From positions 124,001 through 188,000 of the forward strand of contig NZ_NQKQ01000001.1 of the NCBI RefSeq assembly GCF_002269505.1: DNA of 64,000 nucleotides. The letters run 5' to 3'. This stretch comes from Pseudomonas fragi. GTDB taxonomy: Bacteria > Pseudomonadota > Gammaproteobacteria > Pseudomonadales > Pseudomonadaceae. Positions 1 to 64,000 of the stretch are shown piece by piece. Position 1 is the stretch's first letter, and the number at the start of each line of letters is the position of its first letter. The notes below the pieces were generated by a model. The model ran no database searches. It saw nothing but the letters and a program-made list of their open reading frames with translations, and was not told the DNA's origin. The translations under genes were made by a program, and so were the position numbers.

Positions 1-643
1 TCGCCGCCAGAAACCGCAGGCGCTGGCGCCACTCGCCAAAGCTCATGCCCAGCTCCCGCACAAATAGCCGCGCCAATGTACGTTCGCTGACATGCACCTG
101 TTGCGCCCACTGCCCCAACGGGCGGTTATCACCCGGGGCCTGTTGCAGCGCTTCCAGCACCAGCAGCAGGCCCGGATGGCTGGCATAAGGCAAGAAGCAC
201 TGATGCACCGGTGCCTGGCGCAACTGATCGACCAGCACCTGGGCCAGCCTGATATCCGCTTCGCTGCGCGGGATATTGATATCGCGGCGGGCAAAGTCGC
301 TGAGGATCGCCTTCAAAATATCGCTGATGGCCAGGGTGACCGGAGTGCTCGGCAAATGCTGACAGTGCACGGCATCCAGATACACCGAACGGTAAACAAT
401 CGCCTGGGCGTTGTAGGCACTGTGCTCGGTGTTGGGCGGCACCCAGAGTGCGTACTGTGGCGGGGACATAAAACGCTGCCCACCGACTTCAAAGCGCATC
501 ACGCCGTGAGCCACGTAGTCCAGCGACCCCCAGGCATGTGTATGGGGGACGGCATGGCTGTGGGCTTCGATCTCGGCATAGCGAAAGTAAACCGGCGCCG
601 GCAAGCCATCAAATTCGGGAACGCTGATCAGATTCTTGCGCAT
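1..643 (-). CDS. AraC-family transcriptional regulator with cupin sensor domain (3' end outside window)
   Basis: The first 214 codons of a gene that runs off the left edge. Translation on the minus strand from the ATG at 643 gives an N-terminal AraC-type cupin (His-rich segment HSHAVPHTHAWGSLDY near residues 28-43, then RFEVGGQRF and WVPPNTEH). A helix-turn-helix follows (QWAQQVHVSERTLARLF, about residues 175-195). This layout is that of AraC regulators that bind a small effector in the cupin and DNA through the C-terminal helices. It is divergent from the EamA exporter at 741 and probably controls it. The effector is unknown, and the second helix-turn-helix is not visible. Confidence 0.85.
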   Translation of the reverse strand, partial: MRKNLISVPEFDGLPAPVYFRYAEIEAHSHAVPHTHAWGSLDYVAHGVMRFEVGGQRFMSPPQYALWVPPNTEHSAYNAQAIVYRSVYLDAVHCQHLPSTPVTLAISDILKAILSDFARRDINIPRSEADIRLAQVLVDQLRQAPVHQCFLPYASHPGLLLVLEALQQAPGDNRPLGQWAQQVHVSERTLARLFVRELGMSFGEWRQRLRFLAA

Positions 644-740
644 GCTGTCTGGATTCGGAGTGAGGTTGGCTGGATCGAAGTATAGGCTTGCAGACAGACA
701 GGCGGATAATCGCGGCTCATTAACCCTGTGGTTGTCACTG

Positions 741-1616
741 ATGCAATACGCTTACCCGCTACTGGCCATTTTTATCTGGGCCGGCAATACCGTAATCAAC
801 AAATTGGCGGTAGGAGCAATCTTCCCGTCCGAGATCGGCTTTTATCGCTGGCTGCTGGCAGGCCTGCTGTTTACCCCCTTCATGCTCAAGCCGGTGATGG
901 CCAACTGGTCAGTTATCCGCCCCAACCTGGGCAAGATTTTCATCCTGGGCGTGCTGGGCATGGCGGTCTATCAAAGCCTGGCCTACTACGCAGCCGCGCG
1001 CACCTCGGCGACCAACATGGGCATCATCCTGTCATTGATGCCGCTGATGGTACTGACCATGTCGATTATCAGCCTGGGCCAACGCCTGACCGCAGGAGCC
1101 CTGGTGGGCGCCATCCTGTCGTTTGTCGGGGTGCTGGTGGTGGTCTCCAGCGGCAGCCTTACGGCCTTGCTCGATCACGGCCTGAACCTGGGTGACGCCA
1201 TGATGTTGGTCGCCACCCTGGCTTATGCGATTTACAGCACCTTGCTGAAAAAGTGGCAATTGCGCCTGCCACCGCTGCAGATGCTGTACATGCAGGTGCT
1301 GGTGGCGATTGTGGTGTTGTTTCCGCTGTATCTGGCTTCACCAAAGGTCGGGCCAACGGTGCATAACATCGGGCTGGTGCTTTACGCCTGTGTGCTGGCG
1401 TCGATGATCGCACCGCTGGCCTGGATGAAAGCCGTGGCCACGCTGGGCCCGAGCCGTACCACGCTGTTTTTCAACCTGCTGCCGTTGATTACTGCGCTGA
1501 TCGCAGCTGTGGTGCTCAAAGAGCAGTTACATGCCTACCACCTGATTGGCGGGGCGCTGACTCTGGGCGGGGTGATTCTGTCGGAGCGCTGGACTACGCC
1601 GTTGCGGGCGGCGTGA
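741..1616 (+). CDS. EamA/DMT-superfamily inner-membrane transporter
   Basis: A 291-residue, very hydrophobic protein with about ten predicted membrane spans in two repeated halves, the drug/metabolite transporter (EamA) architecture. Typical motifs are an N-terminal IWAGNTVINK segment and, in the second half, LGPSRTTLFFNLLPLITALIA. I chose the ATG at 741 because translation from it begins directly with the first span; in-frame starts further upstream overlap the divergent AraC gene. Such proteins export amino acids, metabolites or drugs; nothing here fixes the substrate. Expression is likely under the divergent AraC regulator. Confidence 0.85.
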   Translation: MQYAYPLLAIFIWAGNTVINKLAVGAIFPSEIGFYRWLLAGLLFTPFMLKPVMANWSVIRPNLGKIFILGVLGMAVYQSLAYYAAARTSATNMGIILSLMPLMVLTMSIISLGQRLTAGALVGAILSFVGVLVVVSSGSLTALLDHGLNLGDAMMLVATLAYAIYSTLLKKWQLRLPPLQMLYMQVLVAIVVLFPLYLASPKVGPTVHNIGLVLYACVLASMIAPLAWMKAVATLGPSRTTLFFNLLPLITALIAAVVLKEQLHAYHLIGGALTLGGVILSERWTTPLRAA

Positions 1617-1631
1617 TTTAGCCCTTAGCCC

Positions 1632-1687
1632 AGCCCTCTCCCTGTCCACTTTCGATGTCCGGCTCAAGCCTTCGCAGGGAGAGGGCT
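1632..1687. terminator. Inverted repeat between converging genes, likely bidirectional terminator
   Basis: A perfect 13-bp inverted repeat (agccctctccctg, 30-nt loop, then its complement) sits between the converging eamA-type gene (stop 1616) and the AsmA gene (stop 1707). It is followed on the plus strand by a GC stretch and tttt. The same CCCTCTCCC core recurs at 19.8, 24.7 and 61.9 kb, so it is also a repeat-family member. Confidence 0.55.
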
Positions 1688-1706
1688 AGGGTGAGGGGCT
1701 TTTGAT

Positions 1707-3773
1707 CTACTTCACCGTCTTAGGCACTTTGCCCTGCTGCATTTGTTGCAGCAGCGGTGCGCACTGGTTGGGTTCGCCACCGCTCGGCGCAACCAACGCC
1801 AGCAGCCCTGCCGCCGGCCCTGCAATCACACCCAGCGCCACCATGCCGGCGCCGCGCAACAACAGCGGCACGGCTTGAACACCCGCTGACGGGTTGGCAA
1901 AGGTACCGCGCACGTACAGCGGCGAACGCAGCGAAAACAGGCGCAGGCCCTTGGACTCAGGCGTGATTTTCAGATCAAGCTGTTCGGTGGCCAGGTTGAC
2001 CGTTCCGTCGACGTAGATAATCGCGTTCTCGGTATCGAATACAAACAAGCGGGTGCTGGCCAGCCCGTTCTTGATCCCCAGATCTGCCGCCGCACAGTTG
2101 ATCTTGACGTCTTCATCGCCAAAAATTTTGCCCACAACGTAGTTGCCTACGTTCAAACCGGCAATTTCCATCAAGCTGCGGCTGATAGCGCCGTCATTGA
2201 TGATCATCTTCAAATCACCATTGGCGGTACCCAGCAACTTGGCGACCGAATTGCCAGTGCCTGCAATCGTGGCATCGCCGTTGAGTTCACCAAAGCTGGT
2301 TTTCATCGGTTCAAACGTCGGGAACAGTTGCTTGAGCTTGAAGTTGCGCGCCGTCAGTTTGGCGCTGCCTTTCAAGGGTGCAGCCCGGCCGTTGAGACGA
2401 ATCTGCGCATCCAGCTTGCCGCCTGCCACGCCAAAGCGCAGCGGCTCCAGGCTCAGTTCGCCATCATTGAGCACCACATGGGTGTAGAGGTCGGTGAACG
2501 GCAGCTCGGCGCTCTGCACGATACGCTTGCCGGTGAGTTCGACATCGGCGTCCATGTCGCGCCAGCGCTCGGTACGGAACTCTTCCACCGGCAGCACTTT
2601 GCCCGCGGGCTGCTTGCTCTCGCCGCCTCGGGCCTTTTGCTGGGTGTTGGAATCAGCACCGATCAAGGGCGCCAGGTCAGCCATCAGCAACTGGTTGGAC
2701 ACAAGCTTGCCGCTCAATTTGGGCCGCGGCTGGCTGGCCACGTATTTGAGGTCGCCGTGAATGTCACTGCTGCCGATTTTGCCGTTAAAGTTTTCATAGC
2801 TGAAGGTCGCGCCACTGGCTTCACGCAGTTTGGCGGTCAGATGGCCATCAGTGGAGTACGGCGGCGAATCCGGCAAGGTCACGCCAGTCAACGGATAAAG
2901 GTTGCTCAAGCTGGTGCCGGACAGCTTTAGGCGCAGGTCCAGAGCGCCCAGATTGAGCGGATCGGTCAAGGTCCCGGCGAGCTCGACATGGCTGTCGGCA
3001 ATGCTGACCTTGGCTTGCAACGGGAAAGGCCGGGTGGCGTCCTGCAATGCCAGCAGGCCGCCAATTTTGCCGCTGCCGTTGAGTTTCTGACCGTGGTACT
3101 GACCTTTGACCTTGAGGGCGAAGGCGTAGTCCTGAGGCTTGCTGCCTTTCTCCAGGGCCTTTTTCGCGTCTACTTCGCCGACGATCTCGCTGAACGGGAT
3201 GGGTTTGCCCAGCGAATCGATCAGCACGTCCAATTGGGTTTTCAGGGTCTGGTCATTGAGGGTCACATGGCCCTTGTCGAAACCGATGGCACCGATGTCC
3301 ACCGTCCAGGCCGAAGGCTCGGCGTTCGGGTCCTTGGGGTCGAAAGTAAAGGTCCAGTTCGCCCGGCCATCGGCCAGTCGCTCAAGACTGGCGCTGGGTT
3401 CGGTCAGGTTGATGCGCGGAATGTCCACGGTCCGGGTCAGCAGGGCCAGCGGCGACAGGCGCAGCTCGACCTTTTTCAGGCTGGCCATTTGCGGCGTCTT
3501 GGACCACTCCGGGTTGCCCAGGGTCAGGTCATGAGCAATCACATGGGGCCACGGCACCCAGGCCCGCCAGCCGCCCTCGTCCTCTTCACGCTGCCAGCGC
3601 ACGGCCAGATCACCATTAATGGCAAACGGGCGATGGAGAATCTCGGACACCTGCGTGTTGATGGTCGGCTTGATGCGGTTCCAGTCGAAGGTAGCGAGGA
3701 TCACCACCAGCACGGCCACCAGCAGAACGAAAATACCGCCAGCCCAAGCAAGGGTCTTACGGGTGCGCGTCAT
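1707..3773 (-). CDS. AsmA family protein
   Basis: 688 residues. One N-terminal membrane anchor (about residues 8-30, LAWAGGIFVLLVAVLVVILA) is followed by a long periplasmic region of AsmA type: DWNRIKPTINTQVSEILHRP, the repeated beta-rich pattern, and a C-terminal AsmA_2-like segment with GDLKMIINDGAISRSLMEIAGLN split over residues 540-565. AsmA-like proteins are thought to act in envelope lipid transport or outer-membrane assembly. The ATG at 3773 was chosen because AAGGAGC lies just upstream and the anchor follows at once; a longer reading to 3836 has no such site. It is monocistronic as far as can be seen. Confidence 0.85.
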   Translation of the reverse strand: MTRTRKTLAWAGGIFVLLVAVLVVILATFDWNRIKPTINTQVSEILHRPFAINGDLAVRWQREEDEGGWRAWVPWPHVIAHDLTLGNPEWSKTPQMASLKKVELRLSPLALLTRTVDIPRINLTEPSASLERLADGRANWTFTFDPKDPNAEPSAWTVDIGAIGFDKGHVTLNDQTLKTQLDVLIDSLGKPIPFSEIVGEVDAKKALEKGSKPQDYAFALKVKGQYHGQKLNGSGKIGGLLALQDATRPFPLQAKVSIADSHVELAGTLTDPLNLGALDLRLKLSGTSLSNLYPLTGVTLPDSPPYSTDGHLTAKLREASGATFSYENFNGKIGSSDIHGDLKYVASQPRPKLSGKLVSNQLLMADLAPLIGADSNTQQKARGGESKQPAGKVLPVEEFRTERWRDMDADVELTGKRIVQSAELPFTDLYTHVVLNDGELSLEPLRFGVAGGKLDAQIRLNGRAAPLKGSAKLTARNFKLKQLFPTFEPMKTSFGELNGDATIAGTGNSVAKLLGTANGDLKMIINDGAISRSLMEIAGLNVGNYVVGKIFGDEDVKINCAAADLGIKNGLASTRLFVFDTENAIIYVDGTVNLATEQLDLKITPESKGLRLFSLRSPLYVRGTFANPSAGVQAVPLLLRGAGMVALGVIAGPAAGLLALVAPSGGEPNQCAPLLQQMQQGKVPKTVK

Positions 3774-3917
3774 GTCACGGCTCCTTGAATTCCACAGAAC
3801 GTCCCAGTTACGACGCCATAAATGTACGACTGGCAAAGACGCCGGAAGGTTTAACCCCGGTACGGCTTTCGTATAAAAAATTTCAAGAGCCTCAGCCTAG
3901 AGCCTCCCGGCCTGAAC

Positions 3918-3934
3918 AATCAATTCTGTTGATT
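3918..3934. other. Short inverted repeat upstream of two divergent genes
   Basis: AATCAA-5 nt-TTGATT lies in the 253-bp gap between the divergent AsmA gene and the small secreted protein gene. It has the look of a dimeric regulator site, but no known consensus was matched. Confidence 0.25.
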
Positions 3935-4026
3935 ATCACCATTGGCCGTATGAACTTTGATATCCGGCAGCCAAGCGTAGCATTGCCACCACACCTACCT
4001 AGTTGCATTGCTACGGAGCACACACC

Positions 4027-4299
4027 ATGAAACGCCCAGTACTGTTTGGTCTTTCCCTTTCCCTTATGGCTTTCAACGCCTTCGCCATGCCTGCCGATGA
4101 AGAGCCGACCCCGATGGTGCAACCCGCATCGAGCACCTTGAGCCAGCCGCTCAACCCGGTTGTCGAAGACGGCGCGCAACGTACCCTGGACCAGCAAAAC
4201 AGCTATGCCGAAGATGGCTACGACCGCACCCAGGGCAGCCAGTTTGTCGCCGAAGGTGGCGCTGATCGTCTGGCCGAGCGCAACAAGCATGCGAGCTAA
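4027..4299 (+). CDS. Small secreted protein with three internal repeats, function unknown
   Basis: 90 residues. Residues 1-20 are a clear Sec signal peptide (MKRP, hydrophobic core, AFA before the likely cut). The mature part is short, hydrophilic and acidic. It contains three copies of one motif: VVEDGAQRT (45-53), YAEDGYDRT (60-68) and VAEGGADRL (74-82), at 14-15 residue spacing. GGAG precedes the ATG at 4027 by a good distance. I do not recognise a named family. It stands alone between the AsmA gene and a REP doublet. The reading frame, start site and signal peptide make it a convincing gene. Confidence 0.75.
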   Translation: MKRPVLFGLSLSLMAFNAFAMPADEEPTPMVQPASSTLSQPLNPVVEDGAQRTLDQQNSYAEDGYDRTQGSQFVAEGGADRLAERNKHAS

Positions 4300-4311
4300 G
4301 CCATTGGCTTG

Positions 4312-4398
4312 TGTGGGAGCGGGCTTGCTCGCGAAAGGATCCCCGCCGATAGCCCGATAGACCGCGTCGTCTGCATCGCGAGCAAGCCTGCCCCCACA
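4312..4398. repeat. REP doublet (REPIN), 87 bp
   Basis: Two inverted REP arms (tgtgggagcgggcttgctcg type and its complement) enclose about 37 bp. It lies between the small secreted protein gene and the desT-like gene. Confidence 0.85.
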
Positions 4399-4478
4399 TT
4401 TGTGCAGTACACCGTTCGACGTCATCAAAGCCGATTTGCTAGAGTGCGCCGCTGTACTTGTCTGGAATACCAGCCCCG

Positions 4479-5111
4479 ATGCTGCCTCGCGCCGAACAGA
4501 AACAACAAACCCGCCTTGCGCTGATGGATGCTGCCCGCCACTTGATGGAATCGGGTCGCGGCTTTGGCAGCCTGAGCCTGCGCGAAGTCGCAAAAACCGC
4601 AGGCATCGTGCCAACCGGGTTTTATCGCCACTTCAGCGACATGGACCAGCTGGGCCTGGCCCTGGTCAGTGAAGTCGGCCAGACCTTTCGCGAAACCATT
4701 CGCCTGGTGCGGCATAACGAACTGTTCATGGGCGGTGTGATCAACGCTTCGGTGCGTATCTTTCTCGACGTGGTAGAAGCCAACCGCTCGCAGTTCCTGT
4801 TTCTGGCCCGCGAGCAATACGGCGGCTCGCAACCAGTGCGACAGGCTATTGGCGCGCTACGCGAAGACATCACCTCGGATCTGGCGGCAGATCTTGGCTC
4901 CAAGCCAAAATTGCAGCACCTGGACCATGCCGGCCTGACCGTGATCGCCGACCTGGTGGTCAAAAGCGTGTTTGCCGCCCTGCCCGACGTGATTGATCCG
5001 CCTGCAGACTCGCTGCCCGATCATCTGCAGCCCCAGGCCAAGATCAGTCAGCAACTACGCTTTATCTTTATCGGGCTCAAGCACTGGAAAGGCCTGGGCA
5101 GTACCGAGTAA
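4479..5111 (+). CDS. desT: TetR-family regulator of the FabR/DesT type
   Basis: 210 residues. The N-terminal TetR helix-turn-helix (SLSLREVAKTAGIVPTGFYR, about residues 31-50) is of the FabR/DesT class, followed by an all-helical ligand domain. In Pseudomonas, DesT senses the acyl-CoA pool and controls unsaturated fatty acid genes. In P. aeruginosa, as recalled, desT lies next to desBC on one side and ureE on the other. Here only the ure side is present, so desBC must be elsewhere or absent. The ATG at 4479 matches the family start (MLPRAEQKQQTR); an upstream TTG at 4458 adds seven residues and looks worse. Confidence 0.8.
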   Translation: MLPRAEQKQQTRLALMDAARHLMESGRGFGSLSLREVAKTAGIVPTGFYRHFSDMDQLGLALVSEVGQTFRETIRLVRHNELFMGGVINASVRIFLDVVEANRSQFLFLAREQYGGSQPVRQAIGALREDITSDLAADLGSKPKLQHLDHAGLTVIADLVVKSVFAALPDVIDPPADSLPDHLQPQAKISQQLRFIFIGLKHWKGLGSTE

Positions 5112-5119
5112 TCCAGGGC

Positions 5120-5134
5120 GCACCTCGTTGGTGC
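5120..5134 (+). promoter_or_regulatory. Putative NtrC enhancer site upstream of ureE
   Basis: GCACC-N5-GGTGC reads as a perfect match to the NtrC dyad. A weaker second copy overlaps at 5133-5147. It starts 9 bp after the desT stop and lies about 120 bp upstream of the predicted sigma-54 start point, the usual enhancer distance. Confidence 0.7.
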
Positions 5135-5219
5135 ACCATAGTGCTGATTGCGCACTTATTTAGAACGTTTTCATCTTCTTGCACCCTTTTTGGGCCTAAA
5201 TTTGCGGCCTCCAATCAGG

Positions 5220-5236
5220 TTGGCAAGCCCCTTGCT
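5220..5236 (+). promoter_or_regulatory. Putative sigma-54 (-24/-12) promoter of ureEFG
   Basis: TTGGCAAG-N4-TTGCT matches the sigma-54 consensus YTGGCACG-N4-TTGCW with one mismatch. The GG and GC elements are 12 bp apart, as required. The start point would be near 5246, giving a leader of about 27 nt before ureE. Confidence 0.75.
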
Positions 5237-5272
5237 GTGGTTGGAGTAATGTCCATTGCAGGAAGCCTTCCG

Positions 5273-5773
5273 ATGCTGGTGATTCATCGCAGAGTCCAGT
5301 CCCACCCCGTGTGGAGCGCCGAGTTACACCTGAACTTCGAAGCACGGAGCAAAAGCCGCCTGCGTTGTTTCAGCAGCAGCGGCGAAGACGTCGGCCTGTT
5401 CCTTGAACGCGGCCAGCCCCCCTTGCATGACGGCGAATGCCTGCAAGCCCAGGACGGACGTATCGTGCGGGTCTGCGCCAGCCCCGAAAAGCTCCTGCAT
5501 GTCACCTGTTGCAACGCCTTTGAGCTGACCCGCGCGGCCTATCACCTGGGTAACCGCCACGTGGCCCTGCAAGTGGGTGATGGCTGGTTGCGCCTGCTCG
5601 ATGACTACGTGCTCAAGGCCATGCTGGAGCAACTGGGCGCATTCACCGAGGCCATCGAAGCGCCATTTCAGCCCGAGCACGGTGCCTATGGCGGTGGCCA
5701 TCATCACTCGCGCGCAGGCGAGGAAGACTTCAACTACGCCCCGAAGCTGCATCAATTTGGTGTGCGCTTGTGA
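5273..5773 (+). CDS. ureE: Urease accessory protein UreE (nickel metallochaperone)
   Basis: 166 residues. UreE delivers Ni(II) to the urease apoprotein-UreDFG complex. Family marks are the N-terminal domain with DVGLFLERGQPPLHDGE and the C-terminal metal-binding domain with AYHLGNRHVALQV. The C-terminal tail carries a short His run (GGGHHH, about residues 142-147), an extra nickel-binding stretch. The ATG at 5273 has ggaag 7 nt upstream. It overlaps ureF and heads the ureEFG operon; the structural genes ureABC and ureD are not in the window. Confidence 0.95.
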   Translation: MLVIHRRVQSHPVWSAELHLNFEARSKSRLRCFSSSGEDVGLFLERGQPPLHDGECLQAQDGRIVRVCASPEKLLHVTCCNAFELTRAAYHLGNRHVALQVGDGWLRLLDDYVLKAMLEQLGAFTEAIEAPFQPEHGAYGGGHHHSRAGEEDFNYAPKLHQFGVRL

Positions 5774-6444
5774 ATCCGGCCTGGGCGCTGTTGCGCCTGG
5801 CCAGCCCGCAGCTGCCCATTGGCGGCTACAGCTACTCACAAGGGCTGGAGATGGCTGTCGACAATGGTCGCGTGGCTGACCCGGCCACGGCTGCGCGCTG
5901 GATTCGCGATCAACTGCTGCTCAACCTCGCTCGTTTCGAAGCGCCCTTGTTGCTCGCCCACTGTCAGGCCGCCGCGGATCAGGACTGGAACGCCTTGCAG
6001 CGGTTGTGTGACGAACATCGCGCCAGCCGTGAAACCCGCGAGCTGCATCAGGAAAGCCGGCAAATGGGCTACTCCCTGCAACAGTTGCTCACCGGCTTAC
6101 CGGAACTGGACGAGCCCGCTCGCCTGTTTCTCGCACAACAATTCGAGCCCCATCTGGCGCTGGGCTGGGCATTGGCCGCCCGCGCCTGGGGCATCGACCC
6201 GCAGGACGCACTGGCCGCCTGGCTCTGGAGCTGGCTGGAAAACCAATTGGCAGTGCTGATGAAAACCCTGCCCCTGGGCCAGCAAGCGGCCCAACGCATG
6301 ACCAGCGAGTTATCGCCCGCCTTGCAGCAGGCCCAGCAACATGCCAGCACCCTTAACTTATCCCACATTGGCAGTGCCGCTTTCGGCCTGTCTTTGGCGA
6401 GCATGGCCCACGAGCGCCAGTACAGCCGCCTGTTTCGTTCCTAG
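5770..6444 (+). CDS. ureF: Urease accessory protein UreF
   Basis: 224 residues. UreF bridges UreD and UreG and acts as a checkpoint during nickel-centre assembly of urease. Family motifs are RLASPQLPIGGYSYSQGLE at the N terminus (residues 9-27) and GSAAFGLSLASMAHERQYSR at the C terminus. It starts with GTG at 5770, overlapping the ureE stop by 4 nt (GTGA), which indicates translational coupling. ureG follows after 9 nt. Confidence 0.95.
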   Translation: MNPAWALLRLASPQLPIGGYSYSQGLEMAVDNGRVADPATAARWIRDQLLLNLARFEAPLLLAHCQAAADQDWNALQRLCDEHRASRETRELHQESRQMGYSLQQLLTGLPELDEPARLFLAQQFEPHLALGWALAARAWGIDPQDALAAWLWSWLENQLAVLMKTLPLGQQAAQRMTSELSPALQQAQQHASTLNLSHIGSAAFGLSLASMAHERQYSRLFRS

Positions 6445-6453
6445 GAGTAAGCA

Positions 6454-7065
6454 ATGAACACACAGCCTTTGCGTGTTGGCATCGGTGGCCCGGTGGGCTC
6501 CGGCAAAACTGCGCTCACCCTGGCCCTGTGCCTGGCGCTGCGGGAAAAGTACAACCTGGCCGTCGTCACCAACGATATTTACACCCGTGAAGATGCCGAT
6601 TTTCTGGTGCGCAACGAAGCACTGGCACCGGAGCGGATCATTGGCGTGGAAACCGGCGGCTGCCCGCACACGGCGATTCGCGAAGATGCCTCGATCAACC
6701 TGGAAGCGGTGGACCAGTTGAACCGTCGTTTTCCGGGGCTGGACCTGATTCTGGTGGAATCGGGTGGGGATAACTTGTCGGCCACTTTCAGCCCGGAGCT
6801 GTCCGACCTGACGATCTACGTGATCGACGTGTCCGCCGGGGACAAGTTACCGCGCAAGGGCGGACCGGGGATCTGCAAATCAGATCTGCTGGTGATCAAC
6901 AAAATCGACCTTGCGCCACTGGTGGGCGCATCGCTGGAACTAATGGACAGCGACACCAAACGCATGCGCGGTGAAAAATCCTTTGTGTTCAGCAACCAGA
7001 AGACCGGACATGGCCTGGACACCATCGTGGCGTTTATTGAAAAGCAGGGGCTGCTGGTCCAGTAA
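6454..7065 (+). CDS. ureG: Urease accessory GTPase UreG
   Basis: 203 residues, the usual length for the SIMIBI-class GTPase that powers nickel insertion into urease. Visible are the P-loop GGPVGSGKT (residues 9-17), the CPH nickel-binding motif in [15 protein letters not shown] (about 66-80), [17 protein letters not shown], and the base-recognition NKID at about 149-152. An AGGAG lies just before the ATG. It is the last gene of the ure accessory operon. Confidence 0.97.
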
Positions 7066-7127
7066 CGATCAATCATCTGTGGGTGTATCATGTCGCGCAA
7101 TCGCCCCAGCCGTGACGACACCCACCG

Positions 7128-8264
7128 ATGCCTGATGTAGCCAGCTCCGACTTCCCGCTTGAACTGACCGCCCAATTTGCGGCAGTACAGCAGCATTTTC
7201 GCCAGGTCATCGTGCCCCTCTGGCAAGGCCCCGGCTGGAATGCCGAACTGGCGCTGCCCTATGAGGCCTTGAGCCCCGCGCATCAACCACTACCACCCCA
7301 GCGCTACCGGGCAATGGCCTGCGCGCGTCAGCTTTACCTGTTCGCCAGCCTGATCGACGACCCGGCGTTCCCCGGCGCCGCCGAACGCGCCGCTGAACTG
7401 TTCCGCTCGCTGCACCAGCACTTTCATGACGCCGAACACGGTGGCTGGTTCTACAGCATCGGCCCCGATGGCGCGCCGCTGGATCAACGCAAAGACCTCT
7501 ACACCCACGCCTTCATCATCTTTGCCTGCGCCCATTACTGGGCCAAAGTGCGCGAGCCACTGGTGGCCTCGGCGCTCAATGGCGCGCTGGAAGTGGTGGC
7601 TGACCGTTTCAGTGATGGCAACGGCTTGTATGAAGCCAGCCTGGAGCGCAATTGGTCGTCCCTGGGTAGCGGCCCGCTGCAAAACCCGTTGATGCACTTG
7701 GCCGAGGCGTTCCTGGCTACTTTGTCGGTACGTGACGATGCGCCGGTGCAGGCGGCCTTGCTGGCCCTGGCCGAGGGTATGCAGCAGCGCTTTATCGAGC
7801 CTGTGCATAACGTCATGCTGGAAAAACCGCTTGGAGCTGTGGATAACTGGTTTGAACCGGGGCATCAGTTCGAATGGTTCTTTTTGCTGGAGTCTTCGCC
7901 ACTGCTGCGCCAGACGCCGTTGCACGGTTCACTGGAGCGGGCGTTCGGGTTTGCCGAGCAGGTGGGCGTAGACCCGCAAAGCGGTGCGGTGTGCGGCATG
8001 CTGGCCGCCGATGGCAGCCTGCGCGATGGCACCCAGCGCATCTGGGCCCAAGCTGAATACTTGCGTGCCCTGACCTTGCGCCCGAACAGCCAGGCGCAAG
8101 TGCAACGCCAATTGCTGGCGTTGCAGCAGCGCTTTTTGCATGCCGGTGGCTGGTATGAATGCCGTGATGGTGCGGGCAAAGTCAGCCGCGAAGATATGCC
8201 GTCGACCACGCCTTATCACCTGGCGACGTGCTACAGCGGGTTGGCGCAGTACTTCAATAACTGA
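7128..8264 (+). CDS. AGE-family sugar epimerase/isomerase
   Basis: 378 residues, the typical size of the N-acylglucosamine 2-epimerase (AGE) / mannose isomerase / YihS family, an (alpha/alpha)6 barrel. Conserved His-containing segments are spread along the protein as in the family: KDLYTHAFIIFACAHYW, NPLMHLAEAF, EPGHQFEWFFLLE, AQAEYLRAL and TTPYHLATCY. Such enzymes interconvert aldoses and ketoses (for example mannose and fructose) through a cis-enediol. A cytosolic location is expected, as there is no signal peptide. It follows ureG by 62 nt but has no evident link to urease; the substrate is unknown. Confidence 0.8.
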   Translation: MPDVASSDFPLELTAQFAAVQQHFRQVIVPLWQGPGWNAELALPYEALSPAHQPLPPQRYRAMACARQLYLFASLIDDPAFPGAAERAAELFRSLHQHFHDAEHGGWFYSIGPDGAPLDQRKDLYTHAFIIFACAHYWAKVREPLVASALNGALEVVADRFSDGNGLYEASLERNWSSLGSGPLQNPLMHLAEAFLATLSVRDDAPVQAALLALAEGMQQRFIEPVHNVMLEKPLGAVDNWFEPGHQFEWFFLLESSPLLRQTPLHGSLERAFGFAEQVGVDPQSGAVCGMLAADGSLRDGTQRIWAQAEYLRALTLRPNSQAQVQRQLLALQQRFLHAGGWYECRDGAGKVSREDMPSTTPYHLATCYSGLAQYFNN

Positions 8265-8274
8265 CACCTCCTCC

Positions 8275-8361
8275 TGTGGGAGCGGGCTTGCTCGCGATGG
8301 TATCAGCGCGGTTCGCCTGTAGAACCGCGGCGCCTGAATCGCGAGCAAGCCCGCTCCCACA
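8275..8361. repeat. REP doublet (REPIN), 87 bp
   Basis: Inverted arms tgtgggagcgggcttgctcg and complement, between the converging AGE-family and CDF-transporter genes. Confidence 0.9.
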
Positions 8362-8380
8362 AAAAGTCACTGGCCTTGAG

Positions 8381-9286
8381 TTACGCAATCCACTTACGAT
8401 CACCGGTAAAGCTGATGGTCAACCAACGCGCACTGTCCGCTGCACCCAGCAACCCAGAGATCTCTTCGCGCAGCGCATCAAGGGTCTTCACGCTGCTCAG
8501 TGGATAACCCGCCGGCAACACGATATGAATCTCGATAAAACGTGCCCGCCCGTGCTTTTGCACATAGGTTTTGTACCCTTCAAAACCATGCCGCGCCGAC
8601 ATTTCTTCCAGCACATCACGCACCTTGTCATCCAGCGCATCCGGGACTATCCCGAGCACATCACGCAAGGCCGGTTTGAGAATCTTGAATGCCGGAGCAA
8701 GCATGCTCAGGGCCAGCAAAATCAGGATCGCCGGGTCAACATAAGCCGCCCACTGTGCATAACCCTGCTGCTTCAACAGCAACGCCGTGATGAAACTTAT
8801 CAACAGCCCCACCGACAACATGGCGTCCACCAGCCAGCTGACGTTGTCGAACTGGATCAAGGTTGATTTGAGCTTGCGGTTCTTGCGCCTTACCCAGAAG
8901 TAGTAGGCAAATTCAACAACGGTAAACACCGCTGCGTAGACGATCACCAGCCCCAATTCGATATCGCGCCCACCATTGATGATGCCGAACACGCCATTGA
9001 GAAAGGCGTAGATCGCAATCAACAACAGGAAGCTGCCTTCAATCAGCAGCACCATCGGCTCAAGGTGCCAGAAACCGAACTGGAAGCGCTGGTTGCTTTC
9101 CTTGGCGATCAACTGCGCCGTGATCAGCATCAGCACTTTGATGAAAGTCGCGATCAAAGAGAAAAAACCATCGAACATGATGGATTCGGAACCCGAAATA
9201 AAACCCGTCACGATGCCGGCAATGGCTACCGCGAACATTAGAACGGTCGATTGTTTGAGCAGTTGCTGCTCACCACGGTTACTCAC
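8381..9286 (-). CDS. Cation diffusion facilitator (CDF) family transporter
   Basis: 301 residues: about six membrane spans in residues 12-205 and a C-terminal cytoplasmic domain (about 210-301) of CDF type. CDF proteins exchange divalent metal for protons across the inner membrane. By eye, the canonical transport site of FieF-type members (D-x3-D in TM2 and H-x3-D in TM5) reads here as D-x3-S (in MFDGFFSL) and S-x3-D (in SWLVDAM). The protein therefore belongs to a divergent subgroup and its metal cannot be assigned. AGGAG lies upstream of the ATG at 9286. Confidence 0.8.
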   Translation of the reverse strand: MSNRGEQQLLKQSTVLMFAVAIAGIVTGFISGSESIMFDGFFSLIATFIKVLMLITAQLIAKESNQRFQFGFWHLEPMVLLIEGSFLLLIAIYAFLNGVFGIINGGRDIELGLVIVYAAVFTVVEFAYYFWVRRKNRKLKSTLIQFDNVSWLVDAMLSVGLLISFITALLLKQQGYAQWAAYVDPAILILLALSMLAPAFKILKPALRDVLGIVPDALDDKVRDVLEEMSARHGFEGYKTYVQKHGRARFIEIHIVLPAGYPLSSVKTLDALREEISGLLGAADSARWLTISFTGDRKWIA

Positions 9287-9356
9287 AAAAACTCCTTTTC
9301 AGCCCCATTGAAAGCGACCCCCTCAGGAGGTCGCAGGTGGGCTGCCAGGGGTGAGT

Positions 9357-11366
9357 TTACTCCTTGGCCGGGGGTTCGCTGGGGAAAACCGCTGCCTTGA
9401 CAGGTTCACGGTTGTCGGGGGCATGCTGGTGATGGCGCCATATAGCGTCAAACAGAGCTTCCAGGTTTCGGGTGAACGCTACGGTGTCGAACAGTGGCGA
9501 ACTCAACCGGGCCCGTTCCAGTCGCTGGCGCAACTCTGCACGGCGCTCAGGCGAACTGGCCAGTGTCCGCACTTTTGCAACGTAATCCTCGTCATCGACC
9601 GCCACCAGGTCATCAAAGCCATGGGTGTGCAACAAACTGGCGGCAACCCGGCTGGCAAATGTCTCACCTGACCGGGTCAGCAATGGTACTCCGGCCCAAA
9701 GGACATCGCTGGCCGTGGTGTGGGAAGTACAGGGGAAGCTGTCCAGCGCAATATCGGCCAAGCCAAGGCGCGCCAGATGCAGGTCCTGTCTGAGCCGTGG
9801 AGCAAAGATCAGGCGTTCAGCGGATATGCTTCGGCGCTGGACTTCGGCAATGACGTTGGTGCGGGCACTGTCATCTTCGGGATCGAGCAACCAAAGCAAA
9901 CTGCCAGGCACCTCCCTCAAAAGCCGGCACCAGAGATCCAGTTGCCGCGGGTTTAGTTTGAGTAACTGGTTAAAGCTGCAAAACACCAGACCGGTTTCCG
10001 GCAAGCCCGCATCACGGCGGCTATCCAGTTTGCCTTGGGCACGATGACGATCATTGGGTTGGTAGCAGTCGGGCAATAACGCCAGAGTCTCGCTGTAATG
10101 GCCGGCATGCTCTGGCGGCGTTACTACCGGGTCTCCCAACAGGTAATCAGCCAACCCTGGATGCCCCAGACTGCCCGGGTAGCCCAGCCAACTGACAATG
10201 ACCGGGGCGGGGCGACGGGCACTGATACCCAGTCGCGCACCGGTGGTGAAGCCTTTGAGGTCGACCAGTATATGCAGACGCTGCCCGGCAATCAGCTGTG
10301 CGGCGCCCTCGTCGCTCAGCTCGCTCAGATCATGTCGGGGCAGCCCCGTGGCGGCCAGCCGACACGTGTAGACGTCATCCCGCACGGGACTGATATCGAA
10401 CAACTGTACATCCACCCGCGCAGGGTCATGGCGCTCCAGCACGCCCATCAGCAGATGCAGGGTAGCGTGATCGTAAAAGTCGCAGGACAAGTAACCGATG
10501 CGCAGCCGCCCCTCTTGTACGGGCTCCTGCGCCAGGGGAGTGCGCGTCAGATACTTGCCCCAGAAGTGCTCGGCATAGCGGCGCCCGGCTTCAAGATGCA
10601 GGCGTGGACTCAGACCAGGCAGCAAAATAAGCCCCCAGGGGCTGGGGTGATACTGTGAGTCCTGGTTGAAACGCTTCAACAAGGCCTCATCCACCGTCGC
10701 AAGTTCACTCCAGTCGCAGAGGGTGCGCAGCATGCGCTGTAGACCATTCCACTGGTGTGCCCGTTTGTACTCCCGGGCAGCTTCGACAAAGCGCTTGCGG
10801 TTCTCCAGCGCCTGGCCCAGCGCCCCTCCGATGGGCGCGGAGTTCGGGAACCGGGCGACCGCCTGCTGCAAAATCTGGATAGCCTCTTCGCTTCTACGCA
10901 GATCACACAGCAAGTTGCCCAAGCTCAGGTAAGCGAGGCTGTAAGCGGGGTTTTTATCAATGGCCTGCCGATAAAGCGCTTCGGCTTCAGCGAAACGTGC
11001 CTGGAGCTTCAAAATATTGCCCAGGTTATTGGCAGCCTGAGGGTTATCAGGCTGCAACAACAGGCACTGACGAAAGGCCGTCCCGGCATCATCCTCGTTG
11101 CCCAGTTGCTGCCGGGCCAAGGCGAGATTTAGCCAGTAGGCGCCATCTGTTCTGCGCAGCATCAACGCGCTGAGGATCAATTGCTGCGCTTGCTCGGCCT
11201 TGCCCTTCATCAGACAGGCCACGCCGCACAAATGCAGCACCTCGGGGTTGCGCGGGTGCTTCTTGAGAGCCTTTCTCGCCAGAAGCTCACCCAGCACCGC
11301 ATTGCCACAGCCCAGCGCGCTGACTATCGGTTGCACATCAAACACGGTGGACGCTTTTTTGCTCAT
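9357..11366 (-). CDS. TPR-containing GT41 glycosyltransferase (bacterial O-GlcNAc-transferase-like)
   Basis: 669 residues. Residues about 35-210 hold five TPR repeats (for example PQAANNLGNILKLQARFAEA). From about residue 290 comes a GT41 catalytic region with the marks of OGT/SPINDLY: GYLSCDFYDHATLHLL (candidate base His), FCSFNQLLKLNP (the Lys contacting UDP), and SHTTASDVLWAGVPLLT followed by GETFASRVAASLL. Bacterial members glycosylate proteins such as flagellins or adhesins with a nucleotide-sugar donor. No flagellar or adhesin gene is nearby, so the acceptor is unknown. No signal peptide is present. It is transcribed toward the CDF gene. Confidence 0.85.
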   Translation of the reverse strand: MSKKASTVFDVQPIVSALGCGNAVLGELLARKALKKHPRNPEVLHLCGVACLMKGKAEQAQQLILSALMLRRTDGAYWLNLALARQQLGNEDDAGTAFRQCLLLQPDNPQAANNLGNILKLQARFAEAEALYRQAIDKNPAYSLAYLSLGNLLCDLRRSEEAIQILQQAVARFPNSAPIGGALGQALENRKRFVEAAREYKRAHQWNGLQRMLRTLCDWSELATVDEALLKRFNQDSQYHPSPWGLILLPGLSPRLHLEAGRRYAEHFWGKYLTRTPLAQEPVQEGRLRIGYLSCDFYDHATLHLLMGVLERHDPARVDVQLFDISPVRDDVYTCRLAATGLPRHDLSELSDEGAAQLIAGQRLHILVDLKGFTTGARLGISARRPAPVIVSWLGYPGSLGHPGLADYLLGDPVVTPPEHAGHYSETLALLPDCYQPNDRHRAQGKLDSRRDAGLPETGLVFCSFNQLLKLNPRQLDLWCRLLREVPGSLLWLLDPEDDSARTNVIAEVQRRSISAERLIFAPRLRQDLHLARLGLADIALDSFPCTSHTTASDVLWAGVPLLTRSGETFASRVAASLLHTHGFDDLVAVDDEDYVAKVRTLASSPERRAELRQRLERARLSSPLFDTVAFTRNLEALFDAIWRHHQHAPDNREPVKAAVFPSEPPAKE

Positions 11367-11435
11367 GACCTTCCGATCCGGATCATCAGGACTGCCTTAT
11401 CAGAATAGGCGCCAGTGCGCGCCCCTGCCCCGGAT

Positions 11436-12203
11436 TTATTCTTTGGCGTGACGTTCGATGGCAAAACCGCTCCAGGACTGCGTGACAGGCATCAGCTCAA
11501 GGCGGTTGATGTTGATGTGGGCCGGGGTGTTGAGCACCCAGAAAATGGTCTCGGCGATGTCCTGGGGCTGAATCGGCTCAGCACCCTGGTAGGTCGCATC
11601 GTAACGGGCCTTGTCGCCACCAAAGCGCACCATCGAGAACTCGCTCTCGCACAGGCCCGGCTCAACGTTGCTGACGCGCACCCCGGTGCCCTGCAAGTCG
11701 CAGCGCAGGTTCAGGGAGAACTGTTTTACAAATGCCTTGGTACCGCCATACACATGGCTGCCCGGGTATGGATAACTACCCGCGATGGAACCCAGGTTAA
11801 CGATCCCGGCACCGCGGCCGTAGGCAATCAGCCGTGGCAACAGCAGACGGGTGGTATAGAGCAGGCCTTTGATATTGGTATCGACCATGGTTTCCCAGTC
11901 GTCGAGGTCGCACTTGGGCGCTGGATCAGTGCCAAGCGCCAGGCCAGCATTGTTGATCAGGCCACGCAGCTTGCTGAACGAAGGCGGCAAACCGGCAATC
12001 GCCGCTTCCATTGCCGCACGATCGCGCACGTCCACCACCAGACCCTGTACTTCAGTCTGCTTGGACAACTCTTCGCACAGTGCTTTCAAACGATCTTCGC
12101 GTCGACCCGTCAGCACCAGTTTCCAGCCTGCCTGTGCAAACTTGCGCGCACATGCTTCACCAAATCCGGAAGTCGCGCCCGTAATAAACAGGGTGGAAGT
12201 CAT
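11436..12203 (-). CDS. SDR-family NADP-dependent oxidoreductase (YdfG-like)
   Basis: 255 residues. A Rossmann glycine motif TGATSGFG lies at about residues 7-14, a NAG motif in GLINNAGLALG, and the catalytic Tyr-x3-Lys in YPYPGSHVYGGTK. GFG in place of the common GIG, and overall similarity to YdfG/3-hydroxy acid dehydrogenases, suggest oxidation of serine-like 3-hydroxy acids. AAGGAG just upstream fixes the ATG at 12203; the longer in-frame extension to 12284 lacks this. It is transcribed from the long gene-free region at 12204-13014. Confidence 0.8.
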   Translation of the reverse strand: MTSTLFITGATSGFGEACARKFAQAGWKLVLTGRREDRLKALCEELSKQTEVQGLVVDVRDRAAMEAAIAGLPPSFSKLRGLINNAGLALGTDPAPKCDLDDWETMVDTNIKGLLYTTRLLLPRLIAYGRGAGIVNLGSIAGSYPYPGSHVYGGTKAFVKQFSLNLRCDLQGTGVRVSNVEPGLCESEFSMVRFGGDKARYDATYQGAEPIQPQDIAETIFWVLNTPAHININRLELMPVTQSWSGFAIERHAKE

Positions 12204-12375
12204 CGTGTTCTCCTTGGCTGGCGGGCATCGGCCGCCGTTGAATTGGACGTTGAGCAGAATGCCCCGCCTCGCGTTCAGCAGCAACCTGCGGTGTTTTCAA
12301 CAACAGACCTGTACAAAAAACAACCAATCGCCTGCAAGCCACGACACATAAGGGCTTGAGCCATATGCACTCACC

Positions 12376-12861
12376 TTATCCACAGGCCCGTCCACAGTCT
12401 TTGGGTGTAAGTCGAAAGTGTTCAAAGCCACGAGCTACAAGGGGTTGAAGCCACACCACAGTGTTTTTAACTTGACCGCGGCACACCCCACATGCAGGCG
12501 CCCCAAAAAGGTGCAACCTTGGGAAACCTGGCAGATAGGCAGAAGCCAGTAATTACGCCGCCTGGGGCATTCTTTCCAGAGTTTAACCACAGACTTATCC
12601 ACAGGTTAGTCATTATTTCCAGCGGCTCTTAATAACCGAACAAACCTGTTGACAAATCTTCGGGTCAGGCAAGCTAAAACCACTGATCGAAAAATAACCA
12701 ACACGCTGGACAGCCCGTAAATAAAGGGCTACAGCCAACTACTCCCACGTTACCCACAGCCACCTCCACAGCAAACGGGGACAAGTCAAAATGATGACAA
12801 AACAGGGAATTACAGCGGCTTTATGTCGCGGTTTCACAGTGCTGAAATATTGTTTTCCACA
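12376..12861 (+). promoter_or_regulatory. Cluster of five DnaA-box-like 9-mers
   Basis: TTATCCACA occurs at 12376-12384 and 12595-12603 (perfect boxes) and TTTTCCACA at 12853-12861 (fits TTWTNCACA). TTAACCACA at 12583-12591 and TTACCCACA at 12750-12758 are one base off. All read in the same direction. Two of them form a pair only 12 bp apart, start to start. This may titrate or bind DnaA; function is unproven. Confidence 0.45.
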
Positions 12862-12908
12862 ATCTGGGGCGGAGGTTGTGCGGGAAGGAAATTGTCCGAC
12901 AAAAGACA

Positions 12909-12995
12909 TGCGGGAGCGGGCTTACTCGCGATGGCATCGACGCGGTACTTCAGAAAAACCGCAGCGATACCATCGCGGGCAAGCCCGCTCCCACA
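12909..12995. repeat. REP doublet (REPIN), 87 bp
   Basis: Arms tgcgggagcgggcttactcg and the inverted gcgggcaagcccgctcccac type, just downstream of the liv operon. Confidence 0.85.
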
Positions 12996-13014
12996 GAGAA
13001 GTGTGAAATGCCTG

Positions 13015-13731
13015 TTAATGCCCGCCCAAATAAGCGTTACGCACCTCCTCGTTACTCAGCAGTTCCTTACCGGTGCCGGTCAGGCGGATTTCACCATTGA
13101 CCATAACGTAGGCTCGATCTGACAAGCGCAGGGCGTGGTTGGCGTTTTGCTCCACCAGAAAGATGGTCATACCCGTGCCAGCCAGTTCACGCAGGGTGGC
13201 AAAAATCTGCTTCACCACAATCGGCGCCAGCCCCAGACTCGGTTCATCCAGCAACAGCAGCTTGGGGCGGCTCATCAATGCGCGGGCAATGGCGAGCATT
13301 TGCTGCTCACCGCCCGACATGGTCATGGCCCGCTGATTGCGCCGTTCCTTGAGCCTTGGGAACAACTCGAACATGCGCTGCATGTCTTCGCCGGCATGCT
13401 TGTCGCCAATGGGGATGGTGCCCATCAGCAGGTTTTCTTCCACCGACATGTCCGGAAACACGCGGCGACCTTCAGGCGACTGGGCTATGCCATTGGAGGC
13501 GATGTAGTGCGAGGACTTGTGGGTAATGTCCACGCCCTGGTAGATGATTTGCCCGCCGCTGGCCCGGGGCTGGCCGAAGATCGACATCAACAGTGTGGAC
13601 TTGCCCGCGCCGTTGGAGCCGATCAGGCTGACGGTTTCACCCTCTTCGATATGCATCGAGACTTTTTTCAGGGCCTGAATCGGCCCGTAGTGAACATCCA
13701 GTTCCTTGAGTTCGAGGATCGTGCCCGTCAT
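13015..13731 (-). CDS. livF: Branched-chain amino acid ABC transporter, ATP-binding protein LivF
   Basis: 238 residues, an ABC ATPase of the LivF/BraG type. It shows Walker A GSNGAGKST (residues 38-46), the signature MSGGEQQMLAIARALM (about 141-156), Walker B LLLLDEPSLGLAP, and the H-loop region VEQNANHAL. It pairs with LivG to energise uptake of Leu, Ile and Val from the periplasm. Its start overlaps the livG stop by 4 nt. It is the last gene of livHMGF. Confidence 0.95.
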   Translation of the reverse strand: MTGTILELKELDVHYGPIQALKKVSMHIEEGETVSLIGSNGAGKSTLLMSIFGQPRASGGQIIYQGVDITHKSSHYIASNGIAQSPEGRRVFPDMSVEENLLMGTIPIGDKHAGEDMQRMFELFPRLKERRNQRAMTMSGGEQQMLAIARALMSRPKLLLLDEPSLGLAPIVVKQIFATLRELAGTGMTIFLVEQNANHALRLSDRAYVMVNGEIRLTGTGKELLSNEEVRNAYLGGH

Positions 13732-14618
13732 ATCAGCTCCTCTTCGTCTGCGCCAAGGTAGGCCGCGATCACTTTGGGGTCGTTGCGGATGGCCTCAGGC
13801 CCGCCTTCGGCAATCACGTTGCCGTGGTCGAGCACCACGATGTGATCGGAAATGCTCATGACCATGCCCATGTCGTGCTCGATCAGCACCACAGTCAGGT
13901 CGTGTTCGTCGCGCAGCAGGCGGATCATCCCGCTCAGCGCTTCGGTTTCCTGCGGGTTGAGGCCCGCCGCCGGTTCGTCGAGGCAGATGATTTGCGGTCG
14001 CGTACACATGGCCCGGGCAATCTCCAGGCGTCGCTGCTGGCCGTAGGACAACTCACCGGCCAGGCGGTTGGCACAGTCCACCAGGTCAACCACCTCCAGC
14101 CAGTAGAAAGCGTGGTCCAGCGCATCGCTTTCAGCCTTGCGATAGCCCTTGGTGTTGAGAATGCCGGCGAGCATGTTGCGATTGACCCACATATGCTGGG
14201 CCACCAGCAGGTTCTCCAGTACCGACATTTCCTTGAACAGGCGGATATTCTGAAAGGTGCGAGCCAGACCTGAGCGGTTGACCAGATGTGTACCGCCGAA
14301 CATTTTGTAGTACAGACGACTGGCGAACGCCTTGGGCGATACAAAGTCAGTCAACCTGAACGGCTCGCCCAACAACTTGATGACGTTGGTGCGTGTGCCT
14401 CGGGCATTGAGTTCGATCTTGCCGCCGCTGGCCTTGTAGAACCCGGTCAGGCAGTTGAACACTGTGGTTTTGCCGGCACCGTTGGGGCCGATCAGGGCAA
14501 AGATCGAGTTGCGTTTGACCTTGAGGCTGACATCGCTCAGGGCCTTGATCCCGCCAAAGTGCATCATCAGTTTATCGACCGAGAGCACAACGTCGTCATT
14601 CAGAGTGGGTTCGTTCAT
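13728..14618 (-). CDS. livG: Branched-chain amino acid ABC transporter, ATP-binding protein LivG
   Basis: 296 residues. Walker A GPNGAGKTT (about residues 43-51), signature LSYGQQRRLEIARAM, Walker B IICLDEPAAGLNP, and VVLIEHDMGMVM are visible. About 40 extra residues between Walker A and the Q-loop (around residues 75-115) lengthen it relative to E. coli LivG, as in Pseudomonas BraF. Start and stop overlap livM and livF by 4 nt each, so the operon is translationally coupled. Confidence 0.95.
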   Translation of the reverse strand: MNEPTLNDDVVLSVDKLMMHFGGIKALSDVSLKVKRNSIFALIGPNGAGKTTVFNCLTGFYKASGGKIELNARGTRTNVIKLLGEPFRLTDFVSPKAFASRLYYKMFGGTHLVNRSGLARTFQNIRLFKEMSVLENLLVAQHMWVNRNMLAGILNTKGYRKAESDALDHAFYWLEVVDLVDCANRLAGELSYGQQRRLEIARAMCTRPQIICLDEPAAGLNPQETEALSGMIRLLRDEHDLTVVLIEHDMGMVMSISDHIVVLDHGNVIAEGGPEAIRNDPKVIAAYLGADEEELI

Positions 14619-15898
14619 GGCGCAACCCCCTTGCGTGGTGTAACCCCTACACGGCTGATGCGGATCAGGCCTCGCGGTCGCCAGATCATCATCAACACCA
14701 TCAATACACCAAACAGCAGCACCCGGTATTCGGCAAAGCTGCGCAGCAGTTCAGGTGCCACGGTCAGTACGAACGCAGCGATCACCACACCCACCGTCGA
14801 GCCCATGCCGCCGAGCACCACAATGGCCAAGATCAAGGCCGACTCGAAGAAGGTAAACGAGGACGGGTTTACAAAACCCTGGTAGCTGGCAAAGAACACC
14901 CCGGCCAGGCCTGCAGTGGAAGCACCGATGGTGAACGCAGAGAGCTTGACCAGAACGTGATTGAGCCCCATTGAGCGGCAGGCGATTTCGTCCTCGCGCA
15001 GCGCTTCCCAGGCGCGGCCGATCGGCATGCGGGTCAGGCGGTGTTTGATGTACAGCACCAGCAGCACCACCAAAAACAGCACGATGTAGATAAACAGGAA
15101 TTTGATATTGGGGTTGTAGTCCAGTCCGAAAAACTGGTGGAACGGCACCCCGCCCTCTTTGGCGACGCGGCCAAATTCCAGCCCGAAAAACGTCGGTGAA
15201 GGCACCGGCATACCGTTGGGCCCACCGGTAAACGACAGCCAGTTATTGAGGATCAGACGAATGATTTCACCAAAGCCCAGGGTCACGATGGCCAGGTAAT
15301 CCCCATGCATTCTCAATACCGGAAACCCGAGAATGCACCCCGCCATCGCCGCCGCAATGGCCGCCAGCGGCAGCACCGACCAGAAGCCCAGCCCCAGGTA
15401 CTGATAACCCAGCGCCAGGCCATAAGCACCAATGGCGTAGAAGGCCACGTACCCCAGATCAAGCAAGCCCGCCAACCCGACCACGATGTTCAGCCCAAGG
15501 CCGAGCAGCACGTAGATCAGGCCGAGGATGACCACGGTCAGGATGTATTTGTTGGCAAAAAACGGGAACACAATGGCAATCACGATCAGCAGCGGCACAA
15601 TCCAGCGCAGCCGCGATTTGTAATCGGGTGGCAGCACGTGCACACCAGAACCGCTGGACTCAAAGCTCTGAAGGATCCTCAAACCTTTGGACGTTTGCAG
15701 GAACAGGCTCAAGACAAACCGCCCCACCATCACAATTGCCACCAGCCAGCCAACACGCGCTGGCTGCAGGTTAAAGCTATAGCCGTCGAGCACAACCCCC
15801 ACGATCGGCCCGAACACAATCAATGAAATCAACCCGGCCAGGATCGAATCGACCACGCTTTTTTTGATATCAATCGGTTTATTAATGGCTGCAGACAT
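14615..15898 (-). CDS. livM: Branched-chain amino acid ABC transporter, permease LivM
   Basis: 427 residues with about ten membrane spans. An N-terminal region of about 100 residues (two spans, then a soluble linker) precedes the permease core, the layout of the longer LivM/BraE proteins. The core has GLAGLLDLGYVAFYAIGAYG and the coupling segment GRAWEALREDEIACRSMGLN, the loop that docks on the ATPases. It overlaps livG by 4 nt and follows livH after 2 nt. Confidence 0.95.
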   Translation of the reverse strand: MSAAINKPIDIKKSVVDSILAGLISLIVFGPIVGVVLDGYSFNLQPARVGWLVAIVMVGRFVLSLFLQTSKGLRILQSFESSGSGVHVLPPDYKSRLRWIVPLLIVIAIVFPFFANKYILTVVILGLIYVLLGLGLNIVVGLAGLLDLGYVAFYAIGAYGLALGYQYLGLGFWSVLPLAAIAAAMAGCILGFPVLRMHGDYLAIVTLGFGEIIRLILNNWLSFTGGPNGMPVPSPTFFGLEFGRVAKEGGVPFHQFFGLDYNPNIKFLFIYIVLFLVVLLVLYIKHRLTRMPIGRAWEALREDEIACRSMGLNHVLVKLSAFTIGASTAGLAGVFFASYQGFVNPSSFTFFESALILAIVVLGGMGSTVGVVIAAFVLTVAPELLRSFAEYRVLLFGVLMVLMMIWRPRGLIRISRVGVTPRKGVAP

Positions 15899-15900
15899 AC

Positions 15901-16815
<915 letters not shown>

Positions 16816-16854
16816 AACGCAATCTCACGCACTGGAGCCTTTGCGCAGACGCAA

Positions 16855-16945
16855 GCCATCCACGCCGTCAGAGGACAGCTTGGATGGCAGGGTGTGTGCG
16901 GCTCCTGGAAAAGAAGACAGGTGATGCAAATACACTCCCACCTGT
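16855..16945 (-). other. Stem-loops in the livK-livH gap
   Basis: Two inverted repeats lie in the 166-bp gap: GCCATCC/GGATGGC at 16855-16861 and 16882-16888, and ACAGGTG/CACCTGT at 16917-16923 and 16939-16945. They have no T-run. They may stabilise the livK message or lower read-through into livHMGF, which would fit the greater need for the binding protein. Confidence 0.35.
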
Positions 16946-16981
16946 TGCCCGCCGAAGCTGACACCAGGTGAGTGATTCATC

Positions 16982-18118
16982 TCACTTCTGTTTTTCCAGC
17001 TGGTGATATTTGCCGTCTTTGTCCCACTGATAAACCACGTAGTCAGAGACTTTCAGGTCGCCTTTACCGTCCCAGTTTTTTTCACCCATCACGGTTTTAA
17101 CCGGATTGGCCTTGAGCCACTTGGCGGCGTCTTCGCCTTTGTTGGATTTGGCGCCATTAAAGGCGTCAGCCAGGGCCTGGATCGAAGCGTAGGCATACAG
17201 GGTGTAGCCTTCAGGTTCGGTGCCCGCTTTGCGGAACTCTTCAACTACCGCCTTGCTGTCCGGTAGCAGGCGCGGGTCGGCGCCAAAGGTCATGTACACG
17301 CCATCGACATACTGCGGGCCACCGGCAGTGGCCACCAGTTCGTCGGTCACGACGCCATCGTCCGACATGAATTTCACATCCTTGAGACCCGCTTCACGCA
17401 GTTGGCGGACCAGAGGACCGGCCTCTGGGTGCAGACCGCCGAAGTACACGACATCAGCACCGGCACCGCGGATTTTTGTAACCAGCGCGCTGAAGTCTTT
17501 TTCACCCCGGGTCAGGCCTTCTTCCAGGATGGGTTTCACGCCGCGCTTGGTCAGCTGTGCACTGGTGGCATCGGCCAGACCTTTACCGTAGGTGTCCTTG
17601 TCGTTGATGACCGCTACTTTCTTGCCCTTGAGCACGTCGACAATGTAGTCGCCTGCAACGATGCCTTGCTGGTCATCTCGTCCGCACATACGGAACACCG
17701 CATCCAGCCCGCGCTCAGTGACCTGCGGGTTGGTCGAGCCCGGCGTAATCATGATCACACCTGCATCGGCATACACCTCGGAGGCAGGAATCGTATTCGA
17801 GGAGCAGAAGTGACCGACTACACCGATTACTTTGTCCTGATCGACCAAGCGGTTGGCCACGGCTACGGCCTGCTTGGGTTCGCAGGCATCGTCGCCGGCA
17901 ACCAGCTTGATCTTCTCGCCGTTGATCCCGCCCGCCTTGTTGATTGCATCCGCAGCCGCCTGCGCCCCCTTCATGTACTGCTCGCCAAATGCCGCGTTGG
18001 CACCCGTCATCGGGCCCGCTACACCGATTTTCAGATCAGCCTGAACAAACGTAGAAACGCCCAACGCAGTTGCCACGGCGAGGGCCAGAAAACCTTTCTT
18101 GTAGAACGTCTGCGACAT
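16982..18118 (-). CDS. livK: Branched-chain amino acid periplasmic binding protein (LivK/BraC type)
   Basis: 378 residues. A signal peptide (about residues 1-26, ending FVQA) precedes a type-I periplasmic binding fold starting DLKIGVAGPMTGANAAFGEQ. The two Cys pairs region (DDACEP and VVGHFCSSNT) and MITPGSTNPQ are typical of BraC/LivJ/LivK. It captures Leu/Ile/Val (possibly Ala/Thr) and hands them to LivHM. AGGAG precedes the ATG at 18118; the 15-residue upstream extension has no ribosome site. It is the first gene of the operon. Confidence 0.93.
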   Translation of the reverse strand: MSQTFYKKGFLALAVATALGVSTFVQADLKIGVAGPMTGANAAFGEQYMKGAQAAADAINKAGGINGEKIKLVAGDDACEPKQAVAVANRLVDQDKVIGVVGHFCSSNTIPASEVYADAGVIMITPGSTNPQVTERGLDAVFRMCGRDDQQGIVAGDYIVDVLKGKKVAVINDKDTYGKGLADATSAQLTKRGVKPILEEGLTRGEKDFSALVTKIRGAGADVVYFGGLHPEAGPLVRQLREAGLKDVKFMSDDGVVTDELVATAGGPQYVDGVYMTFGADPRLLPDSKAVVEEFRKAGTEPEGYTLYAYASIQALADAFNGAKSNKGEDAAKWLKANPVKTVMGEKNWDGKGDLKVSDYVVYQWDKDGKYHQLEKQK

Positions 18119-18320
18119 GAGGTGGTGCTCCTGAGGTTTTATTAGATGGCACTTCGACTTCACCTAAAGCGCTGAGCAAGCCGCGTGCCATTGGCTTTTT
18201 ATTCTTAAAAAAGTCGTTCTATTGTTGTTATGTCGACTGTTTCGAACCCATTTTTATTGGGCGTGCAACCGTCTAAACCGAGGAAGGTAAAACCGTTTAT
18301 TTATGACAGGCGCCACCGAC

Positions 18321-18345
18321 TGCAACAAACGTTGCAACCGGGTTG
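18321..18345. promoter_or_regulatory. Overlapping palindromes upstream of livK, candidate operator
   Basis: TGCAAC-4 nt-GTTGCA (18321-18336) overlaps GCAACC-1 nt-GGTTGC (18333-18345). Further GCAAC words follow nearby. The layout suggests a cooperative dimer-binding site about 200 bp upstream of the livK start. No named regulator is matched. Confidence 0.4.
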
Positions 18346-18439
18346 CCCTGCACCGTGCAACCATCCTGTAACCGGCTGCGTCACCGAACTGCACACTCTC
18401 GGTGCGTGACTGCTACAGGCCGCACCACTAAAGGCTAGC

Positions 18440-18461
18440 CGCTGCGTGGCCAAACGCAGCG
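18440..18461 (-). terminator. Hairpin after amaA, possible terminator
   Basis: CGCTGCGT-6 nt-ACGCAGCG forms an 8-bp stem about 20 bp beyond the amaA stop in the direction of transcription. It lacks a proper T-run, so the terminator role is uncertain. Confidence 0.35.
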
Positions 18462-18481
18462 CCGCTCGAGAAAAAACCGCG

Positions 18482-19765
18482 TCAGATCACAATTCTTAAA
18501 CATTGACCAGCGTGATACAGCGAAAAGCCCGCTTCGTATAAACAACTGCGCAACCCCGTGCCAGATAGCGGGCGCATCGGTGCAAAAGGAATCGGCAGGG
18601 CCTTGGCATCTCCACTGCACAAATAATCGGCAAAGGCCTTGCCCACTACGCTGCCCGTGGTCACGCCGCGCCCGTTGTAGCCGGTGACTGCCACCAAACC
18701 GGGCGCCGGTTCAAATAATCGCATCAGGTGATCGGGAGTAAACGCGATGCAGCCGGTCCAGGTACATTCCCACTCCACCCCCTTGAGATAGGGAAAGTAG
18801 TGCTGCTGCACGCGGTCGGCCCAGGCCTTGAGAAACCACGCAGGCTTTTGATTGCCGTTGCCCAGGCTGCCGAGCAGTAAACGGCCGTCGGCATCGCGGC
18901 GGATGCTGCTCAAAACCTGGCGGGTATCCCACGACCCTTGGCCACCGGGCAGGATGCGCTCTGCGGTAGCGTCAGTCAGAGGTCTGGAGGCGACCTGGTA
19001 GTAGTAGCCAGGGAAAAAGTTACGTCGCAAGTCAGTCCATTCGCCTTCTGTGTAGGCATTGGACGCCAGCACCACCTGCTCGGCACTGACCGCGCCGTGG
19101 GCAGTTTGCACTGACCAGCGTGGGCCCTGACGTTCAAGCCCGGTCACCGGCGAGTGATCAAACAACTGTCCGCCCAGGCCACTGGCCGCCTTGGCCAGCC
19201 CCGAGGTATAGGCCATCGGGTTGAGGGTACCGGCGCGGCGATCAAGCAAGGCTGCAGCAATTTTGCTGGTGCCGGTGGCGGCTTCGCAGGCAGCGCCAGT
19301 GAGCAGCTCCACAGGCGCTCCTCGACGCTTCCATTGGGCTTCACGGCTGCGCAGATCGGCTTCGCCACGGGCGTTGTGGGCCATATGCAGCGTGCCTTCG
19401 CGACGCAACTGGCAGTCAATACGGTATTTGTCGATCAAGCTGAACACCAGCGCGGGGGCGGCGCCAAGCATGCGGTTCAACTGGCTACCGACCGCCTCGC
19501 CGAAACCGGCTTCGATGTCATCGGGCGGTATCCACATACCGGCATTGACCAATCCTACGTTACGCCCGGAGCCACCATGCCCGGTTCGGTGGGCTTCGAG
19601 CACGCAGACGCTTTTGCCCTGTTCGAGCAAATGGATAGCCGCAGACAAACCGGTGATGCCAGCACCGATCACACATACGTCGACGCTCAATTCGCCTTTA
19701 AAGGTTGGCGCTTGGGGGCGTTGGGGGGTGAGGGTTTCCCACAGACATTGTTCTTGTAAAGGCAT
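18482..19765 (-). CDS. amaA: FAD-dependent oxidoreductase, probable L-pipecolate oxidase AmaA
   Basis: 427 residues of the DAO family. The FAD-binding Rossmann motif is VCVIGAGITGLSAAIHLLEQ (about residues 30-49), with HGGSGRNVGLVNAG after it and the C-terminal FAD segment VTGYNGRGVTTGSVVGKAFAD. Next to amaB and a LysR gene, this matches the P. putida ama locus, where AmaA oxidises L-pipecolate to delta1-piperideine-6-carboxylate in lysine breakdown. The name rests on this context; by sequence alone it could be another amino acid oxidase. The ATG at 19765 gives the family length (about 428 residues). Confidence 0.85.
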   Translation of the reverse strand: MPLQEQCLWETLTPQRPQAPTFKGELSVDVCVIGAGITGLSAAIHLLEQGKSVCVLEAHRTGHGGSGRNVGLVNAGMWIPPDDIEAGFGEAVGSQLNRMLGAAPALVFSLIDKYRIDCQLRREGTLHMAHNARGEADLRSREAQWKRRGAPVELLTGAACEAATGTSKIAAALLDRRAGTLNPMAYTSGLAKAASGLGGQLFDHSPVTGLERQGPRWSVQTAHGAVSAEQVVLASNAYTEGEWTDLRRNFFPGYYYQVASRPLTDATAERILPGGQGSWDTRQVLSSIRRDADGRLLLGSLGNGNQKPAWFLKAWADRVQQHYFPYLKGVEWECTWTGCIAFTPDHLMRLFEPAPGLVAVTGYNGRGVTTGSVVGKAFADYLCSGDAKALPIPFAPMRPLSGTGLRSCLYEAGFSLYHAGQCLRIVI

Positions 19766-19805
19766 TGCCAAGCTCCAGAAATGAAACCCAACCAGAATCA
19801 AAAGC

Positions 19806-19896
19806 CCCCCACCCTGGCCCTCTCCCTGAGGGAGAGGAGACTAAAGGCAAAAGCAGATCAACCCCCTCTCCCTCCGTGAGAGGGTTGGGGTGAGGG
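19806..19896. repeat. CCCTCTCCC-type inverted repeat pair
   Basis: Two short hairpins (cctctccctgagggagagg, and a ccctct/agaggg stem) separated by about 30 bp, with outer CCACCCTGG-like and GGGGTGAGGG flanks in inverse orientation. They fill the 142-bp gap between amaB and amaA and are related to the elements at 1.6, 24.7 and 61.9 kb. Confidence 0.6.
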
Positions 19897-19907
19897 CTTG
19901 TATCACC

Positions 19908-21398
19908 TCAATCGAACGTAATCCCCTGCGCCAGCGGCAGCTCCAGCGAGTAATTCACGGTATTGGTCTGGCGGCGCATATACCCACGCCATGCATCTGA
20001 CCCCGACTCGCGACCACCGCCCGTTTCTTTCTCACCGCCAAACGCGCCGCCGATTTCCGCACCGCTGGGGCCGATATTGACGTTGGCGATGCCGCAGTCA
20101 CTGCCCGTGGCAGACATAAATTGCTCTGCCTCGCGCACGTCGGTGGTGAAGATGCACGACGACAGGCCCTGGGGTACGGCGTTGTTCAGGCGCAAGGCCT
20201 CGGCAAAGTCGCTGTAACCGACCACATACAAAATCGGTGCGAAGGTCTCGCTGCACACCACGTCGCTCTGCTCGGGCATCTCAACAATGGCCGGGGCCAC
20301 GTAGTAAGCGCCGGGGTACTGGCCGGCCAATTGGCGTTCGCCACCGAACACACGCCCGCCCTCGCTCAGGGCCTGCTCCAGGGCGTCGCGCATGTTTTCA
20401 AAGCTGTTCTTGTCGATCAGCGGCCCCACCAGGTTACCTTCGAGCGGGTGGCCAATACGCACTTTGGAATAGGCGGCCTTGAGCCGGGTGACGATTTCGT
20501 CCTTGACCGATTCATGGGCGATCAGGCGGCGCAGGCTGGTGCAACGCTGGCCCGCAGTACCCACGGCACTGAACAGGATGGCGCGTACGGCCATGTCCAG
20601 ATCGGCGCTTGGCGCCAGGATCATCGCGTTGTTGCCGCCCAGCTCCAGAATGCTGCGGGCAAAGCGCGCGGCGATCTTGGGCGCCACTTCGCGGCCCATG
20701 CGTGTGCTGCCGGTGGCGCTGATCAGCGCTACGCGCGGGTCATCCACCAGGGCCTCGCCGGCTTCACGGCCACCAATCACCACTTGGGCCAAATACTTGG
20801 GCGCGTCGGCAAATGAGTGCAGGACCCGGTCAAACAAAGCCTGGCAAGCCAGCGCAGTCAGCGGGGTTTTTTCGGACGGTTTCCAGATCACCGCGTTGCC
20901 ACACACCAGCGCCAGGGTGGTATTCCATGCCCAAACCGCTACCGGAAAATTGAAGGCGCTGATCACGCCCACCACCCCCAGCGGGTGCCAGGTTTCCCGC
21001 ATATGGTGGCCCGGACGTTCCGAGGCAATGGTCAAACCATAGAGCTGACGCGACAGGCCGACAGCAAAGTCGCAAATATCGATCATTTCCTGCACTTCGC
21101 CCAACCCTTCCTGGGTGATCTTGCCCGCCTCCCATGACACCAGCTCGCCCAGATCGGCCTTGTACTCACGCAGCAAATCGCCGAACTGGCGCACCAGTTC
21201 CCCACGACGCGGGGCAGGCACTTTGCGCCAGGCCTCGAAGGCGTGCTCGGCACGGGTCACGTGCTGCTCGGCCTCGGCGGCACCTTCCCAGTGCACGGCG
21301 CCAATCTGGCTGCCATCAATCGGCGTGTACACCGGCTGCGTGCCCTGCTGATAAAGCGCGGGGTTCACACCAAGACGATCCAGTAATGCGGCAACCAT
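19908..21398 (-). CDS. amaB: L-piperidine-6-carboxylate (alpha-aminoadipate semialdehyde) dehydrogenase AmaB
   Basis: 496 residues, NAD(P)-dependent aldehyde dehydrogenase superfamily, ALDH7 type. Visible are the cofactor segment ISATGSTRMGREVAPKIA, the catalytic Glu in ILELGGNNAMI, and the catalytic Cys in GTAGQRCTSLRRL. In P. putida AmaB turns piperideine-6-carboxylate, in equilibrium with aminoadipate semialdehyde, into 2-aminoadipate, directly downstream of AmaA. The ATG at 21398 has AGGAG upstream and gives the P. putida length. It is transcribed before amaA and divergently from the LysR gene. Confidence 0.9.
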   Translation of the reverse strand: MVAALLDRLGVNPALYQQGTQPVYTPIDGSQIGAVHWEGAAEAEQHVTRAEHAFEAWRKVPAPRRGELVRQFGDLLREYKADLGELVSWEAGKITQEGLGEVQEMIDICDFAVGLSRQLYGLTIASERPGHHMRETWHPLGVVGVISAFNFPVAVWAWNTTLALVCGNAVIWKPSEKTPLTALACQALFDRVLHSFADAPKYLAQVVIGGREAGEALVDDPRVALISATGSTRMGREVAPKIAARFARSILELGGNNAMILAPSADLDMAVRAILFSAVGTAGQRCTSLRRLIAHESVKDEIVTRLKAAYSKVRIGHPLEGNLVGPLIDKNSFENMRDALEQALSEGGRVFGGERQLAGQYPGAYYVAPAIVEMPEQSDVVCSETFAPILYVVGYSDFAEALRLNNAVPQGLSSCIFTTDVREAEQFMSATGSDCGIANVNIGPSGAEIGGAFGGEKETGGGRESGSDAWRGYMRRQTNTVNYSLELPLAQGITFD

Positions 21399-21550
21399 TG
21401 AAGGCACTCCTTGAGCTGAAAAATGATTCACAGGTCTTTAGTTGTAGCTGGCCCGCATCGCGGCAACAAACGACCTTTAAGCGAGATATCATTCCGAAAA
21501 TTCATGCTGCGCTGGTAACGTTGCCTTACAACAAGAATCCGGGGCCTTTT

Positions 21551-22513
21551 ATGCTCAACAAGCGCCATTTACCTTCGATCACGGCGTTGCAGTGTTTTGA
21601 AGCCGTGACCCGTCACCTGAGCTTCACCCGCGCCGCCGAAGAGCTGAACCTGACCCAGAGCGCCGTCAGCAAACAGGTTGCGCAGCTTGAGGAGCTGTTG
21701 CAGCACTTGCTGTTTCGCCGGGTACGGCGTCGCTTGCAACTGACGCCAGCGGGCGATCTGTATCTGGTAGAAGTCCGAAAAATCCTGACCCAGGTCGAGA
21801 TGTCGACCCACACCCTGCGCTCCTATGGCGGCGAAACGGAAGTGCTGCGGGTCTCCACTCCTTCCACGTTTGGCGCCCGCTGGCTGGTGCCGCGCCTCAA
21901 GGGTTGGGGCATACGCCATCCGCATATCCATCTGGACCTGTGCAACGAGCAGCAAGGCGACGACCTGCTGCAAGGGCGCAGCGACCTGGCGTTTTACTTC
22001 GGTCAGGGCTCACGGCCCGGCACCGAAAGCCTGAAGTTGTTTGGCGAAGAGCTTGTCGCCGTGTGCGCGCCGTCGAGCCTGCCAGTTGCACCACTGACCG
22101 ACCCGACCCAACTCACAGGCCTGGTGTTGCTGCAGAACGCTTCGCGGCCACAGGCCTGGCACGAATGGTTTGAGTGCCAGGGCTTTCGCACCGACCACAG
22201 CTATCACGGGCCGCGTTTTGACACCTTTTACATGTGCATCCGCGCGGCGCAGGTGGGCTGCGGTGTCGCCTTGCTGCCGAAATTTCTGGTGGAGGAAGAG
22301 CTGGCTGACGGCAAGCTGGTCATTGCCTGGCAGCAGCCGATGCCGAGTCGCGATGCCTATTACCTGGCGTACCCTGAACATTCGGCTGGCGTGCCCAAGG
22401 TAAAGGCATTCGTGAGCTGGATAATGGAGCAGCTGGATGCGCTCCCGCGAGGCACAAACAGTGCCGAATCACAAAAACCGCTGGCAAAACCGCCTGCGGA
22501 TATGCGCCACTAG
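21551..22513 (+). CDS. LysR-family regulator of the ama (lysine/pipecolate) genes
   Basis: 320 residues. The N-terminal winged helix is of the GcvA/AmpR subgroup (LSFTRAAEELNLTQSAVSKQ, about residues 24-43), and a substrate-binding-like sensor domain follows (STPSTFGARWLVPRL). The 152-bp divergent gap to amaB is the classical LysR arrangement, so it probably activates amaBA in response to a lysine-pathway intermediate. The ATG at 21551 was chosen over the much longer open frame to 21134, which runs across amaB. Confidence 0.85.
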   Translation: MLNKRHLPSITALQCFEAVTRHLSFTRAAEELNLTQSAVSKQVAQLEELLQHLLFRRVRRRLQLTPAGDLYLVEVRKILTQVEMSTHTLRSYGGETEVLRVSTPSTFGARWLVPRLKGWGIRHPHIHLDLCNEQQGDDLLQGRSDLAFYFGQGSRPGTESLKLFGEELVAVCAPSSLPVAPLTDPTQLTGLVLLQNASRPQAWHEWFECQGFRTDHSYHGPRFDTFYMCIRAAQVGCGVALLPKFLVEEELADGKLVIAWQQPMPSRDAYYLAYPEHSAGVPKVKAFVSWIMEQLDALPRGTNSAESQKPLAKPPADMRH

Positions 22514-22577
22514 CGCCATTCATTGAAAAAGCTGAACGCCGTGGCTTTCCGGCACGGGCAGCATGGAGATTGCCGCT

Positions 22578-23792
22578 ATGAGCGAGAGTGTGTTTGCCGA
22601 TCGCATCGTGCAGAACCTGCTCGACACCGACTTCTACAAATTGACCATGATGCAGGCGGTGCTGCACAACTACCCCAACGTCGAAGTCGAGTGGGAATTC
22701 CGCTGCCGCAACAGCGAGGATTTGCGCCCGTACCTGAACGAAATTCGCCACCAGATCGAACGCCTGTGCGAACTGAGCATGACTCAGGACCAGTTGGGTT
22801 TTCTGGAACGCATTACGTTTATGAAGCCCGATTTCATACGCTTTTTGGGGCTGTTTCGCTTCAATATGCGCTACGTACACACCGGCATCGAAAATGGCGA
22901 GCTGGTTATTCGCCTGCGCGGGCCGTGGCTGCATGTGATCTTGTTTGAAGTGCCATTGCTGGCGATTGTCAGCGAAGTGCGCAACCGTTCGCGCTATGCA
23001 GGCACAGTACTGTCCCAGGCCCGGGAGCAGCTGTATCGCAAGTTCGACTGGTTGCAGGCCAATGCCAGTGCCGACGAATTGTCCGAGCTGCAAGTCGCTG
23101 ATTTCGGCACCCGCCGACGCTTTTCATACCGTGTGCAGGAAGAAGTCGTCAGTGTGCTCAAGCATGACTTCCCCGGGCGTTTTGTCGGCACCAGCAACGT
23201 CAACTTGTCCCGTGAACTGGACATGAAACCGCTGGGCACCATGGCCCACGAATGGATCATGGCGCACCAGCAACTGGGCCCCCGACTGATCGACAGCCAG
23301 AGCGCTGCGCTTGACTGCTGGGTACGCGAATACCGTGGCCTGCTGGGGATTGCCCTGACGGACTGCATCACCACCGATGCCTTCCTGAAAGATTTCGACC
23401 TGTACTTTGCCAAGCTCTTCGACGGCTTGCGCCACGACTCGGGCGACCCGGTGGTATGGGCCGAAAAATGCATAGCCCATTACCACAAGCTGGGCATTGA
23501 CCCGATGAGCAAGACCCTGGTGTTCTCCGACAGCCTGACCCTGCCCCGGGCCCTGGAGATTTTCCGGGCGCTGCGCGGCAGGATCAACGTCAGCTTCGGT
23601 ATCGGGACTAACCTGACCTGCGACATTCCGGGGGTTGAGCCAATGAGCATCGTGCTTAAAATGACCGCCTGTAATGGCTCGCCAGTGGCCAAGATTTCCG
23701 ATGAGCCGGGCAAGACCCATTGCTCCGACCCTAATTTCGCCGCCTACTTGCGCCACGTTTTCCAAGTTCCTGAACAGTCCCACAAGGAGTGA
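22578..23792 (+). CDS. pncB: Nicotinate phosphoribosyltransferase
   Basis: 404 residues, PncB family. It joins nicotinate to PRPP to give nicotinate mononucleotide in NAD salvage. Motifs are [20 protein letters not shown] (residues 11-30), [21 protein letters not shown], and [17 protein letters not shown] in the PRPP/phosphate site region. A GGAG lies upstream of the ATG at 22578. nadE follows after 3 nt, so the two form an NAD salvage operon. Confidence 0.96.
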
Positions 23793-23795
23793 ATC

Positions 23796-24623
23796 ATGCA
23801 GGCCGTACAGCGTCAGATTGCTGCAGACCTCAAGGTCCAGCCGCCATTCAAAGACATCGCAGCCCTTGAGGCCGAGGTCGCCCGGCGCATCACCTTCATT
23901 CAGTGCTGCCTGCACAATGCCAGGCTCAAGACCCTGGTACTGGGCATCAGCGGCGGGGTCGACTCACTGACCGCAGGCCTGATGGCACAACGTGCCGTGC
24001 AGCAATTGCGCGAGCAAACCGGCGACCAGGCCTATCGCTTTATTGCCGTGCGCCTGCCTTACGGCGTGCAGCATGACGAAGCCGACGCCACGGCTGCGGT
24101 CGACTTTATCAATCCGGACGAGCGCCAAACCGTAAACATCGGCCCGGCGGTCAAGGCCCTTGCGGCTGAAGTGACTGCGTTTGAAGGTAGGCCTGCCGCC
24201 ACCGTGGACTTTGTACTGGGCAACACCAAGGCGCGGATGCGTATGGTGGCCCAATACACCATCGCCGGAGCGACTGGTGGCCTGGTGATAGGCACTGACC
24301 ATGCCGCCGAGGCGGTGATGGGCTTCTTCACCAAATTCGGCGACGGCTCCTGCGACCTGGCACCGCTCAGCGGGCTGGTGAAAAATCAGGTACGGGCCAT
24401 TGCTCGGCATTTTGGAGCCCCGGAATCGCTGGTGGAAAAAGTCCCGACTGCCGACCTCGAAGACCTGGAACCGGGCAAGCCGGACGAAGCGTCTCACGGC
24501 GTGACCTATGCCGAGATCGATGCCTTTTTGCATGGCGAGCCGGTGAGCGAAGAAGCGTTCAGGATCATCAGCAGTACGTACGAAAAAACCCATCACAAGC
24601 GTGAGATGCCGTTCGCCCCTTGA
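23796..24623 (+). CDS. nadE: NH3-dependent NAD+ synthetase
   Basis: 275 residues, the usual length of the ammonia-dependent NadE. The ATP-pyrophosphatase loop is [14 protein letters not shown] (about residues 49-62), and [10 protein letters not shown] and [19 protein letters not shown] are family motifs. It amidates nicotinate adenine dinucleotide to NAD+. There is no N-terminal glutaminase domain. Its start follows pncB immediately with AAGGAG before the ATG. Confidence 0.97.
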
Positions 24624-24636
24624 GCCTGTGGATACC

Positions 24637-24757
24637 TTGACCCTCACCCCAACCCTCTCCCGGAGGGAGAGGGAGCAGACCGCACGCGGTTTCAAGAACA
24701 CCATCAATCCGTCCCCTCTCCCTCCGGGAGAGGCGTGGTGAGGGGCTTTTTCCTACC
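24637..24757. repeat. CCCTCTCCC-type inverted repeat pair
   Basis: A CCTCACCCC...CCCTCTCCCGGAGGGAGAGGG unit and its inverse (CCCTCTCCCTCCGGGAGAGG...GGTGAGGGG) face each other across about 45 bp, followed by ttttt. It lies just after nadE and may act as its terminator. Confidence 0.6.
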
Positions 24758-24854
24758 CGGAAAAAACGGAATGAACCCTGCAATTTTTTTCGCTTGTGGC
24801 CACAACGGCCAAAGGCTTTGATAGACGTCTATTTCGTCGCCAGAGCCCTGCCCC

Positions 24855-25877
24855 ATGTCTTCTTTCGATGGTTTGTTCTCCCTTGTCGGTTCATTGCTCG
24901 GCCAACCGGCATCTGCCTGGTTGCGCGAGCATGTCGAAGTGCCCGAAGGGCTGCTGCGCTTCAACTGGCATGAGCAGGCGGTGCACAGGGTGTGGCTCGC
25001 CGAAGCCCTGAACCTGTGCCTGCTGCACAAGCTGGTGGAAGCCGTACCTGAAGGTCGGCGCTATGTCGAAGAACAGGCACAGAATGGGCGCAAGGTGGTG
25101 TTTGACCACGGCGCCATCCGCACGGTCGACTGGCCCGTAAACGGCGAACTACCACGCGGTCGTCAGGCATTTTCCCGCTTGCTTGAGCCGCTGGGCTTTA
25201 CCGATGTACGAACCTACCCCCTGACCAAGCTGAACATGACCGGCTGGGGCTACCGGCAAATGGACTTGCCTGAGGACATCGCCCAGTTCTTTGTCTCGGA
25301 ACTGCACCCCGGCCGCTTCAGCGAGGCCTTTCAACAGGCCGTCAGCCGCGTGGTCGGTTCCAGCCTTGACCCGTTGTCGGCCCAACACCACAGTATCCTC
25401 AAGACTCTGAGCCTCACCCGCCATTGCAGCCTGAGCCAGGCGCAGACCCTGCTGCCAGCGCTGTACCGGGCATTCGGCCGGCAACATGGCGTGGTACAGG
25501 AAGCGGACTACCACTGCCTGCTCGCTGAAAGTGCCGAGATGGCCTGGATCGCCACAGAGGGCAACAGTTTCAACCACCTGACCGACCGGGTTGCCGACCT
25601 CGAAGCATGCGTCGCACAACAGCGTGATCTGCAACGCCCGATGAAAGACAGCATCGAAGTGTCGGCTTCCGGCCGCGTGATGCAGACCGCCTATCGCGCC
25701 TGCACAGTCAGCCGCGGCCTGGTCGATAGCGCGGGGGTGTACCGCGAGCACGCGGTGCCGGGTTCGTTTGTGGAGTTTATCCAGCGCAAGGCCGACCCCG
25801 ACACCGGCCGCATCGACCTGAACTTCGACAGCAGCAACGCCCAGGGCATTTTCAAGATGACCGACTCAAAAGCCTGA
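24855..25877 (+). CDS. DUF1338 family protein, short HglS (2-oxoadipate dioxygenase/decarboxylase)-like
   Basis: 340 residues of the DUF1338 family, whose characterised member HglS converts 2-oxoadipate to D-2-hydroxyglutarate late in D-lysine breakdown. The residues expected for the metal site are present: His and Arg in FDHGAIRTVDW (about residues 76-86), a second His in GNSFNHLTDRV, and a Glu in GSFVEFIQRK. HglS, as recalled, is near 460 residues, so this is a shorter relative. It lies 2.3 kb from the ama genes, so a lysine-pathway role is plausible but unproven. No ribosome site is strong; the ATG at 24855 fits the family start. Confidence 0.75.
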   Translation: MSSFDGLFSLVGSLLGQPASAWLREHVEVPEGLLRFNWHEQAVHRVWLAEALNLCLLHKLVEAVPEGRRYVEEQAQNGRKVVFDHGAIRTVDWPVNGELPRGRQAFSRLLEPLGFTDVRTYPLTKLNMTGWGYRQMDLPEDIAQFFVSELHPGRFSEAFQQAVSRVVGSSLDPLSAQHHSILKTLSLTRHCSLSQAQTLLPALYRAFGRQHGVVQEADYHCLLAESAEMAWIATEGNSFNHLTDRVADLEACVAQQRDLQRPMKDSIEVSASGRVMQTAYRACTVSRGLVDSAGVYREHAVPGSFVEFIQRKADPDTGRIDLNFDSSNAQGIFKMTDSKA

Positions 25878-25934
25878 CCCTGAACGCAAACAGCCCTGAC
25901 ACAAGGTCAGGGCTGCTGGTCAGCTTGCGCGGTC

Positions 25935-26381
25935 TTATTTAAGAACCACAGCGCCTTTCATCATCGAGTTGTGGCCCGGGAAGGTGCAGAAGAATTCATA
26001 TTCTTCGCCCGCTTTCAGCTTGGCCACGTCGAAGGTCACCGAGTCTTTCTCACCGGCGCCGATCACTTTGGTGTGGGCGATAACGCGCTCGTCACCGTCC
26101 TTGAGGTAGTTTTTATCCAGGCCGGCAGCGATACCGTCGGTGGAAACTGCCTGCATGTCTGCCTTTTTGCTCAACACCCAGTTATGGCCCATGACGTTTT
26201 TCGGCAGGTTGCCGGAGTGCGTCAGGTTAACTGTGAAGGTCTTGCAGGATTTGTCGATGACGATCTCTTTGGTGTTGTAAGACATCTGGTCAGTCGAATC
26301 GACAGTCACAGCACACTCAGCCGCCAGCAAATGGCCGCTGGCGAGGGTCAAAAGGGATACCGCAACAACTTTGGCAAACAT
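25935..26381 (-). CDS. azu: Azurin precursor
   Basis: 148 residues: a 20-residue signal peptide ending LLA, then a 128-residue mature blue-copper protein beginning AECAVTV. The copper ligands are in place: His in MGHNWVLS (mature position 46), and Cys, His and Met in [10 protein letters not shown] (112, 117, 121). The disulphide Cys pair (AEC and DKSC) is also present. Azurin is a periplasmic electron carrier to nitrite reductase or peroxidase. An ANR-like box lies upstream. It converges with the DUF1338 gene. Confidence 0.98.
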
Positions 26382-26713
26382 GGTCTATCTCCAAGGCAGG
26401 GTATGGAAAGCAAAAATCTGTATACAGATTGCCTGAAAATTGTATCGATTCATATGATCTACGTCATGATCTATCGCCACGATCGAAACAATCCGTCCGA
26501 AAAATGGCTTTCAGGCTTATAACCTTAGGTCATCGTTTTGAATTTTGGGGGAATAAGTAACCAGATTTAATCCACAACCGGCTTTTGCGTGGGTGTAGAG
26601 TCGTGTTTTTAGCGCAAAGTGCAACCTTGCAAAAACCCAGCTAACGGCTAAGCACTAATACAGGGCAGAATACGCGCCGCTCAACCTCACCTTCGACCCC
26701 AAGAGGATCGCCC
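26382..26713. other. 332-bp divergent control region between azurin and the 66-aa protein gene
   Basis: No coding sequence seen. It holds an ANR/FNR-like box serving azu and, on the right, the leader of the small charged protein gene with AAGAGG before its ATG. AT-rich words at 26529-26560 could host further promoters. Confidence 0.55.
26454..26467 (-). promoter_or_regulatory. ANR/FNR-like box upstream of azurin
   Basis: On the minus strand ATGAC-GTAG-ATCAT matches TTGAT-N4-ATCAA at the core TGAC/ATCA halves. It is centred about 79 bp before the azurin ATG, so with a 35-40 nt leader it would sit near -41. P. aeruginosa azu is known to be ANR-controlled. Confidence 0.5.
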
Positions 26714-26914
26714 ATGGCCAAACCAAACTATAACTTCGCTAAGCGTCAAAGAGACTTGGCTAAAGAGCAGAAGAAAGAGGAAAAAGCTGCCCGCAAGAAA
26801 GCGGCTGCTGAAGGTGGCATCGTAGACACCGAACTGGAACACGAAGTCGACAGCGAAAATGAAGGCGCCGCAGAAGATACCGGCGCACCGGAAGACAAAG
26901 CACCAACCGCTTGA
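26714..26914 (+). CDS. Small highly charged conserved protein, function unknown
   Basis: 66 residues. The first half is strongly basic with a likely single helix (NFAKRQRDLAKEQKKEEKAA), and the second half is strongly acidic. It has no signal peptide or membrane segment. AAGAGG lies 9 nt before the ATG. The same start, MAKPNY-FAKRQRDLAKEQKK, is recalled from many pseudomonads, so it is a real conserved gene. The basic helix might bind RNA or ribosomes; that is a guess. Confidence 0.75.
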   Translation: MAKPNYNFAKRQRDLAKEQKKEEKAARKKAAAEGGIVDTELEHEVDSENEGAAEDTGAPEDKAPTA

Positions 26915-26962
26915 CCCCCTCGGCCCGGTTATCCACAACCCGGCCCACAGGATCTGTGATCA

Positions 26963-26987
26963 GGATCAGCAGCCCGCCTGCTGATCC
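26963..26987 (+). terminator. Hairpin after the 66-aa protein gene
   Basis: GGATCAGCAG-5 nt-CTGCTGATCC is a 10-bp perfect stem about 50 bp after the stop. It is not followed by a T-run, so it may be a terminator or an RNA-stabilising stem. Confidence 0.45.
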
Positions 26988-27093
26988 TCGCAGTTAGCCT
27001 GAACGCCCTCAGACGCTCCAAACCTCATTCCCTTACCGCGCGACAGCAAACAGCCTACAAACCCGTGGCAGGCTTCTCAGCGCGCAGAAAGCA

Positions 27094-27119
27094 CAACGCC
27101 AGCCCGAAGGCTGGCGTTG
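27094..27119 (-). terminator. Rho-independent terminator, probably of ygiQ
   Basis: CAACGCCAGCC-CGAA-GGCTGGCGTTG is an 11-bp stem with a tetraloop. On the minus strand it is followed by tgctttctg. The REP doublet lies between it and the ygiQ stop. Confidence 0.6.
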
Positions 27120-27125
27120 GTATCT

Positions 27126-27212
27126 TGTGGGAGCGGGCTTGCTCGCGATGCAAACAGCGCGGTGTATCAGATTGACCGCGGTGATCCCATCGCGAGCAAG
27201 CCCGCTCCCACA
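27126..27212. repeat. REP doublet (REPIN), 87 bp
   Basis: Perfectly paired arms tgtgggagcgggcttgctcg and complement, 15 bp before the ygiQ stop codon. Confidence 0.9.
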
Positions 27213-27226
27213 ATGCCGTGATTTAT

Positions 27227-29533
27227 TTAGCGCGGCACTACCGGCTTGCGGGCCGGACGCTGGCTCTTGCCGCCCTTGGCTGCTTCCTGGCGCTCCTTGG
27301 CGGCCTGCTTGTTGCGGGCAAACGCAGCAGCCTTGGCCTGTTCACGCTTGTCCCACGGGTTACCACCATCACTGGCACGCGGCGGCAGGCCGGTGTGCTG
27401 GGTAAGGATCTTGGTGGTCTTCTCACCAGCCACCTTGTGGCTGCCGGCAGGTGTCGAGTTTTTGCGACGCGCACTCTGGTAGCTGTCGGTTGCAGGCTGA
27501 TGCAACGGGATCAGTTGATCCTTGCCTGAACCGATGAGGTCGGCACGGCCCATGCGGGTCAGCGCCTCACGCAGCATCGGCCAGCCTTTCGGGTCGTGGT
27601 AGCGCAGGAACGCCTTGTGTAGACGGCGCTGCTCTTCGCTTTTGACGATGGTCACCGAATCGCTCTTGTACGTGACCTTGCGCAGCGGGTTCTTGCCCGA
27701 GTGGTACATCGCGGTGGCGGTGGCCATCGGCGACGGGTAGAACGCCTGCACCTGGTCGGCACGGAAACCGTTGGTCTTGAGCCAGATCGCCAGGTTCATC
27801 ATGTCTTCATCTTTGGTGCCCGGGTGGGCCGCAATGAAGTACGGGATCAGGTACTGCTCTTTGCCTGCTTCCTTGGTGTACTTCTCGAACATGCGCTTGA
27901 ACTTGTCATAGCTGCCAATGCCCGGCTTCATCATCTGGTTGAGCGGACCTTCCTCGGTGTGTTCCGGGGCGATCTTCAGGTAACCACCTACGTGGTGGGT
28001 TACCAGTTCCTTCACGTATTCCGGGGACTCGACGGCAAGGTCGTAGCGCAGACCGGAAGCGATCAGGATTTTCTTCACGCCCGGCAAGGCACGCGCACTG
28101 CGGTACAGCTGAATCAGCGACGAGTGGTCAGTGTTCAGGTTCGGGCAGATGCCCGGGAATACGCAGGACGGCTTGCGGCACGCGGATTCGATTTCCGGCG
28201 TTTTGCAGGCAATGCGATACATGTTCGCAGTCGGGCCGCCGAGGTCGGAAATAACGCCGGTGAAACCCGGAACCTTGTCGCGGATCTCTTCGATTTCGCG
28301 AATGATCGACTCTTCGGAGCGGTTCTGGATGATGCGGCCTTCGTGCTCGGTAATCGAGCAGAAGGTGCAACCACCAAAGCAGCCACGCATGATGTTCACC
28401 GAGAAGCGGATCATGTCGTAGGCCGGGATTTTTTCCTTGCCGTACGCAGGATGGGGAATACGTGCGTAAGGCATGCCAAACACGTAGTCCATTTCTTCAG
28501 TGGTCATAGGGATCGGTGGCGGGTTGAACCACACATCCACTTCGCCGTGCTTTTGCACCAGCGCACGGGCGTTGCCCGGGTTGGTTTCAAGGTGCAACAC
28601 GCGGTTGGCGTGGGCATAAAGCACTGCATCCCCACGCACTTTCTCGACGGAAGGCAAGCGGATAACCGTCTTGTCGCGGGTCATGCGCGGGCTGGCCAGG
28701 ATTTGCACGACCTTGGCTTCGTTCGGATCTTCAACCGGGCCCTTTTCCTGCTCGATGGCGCAGGCCTGGGTGTCCTGGGTGTTGACGTACGGGTTGATGA
28801 TCTTGTCGACCTTGCCCGGACGGTCAATACGGGTTGAATCGACTTCATACCAGTCTTTAGGCGTATCGCGGCGAATGAACGCGGTACCGCGCACATCGGT
28901 AATGTCTTCAATCTTGTGGCCGTAGGACAGACGCTGGGCCACTTCAACAATGGCGCGCTCGGCGTTGCCGTACAGCAGGATGTCGGCGCAGGCGTCGATC
29001 AGGATCGAGTTGCGGACACGGTCCTGCCAGTAATCGTAATGCGCGATACGGCGCAGGGACGCTTCGATGCCGCCGAGGACAATCGGCACATTCTTGTAGG
29101 CTTCTTTACAACGCTGGCTGTACACCAGGCTGGCGCGATCCGGACGTTTTCCAGCCATGCCACCAGGGGTGTAGGCGTCATCGGAACGGATCTTTTTGTC
29201 GGCGGTGTAGCGGTTGATCATCGAGTCCATGTTGCCGGCGGCAACGCCGAAGAACAGGTTTGGCTCGCCCAGCTTCATGAAGTCGTCTTTGGACTGCCAG
29301 TTCGGCTGCGCAATGATGCCCACACGGAAACCCTGGGACTCCAGCAAACGACCAATGATGGCCATGCCGAACGAAGGATGATCGACATAGGCATCACCGG
29401 TCACGATGATGATGTCGCATGAATCCCAGCCAAGCTGATCCATCTCCTCCCTGCTCATTGGCAGGAATGGTGCTGGGCCGAAACATTCGGCCCAGTACTT
29501 CGGATAGTCAAATAGAGGCTTGGCTGATTGCAT
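27227..29533 (-). CDS. ygiQ: YgiQ family radical SAM protein
   Basis: 768 residues. An N-terminal YgiQ domain ([20 protein letters not shown] at the start of the protein) is followed by a radical SAM core with the [4Fe-4S] Cys triad in [12 protein letters not shown], and a basic C-terminal tail rich in Lys/Arg. The family is widespread and its substrate remains unknown. I chose the ATG at 29533, which gives the family N terminus [16 protein letters not shown], though the ribosome site before it is weak. It stands alone between two REP doublets. Confidence 0.9.
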
Positions 29534-29665
29534 GTCGATGACCGGTGTTGAGTGCAAAAAAGGGGGCGCGGCATTTACTAAGAAATTCGCGGGCGCGGAA
29601 TATAGCACAAAAAATGACCAATTCCGACGGCGATGGTCGGAATTGATGGGTACAGGCATATTGTC

Positions 29666-29752
29666 TGTGGGAGCGAGCTTGCTCGCGATTCAGGCGGCGC
29701 GGTCTATCTGATTGACCGCGTCAATTCTATCGCTGGCAGGCCAACTCCCACA
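29666..29752. repeat. REP doublet (REPIN), 87 bp, one decayed arm
   Basis: Left arm tgtgggagcgagcttgctcg; right arm gctggcaggccaactcccac has several changes. It lies between ygiQ and the dnaB stop. Confidence 0.8.
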
Positions 29753-29765
29753 GAAGCCGGACAGG

Positions 29766-31160
29766 TTAATCGTCGTCGAAGTTGTAGCTGCCCGGCGCCA
29801 GGTTTTCAAAGCGCGTGTATTTACCGATAAACGCCAGGCGCGTCGTCCCGATAGGGCCGTTACGCTGCTTGCCGATGATGATCTCGGCAATACCTTTGTG
29901 CTCGGTCTCGGGGTGGTACACCTCGTCGCGATACACGAACATGATGACGTCGGCATCCTGCTCGATGGCTCCGGACTCACGCAAGTCGGAGTTGATCGGG
30001 CGCTTGTTGGGGCGCTGCTCAAGGGAGCGGTTGAGCTGCGACAACGCCACTACCGGGCAGTTGAATTCCTTGGCCAGCGCCTTGAGGGATCGGGAGATTT
30101 CGGAAATTTCATTGGTCCGGTTGTCACCGCCCGAACCCGGGATCTGCATCAATTGCAGGTAGTCGATCATGATCAGGCCGATATCGCCGTGCTCACGTAC
30201 CAGTCGTCGGGTACGGGCGCGCATTTCCGATGGGCTGATGCCAGCCGTATCGTCGATAAACAGCTTGCGGTCGTTGAGCAGGTTGACCGCCGACGTCAGG
30301 CGCGGCCAATCGTCGTCTTCAAGGCGACCGGCCCGGACCTTGGTCTGGTCGATACGCCCAAGCGACGACAGCATACGCATGATCAGCGATTCACCTGGCA
30401 TCTCGAGGGAGTAAACCAGTACCGCTTTTTCGCTGCGCAACACTGCGTTTTCAACGAGGTTCATCGCAAAGGTGGTTTTACCCATCGATGGACGACCCGC
30501 CACGATGATCAGGTCGGCAGGCTGCAGGCCGCTGGTCATGCCGTCCAGGTCGGTGTAGCCGGTGGACAGGCCGGTGATGGCGTTGTCGGTATTGAACAGC
30601 GTGTCGATACGGTCGATGGCTTTGGTCAACAGATCGTTGACGCTCACCGGGCCGCCGGTTTTTGGCCGGGCCTCGGCAATCGCGAAGATCTGGCGCTCGG
30701 CCTCGTCGAGAATTTCGGCAGCATTGCGGCCTTCAGGGTTGAAGGCACTGTCGGCGATCTCGGTGCTGATGCCGATCAACTGGCGCAAGGTCGCGCGCTC
30801 GCGAACGATCTGCGCATAGGCCTTGATGTTGGCGACCGACGGCGTGTTTTTTGCCAGCTCACCGAGGTAACCCAGACCACCCACTTGCGACGTCTGACCT
30901 TCCTTGTCCAATTGCTCGGCAAGGGTCACGACGTCGATCGGCGAGTTCTGGTCCGCCAATTTGGCAATGGCGCGGAAGATCAGGCGATGGTCATGTCGAT
31001 AGAAATCACCGTCCGAGACCTGATCCAGCACGCGTTCCCAGGCGTTGTTATCCAGCATCAAACCACCGAGCACAGCCTGTTCGGCCTCGATGGAGTGCGG
31101 AGGCACCTTCAGGGCTGCGGTTTGTAGATCGTATTGCTCAGGAGCGGAGATATCGTTCAT
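29766..31160 (-). CDS. dnaB: Replicative DNA helicase DnaB
   Basis: 464 residues, the Pseudomonas length. The N-terminal primase-binding domain starts PPHSIEAEQAVLGGLMLD, and the C-terminal RecA-like motor has Walker A AGRPSMGKTTFAMN, Walker B GLIMIDYLQLM and VVALSQLNRSLEQR. It unwinds DNA at the fork as a hexamer. The ATG at 31160 (MNDISAPEQYDL) is the family start; the frame continues upstream to 31259 only through the terminator hairpin of the preceding operon. Confidence 0.97.
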   Translation of the reverse strand: MNDISAPEQYDLQTAALKVPPHSIEAEQAVLGGLMLDNNAWERVLDQVSDGDFYRHDHRLIFRAIAKLADQNSPIDVVTLAEQLDKEGQTSQVGGLGYLGELAKNTPSVANIKAYAQIVRERATLRQLIGISTEIADSAFNPEGRNAAEILDEAERQIFAIAEARPKTGGPVSVNDLLTKAIDRIDTLFNTDNAITGLSTGYTDLDGMTSGLQPADLIIVAGRPSMGKTTFAMNLVENAVLRSEKAVLVYSLEMPGESLIMRMLSSLGRIDQTKVRAGRLEDDDWPRLTSAVNLLNDRKLFIDDTAGISPSEMRARTRRLVREHGDIGLIMIDYLQLMQIPGSGGDNRTNEISEISRSLKALAKEFNCPVVALSQLNRSLEQRPNKRPINSDLRESGAIEQDADVIMFVYRDEVYHPETEHKGIAEIIIGKQRNGPIGTTRLAFIGKYTRFENLAPGSYNFDDD

Positions 31161-31207
31161 GGCCACTTGGAATAGGTATGAAAAATCAGAAACTGCAGAA
31201 AGACAAA

Positions 31208-31236
31208 GGGCACGACCTGTAAACAGGATCGTGCCC
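31208..31236 (-). terminator. Rho-independent terminator of the rpsF-rplI operon
   Basis: On the minus strand GGGCACGA-TCCTG-ttta-CAGG-TCGTGCCC forms a long near-perfect stem followed by TTTGTCTTT. It separates rplI from dnaB. Confidence 0.85.
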
Positions 31237-31281
31237 GATGTTAACCGTCCAGCACACAAGGTGCCAGTCAGTTAAGACTGC

Positions 31282-31728
31282 TTAAGCAGCTACCACAACA
31301 ACGCGTACGGTTGCTTCAACTTCGGCGTGCAGGTGCACAGCCACGTCGAATTCGCCAACGTTGCGGATAGTGCCGTTCGGCAGACGAACTTCGCTTTTAG
31401 CAACTTCAACGCCCGAGGCGGTCAGTGCATCAGCGATGTCGTGAGTGCCGATCGAGCCGAACAGCTTGCCTTCGTCGCCAGCGGTGGCAGTGATAGTCAC
31501 TTCCAGCTCAGCCAGTTGGGCAGCGCGTGTTTCAGCCGAAGCTTTTTTGTCTGCAGCAGCTTGTTCCAGCTCAGCACGACGCTCTTCAAACGCAGCCAGG
31601 TTGGCAGCGGTTGCAGCGGTAGCTTTGCCGTACGGCAGCAGGTAGTTACGACCGTAACCGGCCTTAACATTTACTTTGTCGCCCAGGTTGCCCAGGTTCG
31701 CGACTTTTTCCAGAAGGATCAGTTGCAT
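31282..31728 (-). CDS. rplI: 50S ribosomal protein L9
   Basis: 148 residues. The N-terminal L9 signature is [20 protein letters not shown] and [13 protein letters not shown], then a long connecting helix ([20 protein letters not shown]) and a C-terminal 23S-binding domain. It is the last gene of the rpsF-rpsR-membrane protein-rplI operon. Confidence 0.98.
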
Positions 31729-31747
31729 GTGAAAATCCTCTTAACTT

Positions 31748-32644
31748 TTAACCTTCACCGTCCGCAGAGTCTTTATCGGTGCCTTTGGGCGCCAGACGTC
31801 CGCGAAAATCAATCAGGCTGTCGACAATGGCCAAAACCACGAGCAACGGATAGATCAGCTGCATAAACAGCAACAGCGTGACGTACAACCCCACCAGCCA
31901 AAACTTGGCCAGTCGCTTTTGCGCCACCAGCCCGTGAATCAGGGCCAGCCCGGCGAAGAACAACGCTACGCTGCACAACGGCGTAAGCATGGCCATTTCG
32001 GGACCGAAGTTCGGCCCTACAAGCATGCACGCCAGCAATACGAGCGCTGGTCCCAGCGGTAGGCGGATGCTGCGAAATTCGCTGGCAAAACCACCCGGAT
32101 TATACAACAACGCCTGCCAGTAACGCCCAAGCATCAGGCTAAGCACGCTGACGACCTGCATCAAAGCTGCAATCAAACCGGTAAGGACGGGTGCAATCAG
32201 TGCTCCAAGGCGCGCTCGCTCTACGTCGGACAACTTGTCGTAGAGACCATTGAGGACCTGCGGCAGAAGTTTTTCCAACTCCTGCGCCATCGCACCAATG
32301 GGTTCGCGGAAAACCGTACCCAAGATCACGCCATACACCACACCCAACGCTACGCTGACCAGCAGCACGCGATTCCAGGACTGACCGGCGCGTAACATCA
32401 ACGCCAGCCCCAGGGTTCCCAGCAGCACCATAAGGGTGCGAGGTTCCCCGATAAACCACCAGACCAAGGCCGGCAGTAACGCCCATGAGAGGATGCTCAA
32501 CGCATCTCTCGGACCGCGCCGCAGAAGCACAAGGCACCCTGCAGCAGCACTCAACCAGAACAAGAACGGCAATGCCGCACATCCGGCCACGATTAACGTG
32601 GCCTGCACACGGCCTCGCATGATGAACTCAGCTAAGGCGCGCAT
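31748..32644 (-). CDS. DUF2232-type membrane protein of the rpsF-rplI operon
   Basis: 298 residues with about eight predicted membrane spans and almost no soluble loops except residues 128-160 (EPIGAMAQELEKLLPQVLNG). It sits between rpsR and rplI, a place conserved in pseudomonads. The function is unknown; DUF2232/YybS-like proteins are inner-membrane proteins. Co-transcription with ribosomal proteins hints at a growth-linked role, which is inference only. Confidence 0.75.
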   Translation of the reverse strand: MRALAEFIMRGRVQATLIVAGCAALPFLFWLSAAAGCLVLLRRGPRDALSILSWALLPALVWWFIGEPRTLMVLLGTLGLALMLRAGQSWNRVLLVSVALGVVYGVILGTVFREPIGAMAQELEKLLPQVLNGLYDKLSDVERARLGALIAPVLTGLIAALMQVVSVLSLMLGRYWQALLYNPGGFASEFRSIRLPLGPALVLLACMLVGPNFGPEMAMLTPLCSVALFFAGLALIHGLVAQKRLAKFWLVGLYVTLLLFMQLIYPLLVVLAIVDSLIDFRGRLAPKGTDKDSADGEG

Positions 32645-32680
32645 GCTTTCAATCCTTTACTACTTGTCGACTGCCCGGTC

Positions 32681-32911
32681 TCAGCGGCCGTGGCTGTCGG
32701 TGTAGGCCAGCAGGGCCAGGAAGCGGGCGCGCTTGATAGCGGTGGCCAGCTGACGCTGATAACGAGCTTTAGTACCGGTGATGCGGCTTGGAACAATTTT
32801 GCCGGTCTCGGATACGTAAGCTTTCAGAGTGTTGAGATCCTTGTAATCGATCTCTTTCACTTCTTCTGCGGTGAAGCGGCAGAATTTACGACGACGGAAG
32901 AAACGTGCCAT
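32681..32911 (-). CDS. rpsR: 30S ribosomal protein S18
   Basis: 76 residues with the S18 signature ([40 protein letters not shown]). S18 binds S6 and 16S rRNA in the platform of the small subunit. It lies 28 bp downstream of rpsF. Confidence 0.98.
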
Positions 32912-32939
32912 GTAATTGGCTCCTCAAAAGGTCCGTGGA

Positions 32940-33365
32940 TTACTCGTCAGCGTTATCGCTGGCGTCGCTGTTATCGCTGTCATCGCCATCGGCGCTGTCA
33001 GAATGCTCAGGACGGTCACGACGCTCACGGCGCTCACTGCGGTTCTCTTCAGCCTTGAGCATCTCGGACTGGCCAGTTACGGCTTCGTCGCGACGGATGA
33101 CCAGGTTACGGATCACAGCATCGTTGTAACGGAAGTTGTCTTCCAGCTCAGCCAGGGCTTTGCCAGTGCACTCAACGTTCAGCATCACGTAGTGAGCCTT
33201 GTGAACATTGTTGATTGCGTAGGCCAGTTGACGACGGCCCCAATCTTCCAGACGGTGGATTTTGCCGCCGTCTTCTTCGATCAGCTTGGTGTAACGCTCT
33301 ACCATGCCGCCGACTTGTTCGCTTTGATCCGGGTGGACCAAAAAGATGATTTCGTAATGACGCAT
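32940..33365 (-). CDS. rpsF: 30S ribosomal protein S6
   Basis: 141 residues. The S6 fold starts [20 protein letters not shown], with [19 protein letters not shown]. The last 30 or so residues are an Asp/Ser/Glu-rich acidic tail, the C-terminal region that RimK extends with glutamates in many gammaproteobacteria. It is the first gene of its operon. Confidence 0.98.
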
Positions 33366-33390
33366 GAATGCTCCTTACGGGTTGTAGCCT

Positions 33391-33410
33391 GCCGCTAACT
33401 AAAAAGCGGT
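33391..33410 (-). promoter_or_regulatory. Leader stem-loop of rpsF, candidate S6:S18 binding element
   Basis: On the minus strand CCGCT-8 nt-AGCGG lies in the leader, about 30-50 nt before the rpsF start. Many bacteria have a CCG-containing S6:S18 autoregulatory hairpin at this place; the match here is by position and CCG content. Confidence 0.45.
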
Positions 33411-33487
33411 CAGACAAGGAGTGAATGACACTTGTGTGTCTTGCCTAGAGAGGCACATATGCGCCCGCCATGACGGCAAGGGGCGCA

Positions 33488-33516
33488 ATTGTAGAGAAGG
33501 GACAACGGGCGCGCAA
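33488..33516 (-). promoter_or_regulatory. Sigma-70 promoter of the rpsF operon
   Basis: On the minus strand TTGCGC-17 bp-TACAAT, giving a start point near 33481 and a leader of about 115 nt. A GC-rich gcgccccttgccg stretch follows the -10, as in growth-rate-controlled promoters. Confidence 0.6.
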
Positions 33517-33567
33517 GGCAATTGGTGATTATTTGAACAATCCCGACCACTCACACACAAATACAAC

Positions 33568-33654
33568 TGTGGGAGCCAGCCTGCTGGCGAAGTAGGCAAC
33601 GCGACCTGCCAGACAGACCGTGTCGATACCTTCGCCAGCAGGCTGGCTCCCACA
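33568..33654. repeat. REP doublet (REPIN), 87 bp, variant arm sequence
   Basis: Arms tgtgggagccagcctgctgg and perfect complement. The core differs from the gcgggcttgctcgc type elsewhere in the window but the total length is the same. Confidence 0.9.
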
Positions 33655-33664
33655 GGGGTGTTGC

Positions 33665-34429
33665 TTACTTCTTCTTCGAAGACGTCTTGGCCTTGACGCT
33701 ACGCTGACGCTGAGCTTCGAACAGACAAACGCCTGTCGCTACCGAAACGTTCAGACTGCTGACACTGCCAGCCATCGGCAGGTTAACCAGGTAGTCGCAA
33801 TGCTCACGGGTCAGACGACGCATGCCCTTGCCTTCTGCACCCATGATCAGGATGGTTGGACCGGTCAGGTCCTGATCATAAATGCTGACTTCCGCTTCAC
33901 CGGCCGTGCCGACAACCCACAAGCCGCGCTGCTGGAGCTTTTCCAGGGTGCGCGCCAGGTTAGTCACAGCCACCAACGGAATAACTTCCGCTGCGCCACA
34001 GGCTACTTTTCGTACAGTCGGCGTCAATGTTGCAGACTTGTCCTTCGGCACGATTACAGCCAGCGCACCGGCGGCATCCGCCGAACGCAAGCAAGCACCC
34101 AGGTTGTGAGGATCGGTCACGCCGTCCAGCACCAGCAGCAACGGTGCACCTTCGGTGCGATCGAGCAGCTCGTCGAGCATGGCTTCGCCCCAGACCTGGC
34201 TCGGACTAACGTCCGCCACCACACCCTGGTGCACGCCTTCTACCCAGACGTCCATTTCACGACGCTCGGCCTGGCCAACCGCCACACGGTTTTCGTTGGC
34301 CAGTTCGATCAGCGTTTGTACCCGCGGATCACTGCGGCCTTCTGCCAGCCATACCTGCTTGACGCGCTTGGGATGGTGACGCAGCAATGCTTCTACGGCA
34401 TGCACGCCGTAGATTTTTTCCAGACTCAT
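33665..34429 (-). CDS. rlmB: 23S rRNA (guanosine2251-2'-O)-methyltransferase RlmB
   Basis: 254 residues of the SPOUT/TrmH class. An N-terminal substrate-binding domain (MSLEKIYGVHAVEALLRHHP) is followed by the knotted methyltransferase domain with VLDGVTDPHNLGACLRSADA, ILIMGAEGKGMRRLTREHCD and the final NVSVATGVCLFE. It methylates G2251 in the P loop of 23S rRNA. Its start overlaps the rnr stop by 4 nt. Confidence 0.96.
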   Translation of the reverse strand: MSLEKIYGVHAVEALLRHHPKRVKQVWLAEGRSDPRVQTLIELANENRVAVGQAERREMDVWVEGVHQGVVADVSPSQVWGEAMLDELLDRTEGAPLLLVLDGVTDPHNLGACLRSADAAGALAVIVPKDKSATLTPTVRKVACGAAEVIPLVAVTNLARTLEKLQQRGLWVVGTAGEAEVSIYDQDLTGPTILIMGAEGKGMRRLTREHCDYLVNLPMAGSVSSLNVSVATGVCLFEAQRQRSVKAKTSSKKK

Positions 34430-37089
34430 GACTTGGCCTTAGGTTTGCGCGCCCCGCCGCTTTTGGCGGCTGGAGCGGTGCCCGATTTTGGCGGGCCTTT
34501 ACGATGTTTGCTCGGCTTGGAAGGCTTGCCCGCATCTTTTGCAGGCGCCCCCCTACTCGACTTTCCCGGCTCCGATGTCCGACCGCCGCTTTTCGATTCG
34601 GCCAACAGCGCCTGTTTCAATTCACGGCTTTTGCGCAGCTCGGCGTTATTGGCCGCCGCGTCCCCAGGACGGTAAGTCTCATCGGACGACTTTTTCACCG
34701 CCTTGGCTGGCGCACTGCGGCGCGCTGCCGGGGCAGGCTCAACCGGCTTTTCAGTAGGCTTGGTGCCCGACTTGCCAGCATTTTTGGCTTTCGGCGCATC
34801 AGCAGTGCGATTTTTACGACCAATCGGCGCACTGAGGGTTTTTTCCGCCATTTCGAAGTCGATCTTGCGCTCGTCGAGATCGACGCGCATGACCCGCACT
34901 TCAACGGTATCGCCCAAGCGGAAGCTGCGACCGGTGCGCTCGCCCGCCAGGCGGTGATGCACAGGATCAAAGTGGTAGTAATCGCCCGGCAAGGCAGTTA
35001 CGTGAACCAGACCTTCAACATAGATATCGGTCAGCTCCACAAACAGGCCAAAACCGGTCACTGCCGTCACAACACCCGGGAACGACTCGCCTACACGATC
35101 CTTCATGAACTCGCACTTGAGCCAGTTGGTCACGTCGCGGGTGGCTTCGTCGGCACGGCGCTCACTCATCGAGCACTGCTCACCGAGCTGCTCAAGGATC
35201 GCTTCGTCGTACGGATAAATCCGCGCTTTCGGAATGGTCATCGCGCCAGCACGGCGAACGTGCGGGGTATCCATTTTGGAATGGATCACGCTACGGATCG
35301 CACGGTGCGTCAACAGGTCCGGGTAGCGGCGAATCGGCGAGGTGAAGTGGGTGTAGGCTTCATAATTCAGGCCGAAGTGGCCCTGGTTATCAGAGCTGTA
35401 CACCGCCTGGCTCAGCGAACGCAGCATTACGGTCTGGATCAGATGGAAGTCCGGACGATCCTTGATGCTGGCCAGCAATGCCTGGTAATCCTTCGGCGAC
35501 GGACCGTCTTTGCCCTTGTGCAGGCTCAGACCCAGCTCACCGAGGAACGCACGCAGTTTTTCCAGACGCTCCGGCGGCGGACCATCGTGAACACGATACA
35601 GCGCAGGAATCTCGTGCTTCTTGAGGAACTCGGCGGTGGCCACGTTGGCCGCCAGCATGCACTCTTCGATCAGCTTGTGCGCATCGTTACGGGTGGTTGG
35701 GCGAATGTCGGCGATTTTGCGATCGGAACCGAAGATGATCCGGGTTTCCTGGGTCTCAAAATCAATCGCGCCACGGGTATGACGAGCGGTCAGCAGCACC
35801 TTGTACAGCGAGTAAAGCTGCTTGAGGTGCGGCACTACATCAGCATATTCGCTGCGCAGCTGCTTGGCTTCGCTGGTTTTCGGCTGCTCCAGAATAGTGC
35901 TGACCTTGTTGTAGGTCAGACGTGCCTGGGAGTGGATCACCGCCTCGTAGAACTGGTAGTCGGTCATTTCGCCGGTTTTGGAGATGGTCATCTCACAAAC
36001 CATGGCCAAACGGTCGACTTTCGGGTTCAGGGAGCACAGACCGTTGGACAGCTGCTCAGGCAGCATCGGGATCACGCGCTCAGGGAAGTAAACCGAGTTG
36101 CCGCGAACCTGGGCTTCGGCATCCAGGGCCGAACCGATTTTCACGTAGCTGGAAACGTCGGCAATCGCCACGTACAACTTCCAGCCGCCTGAGAACAGAC
36201 GCAGCTTGCCAGGCTTGGCTTCGCAGAATACGGCGTCATCGAAGTCGCGGGCATCTTCGCCGTCAATGGTAACGAACGGCAGATGACGCAGGTCGATGCG
36301 CTTCTCTTTGTCTTTTTCTTCGACTTCCGGCTTCAGACGGCTTGCTTCCTTAAGGACAGCTTCCGGCCAGACATGGGGAATGTCGTAAGTACGCAGGGCA
36401 ATATCGATTTCCATGCCTGGAGCCATGTAGTTGCCTACAACCTCCAGTACATCGCCTTGCGGCTGGAAACGTGGCGTCGGCCAGTGAGTGATCTTCACTT
36501 CGACGAACTGTCCGACTTTTGCGCCAGCGTTGCGACCCGGGGTCACCAGCACTTCCTGCTGGATCTTCGGGTTGTCGGCCACTACGAAGCCAATGCCGCC
36601 TTCTTCAAAGTAGCGACCCACGATGGTTTCGTGAGCACGAGAGACCACTTCGACGATCACGCCTTCGCGACGACCACGGCGGTCCAGCCCCGAAACACGG
36701 GCCAGCGCGCGATCACCATCAAACACCAGACGCATTTGCGCCGGGCTCATGAACAGGTCGTCGCTGCCGTCATCCGGGATCAGAAAGCCGAAGCCATCGC
36801 GGTGACCACTGATGCGACCGAGAATCAGGTCGAGCTTGTCCACCGGCGCGTAAGTGCCACGGCGGGTGTAAATCAGCTGGGCATCACGCTCCATCGCACG
36901 CAGGCGACGGCGCAAGGCCTCGATTTGGTCTTCTGTAGTCAGACCGAACTCTTCCACCAACTGTTCACGAGCAGCAGGCGAGCCACGCTCGGCCAGGTGC
37001 TGAAGGATCAGTTCGCGGCTAGGGATAGGGTTTTCGTATTTTTCCGCTTCACGTGCGGCCTCGGGATCGAGGGTCTGCCAATCGGCCAT
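34426..37089 (-). CDS. rnr: Ribonuclease R
   Basis: 887 residues, an RNB-family 3'-5' exoribonuclease. It shows an N-terminal helix-turn-helix, cold-shock domains, the RNB core with metal-binding DGEDARDFDDAVF (about residue 275), FTSPIRRYPDLLTHR, an S1 domain (GFGLFVELTDIYVEGLVHV) and a long Lys/Ala/Pro-rich basic tail over the last 130 residues. It degrades structured RNA, defective tRNA and rRNA, and acts in stress and cold. It overlaps rlmB by 4 nt. Confidence 0.97.
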   Translation of the reverse strand: MADWQTLDPEAAREAEKYENPIPSRELILQHLAERGSPAAREQLVEEFGLTTEDQIEALRRRLRAMERDAQLIYTRRGTYAPVDKLDLILGRISGHRDGFGFLIPDDGSDDLFMSPAQMRLVFDGDRALARVSGLDRRGRREGVIVEVVSRAHETIVGRYFEEGGIGFVVADNPKIQQEVLVTPGRNAGAKVGQFVEVKITHWPTPRFQPQGDVLEVVGNYMAPGMEIDIALRTYDIPHVWPEAVLKEASRLKPEVEEKDKEKRIDLRHLPFVTIDGEDARDFDDAVFCEAKPGKLRLFSGGWKLYVAIADVSSYVKIGSALDAEAQVRGNSVYFPERVIPMLPEQLSNGLCSLNPKVDRLAMVCEMTISKTGEMTDYQFYEAVIHSQARLTYNKVSTILEQPKTSEAKQLRSEYADVVPHLKQLYSLYKVLLTARHTRGAIDFETQETRIIFGSDRKIADIRPTTRNDAHKLIEECMLAANVATAEFLKKHEIPALYRVHDGPPPERLEKLRAFLGELGLSLHKGKDGPSPKDYQALLASIKDRPDFHLIQTVMLRSLSQAVYSSDNQGHFGLNYEAYTHFTSPIRRYPDLLTHRAIRSVIHSKMDTPHVRRAGAMTIPKARIYPYDEAILEQLGEQCSMSERRADEATRDVTNWLKCEFMKDRVGESFPGVVTAVTGFGLFVELTDIYVEGLVHVTALPGDYYHFDPVHHRLAGERTGRSFRLGDTVEVRVMRVDLDERKIDFEMAEKTLSAPIGRKNRTADAPKAKNAGKSGTKPTEKPVEPAPAARRSAPAKAVKKSSDETYRPGDAAANNAELRKSRELKQALLAESKSGGRTSEPGKSSRGAPAKDAGKPSKPSKHRKGPPKSGTAPAAKSGGARKPKAKS

Positions 37090-37250
37090 TAGATAGTTTT
37101 CACCTTGTCTATATGCGGGTTAGTTTGGCATACGCGTATTGAAACGGGAAATTTCAGGCACTCACCGGGCCTTAATAGTCCTTTCTGACGCGCTTTGCCG
37201 CTGTCGACCAACCGTTCGCGAAATATTTTCACTATTTTTAAACACAACGC

Positions 37251-37279
37251 TTTACAGGTCAAAGGTTCGTCCGTAAGAT
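37251..37279 (+). promoter_or_regulatory. Sigma-70 promoter of the first tRNA-Leu
   Basis: TTTACA-17 bp-TAAGAT, with a start point near 37286, about 30 nt before the mature tRNA end. Confidence 0.75.
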
Positions 37280-37316
37280 GCGCGCCATCAACAACGGCAA
37301 CAGCGTTGAAGATGCT

Positions 37317-37403
37317 GCCCAGATGGTGAAATTGGTAGACACGCCAGCTTCAGGTGCTGGTGATCGCAAGGTCGTGGAAGTTCGAGTCTTCTTCTGGGCA
37401 CCA
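37317..37403 (+). tRNA. tRNA-Leu (anticodon CAG)
   Basis: 87 nt including an encoded CCA. The acceptor GCCCAGA pairs with TCTGGGC, the anticodon loop TTCAGGT carries CAG, and a long variable arm (class II) and a GTTCGAGTC T loop follow. Confidence 0.97.
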
Positions 37404-37442
37404 ATTCGAGATTGCAGAGTAGTACACTCTTCAGCCTCACAC

Positions 37443-37466
37443 AAAAACCCGCGAAAGCGGGTTTTT
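37443..37466 (+). terminator. Terminator of the first tRNA-Leu
   Basis: AAAACCCGC-GAAA-GCGGGTTTTT, a GC stem with GAAA loop and T-run, 40 nt after the tRNA. Confidence 0.9.
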
Positions 37467-37514
37467 GCATTCCAGGTCAGCTAAGCCCCTGATTTAATAA
37501 AATTAAAACAGGGG

Positions 37515-37543
37515 TTTACAGATCGAAAAGCTCTCCGTATTAT
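37515..37543 (+). promoter_or_regulatory. Sigma-70 promoter of the second tRNA-Leu
   Basis: TTTACA-17 bp-TATTAT, with a start point near 37550. It has the same spacing and -35 as the first tRNA promoter. Confidence 0.8.
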
Positions 37544-37577
37544 GCGCCACATCAACAGCGGCAACGTTGCTGATACT

Positions 37578-37664
37578 GCCCAGATGGTGAAATTGGTAGA
37601 CACGCCAGCTTCAGGTGCTGGTGACCGCAAGGTCGTGGAAGTTCGAGTCTTCTTCTGGGCACCA
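37578..37664 (+). tRNA. tRNA-Leu (anticodon CAG), second copy
   Basis: 87 nt with encoded CCA. It differs from the first copy at one base only, in the variable-arm region (gtgaccgc instead of gtgatcgc). The two copies start 261 bp apart. Confidence 0.97.
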
Positions 37665-37699
37665 ATTCAGGTTTACAGGTTCACCCTGTAAAACCACTC

Positions 37700-37725
37700 A
37701 AAAAGCCCGCGAAAGCGGGCTTTTT
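37700..37725 (+). terminator. Terminator of the second tRNA-Leu
   Basis: AAAAAGCCCGC-GAAA-GCGGGCTTTTT, a perfect 11-bp stem with T-run. Confidence 0.92.
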
Positions 37726-37788
37726 AGTTTCCGGGATTCCTTCCTGCCCTCCCCGATACCTTTTATCTGCGGCCCAAAGGTCGTATTT

Positions 37789-37807
37789 GATAATCTATCT
37801 CATCCGC
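37789..37807 (+). promoter_or_regulatory. Possible Fur box upstream of the FecI-type sigma gene
   Basis: GATAATCTATCTCATCCGC matches the 19-bp Fur consensus at 11 positions by eye, about 50 bp before the GTG start. FecI-type genes in pseudomonads are usually Fur-repressed. Confidence 0.4.
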
Positions 37808-37856
37808 ATTAATATCCGGTCAACTTCAGATCCCTGGCTCATCCTCCTGGATACCC

Positions 37857-38363
37857 GTGCCCGACACCAATGACAGGCTCCAGCTCTACCTGACACATCG
37901 CATCGCCCTGGTCGACTACGCCGCCCCTATCGTGGGCTGCCGGGCCAAGGCTGAAGATGTGGTTCAAGACGCCTGGCTACGTTTCAGCCAGGGCGCGGAC
38001 AGTCTCATCCCGCTGACCCAACCAGTCGGCTATCTGTATCGCATCGTGCGCAACCTGGCCTTTGACCTCAATCGCCGGGCAAGCCTGGAAAACCGCCACA
38101 CCACCCACGGCGAATCACTGGACGAGCACACCTCCAACACGCCATCGCCCGAACAACAGGCTCTGCATCTGGACGAACTGCGCAAATTGCAACATGCTTT
38201 GTCGCGCTTGCCGGAACGCACGCGCCAGGCATTTGTACTGCATCGCCTGCAAGGCCTGACGTTTCAACAAATCGGCACGCAACTTGGAATATCCGTGAGC
38301 CTGGCCCACCAATTGGTCCGCGACGCCCTGACCTACTGCGCGGAACAACTGAGTGATGACTGA
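37857..38363 (+). CDS. FecI-type ECF RNA polymerase sigma factor
   Basis: 168 residues. Region 2 (CRAKAEDVVQDAWLRF, about residues 29-44; then GYLYRIVRNLAFDLNRR) and region 4 (LPERTRQAFVLHRLQGLTFQ, then IGTQLGISVSLAHQLVRDAL) are of the iron-starvation ECF class. Such factors are released by a FecR partner when a TonB-dependent receptor binds its ligand. It starts with GTG at 37857 (MPDTNDRLQ). It overlaps the FecR gene, and its presumed target is the receptor gene at 39559. Confidence 0.92.
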   Translation: MPDTNDRLQLYLTHRIALVDYAAPIVGCRAKAEDVVQDAWLRFSQGADSLIPLTQPVGYLYRIVRNLAFDLNRRASLENRHTTHGESLDEHTSNTPSPEQQALHLDELRKLQHALSRLPERTRQAFVLHRLQGLTFQQIGTQLGISVSLAHQLVRDALTYCAEQLSDD

Positions 38364-39330
38364 TCGACCGCCCCCGAACCCGATATGGGAAACCGCACTG
38401 GACTGGCTGCTGCTGATCCAGGAGAACCCGGACGACCCCGAACTCAATGCGCGCCTGAACCACTGGCGGGCCAGCGCCCCCGAGCATGACGCGGCCTATC
38501 GCAAGGCCCTGAAAGTCTGGAGCTTGAGCGGCGAAGCCTTGAGCCTGCCGGTTGCTACAGAGCCAGCACCGATGCCGACGGCTTTACGCCCTCCCACCCG
38601 CCTGAGCCGGCGCAAGCGCGCACTGGTCGGTGCCGCCGTAGCCGCCAGCGCCCTGCTGATGTGGGGCCCCGACTGGCAAGCGATGCAAGCCGACTACCGC
38701 AGCCCCACCGCCGAACACCGCACCGTCGCGCTCAGCGATGGCAGTCAGATGCTTCTAGACAGCAATACCCTTGCCGATGTGCAGTTCAACCCTGAACAGC
38801 GAGAAGTCACGCTATTGCGCGGTCAGGCATTTTTCTCGGTGACCCACGATGCCAACCGCGCCTTCTACGTCAACGCCGGTGACGTACGGGTTCGGGTGAC
38901 CGGTACCGCGTTTGCGGTCAATCTGGACGACAACGGTGTCGACGTCAGCGTCGAGAGCGGCACGGTTGCGGTGCAAACACCGCAAGCATCGGTTTCGGCC
39001 ACGCACCTGCTGGGCCATGGCGACCAACTGCACTTCACTGCGAACGGCCAGCGCACGCGCATCGTGCAATTGCCCCAGGAGCAAATCGCACCCTGGCGTC
39101 GCTGGCAGCTGGTGGCGGTCGATCAATCGATCGATGACGTGATCACGCAGCTGCGCCGCTATCAGCCGGGCCTGATTCTGCTGACCGACAAGGCGCTGGG
39201 GCAACGTCGCATCACCGCGGCTCTGAACCTGCGCGACCCCAAGCGCGCACTGCAAACCGCCATTGCCCCTCTGGGCGGGCGCCTGCAGGACAATGTGCCC
39301 TACACCCTGATCGTCTCGAGCAAACCCTGA
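38356..39330 (+). CDS. FecR-type transmembrane sigma regulator
   Basis: 324 residues. The N-terminal cytoplasmic DUF4880-like segment (WETALDWLLLIQENPDDPEL, HWRASAPEHDAAYRKALKVW) binds the sigma factor. One membrane span is at about residues 85-100 (ALVGAAVAASALLMWGP). A periplasmic FecR domain (DGSQMLLDSNTLADVQFN, VTGTAFAVNL) and a C-terminal STN-like segment that meets the receptor follow. The ATG at 38356 overlaps the sigma gene by 8 nt; a GTG at 38353 is an alternative. Confidence 0.9.
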   Translation: MTDRPPPNPIWETALDWLLLIQENPDDPELNARLNHWRASAPEHDAAYRKALKVWSLSGEALSLPVATEPAPMPTALRPPTRLSRRKRALVGAAVAASALLMWGPDWQAMQADYRSPTAEHRTVALSDGSQMLLDSNTLADVQFNPEQREVTLLRGQAFFSVTHDANRAFYVNAGDVRVRVTGTAFAVNLDDNGVDVSVESGTVAVQTPQASVSATHLLGHGDQLHFTANGQRTRIVQLPQEQIAPWRRWQLVAVDQSIDDVITQLRRYQPGLILLTDKALGQRRITAALNLRDPKRALQTAIAPLGGRLQDNVPYTLIVSSKP

Positions 39331-39337
39331 GCCTCCC

Positions 39338-39424
39338 TGTGGGAGCGGGCTTGCTCGCGATAGCATCAACGCGCTCACCGAGAGAAACCGCGGTGCCAGC
39401 ATCGCGAGCAAGCCCGCTCCCACA
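39338..39424. repeat. REP doublet (REPIN), 87 bp
   Basis: Perfect arms tgtgggagcgggcttgctcg and complement. It separates fecIR from the receptor gene, so the receptor needs its own promoter. Confidence 0.9.
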
Positions 39425-39508
39425 GCACAGGGCTTGCGCTGACGAAACTATTTTCATTTATTTCTGGAAATCCTGAAGGCCCGGGAGTCTTTACCTACGA
39501 ACGTCACT

Positions 39509-39527
39509 GATAAAGATTCGCATTAGT
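39509..39527 (+). promoter_or_regulatory. Putative Fur box upstream of the TonB-dependent receptor
   Basis: GATAAAGATTCGCATTAGT matches the Fur 19-mer at 13 positions by eye, with both outer GATAA and CATTA blocks intact. A GGAAAT word at 39466-39471 could be part of an ECF promoter, but the spacing to a -10 is unclear. Confidence 0.5.
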
Positions 39528-39558
39528 GACTATGGCGTTTCATTTCGTAGGTCACCCC

Positions 39559-42333
39559 ATGCCTTCTTCGCGTTTGCGTTGTGTCAGTGTTGCTCGCTAT
39601 CGATCGTTGTCCCTGGCCCTGCTGCTCGGCCTGCCCTCACTGGCTATCGCTGCCAGCCCGGTAGCCGACACGCAAATCAGCCATCAACAACTGCACTTCC
39701 AGATCCCGGCCCAGCCTTTGGCCAGCGCCCTGATTGCGTTTTCCCAACAGTCGGGCTGGCAGGTCAGCGCGGAAAGCACATTGCTCAACGGCCTGAACAG
39801 CTCGCCTGTGGATGGCCCCATGAGCGCCGAGAAAGCCCTGGCACGCCTGCTGCGCGACAGTGGCATGCAATGGGAAATCACCTCCGCCGACAGCGCCTCG
39901 ATTCTGCCGCCTGCCGCAAACGATGTGCTGCTGATCAAAAGCACACCCATCACCGCCATGGAGCCGATATTTCAGGGCGAACAGGTAATCGACCGGCAAA
40001 TGATCGAAAACCTGCCATCGGGCAACGGCGACATCACCAGCCTGCTGCGCACCAACCCCAATGTGCAGTTCGACAACAGCCAGCTGAGCAGCAAAAACCC
40101 GGGGGAAATTGCCCCCGCCGATATCAGCATCAACGGCGCACGGCCCTGGCAGAACCTGTTTATCGTTGACGGCATGAGCATGAACAACGACCTGGACCCG
40201 GGCAACAGCAACGACGACTTCGATGAAATACCGGGCCGCAGCCAGGGCCTGGCACTCGACACCGACCTGCTGGAAAACATCAAGGTCTACGACAGCAACG
40301 TACCGGTGGAATTTGGCGGCTTCAATGGCGGTGTAGTCGAAGCCAATACCCGCGACCCCAGCAAGGAACTGCACGGTAAGGTGTCGGTACAAATGACCCG
40401 CTCCGAGTGGACGCGCTATCACTTGAACAAAGACGACCCGGACCTGGAAAACTTCAAGGCCGGCTTTGGCAACAGCTACCAGCCTGACTTCGAAAAAGTC
40501 ATCACCCGCGCCACCCTCGAAGGCCATCTGACCGATAACTTCGGATTGCTCGGCACCTTCTCGCGTAAAGAGTCCACCATGCCGACCCGCCTGTTTTCCG
40601 TGTCCAACCAGACCGAAACGGCAATGGCGACCGAAGAACAATCGCGGCGCATCGACAACTATTTCCTCAAGGCCACCTGGCAGATCAACGACGACTGGAA
40701 GCTCGACACCACCCTGACCCACGCACCGGAAACCGCCCGCACTTACGGCCCCAACTCACTGGTATCCGGGCGCGACATGGATGCCGGTGGCGACAGTATC
40801 AGTACGCGCCTGGTATGGAACGCACCCTTGGCCCGGGTAGAGCAGAACCTGAGCTGGAGCGAGCTGAACACCTCACGCTATTCCGACCGCGACTACATGA
40901 TCCTCTGGCGAACTTCGGCCAGTCGCGACTGGAGCACCTCGGCATTCGCCACCGAAGGCGGTTTTGGCGATATCGAAGAAACCCAAAAAACCCTGGCTTA
41001 CAAACTCAAGGCCGACTGGAACAGCTTCAAATGGCTGGGCGTGGATCATTCGCTGCAAACTGGCCTGGAGCTGTCGCAAAACTCGGCCAGCTATGAGCGC
41101 GGTACGCCCTACAGCAGCTATGCGGTGGACAAGACCACGTCCTGCACCGGCAATGACCCGCTGTGTTCAATGGCGCCAACCATCAATGGCTGGCCTGGCC
41201 AGTACGCCAACAAGATGACCGTCACCCAAGGCAAAATTGCTTTCGACACACGCTCTTGGGCGCTGTACCTGCAAGACGAGATGCACTACAAGCGCCTCAC
41301 CGTCAGGCCCGGCATCCGGGTGGACGGCGACAACTACATGAACCAGATCACCTTCGCCCCGCGCCTGGCCACAGAGCTGGACATTTTTGGCGACGGCAAG
41401 ACCCGCCTTACCGCCGGTGCCAACCGCTACTACGGACGCAACCTCTATGCCTATCGCCTGCGCGACGGCATTGCCTCCATGAGCACCGAACACACCCGCA
41501 AGACCCAGACGTCCGCCTGGGAACTGAGCAAGCACACCCCTAACGACAGCAAGTTCAACCAGCTCAAGGTGCCTTACGACGACGAACTGACCCTGGGCCT
41601 GAGCCATGTGCAATGGAACACCGAATTCGCCGTCAAATACGTCAACCGCAAGGGCCGCGATCAGGTCAGCCGCGCCTGGGGCGCGCAAATCGGCGAGCCC
41701 TCCGAAGACACCTCGACCCTGGCTGCCAACTACTACACCTACTACAACGGCGGCAAAAGCGACGCCGACATCTACACCCTCAGCATCACCCCCCTGCAAC
41801 CCTTTAACCTGGGCAGTACCCGCACCACCGCACAGTTCGCGATGGACTGGAGCAAGATCAACAACACCGGGCTGTCCAGCTACAGCGCCAGCATCGGCGC
41901 CATCTACGTGGAAGACCCGACGATCCAGTACGACGGCAAGTTCATGAAGTACTCCGACATGCCTGCCAGTAACTACAACCGCCCCTGGACCGCGCGCCTG
42001 ACCACAGTGACAGAAGTCGAGCCCCTGCACCTGACCTGGACCAACTTCCTGCGTTACCGGGACGGTTACCGACGCATTGCCTCCACCAACAAGAAGGTCG
42101 AGCACGAAGGCAGCAACGTCTATGTCTGGGAAGAAACGCCGTTTTCCGGGGCACTGACCTGGGACACCCGGGTTGCCTGGGAAATGCCCACCGCCAAGGA
42201 CCAGGCCGTGTTCGTCAACCTCGACGTGAGCAACCTGCTGGACAAAACCATCGTCAGCTCCACCGACACTAACGGCGTGCTCAACTATGAAGTCGGTCGC
42301 CAATTCATGCTGGAAGTGGGGTATAAATTTTGA
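39559..42333 (+). CDS. TonB-dependent outer-membrane transducer with STN signalling domain
   Basis: 924 residues. After a signal peptide (about 1-32, ending SLAIAA) comes an STN domain (LHFQIPAQPLASALIAFSQQ, about residues 45-65) that signals to FecR. Then a plug domain (GNGDITSLLRTNPNVQFDN, INGARPWQNLFIVDGMSMN) and a long beta-barrel ending in EVGYKF with terminal Phe, as outer-membrane porins do. The ligand is not evident; siderophores, heme or chelated metals are all possible. I chose the ATG at 39559 because the signal peptide follows; starts at 39526 and 39532 are alternatives. The next gene overlaps its stop. Confidence 0.92.
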   Translation: MPSSRLRCVSVARYRSLSLALLLGLPSLAIAASPVADTQISHQQLHFQIPAQPLASALIAFSQQSGWQVSAESTLLNGLNSSPVDGPMSAEKALARLLRDSGMQWEITSADSASILPPAANDVLLIKSTPITAMEPIFQGEQVIDRQMIENLPSGNGDITSLLRTNPNVQFDNSQLSSKNPGEIAPADISINGARPWQNLFIVDGMSMNNDLDPGNSNDDFDEIPGRSQGLALDTDLLENIKVYDSNVPVEFGGFNGGVVEANTRDPSKELHGKVSVQMTRSEWTRYHLNKDDPDLENFKAGFGNSYQPDFEKVITRATLEGHLTDNFGLLGTFSRKESTMPTRLFSVSNQTETAMATEEQSRRIDNYFLKATWQINDDWKLDTTLTHAPETARTYGPNSLVSGRDMDAGGDSISTRLVWNAPLARVEQNLSWSELNTSRYSDRDYMILWRTSASRDWSTSAFATEGGFGDIEETQKTLAYKLKADWNSFKWLGVDHSLQTGLELSQNSASYERGTPYSSYAVDKTTSCTGNDPLCSMAPTINGWPGQYANKMTVTQGKIAFDTRSWALYLQDEMHYKRLTVRPGIRVDGDNYMNQITFAPRLATELDIFGDGKTRLTAGANRYYGRNLYAYRLRDGIASMSTEHTRKTQTSAWELSKHTPNDSKFNQLKVPYDDELTLGLSHVQWNTEFAVKYVNRKGRDQVSRAWGAQIGEPSEDTSTLAANYYTYYNGGKSDADIYTLSITPLQPFNLGSTRTTAQFAMDWSKINNTGLSSYSASIGAIYVEDPTIQYDGKFMKYSDMPASNYNRPWTARLTTVTEVEPLHLTWTNFLRYRDGYRRIASTNKKVEHEGSNVYVWEETPFSGALTWDTRVAWEMPTAKDQAVFVNLDVSNLLDKTIVSSTDTNGVLNYEVGRQFMLEVGYKF

Positions 42334-43421
42334 AGACCCTGTTCCTTGGCCTGACCCTGGGCGGCCTGGCCCTGAGTGCCAACGCCTGTGATGAGCAGGC
42401 CGCCGACTACACGACCTGTATCGCCCAACAGTACCGCCAGCCCGTCGCCCAATGGCCTGCACCCCAAGTAGATGCCGATGTGCAATGGCAGGAAATGGCC
42501 GCCCTGCCCGCCCATGCCCCCGCACCACCGGAAAACACGTTCAGCGAGGCCAAGGCCGGGCTGGGCAAAAAGCTATTCAACGACCCCAAGCTCTCACGCT
42601 CCGGGCAAATCGCCTGCGCCTCGTGCCATGAAGCCGACATGGCATTTGCCGATGGCCGCCGTGTCTCTTTCGGCCATGATCGCCAAAGCGGTCGGCGCAA
42701 TGCCCCCAGCCTGGTAATGAGCGGCTACAGCCCGGCGCTGTTCTGGGACGGTCGCGGCGGCAACCTCGAACAACAGGCCATGCACCCCATCGTCGACCCG
42801 GTGGAAATGGCCTTCGACATCCCGCAACTGCTGCAACGGCTCAATACCGATAGCGCCTACCGCGAGGAGTTTGCCCAGGTTTTCGGGCCAGGCCCGATCA
42901 CCACACAGCAAACCGCCCAGGCCCTGGCCACCTTTCAGCGCACACTGGTCAGCGCCACGCGCAACACCGCCTTCGAGCAACTGTTGCGCGGGCGCCCGCA
43001 ACGCATGAGCGATGAGCAGCTCTACGGTCTGCATCTGTTTCGCACCAAGGCACGCTGCATGAACTGCCACTTCGGCCCGGCACTGAGCGACGAGCAGTTT
43101 CATAACGTCGGCCTGAGTTACTACGGGCGTAAATATGAAGACCTCGGCCGCTACGAAGTAACGCGCAAACCAGAAGACGTGGGGGCATTTCGTACGCCGT
43201 CATTGCGCCTGGTGATGAAAACCGCACCATGGATGCACAACGGCCTGTTTGTGAACATGGAAGGCACGCTGGCGTTCTACAACATGGGCATGCCTCGCCC
43301 CCGCCCCAGCGCGCAACAGGTCAACGACCCGTTGTTCCCGCGCACCAGCGACCGGCTCAAGGCGCTGAACATGGACAAGGACGAACTGCGGGCCCTGCGC
43401 AGCTTTCTCGACACGCTGTAG
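42330..43421 (+). CDS. Periplasmic diheme cytochrome c peroxidase / MauG-MbnH-like protein
   Basis: 363 residues. A short signal peptide (MKTLFLGLTLGGLALSANA) precedes two c-type heme sites: CASCH in GQIACASCHEADMAFADGR (near residue 92) and CMNCH in ARCMNCHFGPALSDEQFHN (near 240). This is the bacterial diheme peroxidase fold. The start is TTG at 42330, overlapping the receptor stop (TTGA), so the two are translationally coupled. A diheme enzyme made with a TonB receptor recalls MbnH of copper-chelator systems, but no MbnP partner is present; a role in oxidising a ligand or metal is inference. Confidence 0.88.
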   Translation: MKTLFLGLTLGGLALSANACDEQAADYTTCIAQQYRQPVAQWPAPQVDADVQWQEMAALPAHAPAPPENTFSEAKAGLGKKLFNDPKLSRSGQIACASCHEADMAFADGRRVSFGHDRQSGRRNAPSLVMSGYSPALFWDGRGGNLEQQAMHPIVDPVEMAFDIPQLLQRLNTDSAYREEFAQVFGPGPITTQQTAQALATFQRTLVSATRNTAFEQLLRGRPQRMSDEQLYGLHLFRTKARCMNCHFGPALSDEQFHNVGLSYYGRKYEDLGRYEVTRKPEDVGAFRTPSLRLVMKTAPWMHNGLFVNMEGTLAFYNMGMPRPRPSAQQVNDPLFPRTSDRLKALNMDKDELRALRSFLDTL

Positions 43422-43435
43422 GCAGCGCCTTGCTT

Positions 43436-43518
43436 TGTGTAGCTTGCCTGCGATGCAGGCACTGCGGTTTACCGGGATAACTACGTCGATACCATCGCGG
43501 GCAAGCCCGCTCCCACAC
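43436..43518. repeat. Decayed REP doublet
   Basis: The right arm (atcgcgggcaagcccgctcccaca) is intact while the left arm (tgtgtagcttgcctgcgatg) has lost several bases. It lies after the peroxidase gene. Confidence 0.7.
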
Positions 43519-43628
43519 TGCCCCACGCCAGCCGCCGATTTTATGAACACCACAAAAGCAGAACAGGCCGCCGACATCACATTTCGTCGCACTGGTGCAA
43601 TTGGACGCTGGGGCAAGCGCACTTGAGA

Positions 43629-43640
43629 AACGATATCGTT
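43629..43640 (+). promoter_or_regulatory. Palindrome upstream of the iron-binding protein gene, possible Fur site
   Basis: AACGATATCGTT is a perfect 12-bp palindrome followed by TTATTATTG, 47 bp before the ATG. The wider stretch resembles the 7-1-7 Fur layout only weakly. Confidence 0.35.
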
Positions 43641-43686
43641 TATTATTGTTACAAGTTTTGTAGTACCCAAGCGAGGAAACCAGCGA

Positions 43687-44712
43687 ATGATGCTCCGAAA
43701 TACCCAGCTTGCGACATTTCTACTGCGCAGTTTGTCCATCGCAACTCTTGGCCTGACCCTGATCACTCCCGCCGCCTACGCTGCCGATCCTGTGACGCTG
43801 ACCCTGTACAACGGCCAGCACAAGGAAGTCGGTGACAACCTCGCCAAGGCCTTTGAGGCCAAGACCGGCATCCACGTCAACGTGCGCAAAGGCAGCAGCA
43901 ACCAGCTGGCCAGCCAGATCATGGAAGAAGGCGACCGTTCGCCGGCCGACGTGTTCTACGCCGAAGAGTCCCCGCCCCTGAACAGCCTGGGCGAACAGGG
44001 CTTTCTGGCCAAAGCCGATGACAGCACGCTGCAAGCCCTGCCCAAAGAGTATGTGGCCGCCAATGGCACCTGGATCGGTGTAACGGCGCGTACCCGCGTT
44101 GTGGCGTTCAACCCGAAAAAGATCAGCGAAGACCAATTGCCCAAGTCGGTGCTGGATTTCGCCGACCCGCAATGGCAAGGCAAGATCGGTTTTGTACCCA
44201 CCAGCGGTGCATTCCAGGAACAGGCCGTGGCCATCATCAAGCTGCACGGGCGTGAAGCTGCCGAAGAATGGCTGACCGGCCTGCGTGCGTTCGGCAAGAC
44301 TTACACCAACAACATGGTCGCACTCAAAGCGGTAGAAAACGGTGAAGTGGCTGCCGTACTGGTCAACAACTACTACTGGTTTGCCTTGCAGCGCGAAAAG
44401 GGCCAGCTGGATTCCAAGCTGTATTACTTCACCGATGGCGATGCCGGCGGTTTGATCACCGTGTCCAGCGCCGGTGTGATCAAGGCCAGCAAGCACCCCA
44501 AGGAAGCCCAGCAACTGCTGGCTTACATGGCCAGTGAAGAAGGTCAGCGGGTTATCACCAACACCACTGCTGAATACCCGATGCGCAAAGGCATGGTGTC
44601 GGAACGTGGCCTGAAGCCATTTGAAGAGCTGCAACCACCTAAAGTGACTCCGGCCGACCTGGGCAACGCCGAAGAGGCGCTGGACCTTGAACGTGATGTA
44701 GGCCTGCTCTGA
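43687..44712 (+). CDS. Ferric iron ABC transporter, periplasmic binding protein (FbpA/HitA/FutA type)
   Basis: 341 residues. A signal peptide ends near residue 32 (PAAYA|AD). The mature protein begins DPVTLTLYNGQHKEVGDNLA, the cluster D binding-protein start. The paired iron-ligand tyrosines sit in VNNYYWFALQRE, and AEYPMRKGM is a family end motif. It picks up free Fe(III) in the periplasm after outer-membrane uptake. ATG at 43687 or 43690. The permease gene follows with a 1-nt overlap; no ATPase gene is next to it. Confidence 0.9.
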   Translation: MMLRNTQLATFLLRSLSIATLGLTLITPAAYAADPVTLTLYNGQHKEVGDNLAKAFEAKTGIHVNVRKGSSNQLASQIMEEGDRSPADVFYAEESPPLNSLGEQGFLAKADDSTLQALPKEYVAANGTWIGVTARTRVVAFNPKKISEDQLPKSVLDFADPQWQGKIGFVPTSGAFQEQAVAIIKLHGREAAEEWLTGLRAFGKTYTNNMVALKAVENGEVAAVLVNNYYWFALQREKGQLDSKLYYFTDGDAGGLITVSSAGVIKASKHPKEAQQLLAYMASEEGQRVITNTTAEYPMRKGMVSERGLKPFEELQPPKVTPADLGNAEEALDLERDVGLL

Positions 44713-46265
44713 TGCTGTCGGCCGCTCAACCTGCACGCTTTACGCCCACCCGCAAGAAGCCTTCGATCTGGCTGTTGCTGCCCGTGCTGCTACTGGTGGG
44801 CCTGAGCCTGTTGCCGCTGTTGTATGTCGGCACCAAAGCCTGGCAAGCCGGGTGGTCTGAAGCCCTGCACCTGTTGTGGCGGCCTTATGTCTTCGGCCTG
44901 ATGCGCAACACCTTGCTGCTGATGGTCGGCGTCACGCTGACCTGTGCGCTGGTCGGCCTGTCCCTGGCCTGGTTGCTGGAGCGCAGCAATCTGGCAGGGC
45001 GGCGCTTGTGGGGCGTGATCCTGTGCCTGCCATTTGCCGTGCCGGCGTTTGTCAGCAGCTTCACCTGGGTATCACTCAGCGCCAGTTTCGAGGGTCTGGG
45101 CGGGGCCATTCTGGTGATGAGCTTGTCCAAGTACCCGCTGATCTTTCTGCCGGTCGCGGCAACCCTGCGCAACCTCGACCCGGCCCTGGAAGAGTCGGCC
45201 CGCACTCTGGGGCAGAATCGCTGGGGGGTGTTTTTCAACATCACCCTGCCACTGCTCTGGCCTTCGCTGCTGGCCGGTTCGTTACTGATCGCCCTGCATA
45301 TGCTGGTGGAGTTCGGGGCGCTGTCGATCATCGGCCTGCAAACCTTCACCACCGCGATTTATCAGCAATTCGAGCTGGAGTTCAGCAATGCCAATGCGGC
45401 GATGCTGTCTGCGGTGCTGCTGGTGATGTGCCTGAGCCTGTTGTGGCTGGAACTCAAGGTACGCGGCAAAGGCCGGCATATTCGTATTGGCCAGGGTGCC
45501 GCACGGCACGCGGAACAAGTAAGCCTGGGCAAGTGGTCGGTGCCGGGGCAACTGTATTGCCTGGCGCTGGCCGTGATTGGCAGCGGCATTCCGCTGGGCA
45601 TGCTGGTGTACTGGCTGGTCAAGGGCAGCTCGGCAGCATTCCCTCTGGCCGAGATTGGCGAGGCACTGTTCTCGTCGCTGTCTCTGGCGCTGGGCGGTGC
45701 AGCGCTGTGCCTGGTGCTGGCTGTACCGGTCGGATTGCTGGTGGTGCGCTACAAAGGCCCGCTGGCCATCTGGGCGGAACGCTTGCCGTACCTGCTGCAC
45801 GCCCTGCCGGGACTGGTGATTGCCCTGGCGCTGGTGTATTTCGCCCTGCACTTCGTGCCGGCGCTGTACCAAACGTCCGCGCTGTTGCTGATTGCTTATG
45901 CGCTGCTGTTTTTGCCACTGGCGCAGGCCCCCATCCGCACAGCCCTGAACAAGGCGGCCCCACAACTGGAAGAAGCCGCACGCACCCTGGGCGCCACCTC
46001 GTTTTCGGCCTTTTGCCGGGTGACCCTGCCGATCATCTTTCCGGCGCTGGGGGCCGCATTTGCCCTGGTGTTTCTGGATGCGATGAAGGAACTGACCGCC
46101 ACCTTGCTGCTCAGCCCCACCGGGCTGAACACCTTGGCGACGCAGGTTTGGTCCCACACTTCGAATATCGAGTTTGCGGCGGCGGCGCCTTATGCAGCGT
46201 TGTTGATTCTGGTGTCCGGGCTACCCGTGTACTTGCTCACCACCAGGATGTATTTGAGCCGTTGA
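44712..46265 (+). CDS. Ferric iron ABC transporter, fused permease (FbpB/HitB type)
   Basis: 517 residues with about twelve membrane spans, two permease modules in one chain. Each has an EAA coupling loop: EESARTLGQNRWGVFFNITL (about residues 160-180) and EEAARTLGATSFSAFCRVTL (about 420-440). That duplicated layout is typical of iron(III) permeases. It overlaps the binding-protein stop by 1 nt (TGATG). The partner ATPase must be encoded elsewhere. Confidence 0.92.
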   Translation: MLSAAQPARFTPTRKKPSIWLLLPVLLLVGLSLLPLLYVGTKAWQAGWSEALHLLWRPYVFGLMRNTLLLMVGVTLTCALVGLSLAWLLERSNLAGRRLWGVILCLPFAVPAFVSSFTWVSLSASFEGLGGAILVMSLSKYPLIFLPVAATLRNLDPALEESARTLGQNRWGVFFNITLPLLWPSLLAGSLLIALHMLVEFGALSIIGLQTFTTAIYQQFELEFSNANAAMLSAVLLVMCLSLLWLELKVRGKGRHIRIGQGAARHAEQVSLGKWSVPGQLYCLALAVIGSGIPLGMLVYWLVKGSSAAFPLAEIGEALFSSLSLALGGAALCLVLAVPVGLLVVRYKGPLAIWAERLPYLLHALPGLVIALALVYFALHFVPALYQTSALLLIAYALLFLPLAQAPIRTALNKAAPQLEEAARTLGATSFSAFCRVTLPIIFPALGAAFALVFLDAMKELTATLLLSPTGLNTLATQVWSHTSNIEFAAAAPYAALLILVSGLPVYLLTTRMYLSR

Positions 46266-46281
46266 CCCTCAGGCCCGTCCT

Positions 46282-46368
46282 TGTGGGAGCGGGCTTGCCC
46301 GCGATGGCATCGACGCGGTCATGCAGATACACCGCGTTGCCCGCATCGCGAGCAAGCCCGCTCCCACA
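46282..46368. repeat. REP doublet (REPIN), 87 bp
   Basis: Arms tgtgggagcgggcttgcccg and gcgagcaagcccgctcccac, between the converging permease and chemoreceptor genes. Confidence 0.9.
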
Positions 46369-46385
46369 GGGGCAGCCCCGCTTCT

Positions 46386-48320
46386 CTACGCCCTGAACTG
46401 CCCCAGGCTCGCCTTGAGCTGCGCCGCCAACCCGTCCAGCACCTTGCCGCTGGCCGTGGTCTGGGTCACCGCTTCGGCCGCACGTTCGGCCTGGGCATGG
46501 ATCACTTCAACCCGCCCACGCACGGCATACGCACCCTGCGCCTGATGCTCGGCGGCCTTGGTCGCATCACCAATCGCGCTATGCACCTGCTCGACCGATG
46601 CCTGCACAGTCTTCTGCAACTGTACGCTGCCGCGCAGCACTGCCAGCCCCTCATCGGCCTGACGCCCTGCCAGACCAATGGCCGCCACGGCTTCCTTGGC
46701 CCCCTGCTGCAACGCCACAATATGCGCCTGAATATCGCCGGTGGAGCTTTGGGTTTTGCTGGCCAGTGCCCGCACCTCATCAGCCACAACGGCAAAACCT
46801 CGACCAGTCTCCCCCGCTCGCGCGGCTTCAATGGCCGCGTTCAGTGCCAGCAGATTGGTTTGCTCGGCGATGCCGTGAATCACCGTCAGGACCACTTCGA
46901 TCTGTTCGCTTTGCTGCGCCAGGCGCTCAATCACCTTGGCTCCCTCGCCCACCTGCCCGGCCAGCGCCTCGATCAGCCCCCCGACCTTGGCCGAGGTGCG
47001 GGTGTTTTCATCGGTGGCCTGACGAATATCGACCACCTGCCTGAGCGCTGCCTGCATCGCCTGGCTTTCCGACTGCGCCGCATCCGCCATGGTCGACAGT
47101 GCATGCAGGCTCTGGGCAACTTCATCACGCTGCAACTGCGCGGCAGCATCGGCCCCGGCATTGCGCAAGGTCATCACACCGATCTCCACCCCGGTGCGCT
47201 GCGCCACATCACCGGCCTCACGCACGATGGGCTGCAACTTGTCGACAAAGCGGTTGACCGCCGCAGCCATGTCGCCGATTTCATCCTTGCTGTTAAGGCC
47301 TACGCGCTTGGTCAAATCGCCTTCACCTGCGGCCAGGTCATCCAGCGCGGCAATCAGCAACAGCAACTTGTTGACCACCCGCCGCCCCAGTACCACGGCC
47401 AGTAACAGCAACACGCCCAGGCCGACAATCGCCAGCCCCATGCCAATGCGCCAGCGCAGGGTGTCCGCCGCCTCACGCACGGTATGCGCGGTATTGGCCT
47501 GCATCTGCGCCGCCGCTGCCTGCGCCGACTCCAGCCGCGCCCCCAATGCCGCCGAGCTGTCGCTCGCAGCGCCTTGCAGGCTTTCGCCGACCAACTGACC
47601 ACTGCTGGCTATCAAGGCCGAGAAACGCTGGTCGAGGGCCGCCAGATCCTGTTCAACCGATGCCGTGGAAACCCCCATCAAGACTTTGCCGATCTCGACC
47701 CCATTGGGGTTGATAGAAGCTTCGAGGTAGTACACCGACGGATCATGACGGGCCGCATCGAGGACTTTATCCAGCGCCCGCTCGCCATTGCCCTTGGCCA
47801 AAAGCGCCTGGTTGATCGAGTTGTCACGATTGAGATAGCGGGTCAGATGCTGCCCCGTGGCGTCGTCATACACTACGAACAACACATTGGGATTACGCTG
47901 AGCGCGACGGGCGAAATCGGACAACGTGGGCACATCGTTATCCCACATGGCACGCGGCGCTACAGCTGCCAGCAGTTGCGCCATATCGTTGGCCGAATCC
48001 TGCAGGTTCTTCTCCAGCGCTTGCTTGAGCTGCAGTTGCTCGTCTTTCAACCGCGGCTCCAGGCCCGCAGTGAGACGCTGGCGCGTGCTGGCTGACAACG
48101 ATTCAAGGCTGCTTTTAACGTCACGCCCGGCCTGCTCAAGCTCCGCCGTGAGCTTTTGGCTGTCGGCCCCCAGACGCGCATCCAGATCAGACTCCAACGC
48201 CGTCACCGTGCTCCGCGTCAGTGCAACAGCCACCAGAACCTGCACCAAAAGAGCGATACCGAGGGTAACGAATACAGGCCGCAGCAGACGGCTTTGTAAC
48301 AGTGAGAGAACGGCAGACAC
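46386..48320 (-). CDS. Methyl-accepting chemotaxis protein
   Basis: 644 residues. TM1 is near residues 14-36, followed by a periplasmic sensor of about 255 residues. It contains [20 protein letters not shown] and [20 protein letters not shown], of single-Cache character. TM2 is at 292-313, HAMP at about 314-366, then a cytoplasmic signalling helix bundle with the hallmark tip [19 protein letters not shown]. There is no C-terminal CheR-docking pentapeptide (it ends LGQFRA). The ligand is unknown. It lies just before purA, as recalled for P. putida. Confidence 0.93.
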
Positions 48321-48412
48321 AGAAAACCCTCCACTTGGGTGCCATTATTTTGATAGCACCCTTATTGACGGTTTTCACAGCAAGGGTCGTGCCGCACAAC
48401 AGGCAGAAACAA

Positions 48413-48436
48413 CAAAAGGCCCCGAAGGGCCTTTTG
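48413..48436 (-). terminator. Rho-independent terminator of purA
   Basis: CAAAAGGCCC-CGAA-GGGCCTTTTG, a 10-bp stem with T-rich flank on the minus strand (tttgttgtttc), 18 bp past the purA stop. Confidence 0.88.
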
Positions 48437-48454
48437 CTTTACATCAACAGCGAC

Positions 48455-49798
<1,344 letters not shown>

Positions 49799-50986
49799 TC
49801 AAGAAACCAGTGGCACTACTTGCCACAAGCCGTTCTGCTGAATCAATTGGCGGTCGCAGTCTGCCTCCAGGGCACCAGCCTGCTGTTGCCCAGGCAACGC
49901 CTGAACCACACGCTGACCTTCACTGCGAAGCTGGCAAACCTGCTGCCAGAGTGCCGCATCGGTGCTGTCTGGCATCCAGATACCACCCGACGGCAACTCG
50001 ACTTCCGCACGCCCCAGGGTCACCAGGGTTTTCAAATCGGTCGAAAAGCCGGTTGCCGGCCGGGCACGCCCGAAAACAGCACCAATGTCGTCATAACGAC
50101 CGCCTTGGGCGATGGAGTCCCCAACGCCCGGTACAAATACCGCAAACACTACACCTGTGTGGTAGTGATACCCACGCAACTCGCCCAGGTCAAAGTACAA
50201 CGGCAACTGCGGGAAACGCACAGACAACCCTTCGGCAATCGCCACCAGGTCGTCCAGAGCCGCCAGCACTTGAGCCGGAGCCTTGGCCAGACGCTCGCGC
50301 GCAGCAGCCAGAACTTCGTGACCGCCACACAAACCAACCAAGGCCTGCAGCATGCCCGCCAAATCGGCCGGCAAGCCTTGGGTCAAGGCCGTTACTTCGT
50401 CGATCGCCTTGCGTTGCAGGGCGTCGAACAATTGTTGTTCCACTTCAACCGACAGGTTGGCCGCACGGGCCAGACCTCGGTAAATACCAACATGCCCCAG
50501 GTCCATGTGCACATCCGGCACATCGGCCAGTTGCAGCATGGCCAGCATCAGGCTGATCACTTCAACATCGCTGCTCGGGCTTGCGTCGCCATACAACTCG
50601 GCACCCAGCTGGATCGGGCTGCGCGAGGATGACAGTGCCCGCGGCTGAGCATGCAGCACGCTGCCGGCATAGCACAGACGGCTCGGGCCTTCACGACGCA
50701 GGGTATGCGCATCGATGCGCGCCACTTGCGGCGTGATGTCGGCACGAAAACCCATCTGGCGACCCGTTTGCGGGTCAATGACCTTGAAGGTACGCAAATC
50801 GAGATCCTGGCCAGCCCCTGTCAGCAGGGACTCCAGGTATTCGATATGCGGGGTGACGACGAACTCATAGCCCCAGCTCTGGAACAGATCCAACACCTGA
50901 CGGCGCGCCACTTCAATGCGGGCAGCTTCAGGTGGAAGTACTTCTTCGATGCCATCTGGCAAAAGCCAGCGGTCTACCGTTGCCAT
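49799..50986 (-). CDS. hisZ: ATP phosphoribosyltransferase regulatory subunit HisZ
   Basis: 395 residues, a HisRS-like catalytic-domain paralogue without the anticodon-binding domain. It activates the short-form HisG in the first step of histidine synthesis. Motif 2 of class II synthetases survives in [15 protein letters not shown], and motif 3 is degenerate ([11 protein letters not shown]). The ATG at 50986 ([18 protein letters not shown]) is the family start. The open frame continues 108 codons upstream without typical content. Confidence 0.95.
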
Positions 50987-51078
50987 TACGCCATTCCCCT
51001 GTGATCCGGGCGGCCAGCCAGCAGGCGAGCCTTGAGTAAAGCAGAACGTGGCTGCGTCTTGAACGCGCACAGCAAAAA

Positions 51079-51095
51079 AGCCTGAACGACAGGCT
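51079..51095 (-). terminator. Second (distal) terminator after the hfl operon
   Basis: AGCCTG-5 nt-CAGGCT with TTTTTT following on the minus strand (complement of 51073-51078). Confidence 0.7.
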
Positions 51096-51159
51096 CGCAC
51101 ATTCCTCGAAAATTCTGCCGATGCTTTAACAGCACTCAGCCAATCAAACATGCAGACGC

Positions 51160-51183
51160 AAAAAAGCCGGGAATTTCCCGGCT
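51160..51183 (-). terminator. First terminator after the hfl operon
   Basis: AGCCGGGA-3 nt-TCCCGGCT, an 8-bp stem followed by six T on the minus strand. Confidence 0.85.
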
Positions 51184-51280
51184 GCCGCATCATACACCCG
51201 TTTTCTAAAAGGATCACCCCGCGAGGCAATTTGCCCGCCCGGCGGAGTGAAACATGCCTCACAAAGTGAGACCCTTTCAT

Positions 51281-51306
51281 GTGGGAGCAAGCCAGCTTGC
51301 CCCCAC
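51281..51306. repeat. Single REP palindrome
   Basis: GTGGGAGCAAGC-ca-GCTTGCCCCCAC, one REP unit with one mispair, just downstream of hflC. No inverted partner is nearby. Confidence 0.7.
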
Positions 51307-51325
51307 CCACAGGCTTGAAGCGCTT

Positions 51326-52204
51326 TTACTGCTGCGAAGGCTTGGATTTTTCCAGGTAGCGGAAGAAATCGCTGCTTGGGTCCAACACCAGTACGTCGCT
51401 CTTGTTCGCAAAGCTTTCGCGGTAAGCGCGCAGGCTGCGATAGAACTTGTAGAACTCCTGGTCCTGGCCGTAAGCCTTGGAGTAAATCGAAGCTGCCTCG
51501 GCATCACCATCACCGCGTGCTTCTTCAGACTGACGATACGCCTCAGCCAGCAAAACACGACGTTGACGGTCGGCATCAGCACGAATGCCTTCTGCCAGTT
51601 CGTTACCCTTGGCCCGATGCTCGCGTGCTTCACGCTCACGCTCGGTGCTCATACGTTCGAAAACGCTGCGGTTTACTTCTTTTGGCAGGTCGATGGCCTT
51701 GACGCGAACGTCAACCACTTCAATGCCCAGCTCTTTTTCAGCCATTTTGTTCAGCGATGCGGTGATGTCAGCCATCAACGCATCACGCTCACCCGACACC
51801 ACTTCGTGCAGGGTGCGCTTGCCGAACTGGTCACGCAGACCGGATTCCAGACGACGCGACAGACGCTCATCAGCAATCTGTTTCATGCCCGAAGTTGCGG
51901 TGTAGAAGCGCTCGGCATCTTTCACGCGCCACTTGGCGAAGGCATCAACCATTACTGCTTTCTTTTCCAGCGTCAGGAAACGCTGAGTCGGCGCGTCCAG
52001 CGTCATCAGGCGGGCGTCGAACTTGCGCACCTGGTTGACGTAAGGAATCTTCACATGCAGGCCCGGCTGAACGTCAGCCTGGACCACACGGCCGAAGCGC
52101 AACAGTACCGCACGCTCGGTTTGCGAGACGATGTAGAAGCTGTTCCAGGCAACGATCCCCACGACAACGGCAACAATAAGGGCAACCAGCGATTTATTGC
52201 TCAT
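51326..52204 (-). CDS. hflC: Protease modulator HflC
   Basis: 292 residues. One N-terminal span (about residues 5-24, LVALIVAVVVGIVAWNSFYI) precedes an SPFH/prohibitin domain facing the periplasm (QTERAVLLRFGRVVQADVQP), with a coiled helix rich in Ala/Glu/Arg (EREREAREHRAKGNELAEGI). With HflK it forms the cage around the FtsH protease and limits its access to substrates. Its start overlaps the hflK stop by 1 nt. Confidence 0.96.
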   Translation of the reverse strand: MSNKSLVALIVAVVVGIVAWNSFYIVSQTERAVLLRFGRVVQADVQPGLHVKIPYVNQVRKFDARLMTLDAPTQRFLTLEKKAVMVDAFAKWRVKDAERFYTATSGMKQIADERLSRRLESGLRDQFGKRTLHEVVSGERDALMADITASLNKMAEKELGIEVVDVRVKAIDLPKEVNRSVFERMSTEREREAREHRAKGNELAEGIRADADRQRRVLLAEAYRQSEEARGDGDAEAASIYSKAYGQDQEFYKFYRSLRAYRESFANKSDVLVLDPSSDFFRYLEKSKPSQQ

Positions 52205-53385
52205 CAGCGGCTCTCCCTGGTGCGCGGTTGTGGCGGCAGATCAGTGCTGACGTGCGAGCCGGAATCATTATTGCTCGCTGCGGCTGCCGAACCCGTTGCC
52301 GGGGTGCTGCCATTACGGCCTTCGATCATTTTGTCCAACGGCAAGTAAAGCAGGTTGCTCTGGCCGTTCTTGTTACCGGTCACGAGTACCTTGCTGGTGT
52401 TGCTGAAGACTTCCTGCATGGTGTCCAGATACAGACGGTCGCGGGTTACTTCAGGATTTTTGCGGTACTCGGCAACCAGTTTGGTAAAGCGGTCAGCCTC
52501 ACCCTTGGCGCGGGAAACCACTTCATCACGGTAGCCGTTGGCATCTTCGATAATGCGCTGGGCCTGACCACGTGCTTCCGGTACAACGCCGTTGGCATAG
52601 CTTTCGGCCTGGTTGCGGGCACGCTGCTCGTCTTCACGGGCACGGATCACGTCATCGAAGGCTTCCTGTACTTCACGCGGCGCAGCGGCGTTCTGTACGT
52701 TGACCTGGGTTACGGTGATACCGGTCTTGTAGGTATCGAGGAAACGCTGCAGGCGCTCCTTGATTTCCACGGCCATCTGCTCACGGCCTTCGGTCAGTAC
52801 CTGATCCATCGACGTGGAGCCCACGACGTGACGCAAGGCGCTGTCGGTAGCCTGCTGCAAGCTGACTTCCGGTTGATCAACGTTCAACACGAAGTCGCGC
52901 AGGTTGCTGATCTTGTACTGCACGGTCAGCGGCACTTCGACGATGTTTTCGTCTTCAGTCAGCATTTGACCCTGCTTGGTGTACGCACGCTCACGCGTCA
53001 CGTTCTCCATGTACTTTTTGTCGAACGGCGGGAAGTAGATATTCAGGCCCGGCCCAACGGTGTCGTAGTACTTGCCCAGGCGCAGCACCACGGCTTGCTC
53101 CTGCTCATCGACTACATACACGGCGCTGTAAAGCCAGGCAGCCGCCAGCACGACGAGGCCGATGCCGAGCAGGCCGTAGCCGGCGCCCTTGCCATTCGAA
53201 CCACCATCACTGCCGCTACCGCCAGTACGTTTTTTCCCACCACCGAACAACCCATTCAGGCTTTCCTGCAGCTTTCGGAAGGCCTCGTCGAGATCTGGTG
53301 GTCCCTTGCGGTCGCCATTTTTAGGGCGTTTGCCACCCCAAGGATCTTGATTGTTCGAGTTGCCACCCGGCTCATTCCAAGCCAT
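52204..53385 (-). CDS. hflK: FtsH protease activity modulator HflK
   Basis: 393 residues. A Gly/Asn/Lys-rich cytoplasmic N terminus (residues 1-66) is followed by a membrane span at about 69-91, the SPFH domain (VDEQEQAVVLRLGKYYDTVG) and a long helix. The tail is low-complexity Ala/Ser/Asn. It works with HflC on FtsH. The ATG at 53385 (MAWNEPGG) is the family start; the frame to 53421 adds 12 unlikely residues. hflX lies 96 bp upstream. Confidence 0.96.
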   Translation of the reverse strand: MAWNEPGGNSNNQDPWGGKRPKNGDRKGPPDLDEAFRKLQESLNGLFGGGKKRTGGSGSDGGSNGKGAGYGLLGIGLVVLAAAWLYSAVYVVDEQEQAVVLRLGKYYDTVGPGLNIYFPPFDKKYMENVTRERAYTKQGQMLTEDENIVEVPLTVQYKISNLRDFVLNVDQPEVSLQQATDSALRHVVGSTSMDQVLTEGREQMAVEIKERLQRFLDTYKTGITVTQVNVQNAAAPREVQEAFDDVIRAREDEQRARNQAESYANGVVPEARGQAQRIIEDANGYRDEVVSRAKGEADRFTKLVAEYRKNPEVTRDRLYLDTMQEVFSNTSKVLVTGNKNGQSNLLYLPLDKMIEGRNGSTPATGSAAAASNNDSGSHVSTDLPPQPRTRESR

Positions 53386-53481
53386 AGCGCTCTCCATCTG
53401 ATAAAGCAAAGACGCGCCCACGGCGCGCCGACCAATGCTACAGAATGCCTATCACAGCGGCACGACCGCTTTGCGAGGCTT

Positions 53482-54783
53482 TTATTGCAAAGTGTGTTCT
53501 TCGATGAATTCCAGCGGCTGCATCCCTTCGCGGCTGACCAAGCGATTGAGCTCGGATCGCGGCAGGCGTACGTCCAACAGACTGGAGCCCTCATCGTCAT
53601 GCTCTTCTTTTTGCACAACCCCCAGTTCGAAGAACTGTGCACGCAGTCGAGCAAAACGTTGCGGCAAGCGCAAGGTGCCCACGAACAAATCATTGCCCAG
53701 CAACTCGGCGATGGCCTGTTCAAGCAACTCCAACCCCTGACCATCACGGGCCGACAACCAGACCCGCTGCGGCTTGCCATCGGCATCACGCTGGATCTGC
53801 GGCTCGACACCTTCAAGCAAATCGATTTTGTTGTAGACCTCGAGAATCGGCAAGTCCTGCGCACCGATTTCACCCAGCACCACCATCACCTGCTCGATCT
53901 GCGCCATGCGCTCAGGCTCGTGCGCATCGATCACATGCAGCAGCAGATCGGAATTGCTCGACTCTTCGAGCGTAGACCGGAATGCTTCAACTAGCTTGTG
54001 CGGAAGATGACGAATAAAGCCCACGGTATCGGCCAGCACGATCGGCCCCAGGTCGCCCAGATCAAGACGGCGCAAGGTCGGGTCGAGTGTGGCGAACAAC
54101 TGGTCGGCGGCAAAGACGTCAGAGCCGGTGACCTTGTTGAACAACGTGGATTTACCGGCGTTGGTATAGCCCACCAGCGACACTGTAGGGATATCGGCGC
54201 GTTGGCGCCCTCTACGGGACTGCTCGCGTTGACTGCGGACTTTTTTCAGGCGGGCCTTGATCTGGCTGATGCGCACACGCAACAGACGGCGGTCGGTTTC
54301 GAGCTGGGTTTCACCCGGCCCGCGCATGCCAATGCCGCCACCCTGACGCTCAAGGTGAGTCCAGCCACGCACAAGACGCGTGCTCATGTGGTCAAGCTGG
54401 GCCAGTTCGACCTGCAGCTTACCCTCATGGGTACGGGCGCGTTGAGCGAAGATATCGAGAATCAGCCCGGTACGGTCAAGCACGCGACACTCGAAAACAC
54501 GTTCGAGGTTACGTTCCTGACTGGGCGTGAGTACGTGATTGAAAATCACGATGTCGACCTTCTCGGCCTTGACCAGGTCGCGTAACTCCTCGACCTTGCC
54601 ACTGCCAATCAGGTATTTGGCCGATGGCCGATGACGCGGCACGTTAAAAAACGCGACGGTATCGGCGCCAGCCGACACAGCTAACTCCTGGAACTCCTGC
54701 GGATCTTCGCGCGCCTCAGGGTCCTGTCCTTCCAAATGAACGAGGATCGCTCGCTCACCACCACCGTGGCGCTCAAAGAACAA
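53482..54783 (-). CDS. hflX: Ribosome-associated GTPase HflX
   Basis: 433 residues. An N-terminal HflX domain has a glycine-rich segment (GGGIGMRGPGETQLETDRR, about 148-166), followed by a coiled linker and a GTPase domain with G1 GYTNAGKST (205-213), G3 DTVGFI and G4 NKID. It splits stalled or heat-damaged ribosomes. It starts with TTG at 54783, supported by GGAG upstream and the conserved N terminus MFFERHGGGERAILVHLEG. It is 14 bp downstream of hfq. Confidence 0.96.
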   Translation of the reverse strand: MFFERHGGGERAILVHLEGQDPEAREDPQEFQELAVSAGADTVAFFNVPRHRPSAKYLIGSGKVEELRDLVKAEKVDIVIFNHVLTPSQERNLERVFECRVLDRTGLILDIFAQRARTHEGKLQVELAQLDHMSTRLVRGWTHLERQGGGIGMRGPGETQLETDRRLLRVRISQIKARLKKVRSQREQSRRGRQRADIPTVSLVGYTNAGKSTLFNKVTGSDVFAADQLFATLDPTLRRLDLGDLGPIVLADTVGFIRHLPHKLVEAFRSTLEESSNSDLLLHVIDAHEPERMAQIEQVMVVLGEIGAQDLPILEVYNKIDLLEGVEPQIQRDADGKPQRVWLSARDGQGLELLEQAIAELLGNDLFVGTLRLPQRFARLRAQFFELGVVQKEEHDDEGSSLLDVRLPRSELNRLVSREGMQPLEFIEEHTLQ

Positions 54784-54797
54784 AGGATGCTCCTATT

Positions 54798-55058
54798 TTA
54801 GGCGTTACCTGGTTCAGCGTCTGCCAGATCCGATTCAGTTGCGCTAGGCAGACGAATTGGACGTACTGGTACGACTGTCGAAATTGCGTGTTTGTAAACC
54901 ATTTGGCTGACGGTGTTTTTCAACAGAATCACGAACTGGTCGAAAGACTCGATGGTCCCCTGCAGCTTGATCCCGTTAACCAGGTAGATGGAAACGCCAA
55001 CCTTCTCTTTACGCAAAGTATTCAAGTAAGGGTCTTGTAGCGAATGCCCTTTTGACAT
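54798..55058 (-). CDS. hfq: RNA chaperone Hfq
   Basis: 86 residues. Sm1 ([20 protein letters not shown]) and Sm2 (the YKHAIST segment, where the uridine-binding region sits) are intact, and the N terminus [18 protein letters not shown] is the conserved proximal-face part. The C-terminal tail is short, as in Pseudomonas. It pairs small RNAs with mRNAs and works with Crc in catabolite repression. AGGAG precedes the ATG at 55058. Confidence 0.98.
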
Positions 55059-55148
55059 ATGCCGCACTCCTGTAAGGATAAAAAATAGAATCAAAAATTA
55101 GATGACCGCTGTCGCCACATCCATAGGATAGACGGCATTTGCCAAGAC

Positions 55149-56129
55149 TCAGCTCAATATGGAGACCGATTCCAGGTATTTCAAGGCTCGTGGCAGATTG
55201 TCGCAGTCCAGACTGTCAAGCCAATGCAAATCATTCCAGCTGCGTAACCAGGTGAACTGACGCTTGGCCAACTGGCGCGTGGCAATGATGCCGCGCTCCT
55301 GCATCTGGGCCGCAGTCAGCTTGCCGTCGAGGTAGTCCCAGACTTGGCGGTAACCCACAGCACGTATAGACGGCAGTCCTGCATGCAGGTCACTTCTATT
55401 GCGCAGGCTTATGACCTCGTCAAGGAACCCCTGTTCCAGCATCTGCCCGAATCTTAATGCAATTCGCTCATGCAGCACCTGACGGTTCGCCGGAGCGATG
55501 GCCAGATGCGCGACAGTATAGGGCAATTGGCTGTGGCCAGAAGCCGCTGCTTTAGTCGTTTGTTCAGATTGTTTTTGCCGATGCGCCGTTACGCTCATGC
55601 CGCTGACCCGATAAACCTCCAGCGCCCGGGTCAGACGCTGTGGATCATTGGGGTGAATCCGCGCAGCAGACTCGGGGTCTATGGCCGCCAACTGGTCGTG
55701 CAGGGCTTGCCAGCCAAGGCGTTGCGCCTCTTCTTCAAGCTCGGCACGCACCTGGGGATCGGCTGGCGGCATGTCTGCCAGGCCATCGATCAGCGCCTTG
55801 TAATACAGCATGGTGCCGCCCACCAGCAGCGGGATATTGCCCCGCGCGGTGATCTCGGCCATGGCCTTGAGCGCATCACGACGAAAATCGGCCGCCGAAT
55901 AGCTCTCGGCCGGGTCGAGAATATCGATCAATTGGTGCGGGTGGGCAGCCAGAATTTCTTTCGATGGCTTGGCCGTGCCGATGTCCATGCCGCGATAGAC
56001 CAGCGCCGAATCGACACTGATCAGCTCGCACGGCAACACCTTGCTCAGCTCGATGGCCAGGTCGGTCTTGCCGGCGGCAGTCGGCCCCATCAGGAAAATG
56101 GCCGGGGGTAGAGCGTTGGAACCTGTCAT
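55149..56129 (-). CDS. miaA: tRNA dimethylallyltransferase MiaA
   Basis: 326 residues. The P-loop [11 protein letters not shown] (about residues 15-25), [20 protein letters not shown], and [12 protein letters not shown] are family motifs. It adds the isopentenyl group to A37 of tRNAs reading UNN codons. Its start overlaps the mutL stop by 1 nt (TGATG). hfq lies 90 bp downstream, the classical miaA-hfq order. Confidence 0.97.
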
Positions 56130-58042
56130 CAGCGACCGCGCAAAAAGAGTTTGTCCAAGTCGTCCAGGCCCATTTGGGTCCAGGTGGGACGACCATGATT
56201 GCACTGACCACTGCGCTCGGTGTTTTCCATGTCACGCAACAGGCCGTTCATTTCCGGGATCGCCAAACGGCGATTGGCCCGGATCGCGCCATGGCAGGCC
56301 ATGGTGCCGAGCAACTCATTGAGGTGCGCCTGAATCCGGTCACTGGTGCCGTATTCCATTAAATCGGCCAGTACGTCATGCACCAGGCGCTGAGCTTCAG
56401 CCTGCTTGAGCAAGGCCGGGATCTGGCGGATGGCCAGGGTTTCCGGGCCAAGGCGTTGCAGCTCAAAGCCCAGGCGCTGGAACCACTCGGCGTGTTCTTC
56501 GGCACAATCAGCCTCTCGCTGGCTGACCGCAATCGACTCCGGCACCAACAGTGGCTGACCGCTCAGGCCTTCGCTGGCCATGGCGATTTTCAGGCGCTCG
56601 TACATGATCCGCTCATGGGCCGCGTGCATATCCACCAGCACCAGCCCTTGAGCGTTTTCCGCGAGGATATAAATACCCTTGAGCTGTGCCAGGGCAAAGC
56701 CCAGCGGCGGAATATCGCCCTGCCCTTCGGGCAACGGCGCAGCGTTGGCTTCGGGCAGTGGCGCAAAGAATTCGCGGTAGGCGTTACGGGCTTCTTCGGC
56801 AGGTATCGAGGGCGCGGACGACGACGGGCGGTATTGGTACTGATAGCCTGCACCAGCCCCCGAACCTGCCACATGCGGAGTCGGGGCAGACTGCGGCTGC
56901 TCCAGCACATTGGCCGCCAGACGCATTTCACCTTGCGGGCCGAACTCACCGGCATCCAGCCCTGTCGGGCGCTCGGCCCCAGGTACCGGCGCAGGTGCAG
57001 CCAGTTGATCTTCCGGGCGAACGTCACCCAGGGCACGGTGCAAAGTGCCATAGAGGAAGTCATGCACCATGCGCCCGTCACGGAAACGCACTTCGTGTTT
57101 AGTCGGGTGCACGTTGACGTCAACTACCGAAGGGTCGACTTCAAAGAACAGCACAAAGGTCGGATGCCGACCGTTGAACAGCACATCGCGATAGGCCTGG
57201 CGCACCGCATGGGCCACCAGTTTGTCGCGTACTGCGCGGCCATTCACATAGAAGTACTGCAAGTCGGCCTGGCTGCGCGAAAAGGTCGGCAAGCCGACCC
57301 AGCCCCAAAGATGCAAGCCATTGCGCTCGACCTCGATAGGCATTGCCTGTTCCAGGAACGCCGAGCCGCACACTGCCGCCACACGCCGGGCGCGGGCAGT
57401 GTCGTCGCGGGCTTCGTGCAGGTTGAGGATGGACTTGCCGTTGTGGCGCAAATTGAACGCCACATCAAAGCGGGCCAGCGCCAGGCGCTTGATCACTTCT
57501 TGCAGGTGATCGAACTCGGTCTTTTCGGTTTTGAGAAATTTGCGCCGCGCCGGGGTGTTGAAAAATAGGTCGCGCACTTCAACCGAGGTACCCACCGGAT
57601 GGGCCGCCGGCTGCACCCGGGGCGCCATGTCGCGACCCTCGGTCTCGACCTGCCAGGCCTGATCGGCACCACGGGTGCGCGAGGTCAGGGTCAGGCGCGC
57701 CACGGAGCTGATGGAAGCCAGCGCCTCACCACGAAAGCCCAGGCTCATCACCCGCTCAAGGTCTTCCAGATCACGAATCTTGCTGGTGGCGTGACGGGCC
57801 AGCGCCAACGGCAAGTCGTCGCTGGAAATTCCGCTGCCATCGTCACGTACCCGCAGCAGCTTGATCCCGGCCTGCTCCACGTCCACATCAATGCGCTTGG
57901 CACCCGAATCGAGGCTGTTTTCCAGTAGCTCCTTGATCACCGAGGCCGGACGCTCAACGACTTCGCCCGCAGCGATCTGGTTGGCCAGGCGCGGGCTGAG
58001 CAATTCAATCCGCGCGCTGCTGCTCAATACTTCATCACTCAT
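56129..58042 (-). CDS. mutL: DNA mismatch repair protein MutL
   Basis: 637 residues. The N-terminal GHKL ATPase has [20 protein letters not shown] and the DDGSGI motif. The C-terminal dimerisation domain carries [12 protein letters not shown] (about residue 460), which fits the DQHA-x2-E-x4-E metal site of endonuclease-type MutL found where MutH is absent. It couples MutS recognition to strand nicking. Its start overlaps amiB by 4 nt. Confidence 0.97.
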
Positions 58043-59466
58043 TGCTGAACCGCCAGGGCAGTAGCCGGAATATTCAGGTTCTGACCGACTTTCAGCTCAT
58101 CGGTTTTCAGGCTATTGCTTGAGCGCAGTGTCGCCACGCCCACCTGATAACGTACAGCGATCATCGCCAGGGTTTCGCCGGGGCGAACCGTGTGTTCGCG
58201 AGCGCCCTGGGCGATTTTTCCGGTATCACGCAGCCAGGCGATATAAGTGCCTGGTGGCGGATTTTGCTGGAAGAACTGGCGTACGCCACTACTGATAGAA
58301 CGGGCCAGCGCTTGCTGGTGACTGCTCGATGCCAGCTTGGAAGCTTCGTTGGAGTTCGAGATAAATCCGGTCTCGACGAGAATCGACGGAATGTCCGGCG
58401 ACTTGAGCACCATAAACCCGGCCTGCTCCACGCGCTGCTTGTGCAACGGGGTGACCCGGCCGATGTTACTCAGCACTTTTTGTCCGACGTTGAGGCTTGA
58501 GGTCAGCGATGCGGTCATCGACAGGTCGAGCAACACACCCGCCAGCATGCGGTCCTTGTCATCAAGGCTGACGTTGCCTGCGCCACCGATCAGGTCGGAA
58601 CGGTTTTCGCTGTCGGCCAGCCAGCGCGCCGTCTCGGACGTCGCACCGCGCTCGGACAAGGCAAACACCGAAGCACCAAAGGCCGCCTTGGACGGTGCGG
58701 CGTCAGCGTGGATCGATACAAACAGGTCGGCGCCCTTCTTGCGGGCGATTTCGGTACGGCCACGCAGCGGGATGAAGTAGTCGCCAGTACGCGTCAGCTC
58801 GGCCCTGAAGCCTTTCATGCCGTTGATCTGGCGTTGCAGTTCCTTGGCAATCGCCAACACCACGTCTTTTTCACGCTGGCCTGCAGAGCCCGAAGCACCC
58901 GGGTCTTCACCGCCGTGGCCGGCGTCGATCACCACCACTACGCTGCGTTTGCCACTCGGGATCGGCGGCAGCTTGACGTCGGGTTGTGCCGGAGTCACCG
59001 GCACCACCGGCACCGTTGCCACATTGGTGGCCGGCAGGCTTGGGGCCAGATCGGCACCCTGGTCATACAGATCGACGACCAGGCGGTTGCCGTATTGGGC
59101 ATTGGGCGCCAGCACGAAACTTTTGGGGGTCACGGCCTTTTTCAGGTCAATGACCACGCGCAAATCGGTGGGGGTGCGCTGCGCCGAGCGCATGCTGGTG
59201 ATCGGCGTATTGGCTGTTTGCACATTCAGCGGCCCGCCAAGGGTCGCGCCATTGATATCAATCACCAGACGGTCGGGCGCGGTCAGCGTAAACACGCTGT
59301 GCTGCACCGGGCCGGTAAGATCAAAAACCAGTCGAGTGTTGTCCGGCGCCCGCCATAAACGCACGCTCTTGACCTGGGTCGCGGCCACAGCATTGATTGC
59401 CATGACACTGAGCAACACACCAACCACACTTACTAACGCGCGAAAGCGCATACCAAACCCCATCAT
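58039..59466 (-). CDS. amiB: N-acetylmuramoyl-L-alanine amidase with AMIN and LysM domains
   Basis: 475 residues. It has a signal peptide (to about residue 28), an AMIN domain ([20 protein letters not shown]), and an amidase_3 zinc catalytic domain ([39 protein letters not shown]). One LysM repeat closes the protein ([20 protein letters not shown]). It cuts peptidoglycan side chains at division. The ATG at 59466 overlaps the tsaE stop; ATGs at 59463 and 59451 are alternatives. Confidence 0.95.
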
Positions 59467-59936
59467 TATTTGTATTCCGGCGCCAATGCGGCACACCAAG
59501 ACTCGCCACGTGAACCTTGGGGCGTCAGCGTCAGCAAACGCCCGGTGTTATGCGGCCTAATGGTAATGGTCAGGTCAGGCTTTGGCAAAAACCCTGCACC
59601 TTTATCGGGCCACTCAATCAAGCATAGGGCGTCTTCGTCGAAATAATCGCGAATCCCCATATATTCCAGCTCTTCAGGGTCGACAAGGCGATACAGGTCA
59701 AAGTGGAAGGCGCGAATATCGCCAATTTCGTAGGGCTCGACCAAGGTAAAGGTCGGGCTTTTTACCGAGCCAGTGTGGCCCAGGCCCCGGATCAGGCCGC
59801 GTGACAGGGTGGTCTTGCCCATCCCCAGGTCTCCGTCCAGAAAGATCAGGCCGTGGCCTTGGGTGACGGTCGCCAGGCGCGCGCCAAATGCGGTCATGGC
59901 CTCTTCATCGGCCAGTTGCAGTGTTATTTCGTGCAC
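59466..59936 (-). CDS. tsaE: tRNA t6A synthesis ATPase TsaE
   Basis: 156 residues. The P-loop is LDGDLGMGKTTLSRGLIRGL (about residues 34-53), with SPTFTLVEPYEIG and ALCLIEWPDKG as family motifs. It resets the TsaBD complex that makes N6-threonylcarbamoyladenosine at A37. It overlaps nnrD by 13 nt at its start and amiB by 1 nt at its end. Confidence 0.96.
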   Translation of the reverse strand: MHEITLQLADEEAMTAFGARLATVTQGHGLIFLDGDLGMGKTTLSRGLIRGLGHTGSVKSPTFTLVEPYEIGDIRAFHFDLYRLVDPEELEYMGIRDYFDEDALCLIEWPDKGAGFLPKPDLTITIRPHNTGRLLTLTPQGSRGESWCAALAPEYK

Positions 59937-60784
59937 GGTGCGTGTTCCTCCAACAACTGACGAATGGCTGGAATCAAATCACTGGCCGCCAGCCCACGGC
60001 CCAATTGTCCTTGTTGCTCGCCGGCGCGGGCATGCAGCCACACCGCCAGGCATGCGCTGTCATACGCGCCCAAACCTTGAGCCAGCAGTGCGCCGATCAC
60101 GCCTGCCAGCACATCCCCCAAACCGGCCGTGGCCATTGCAGGATGGCCATGACTGCAAATGGCCAACTCGCCATTGAGCCCTGCGACCAGACTGCCTGCG
60201 CCCTTAAGGACGCACACCACTGAGTATTTTTTAACCAGCGCCCTGGCCGCAGCCGGCCGATCGGCCTGTACCTGACCGGTGCTGATACCCAGCAAGCGTG
60301 CAGCTTCACCCGGGTGTGGGGTGATTACCGAGCCTAGCGCCAGCGCGATGACTGCGTTGGACAACAGATTCAGCGCATCGGCATCCCACACCTGCGGCAT
60401 TTTTGCCTGTGCCGCTGCCGACAACAGGCTGCGCCCCCAGGGCGCCTGGCCCAAACCCGGCCCCACCACGACCACCGAAGCTTGCGCCAGCACGCCCATC
60501 AGCTGATTGGCCGACGACACGCCGAGCGCCATCACCTCGGGCACCCGAACCAGCGCAGCAGGAACGTGTTCGGGGCGCGTTGCCAGGGATACCAGGCCAG
60601 CGCCACAGCGTAGTGCAGCCTGAGCACTGAGGGTAATCGAACCGCCAAATCCGCGATCGCCACCCACCAGCAGCACATGCCCGAACTGGCCTTTATGGGC
60701 GCTCGGGGCTCGGCGAGGTAGTTGCGCCAGATTATCTGCGCTAAGGGCTTGGGGGGCGGCTAACAGGTGTTTGGTCTGCGGCAT
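59924..60784 (-). CDS. nnrD: ADP-dependent NAD(P)H-hydrate dehydratase
   Basis: 286 residues, a ribokinase-like fold with the NnrD signatures GHVLLVGGDRGFGGSITLSA, VITPHPGEAARLLG and GHPAMATAGLGDVLAGVIGA. It repairs hydrated NAD(P)H. The N-terminal epimerase domain (NnrE), fused in E. coli, is absent here. Divergent from queG with 62 bp between the start codons. Confidence 0.93.
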   Translation of the reverse strand: MPQTKHLLAAPQALSADNLAQLPRRAPSAHKGQFGHVLLVGGDRGFGGSITLSAQAALRCGAGLVSLATRPEHVPAALVRVPEVMALGVSSANQLMGVLAQASVVVVGPGLGQAPWGRSLLSAAAQAKMPQVWDADALNLLSNAVIALALGSVITPHPGEAARLLGISTGQVQADRPAAARALVKKYSVVCVLKGAGSLVAGLNGELAICSHGHPAMATAGLGDVLAGVIGALLAQGLGAYDSACLAVWLHARAGEQQGQLGRGLAASDLIPAIRQLLEEHAPCTK

Positions 60785-60846
60785 GCGTGTTTGGCTCCGA
60801 TGTCTGGCAGAATTATACGCATCTCAGCTCCGGTTTCTCTTGTCCC

Positions 60847-61923
60847 ATGCCTGCTATTACTGCCGACCTCCCCGCTCTCGCCCAGTCCATCAAGGAATGG
60901 GGCCGCGAGCTGGGCTTTCAACAAGTCGCCATTACCGGCCTTGACCTGGGAGAACACGAACACCACCTGCAACGCTGGCTCGATGCTGGCTATCACGGCG
61001 ACATGGACTACATGGCCGCCCACGGCAGCAAGCGTTCGCACCCCGAAGAGCTGGTGCCGGGCACATTACGCGTGGTGTCCCTGCGCATGGACTACCTACC
61101 CGGTGACACTCATATGGCGCAATTACTGGCCCAACCGGAAAAAGCCTACGTGTCGCGCTACGCCCTGGGCCGCGATTACCACAAGCTGATCCGCAAGCGC
61201 GTGCAGCAACTGGCCGACCGCATCCAGAAGGACATCGGCCCGTTTGGCTTCCGCGCGTTTGTCGACAGCGCTCCGGTGCTGGAAAAAGCCATCGCCCAAC
61301 AGGCAGGCCTGGGCTGGATCGGCAAAAACACCCTGGTACTCAATCGCAAGGCGGGCAGTTACTTCTTCCTGAGCGAGCTGTTTGTCGATTTGCCGCTACC
61401 GGTCGACGCCCCCCACGAAACCGAACACTGCGGGCGCTGCACTGCCTGCCTGGACATCTGCCCCACCAATGCCTTTGTCGGACCTTATGTACTGGATGCG
61501 CGCAAATGTATTTCGTACCTGACCATCGAGCTGAAAACCGCGATCCCTGAAGAATTGCGCTCGATGATCGGCAACCGGGTATTCGGCTGCGATGACTGCC
61601 AGATCGTCTGCCCGTGGAACCGTTTTGCCCGCACCACCGCAGAAGGGGACTTCAAGCCACGGCATAACCTGGACAACGCCGGCCTGGCCGAGCTGTTTAT
61701 GTGGGATGAAGACAAATTCCTGAGCAGCACCGAAGGCTCGCCGCTGCGCCGGGCCGGGTACGAACGCTGGCTGCGCAACCTGGCGGTGGGCCTGGGTAAT
61801 GCGCCGTCGACGATCCCGGTGCTCGAAGCCCTGAATGCGCGGCGTGATTACCCGTCCGAGCTGGTGCAGGAACATGTGGAGTGGGCCCTTAAGCAACATG
61901 CAAACCGCTCGCCCTCACCCTGA
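60847..61923 (+). CDS. queG: Epoxyqueuosine reductase QueG
   Basis: 358 residues. It uses cobalamin and two [4Fe-4S] clusters to finish queuosine in tRNA. The cluster cysteines are in HCGRCTACLDICPT and FGCDDCQIVCPWN. The cobalamin-binding half shows AYVSRYALGRDYHKLIRKR and KNTLVLNRKAGSYFFL. The ATG at 60847 (MPAITADLP) is preferred to an earlier ATG at 60787 that lies in the nnrD leader. The last few codons (SPSP and stop) fall inside a repeat hairpin. Confidence 0.95.
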   Translation: MPAITADLPALAQSIKEWGRELGFQQVAITGLDLGEHEHHLQRWLDAGYHGDMDYMAAHGSKRSHPEELVPGTLRVVSLRMDYLPGDTHMAQLLAQPEKAYVSRYALGRDYHKLIRKRVQQLADRIQKDIGPFGFRAFVDSAPVLEKAIAQQAGLGWIGKNTLVLNRKAGSYFFLSELFVDLPLPVDAPHETEHCGRCTACLDICPTNAFVGPYVLDARKCISYLTIELKTAIPEELRSMIGNRVFGCDDCQIVCPWNRFARTTAEGDFKPRHNLDNAGLAELFMWDEDKFLSSTEGSPLRRAGYERWLRNLAVGLGNAPSTIPVLEALNARRDYPSELVQEHVEWALKQHANRSPSP

Positions 61924-61954
61924 CCCTCTCCCTCCGGGTGAGGGTCAGGGTGAG
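61914..61954. terminator. CCCTCTCC-family hairpin over the queG stop, likely terminator
   Basis: CTCACCCTGACCCTC-11 nt-GAGGGTCAGGGTGAG is a perfect 15-bp stem that begins inside the queG coding end and is followed by ggctttt. It also faces the convergent TRIC-type gene. Confidence 0.65.
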
Positions 61955-61969
61955 AGGCTTTTGGGGCTG

Positions 61970-62581
61970 TCAGTGCTCGTCGTTATAAACGAACTTGGGC
62001 ATTTCCCAGTTAAAACGGATCGCCAGCAAACGCAGCAGCAGCCCGCCGAACAAGGTGACGAAAATCGCCTGTTCGTTGGGCATTTCCAGATAAGTACACA
62101 ACAAGAAACACCACGCCGCAGCAAACGACACGCTGGCATACAGCTCGCGACGGAAGATCAGCGGGATGTCATTACAGAAGATGTCGCGCAGGATGCCACC
62201 AAATACCCCGGTAATCACCCCGCTCACCGAAGCCACCAGCATGCCCTGGCCCATTTCCAGCGCGGTCATGCAGCCGATCAGGGTAAACGCCACCAGCCCC
62301 AGGGCATCGAGCACCAGAAACAGCGAGCGCAGATGACGCATCAAGGGTGCGATAAAGATCGTCACCAATGCGGCAAACGTAGTCAAAACCAGGTATTCCG
62401 GGTGTTTGACCCAAGTCAGCGGGTAGTGCCCCAACAGGACGTCGCGCACCGAACCGCCGCCTAGCGCGGTGACGCAGGCGATCAGCACCACCCCGAACCA
62501 GTCCATGCCCCGACGCCCGGCAGATAGTGCGCCGGTCATGGCTTCGGCAGTAATGGCAACTAAATAAAGCATCAGCAACAT
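61970..62581 (-). CDS. Trimeric intracellular cation (TRIC/UPF0126, YicG-like) channel family protein
   Basis: 203 residues with about seven membrane spans. Two inverted-repeat halves each hold the glycine-rich motif, GGGSVRDVLLGHYP (about residues 41-54) and GGILRDIFCNDIP (about 128-140). Prokaryotic TRIC proteins are monovalent cation channels; E. coli YicG is a glycine-transport candidate. It is convergent with queG. Confidence 0.88.
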   Translation of the reverse strand: MLLMLYLVAITAEAMTGALSAGRRGMDWFGVVLIACVTALGGGSVRDVLLGHYPLTWVKHPEYLVLTTFAALVTIFIAPLMRHLRSLFLVLDALGLVAFTLIGCMTALEMGQGMLVASVSGVITGVFGGILRDIFCNDIPLIFRRELYASVSFAAAWCFLLCTYLEMPNEQAIFVTLFGGLLLRLLAIRFNWEMPKFVYNDEH

Positions 62582-62646
62582 GGCAGCGATCCTTGCAAGA
62601 AGGCGCGCAGTCTACTCTCAGTTGGCATTGGCACCAAAAGGGGGCG

Positions 62647-62724
62647 TAACGTTGTAGTCGCTGCCGAAGGCTGTGAGCCTGAGATCTGAACAGCTCGCAG
62701 CCTTCGGCAGCGACTACAAGGTTA
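62647..62724. repeat. Long inverted repeat of a second REP family (GTAGTCGCTGCCG type)
   Basis: 27-bp arms with one mismatch (TTGTAGTCGCTGCCGAAGG core) enclose about 24 nt. It lies 3 bp beyond the orn stop and could end its transcript. Its sequence is unrelated to the tgtgggagcg REP family. Confidence 0.8.
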
Positions 62725-62727
62725 CGA

Positions 62728-63270
62728 TCAAAACTTGATGAAGTGCTTGCGGTAGTGCTGCAGCTCGGCGATCGACTCGCGAATGTCGTCCAGCGCCAGA
62801 TGCGTGCCCTTTTTCACCAGGCTGTCGCGCACTTCAGGTGCCCAGCGCGCGACCAGTTCCTTGAGCGTAGAAACGTCCAGGTTGCGGTAGTGGAAGTAGC
62901 TTTCGAGCGCTTTCATGTGGGTGTACAGGAAACGACGATCCTGGCAGATGCTGTTGCCGCAGATCGGCGATTTGCCTTTGGGTACCCACTGTTCAAGAAA
63001 CGCGATGGTCTGCGCTTCGGCTTCGGCCATTGTGGTGGTGCTGTCCTTGACCCGCTGGGTCAGACCGCTGCCGCCGTGTGTGCGGGTGTTCCATTCGTCC
63101 ATGCGCGCCAACACGGCATCGCTGTGGTGGATGGCGATCACCGGGCCTTCAGCCAGGGTGTTGAGGTTGCTGTCGGTGACGATGGTGGCCATTTCGATAA
63201 TGACGTCGTTGTCAGGGTCCAGACCGGTCATTTCCAGGTCGATCCAGATCAGGTTCTGCGCGTTTTGCAT
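62728..63270 (-). CDS. orn: Oligoribonuclease
   Basis: 180 residues, DEDDh exonuclease family. Exo I is in [20 protein letters not shown] (residues 8-27), and [17 protein letters not shown] and the final [14 protein letters not shown] complete the metal and His residues. It cleaves 2-5 nt RNAs, including pGpG from cyclic-di-GMP turnover. Divergent from rsgA, 106 bp apart. Confidence 0.97.
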
Positions 63271-63376
63271 AATGGCCTCCAGTGCTTAGGTGCGCAGTTT
63301 AGCTTAGGCACGCAGCCCTCGTGCTAAACTCCCCGGCGTTTTACCCTTCTTATCGTTTTATCAACACGGAACACCC

Positions 63377-64000
63377 ATGGCCAAACGCCAGCTCAACCGT
63401 CGTCAGAATTGGCGCATCGAAAAGATCCAGGGCGAGCGCGCTGCCCGCGCCGCCAAACGCGAATCCAGTGCCGTCGAAGCGCTTGAAGGCGGCGATTTAG
63501 GCCCCGAGCAACTTGGCCTGGTAATCGCGCACTTTGGTGTGCAGGTCGAAGTCGAAGCCCAGGAAGGTGAGCTGAAAGGCCAGATGTTCCGTTGCCACCT
63601 GCGCGCCAACCTGCCCGCTCTGGTAACCGGTGACACCGTTGTATGGCGCGCCGGCAATCAGGGCATCGGCGTTATCGTCGCCCAGTTGCCGCGCAAGACC
63701 GAGCTGTGCCGCCCTGACAGCCGTGGCCAGCTCAAGCCGGTGGCGGCCAACGTCGACATGATCGTGATTGTATTCGCGCCCATGCCCGAGCCGCATGCCA
63801 ACCTGATCGACCGTTATCTGGTTGCTGCCGAGCACGCCGGGATTCGCCCGCTGCTGCTGCTCAACAAGGCTGACCTAATCGACGAGCAAAACGCACCGGC
63901 GCTGAATGCGTTGCTGGGGGTTTATCGTCAACTGGGTTATCCGGTGCTGGAAGTGTCGGCGCATCACGGTGATGGCATGCAGCAGTTGCAAGCGCAACTG
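63377..64000 (+). CDS. rsgA: Ribosome small-subunit GTPase RsgA (3' end outside window)
   Basis: 208 codons are visible. A basic N terminus ([20 protein letters not shown]) and an OB fold ([20 protein letters not shown]) are followed by the start of the circularly permuted GTPase domain, where G4 ([11 protein letters not shown]) comes before G1, which lies beyond the edge. It acts late in 30S maturation. The orn-rsgA divergent pair is conserved in pseudomonads. Confidence 0.95.

What the first reader, a model, noticed from the sequence alone, without database searches (positions are those of the whole stretch)
39559..43421. TonB transducer translationally coupled to a diheme peroxidase
The peroxidase starts on a TTG inside the receptor stop codon, so the two are made together. 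The receptor has an STN domain and the FecI/FecR pair beside it. A surface-signalled uptake system that brings its own MauG/MbnH-like diheme enzyme suggests periplasmic oxidation of the imported ligand or metal. MbnP and a chelator synthesis set are lacking, so the ligand is probably foreign and not described for this arrangement.
Basis: partly seen in the sequence, partly recalled or inferred. Interest (0 to 1): 0.7.

Follow-up and report, generated by a model that had tools for sequence, protein, structure and literature searches.

The report
FusA-type importer paired with MauG-like enzyme
A Pseudomonas gene cluster pairs a surface-sensing importer, related to one that steals iron from plant ferredoxin, with a MauG-like two-heme enzyme where sister clusters carry a protease, which hints that some bacteria may take iron from captured molecules by oxidising them instead of cutting them up.

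Summary
In detail: receptor (39559-42333) and diheme enzyme (42330-43421) overlap by TTGA, FecI/FecR genes lie upstream, and the pair is kept in relatives. The reading needs correcting. By sequence and predicted fold the receptor belongs with FusA (ferredoxin importer) and YddB, not with siderophore receptors. Among 398 genomes of the genus (own included), 48 hold 49 such receptors: 15 beside this enzyme, 34 beside an M16 (FusC/PqqL-like) protease, none with both or neither. The enzyme has Tyr at MauG's heme-ligand position, where 22 of 22 congeneric CcpA-like paralogues read have Met: MauG/MbnH-like, not a plain cytochrome c peroxidase. Grinter 2019 already noted cytochrome-c-peroxidase genes beside FusA homologues lacking FusC and proposed reductive iron release, so the association is known. 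New here: control by cell-surface signalling, the protease/enzyme alternation between sister clades, MauG-type ligation (oxidation more likely than reduction), overlapping genes, and a parallel arrangement in Bacteroidota. Best reading: imported cargo, probably an iron protein or peptide, is oxidatively processed in the periplasm. Cargo and activity are unknown. Downstream FbpAB is mainly the ancestral neighbour of the insertion site.

The parts
37788..37802 (+). Fur-box-like site (TGATAATCTATCTCA) upstream of the sigma gene
   Evidence: 3 mismatches to the 7-1-7 palindrome (4 hits in the window, 0.59 expected); position conserved in the alignment, and L065 has the perfect palindrome TGATAATGATTATCA. 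Consensus recalled
37857..38363 (+). FecI-like ECF sigma factor
   Evidence: Pfam Sigma70_r2, r4, r4_2 above cut-off
38353..39330 (+). FecR-like anti-sigma/regulator
   Evidence: Pfam FecR 1e-19, DUF4880 4.4e-9
39466..39493 (+). FecI-type ECF promoter-like block GGAAAT-N16-TCTTTA before receptor and enzyme
   Evidence: GGAAAT and the final TTA invariant in 10 of 10 rows, window included. The pattern was taken from this site, so its exact match there is by construction. FecI promoter consensus recalled
39508..39522 (+). second Fur-like element in the stretch between promoter block and receptor start
   Evidence: 3 mismatches; lies in a strongly conserved block
39559..42333 (+). FusA/YddB-type TonB-dependent receptor with STN signalling domain (transducer)
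   Evidence: phmmer FusA 4zgv 8e-101, YddB 6ofr 6.9e-96; AF2 model pLDDT 78.2, FusA Z 43.6 over 759 residues
39682..39906 (+). STN domain, residues about 42-116
   Evidence: HasR STN match 2m5j; predicted alpha/beta elements; Pfam STN sub-threshold
42330..43421 (+). MauG/MbnH-like diheme enzyme, TTG start overlapping the receptor stop, signal peptide by eye
   Evidence: AF2 pLDDT 89.6; MacA/CcpA Z about 31, MauG-like 6e1c Z 30.6 (34% id), MauG Z 28.2 (38% id)
42615..42629 (+). first heme motif CASCH (residues 96-100)
   Evidence: C96, C99, H100 invariant in 33 of 33
43056..43070 (+). second heme motif CMNCH (residues 243-247)
   Evidence: C243, C246, H247 invariant in 33 of 33
43278..43280 (+). 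Tyr317, equivalent of MauG Tyr294 heme ligand
   Evidence: ungapped alignment, MauG residue 294; Tyr at this offset in 37 of 39 subfamily rows (the other 2 have Tyr shifted by an indel), Met in 22 of 22 CcpA-like rows
37317..37664 (+). two tRNA-Leu genes at the ancestral insertion site
   Evidence: rnr and two tRNA-Leu beside FbpAB without the cluster in 8 of 11 loci of other genomes
43687..46265 (+). FbpA/FbpB-like ABC transporter genes: neighbours, not shown to be partners

Best explanation
A surface-signalled FusA-type import cluster in which a MauG/MbnH-like diheme oxidase stands where sister clusters have a FusC/PqqL-type protease and an SbmA-like transporter. Low iron de-represses fecI/fecR through Fur (inferred). 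Cargo binding to the receptor signals through STN and FecR to the sigma factor, which drives the GGAAAT promoter of receptor and enzyme (inferred from anatomy). The cargo, probably an iron-containing protein or peptide, enters the periplasm, where the enzyme made from the overlapping gene uses H2O2 to oxidise the protein or its cofactor so that iron is released without proteolysis (inferred). General periplasmic iron carriers, for example FbpABC, would then take it in (inferred).
For: Receptor belongs with FusA/YddB by sequence and predicted fold. Alternation: 49 receptors in 48 of 398 genomes of the genus, own included; 15 with enzyme, 34 with M16, 0 both, 0 neither. M16 and SbmA_BacA identities checked by Pfam in three loci. 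Enzyme clade (26 rows, all with sigma/FecR) and main protease clade (29 rows, 26 with sigma/FecR) are sisters. No close FusC-like protease found in the own genome (one query; best match 29% over a part, 1.8e-10). Tyr ligand position. Overlapping genes. Fur-like and ECF promoter-like elements. Phylum sample: 8 of the 10 strongest subfamily members, the window included, have a FusA-like receptor beside them or within 2 kb. Bacteroidota: the enzyme follows DUF4876 and DUF6850 genes in three loci; DUF4876-TBDT clusters stand in the iron-stimulon tables of P. gingivalis and B. thetaiotaomicron with large fold changes (passages of PMC10434189; that they rise in low iron is my reading of the tables).
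Against: No cargo or activity is known. MauG's Trp199 (recalled numbering) is Ala241 here. Some relatives sit elsewhere: Moraxella near a FepA-family receptor, Xanthobacter-like loci without a FusA-like receptor. One FusA-like receptor of the class sample has neither partner (G279). In the enzyme-wide alignment the Tyr317 column read L, F or Y in the CcpA-like rows because MAFFT opened a gap there; the Met comes from ungapped counting. FbpAB adjacency is ancestral, so no inner-membrane importer clearly belongs to the cluster.
Confidence: 0.5

Rival explanations
1. The enzyme is a maturase: like MbnH on MbnP or MauG on methylamine dehydrogenase, it modifies aromatic residues of a partner protein made with it, possibly the receptor itself, building a binding site.
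For: MauG-like 6e1c and MauG are close relatives with Tyr at the same place. Four Trp (433, 545, 567, 857) are conserved in enzyme-clade receptors (23-24 of 25 rows) and kept in at most a tenth of 27 protease-clade rows. Gene overlap favours a fixed partner.
Against: Alternation with a protease suggests action on cargo. The enzyme also occurs near FepA-family receptors and in loci without a FusA-like receptor. The Trp may simply shape the cargo pocket.
Confidence: 0.17
2. The enzyme oxidises a small iron carrier (xenosiderophore, catecholate) to free its iron.
For: Moraxella loci place the enzyme near a FepA-family receptor, in L101 with a putative esterase between. In methanotrophs mbnPH has been speculated to help copper release from methanobactin (passage of PMC9601215).
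Against: The window receptor belongs with FusA/YddB, whose pockets were described as large enough for a small protein (section 7 of PMC6793856), and its sister clade works with a protease.
Confidence: 0.15
3. Ordinary periplasmic peroxide defence: a cytochrome c peroxidase made with an iron importer to limit Fenton damage.
For: Fold equals CcpA (Z about 31). It is the only CCP/MauG-type gene that the enzyme query found in the own genome.
Against: Tyr stands where 22 of 22 CcpA-like rows have Met. The pairing is with one receptor family and alternates with a protease.
Confidence: 0.13
4. A copper system of the methanobactin type.
For: MbnH-family resemblance; four Methylosinus methanobactin operons also have FecIR-like genes and a longer receptor (passages of PMC3621798).
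Against: None of the cluster's genes matched a copper family; the receptor's solved relatives are FusA/YddB; Fur-like elements.
Confidence: 0.04

Closest known systems
Fus ferredoxin uptake system and protease-associated import systems (FusA/FusC, YddB/PqqL; Grinter 2019)
   Same: Receptor family; sister clusters in the genus carry the M16 protease and SbmA-like transporter
   Different: No FusC; MauG-like enzyme instead; STN/FecI/FecR control; cargo unknown
FusA homologues with cytochrome-c-peroxidase-family neighbours (Grinter 2019, PMC6793856)
   Same: FusA-type receptor, FusC absent, diheme enzyme near it (sections 6 and 7)
   Different: That text proposes reduction; here the Tyr ligand position argues for MauG-type oxidation; signalling control and overlap are not in the main-text passages seen
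MbnH/MbnP and MauG
   Same: Diheme fold and Tyr ligand position
   Different: Below the TIGR04039 and MauG cut-offs; MauG Trp199 equivalent is Ala241; no MbnP-like gene beside it by eye
FecIRA-type cell-surface signalling
   Same: Sigma, FecR, STN receptor, ECF promoter-like block
   Different: Receptor body unlike FecA (only residues 22-120 match the FecA model)

Membership tests
FusA/YddB receptor family | sequence and fold relation of plug and barrel to FusA/YddB | tested here: met
Protease-associated import system | M16 (FusC/PqqL) protease beside the receptor | tested here: not met
   absent from the window cluster; no close homologue found in the own genome with one query
FecIRA cell-surface signalling | FecI-like sigma, FecR, STN domain | tested here: met
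   STN below Pfam cut-off but matched to the HasR STN
FecIRA cell-surface signalling | cargo-induced, sigma-dependent transcription | not testable with these tools
   promoter-like block only
Bacterial cytochrome c peroxidase (CcpA) | Met ligand on the C-terminal heme (recalled) | tested here: not met
   Tyr317
MauG | Tyr294 ligand (recalled) | tested here: met
MauG | Trp199 (recalled) and NCBIfam equivalog score | tested here: not met
   186.7 against cut-off 443.85; the residue two before the second CxxCH is Ala241
MbnH (TIGR04039) | score over curated cut-off | tested here: not met
   188.8 against 362.85
MbnH (TIGR04039) | MbnP partner gene | tested here: inconclusive
   no match in the own genome, but controls also rang nowhere

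The most novel reading that the evidence does not exclude
A second way of iron piracy from imported proteins: 'oxidase-associated import', in which a MauG-type diheme enzyme made from an overlapping gene oxidatively takes apart an imported metalloprotein instead of a protease cutting it, under cell-surface signalling that senses the cargo; the two solutions alternate between sister receptor clades in one genus.
Probability: 0.35. Interest if true: 0.82.

Novelty: new variant of a known kind. Interest (0 to 1): 0.58.

Why it matters
MauG-type enzymes have very few known substrates (recalled). A conserved pairing with a FusA-type importer, in alternation with a protease, gives a concrete hypothesis (oxidative processing of imported iron proteins) and a tractable genus to test it in. 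It also makes the cargo of these importers approachable, since the signalling system should report cargo binding.

Tried and rejected
FbpAB as a dedicated partner: not accepted, because rnr, two tRNA-Leu and FbpAB lie together without the cluster in 8 of 11 loci of other genomes (only about 1.5 kb each side was held; one search found FbpA in 13 of 29 genomes, own included). Fur 19-mer with up to 3 mismatches: no hit in the window; only the looser 7-1-7 form fits. MbnP absence: not decidable with the family search. Methanobactin and Bordetella copper-operon papers were looked at in passages and set aside. Passages of PMC8981516 (P. plecoglossicida FusA) gave no gene context. PMC7921472 concerns FUSC-family (fusaric acid) annotation in P. 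fragi, not evidently this cluster. Passages of PMC9249621 (Fec review), PMC11658791 (TBDT review) and PMC10470040 added nothing on the enzyme.

Limits: the receptor searches scored at most two candidates a genome, so receptor counts may be low. The tree is FastTree with several long branches; of 84 receptor rows 72 went in: L055 was left out as an 11-residue fragment, the rest that are missing were identical to another row. L160 and L053 entered as their open pieces. Outgroup rows L077 to L104 came from a search with the enzyme, so their label is biased, as is the 30 of 49. The protease label arises on two separate branches of the tree. CcpA-like rows: 22 of 26 loci (L013-L038) gave an ORF that passed my length and motif filter; 4 were dropped. 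Trp comparison: 25 and 27 rows, those over 900 residues and not identical. Of 23 phylum-sample genomes, 13 neighbourhoods were examined (the 10 strongest and 3 of the 13 weaker); 10 were not. For the M16/enzyme alternation, partners were those found by tblastn at 1e-12 with two M16 and two enzyme queries.
Full report
Observation. The receptor starts at ATG 39559 and ends at TGA 42331-42333; the diheme enzyme starts with TTG at 42330, a TTGA overlap, and ends at 43421. Upstream lie a FecI-like sigma gene and a FecR gene that pass Pfam cut-offs. The STN domain is below the Pfam cut-off but matches the HasR signalling domain. A GGAAAT-N16-TCTTTA block sits at 39466-39493; GGAAAT and the final TTA are invariant in the window and nine relatives. 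I recall this as the FecI promoter type; no call gave the consensus, and the pattern count used this site's own letters. Fur-like sites with 3 mismatches precede the sigma gene and the receptor.

What the receptor is. phmmer against solved structures gives FusA (4zgv, 8e-101) and YddB (6ofr, 6.9e-96). The predicted model (mean pLDDT 78.2) aligns to FusA with Z 43.6, rmsd 4.2, 759 residues, 30% identity, and to YddB with Z 36.2 over 728 residues, 30% identity; the other rows shown reach at most 19% identity. In its own genome 13 further places match it, in at most the N-terminal third.

What the enzyme is. Pfam CCP_MauG. NCBIfam ranks the MbnH family first and MauG second, both under their cut-offs. 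The model (pLDDT 89.6) matches MacA/CcpA (Z about 31), the 'MauG-like protein associated with microbial copper homeostasis' 6e1c (Z 30.6, 34%; MbnH by recall) and MauG (Z 28.2, 38%). Tyr317 aligns without gap to MauG residue 294, recalled as the axial Tyr ligand. At the same offset from the HxG motif 37 of 39 subfamily rows have Tyr (the other two have a Tyr displaced by an indel) and 22 of 22 CcpA-like rows from the genus have Met; in the MAFFT alignment itself a gap hides this, and the column reads L, F or Y in the CcpA-like rows. So the enzyme is MauG/MbnH-like in the feature thought to separate protein oxidases from peroxidases. MauG's Trp199 is not matched (Ala241, recalled numbering).

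Are they kept together? In 149 genomes of the genus, own included, the close enzyme (75% identity or more) occurs in 4, each time directly after the receptor. In 398 genomes of the genus, own included, 48 hold 49 receptors: 15 with the enzyme, all with sigma/FecR; 34 with an M16 protease, 26 of them with a sigma gene upstream; none with both, none with neither. The protease and SbmA/BacA-like transporter were confirmed by Pfam in three loci; by tblastn an SbmA-like gene was seen in 33 of 34 M16 loci. In a 72-row tree an enzyme clade (26 rows) and the main protease clade (29 rows, 3 without a sigma gene nearby) are starred sisters; a second, small protease group lies apart. P. dryadis has one cluster of each kind in tandem (L072). 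One M16 query found no close FusC-like protease in the own genome.

Beyond the genus. Of 49 named loci found with the enzyme, 30 have a FusA-like receptor in the region; several of the other contigs are short. Three Bacteroidota loci have DUF4876 and DUF6850 genes before the enzyme by Pfam (L080, L084, L100), and four more look the same by eye; a TonB plug domain upstream was confirmed in L082. DUF4876-TBDT clusters stand in the iron-stimulon tables of P. gingivalis (PG1019-22, 214.5-20.8) and B. thetaiotaomicron (BT3625-33, 38.1-128.1) (passages of PMC10434189); I read these as induction in low iron, and did not check whether those clusters carry the enzyme. Moraxella loci place the enzyme near a FepA-family receptor, in L101 with a putative esterase between. 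In a phylum sample searched with the enzyme profile 23 of 398 genomes hit; of the ten with E under 1e-100, the window included, eight have a FusA-like receptor adjacent or (G838) within 2 kb on the other strand, one of them (G1140) also with sigma and FecR genes; two do not; the three weaker hits examined have none, though one has a TonB receptor of another type about 2 kb away. Searched from the receptor side, 4 other genomes of 369 in the class have it: three with the enzyme, one with neither.

Neighbourhood. FbpA/FbpB follow in 8 of the 12 named loci closest to the window (L056-L067), but rnr, two tRNA-Leu and FbpAB lie together without the cluster in 8 of 11 loci of other genomes. I read this as insertion of the cluster at that site; functional partnership is not shown.

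Literature. Grinter 2019 (PMC6793856; sections 6 and 7 read, passages elsewhere) reports that where FusC is absent, cytochrome-c-peroxidase-family genes were found in multiple cases, and suggests they reduce an imported protein so that it releases its cofactor. The association is therefore known. In the listings of searches I saw no paper that tests the enzyme or describes the signalled form; the library holds open-licence papers only, and I opened few of those listed.

Interpretation. Shown: anatomy, family relations, alternation with the protease, Tyr at the ligand position, conservation of the pair. Inferred: Fur control, sigma-driven expression, protein or peptide cargo, oxidative release of iron. 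The main rival is a maturase acting on a partner; four Trp conserved in enzyme-clade receptors and rare in the protease clade make this testable. Peroxide defence is less likely because of the ligand change and the alternation.

Noticed in passing
L072 5124-20153 (P. dryadis; same place as L173): Both cluster types in tandem: sigma-FecR-receptor-enzyme followed by sigma-FecR-receptor-M16-SbmA.
   Followed up: partly
L080, L084, L100 (also L081-L083, L099 by eye): Bacteroidota gene order DUF4876 - DUF6850 barrel - MauG-like enzyme, with a TonB receptor upstream (Plug confirmed in L082).
   Followed up: partly
L101, L102, L103, L104: Moraxella: the enzyme lies near a FepA-family receptor (checked in L101, L102, L104), with a putative esterase (Pfam in L101, by eye in L102); in L102 and L103 the enzyme gene is split into separate frames.
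   Followed up: partly
about 39339-39425 and 43495-43518: REP-like sequence between FecR and receptor (inverted repeat) and after the enzyme, seen by eye in the sequence.
   Followed up: no
receptor residues 433, 545, 567, 857: Tryptophans conserved in enzyme-clade receptors and rare in the protease clade.
   Followed up: partly
L094, L097, L220, L221: Xanthobacter and similar loci carry the enzyme without a FusA-like receptor; in L094 an NMT1-like binding protein and ABC genes lie beside it.
   Followed up: no
G722 (L160) and G009 (L053): Receptor genes interrupted (an in-frame TGA in one, a split frame in the other) in two genomes of the genus.
   Followed up: no
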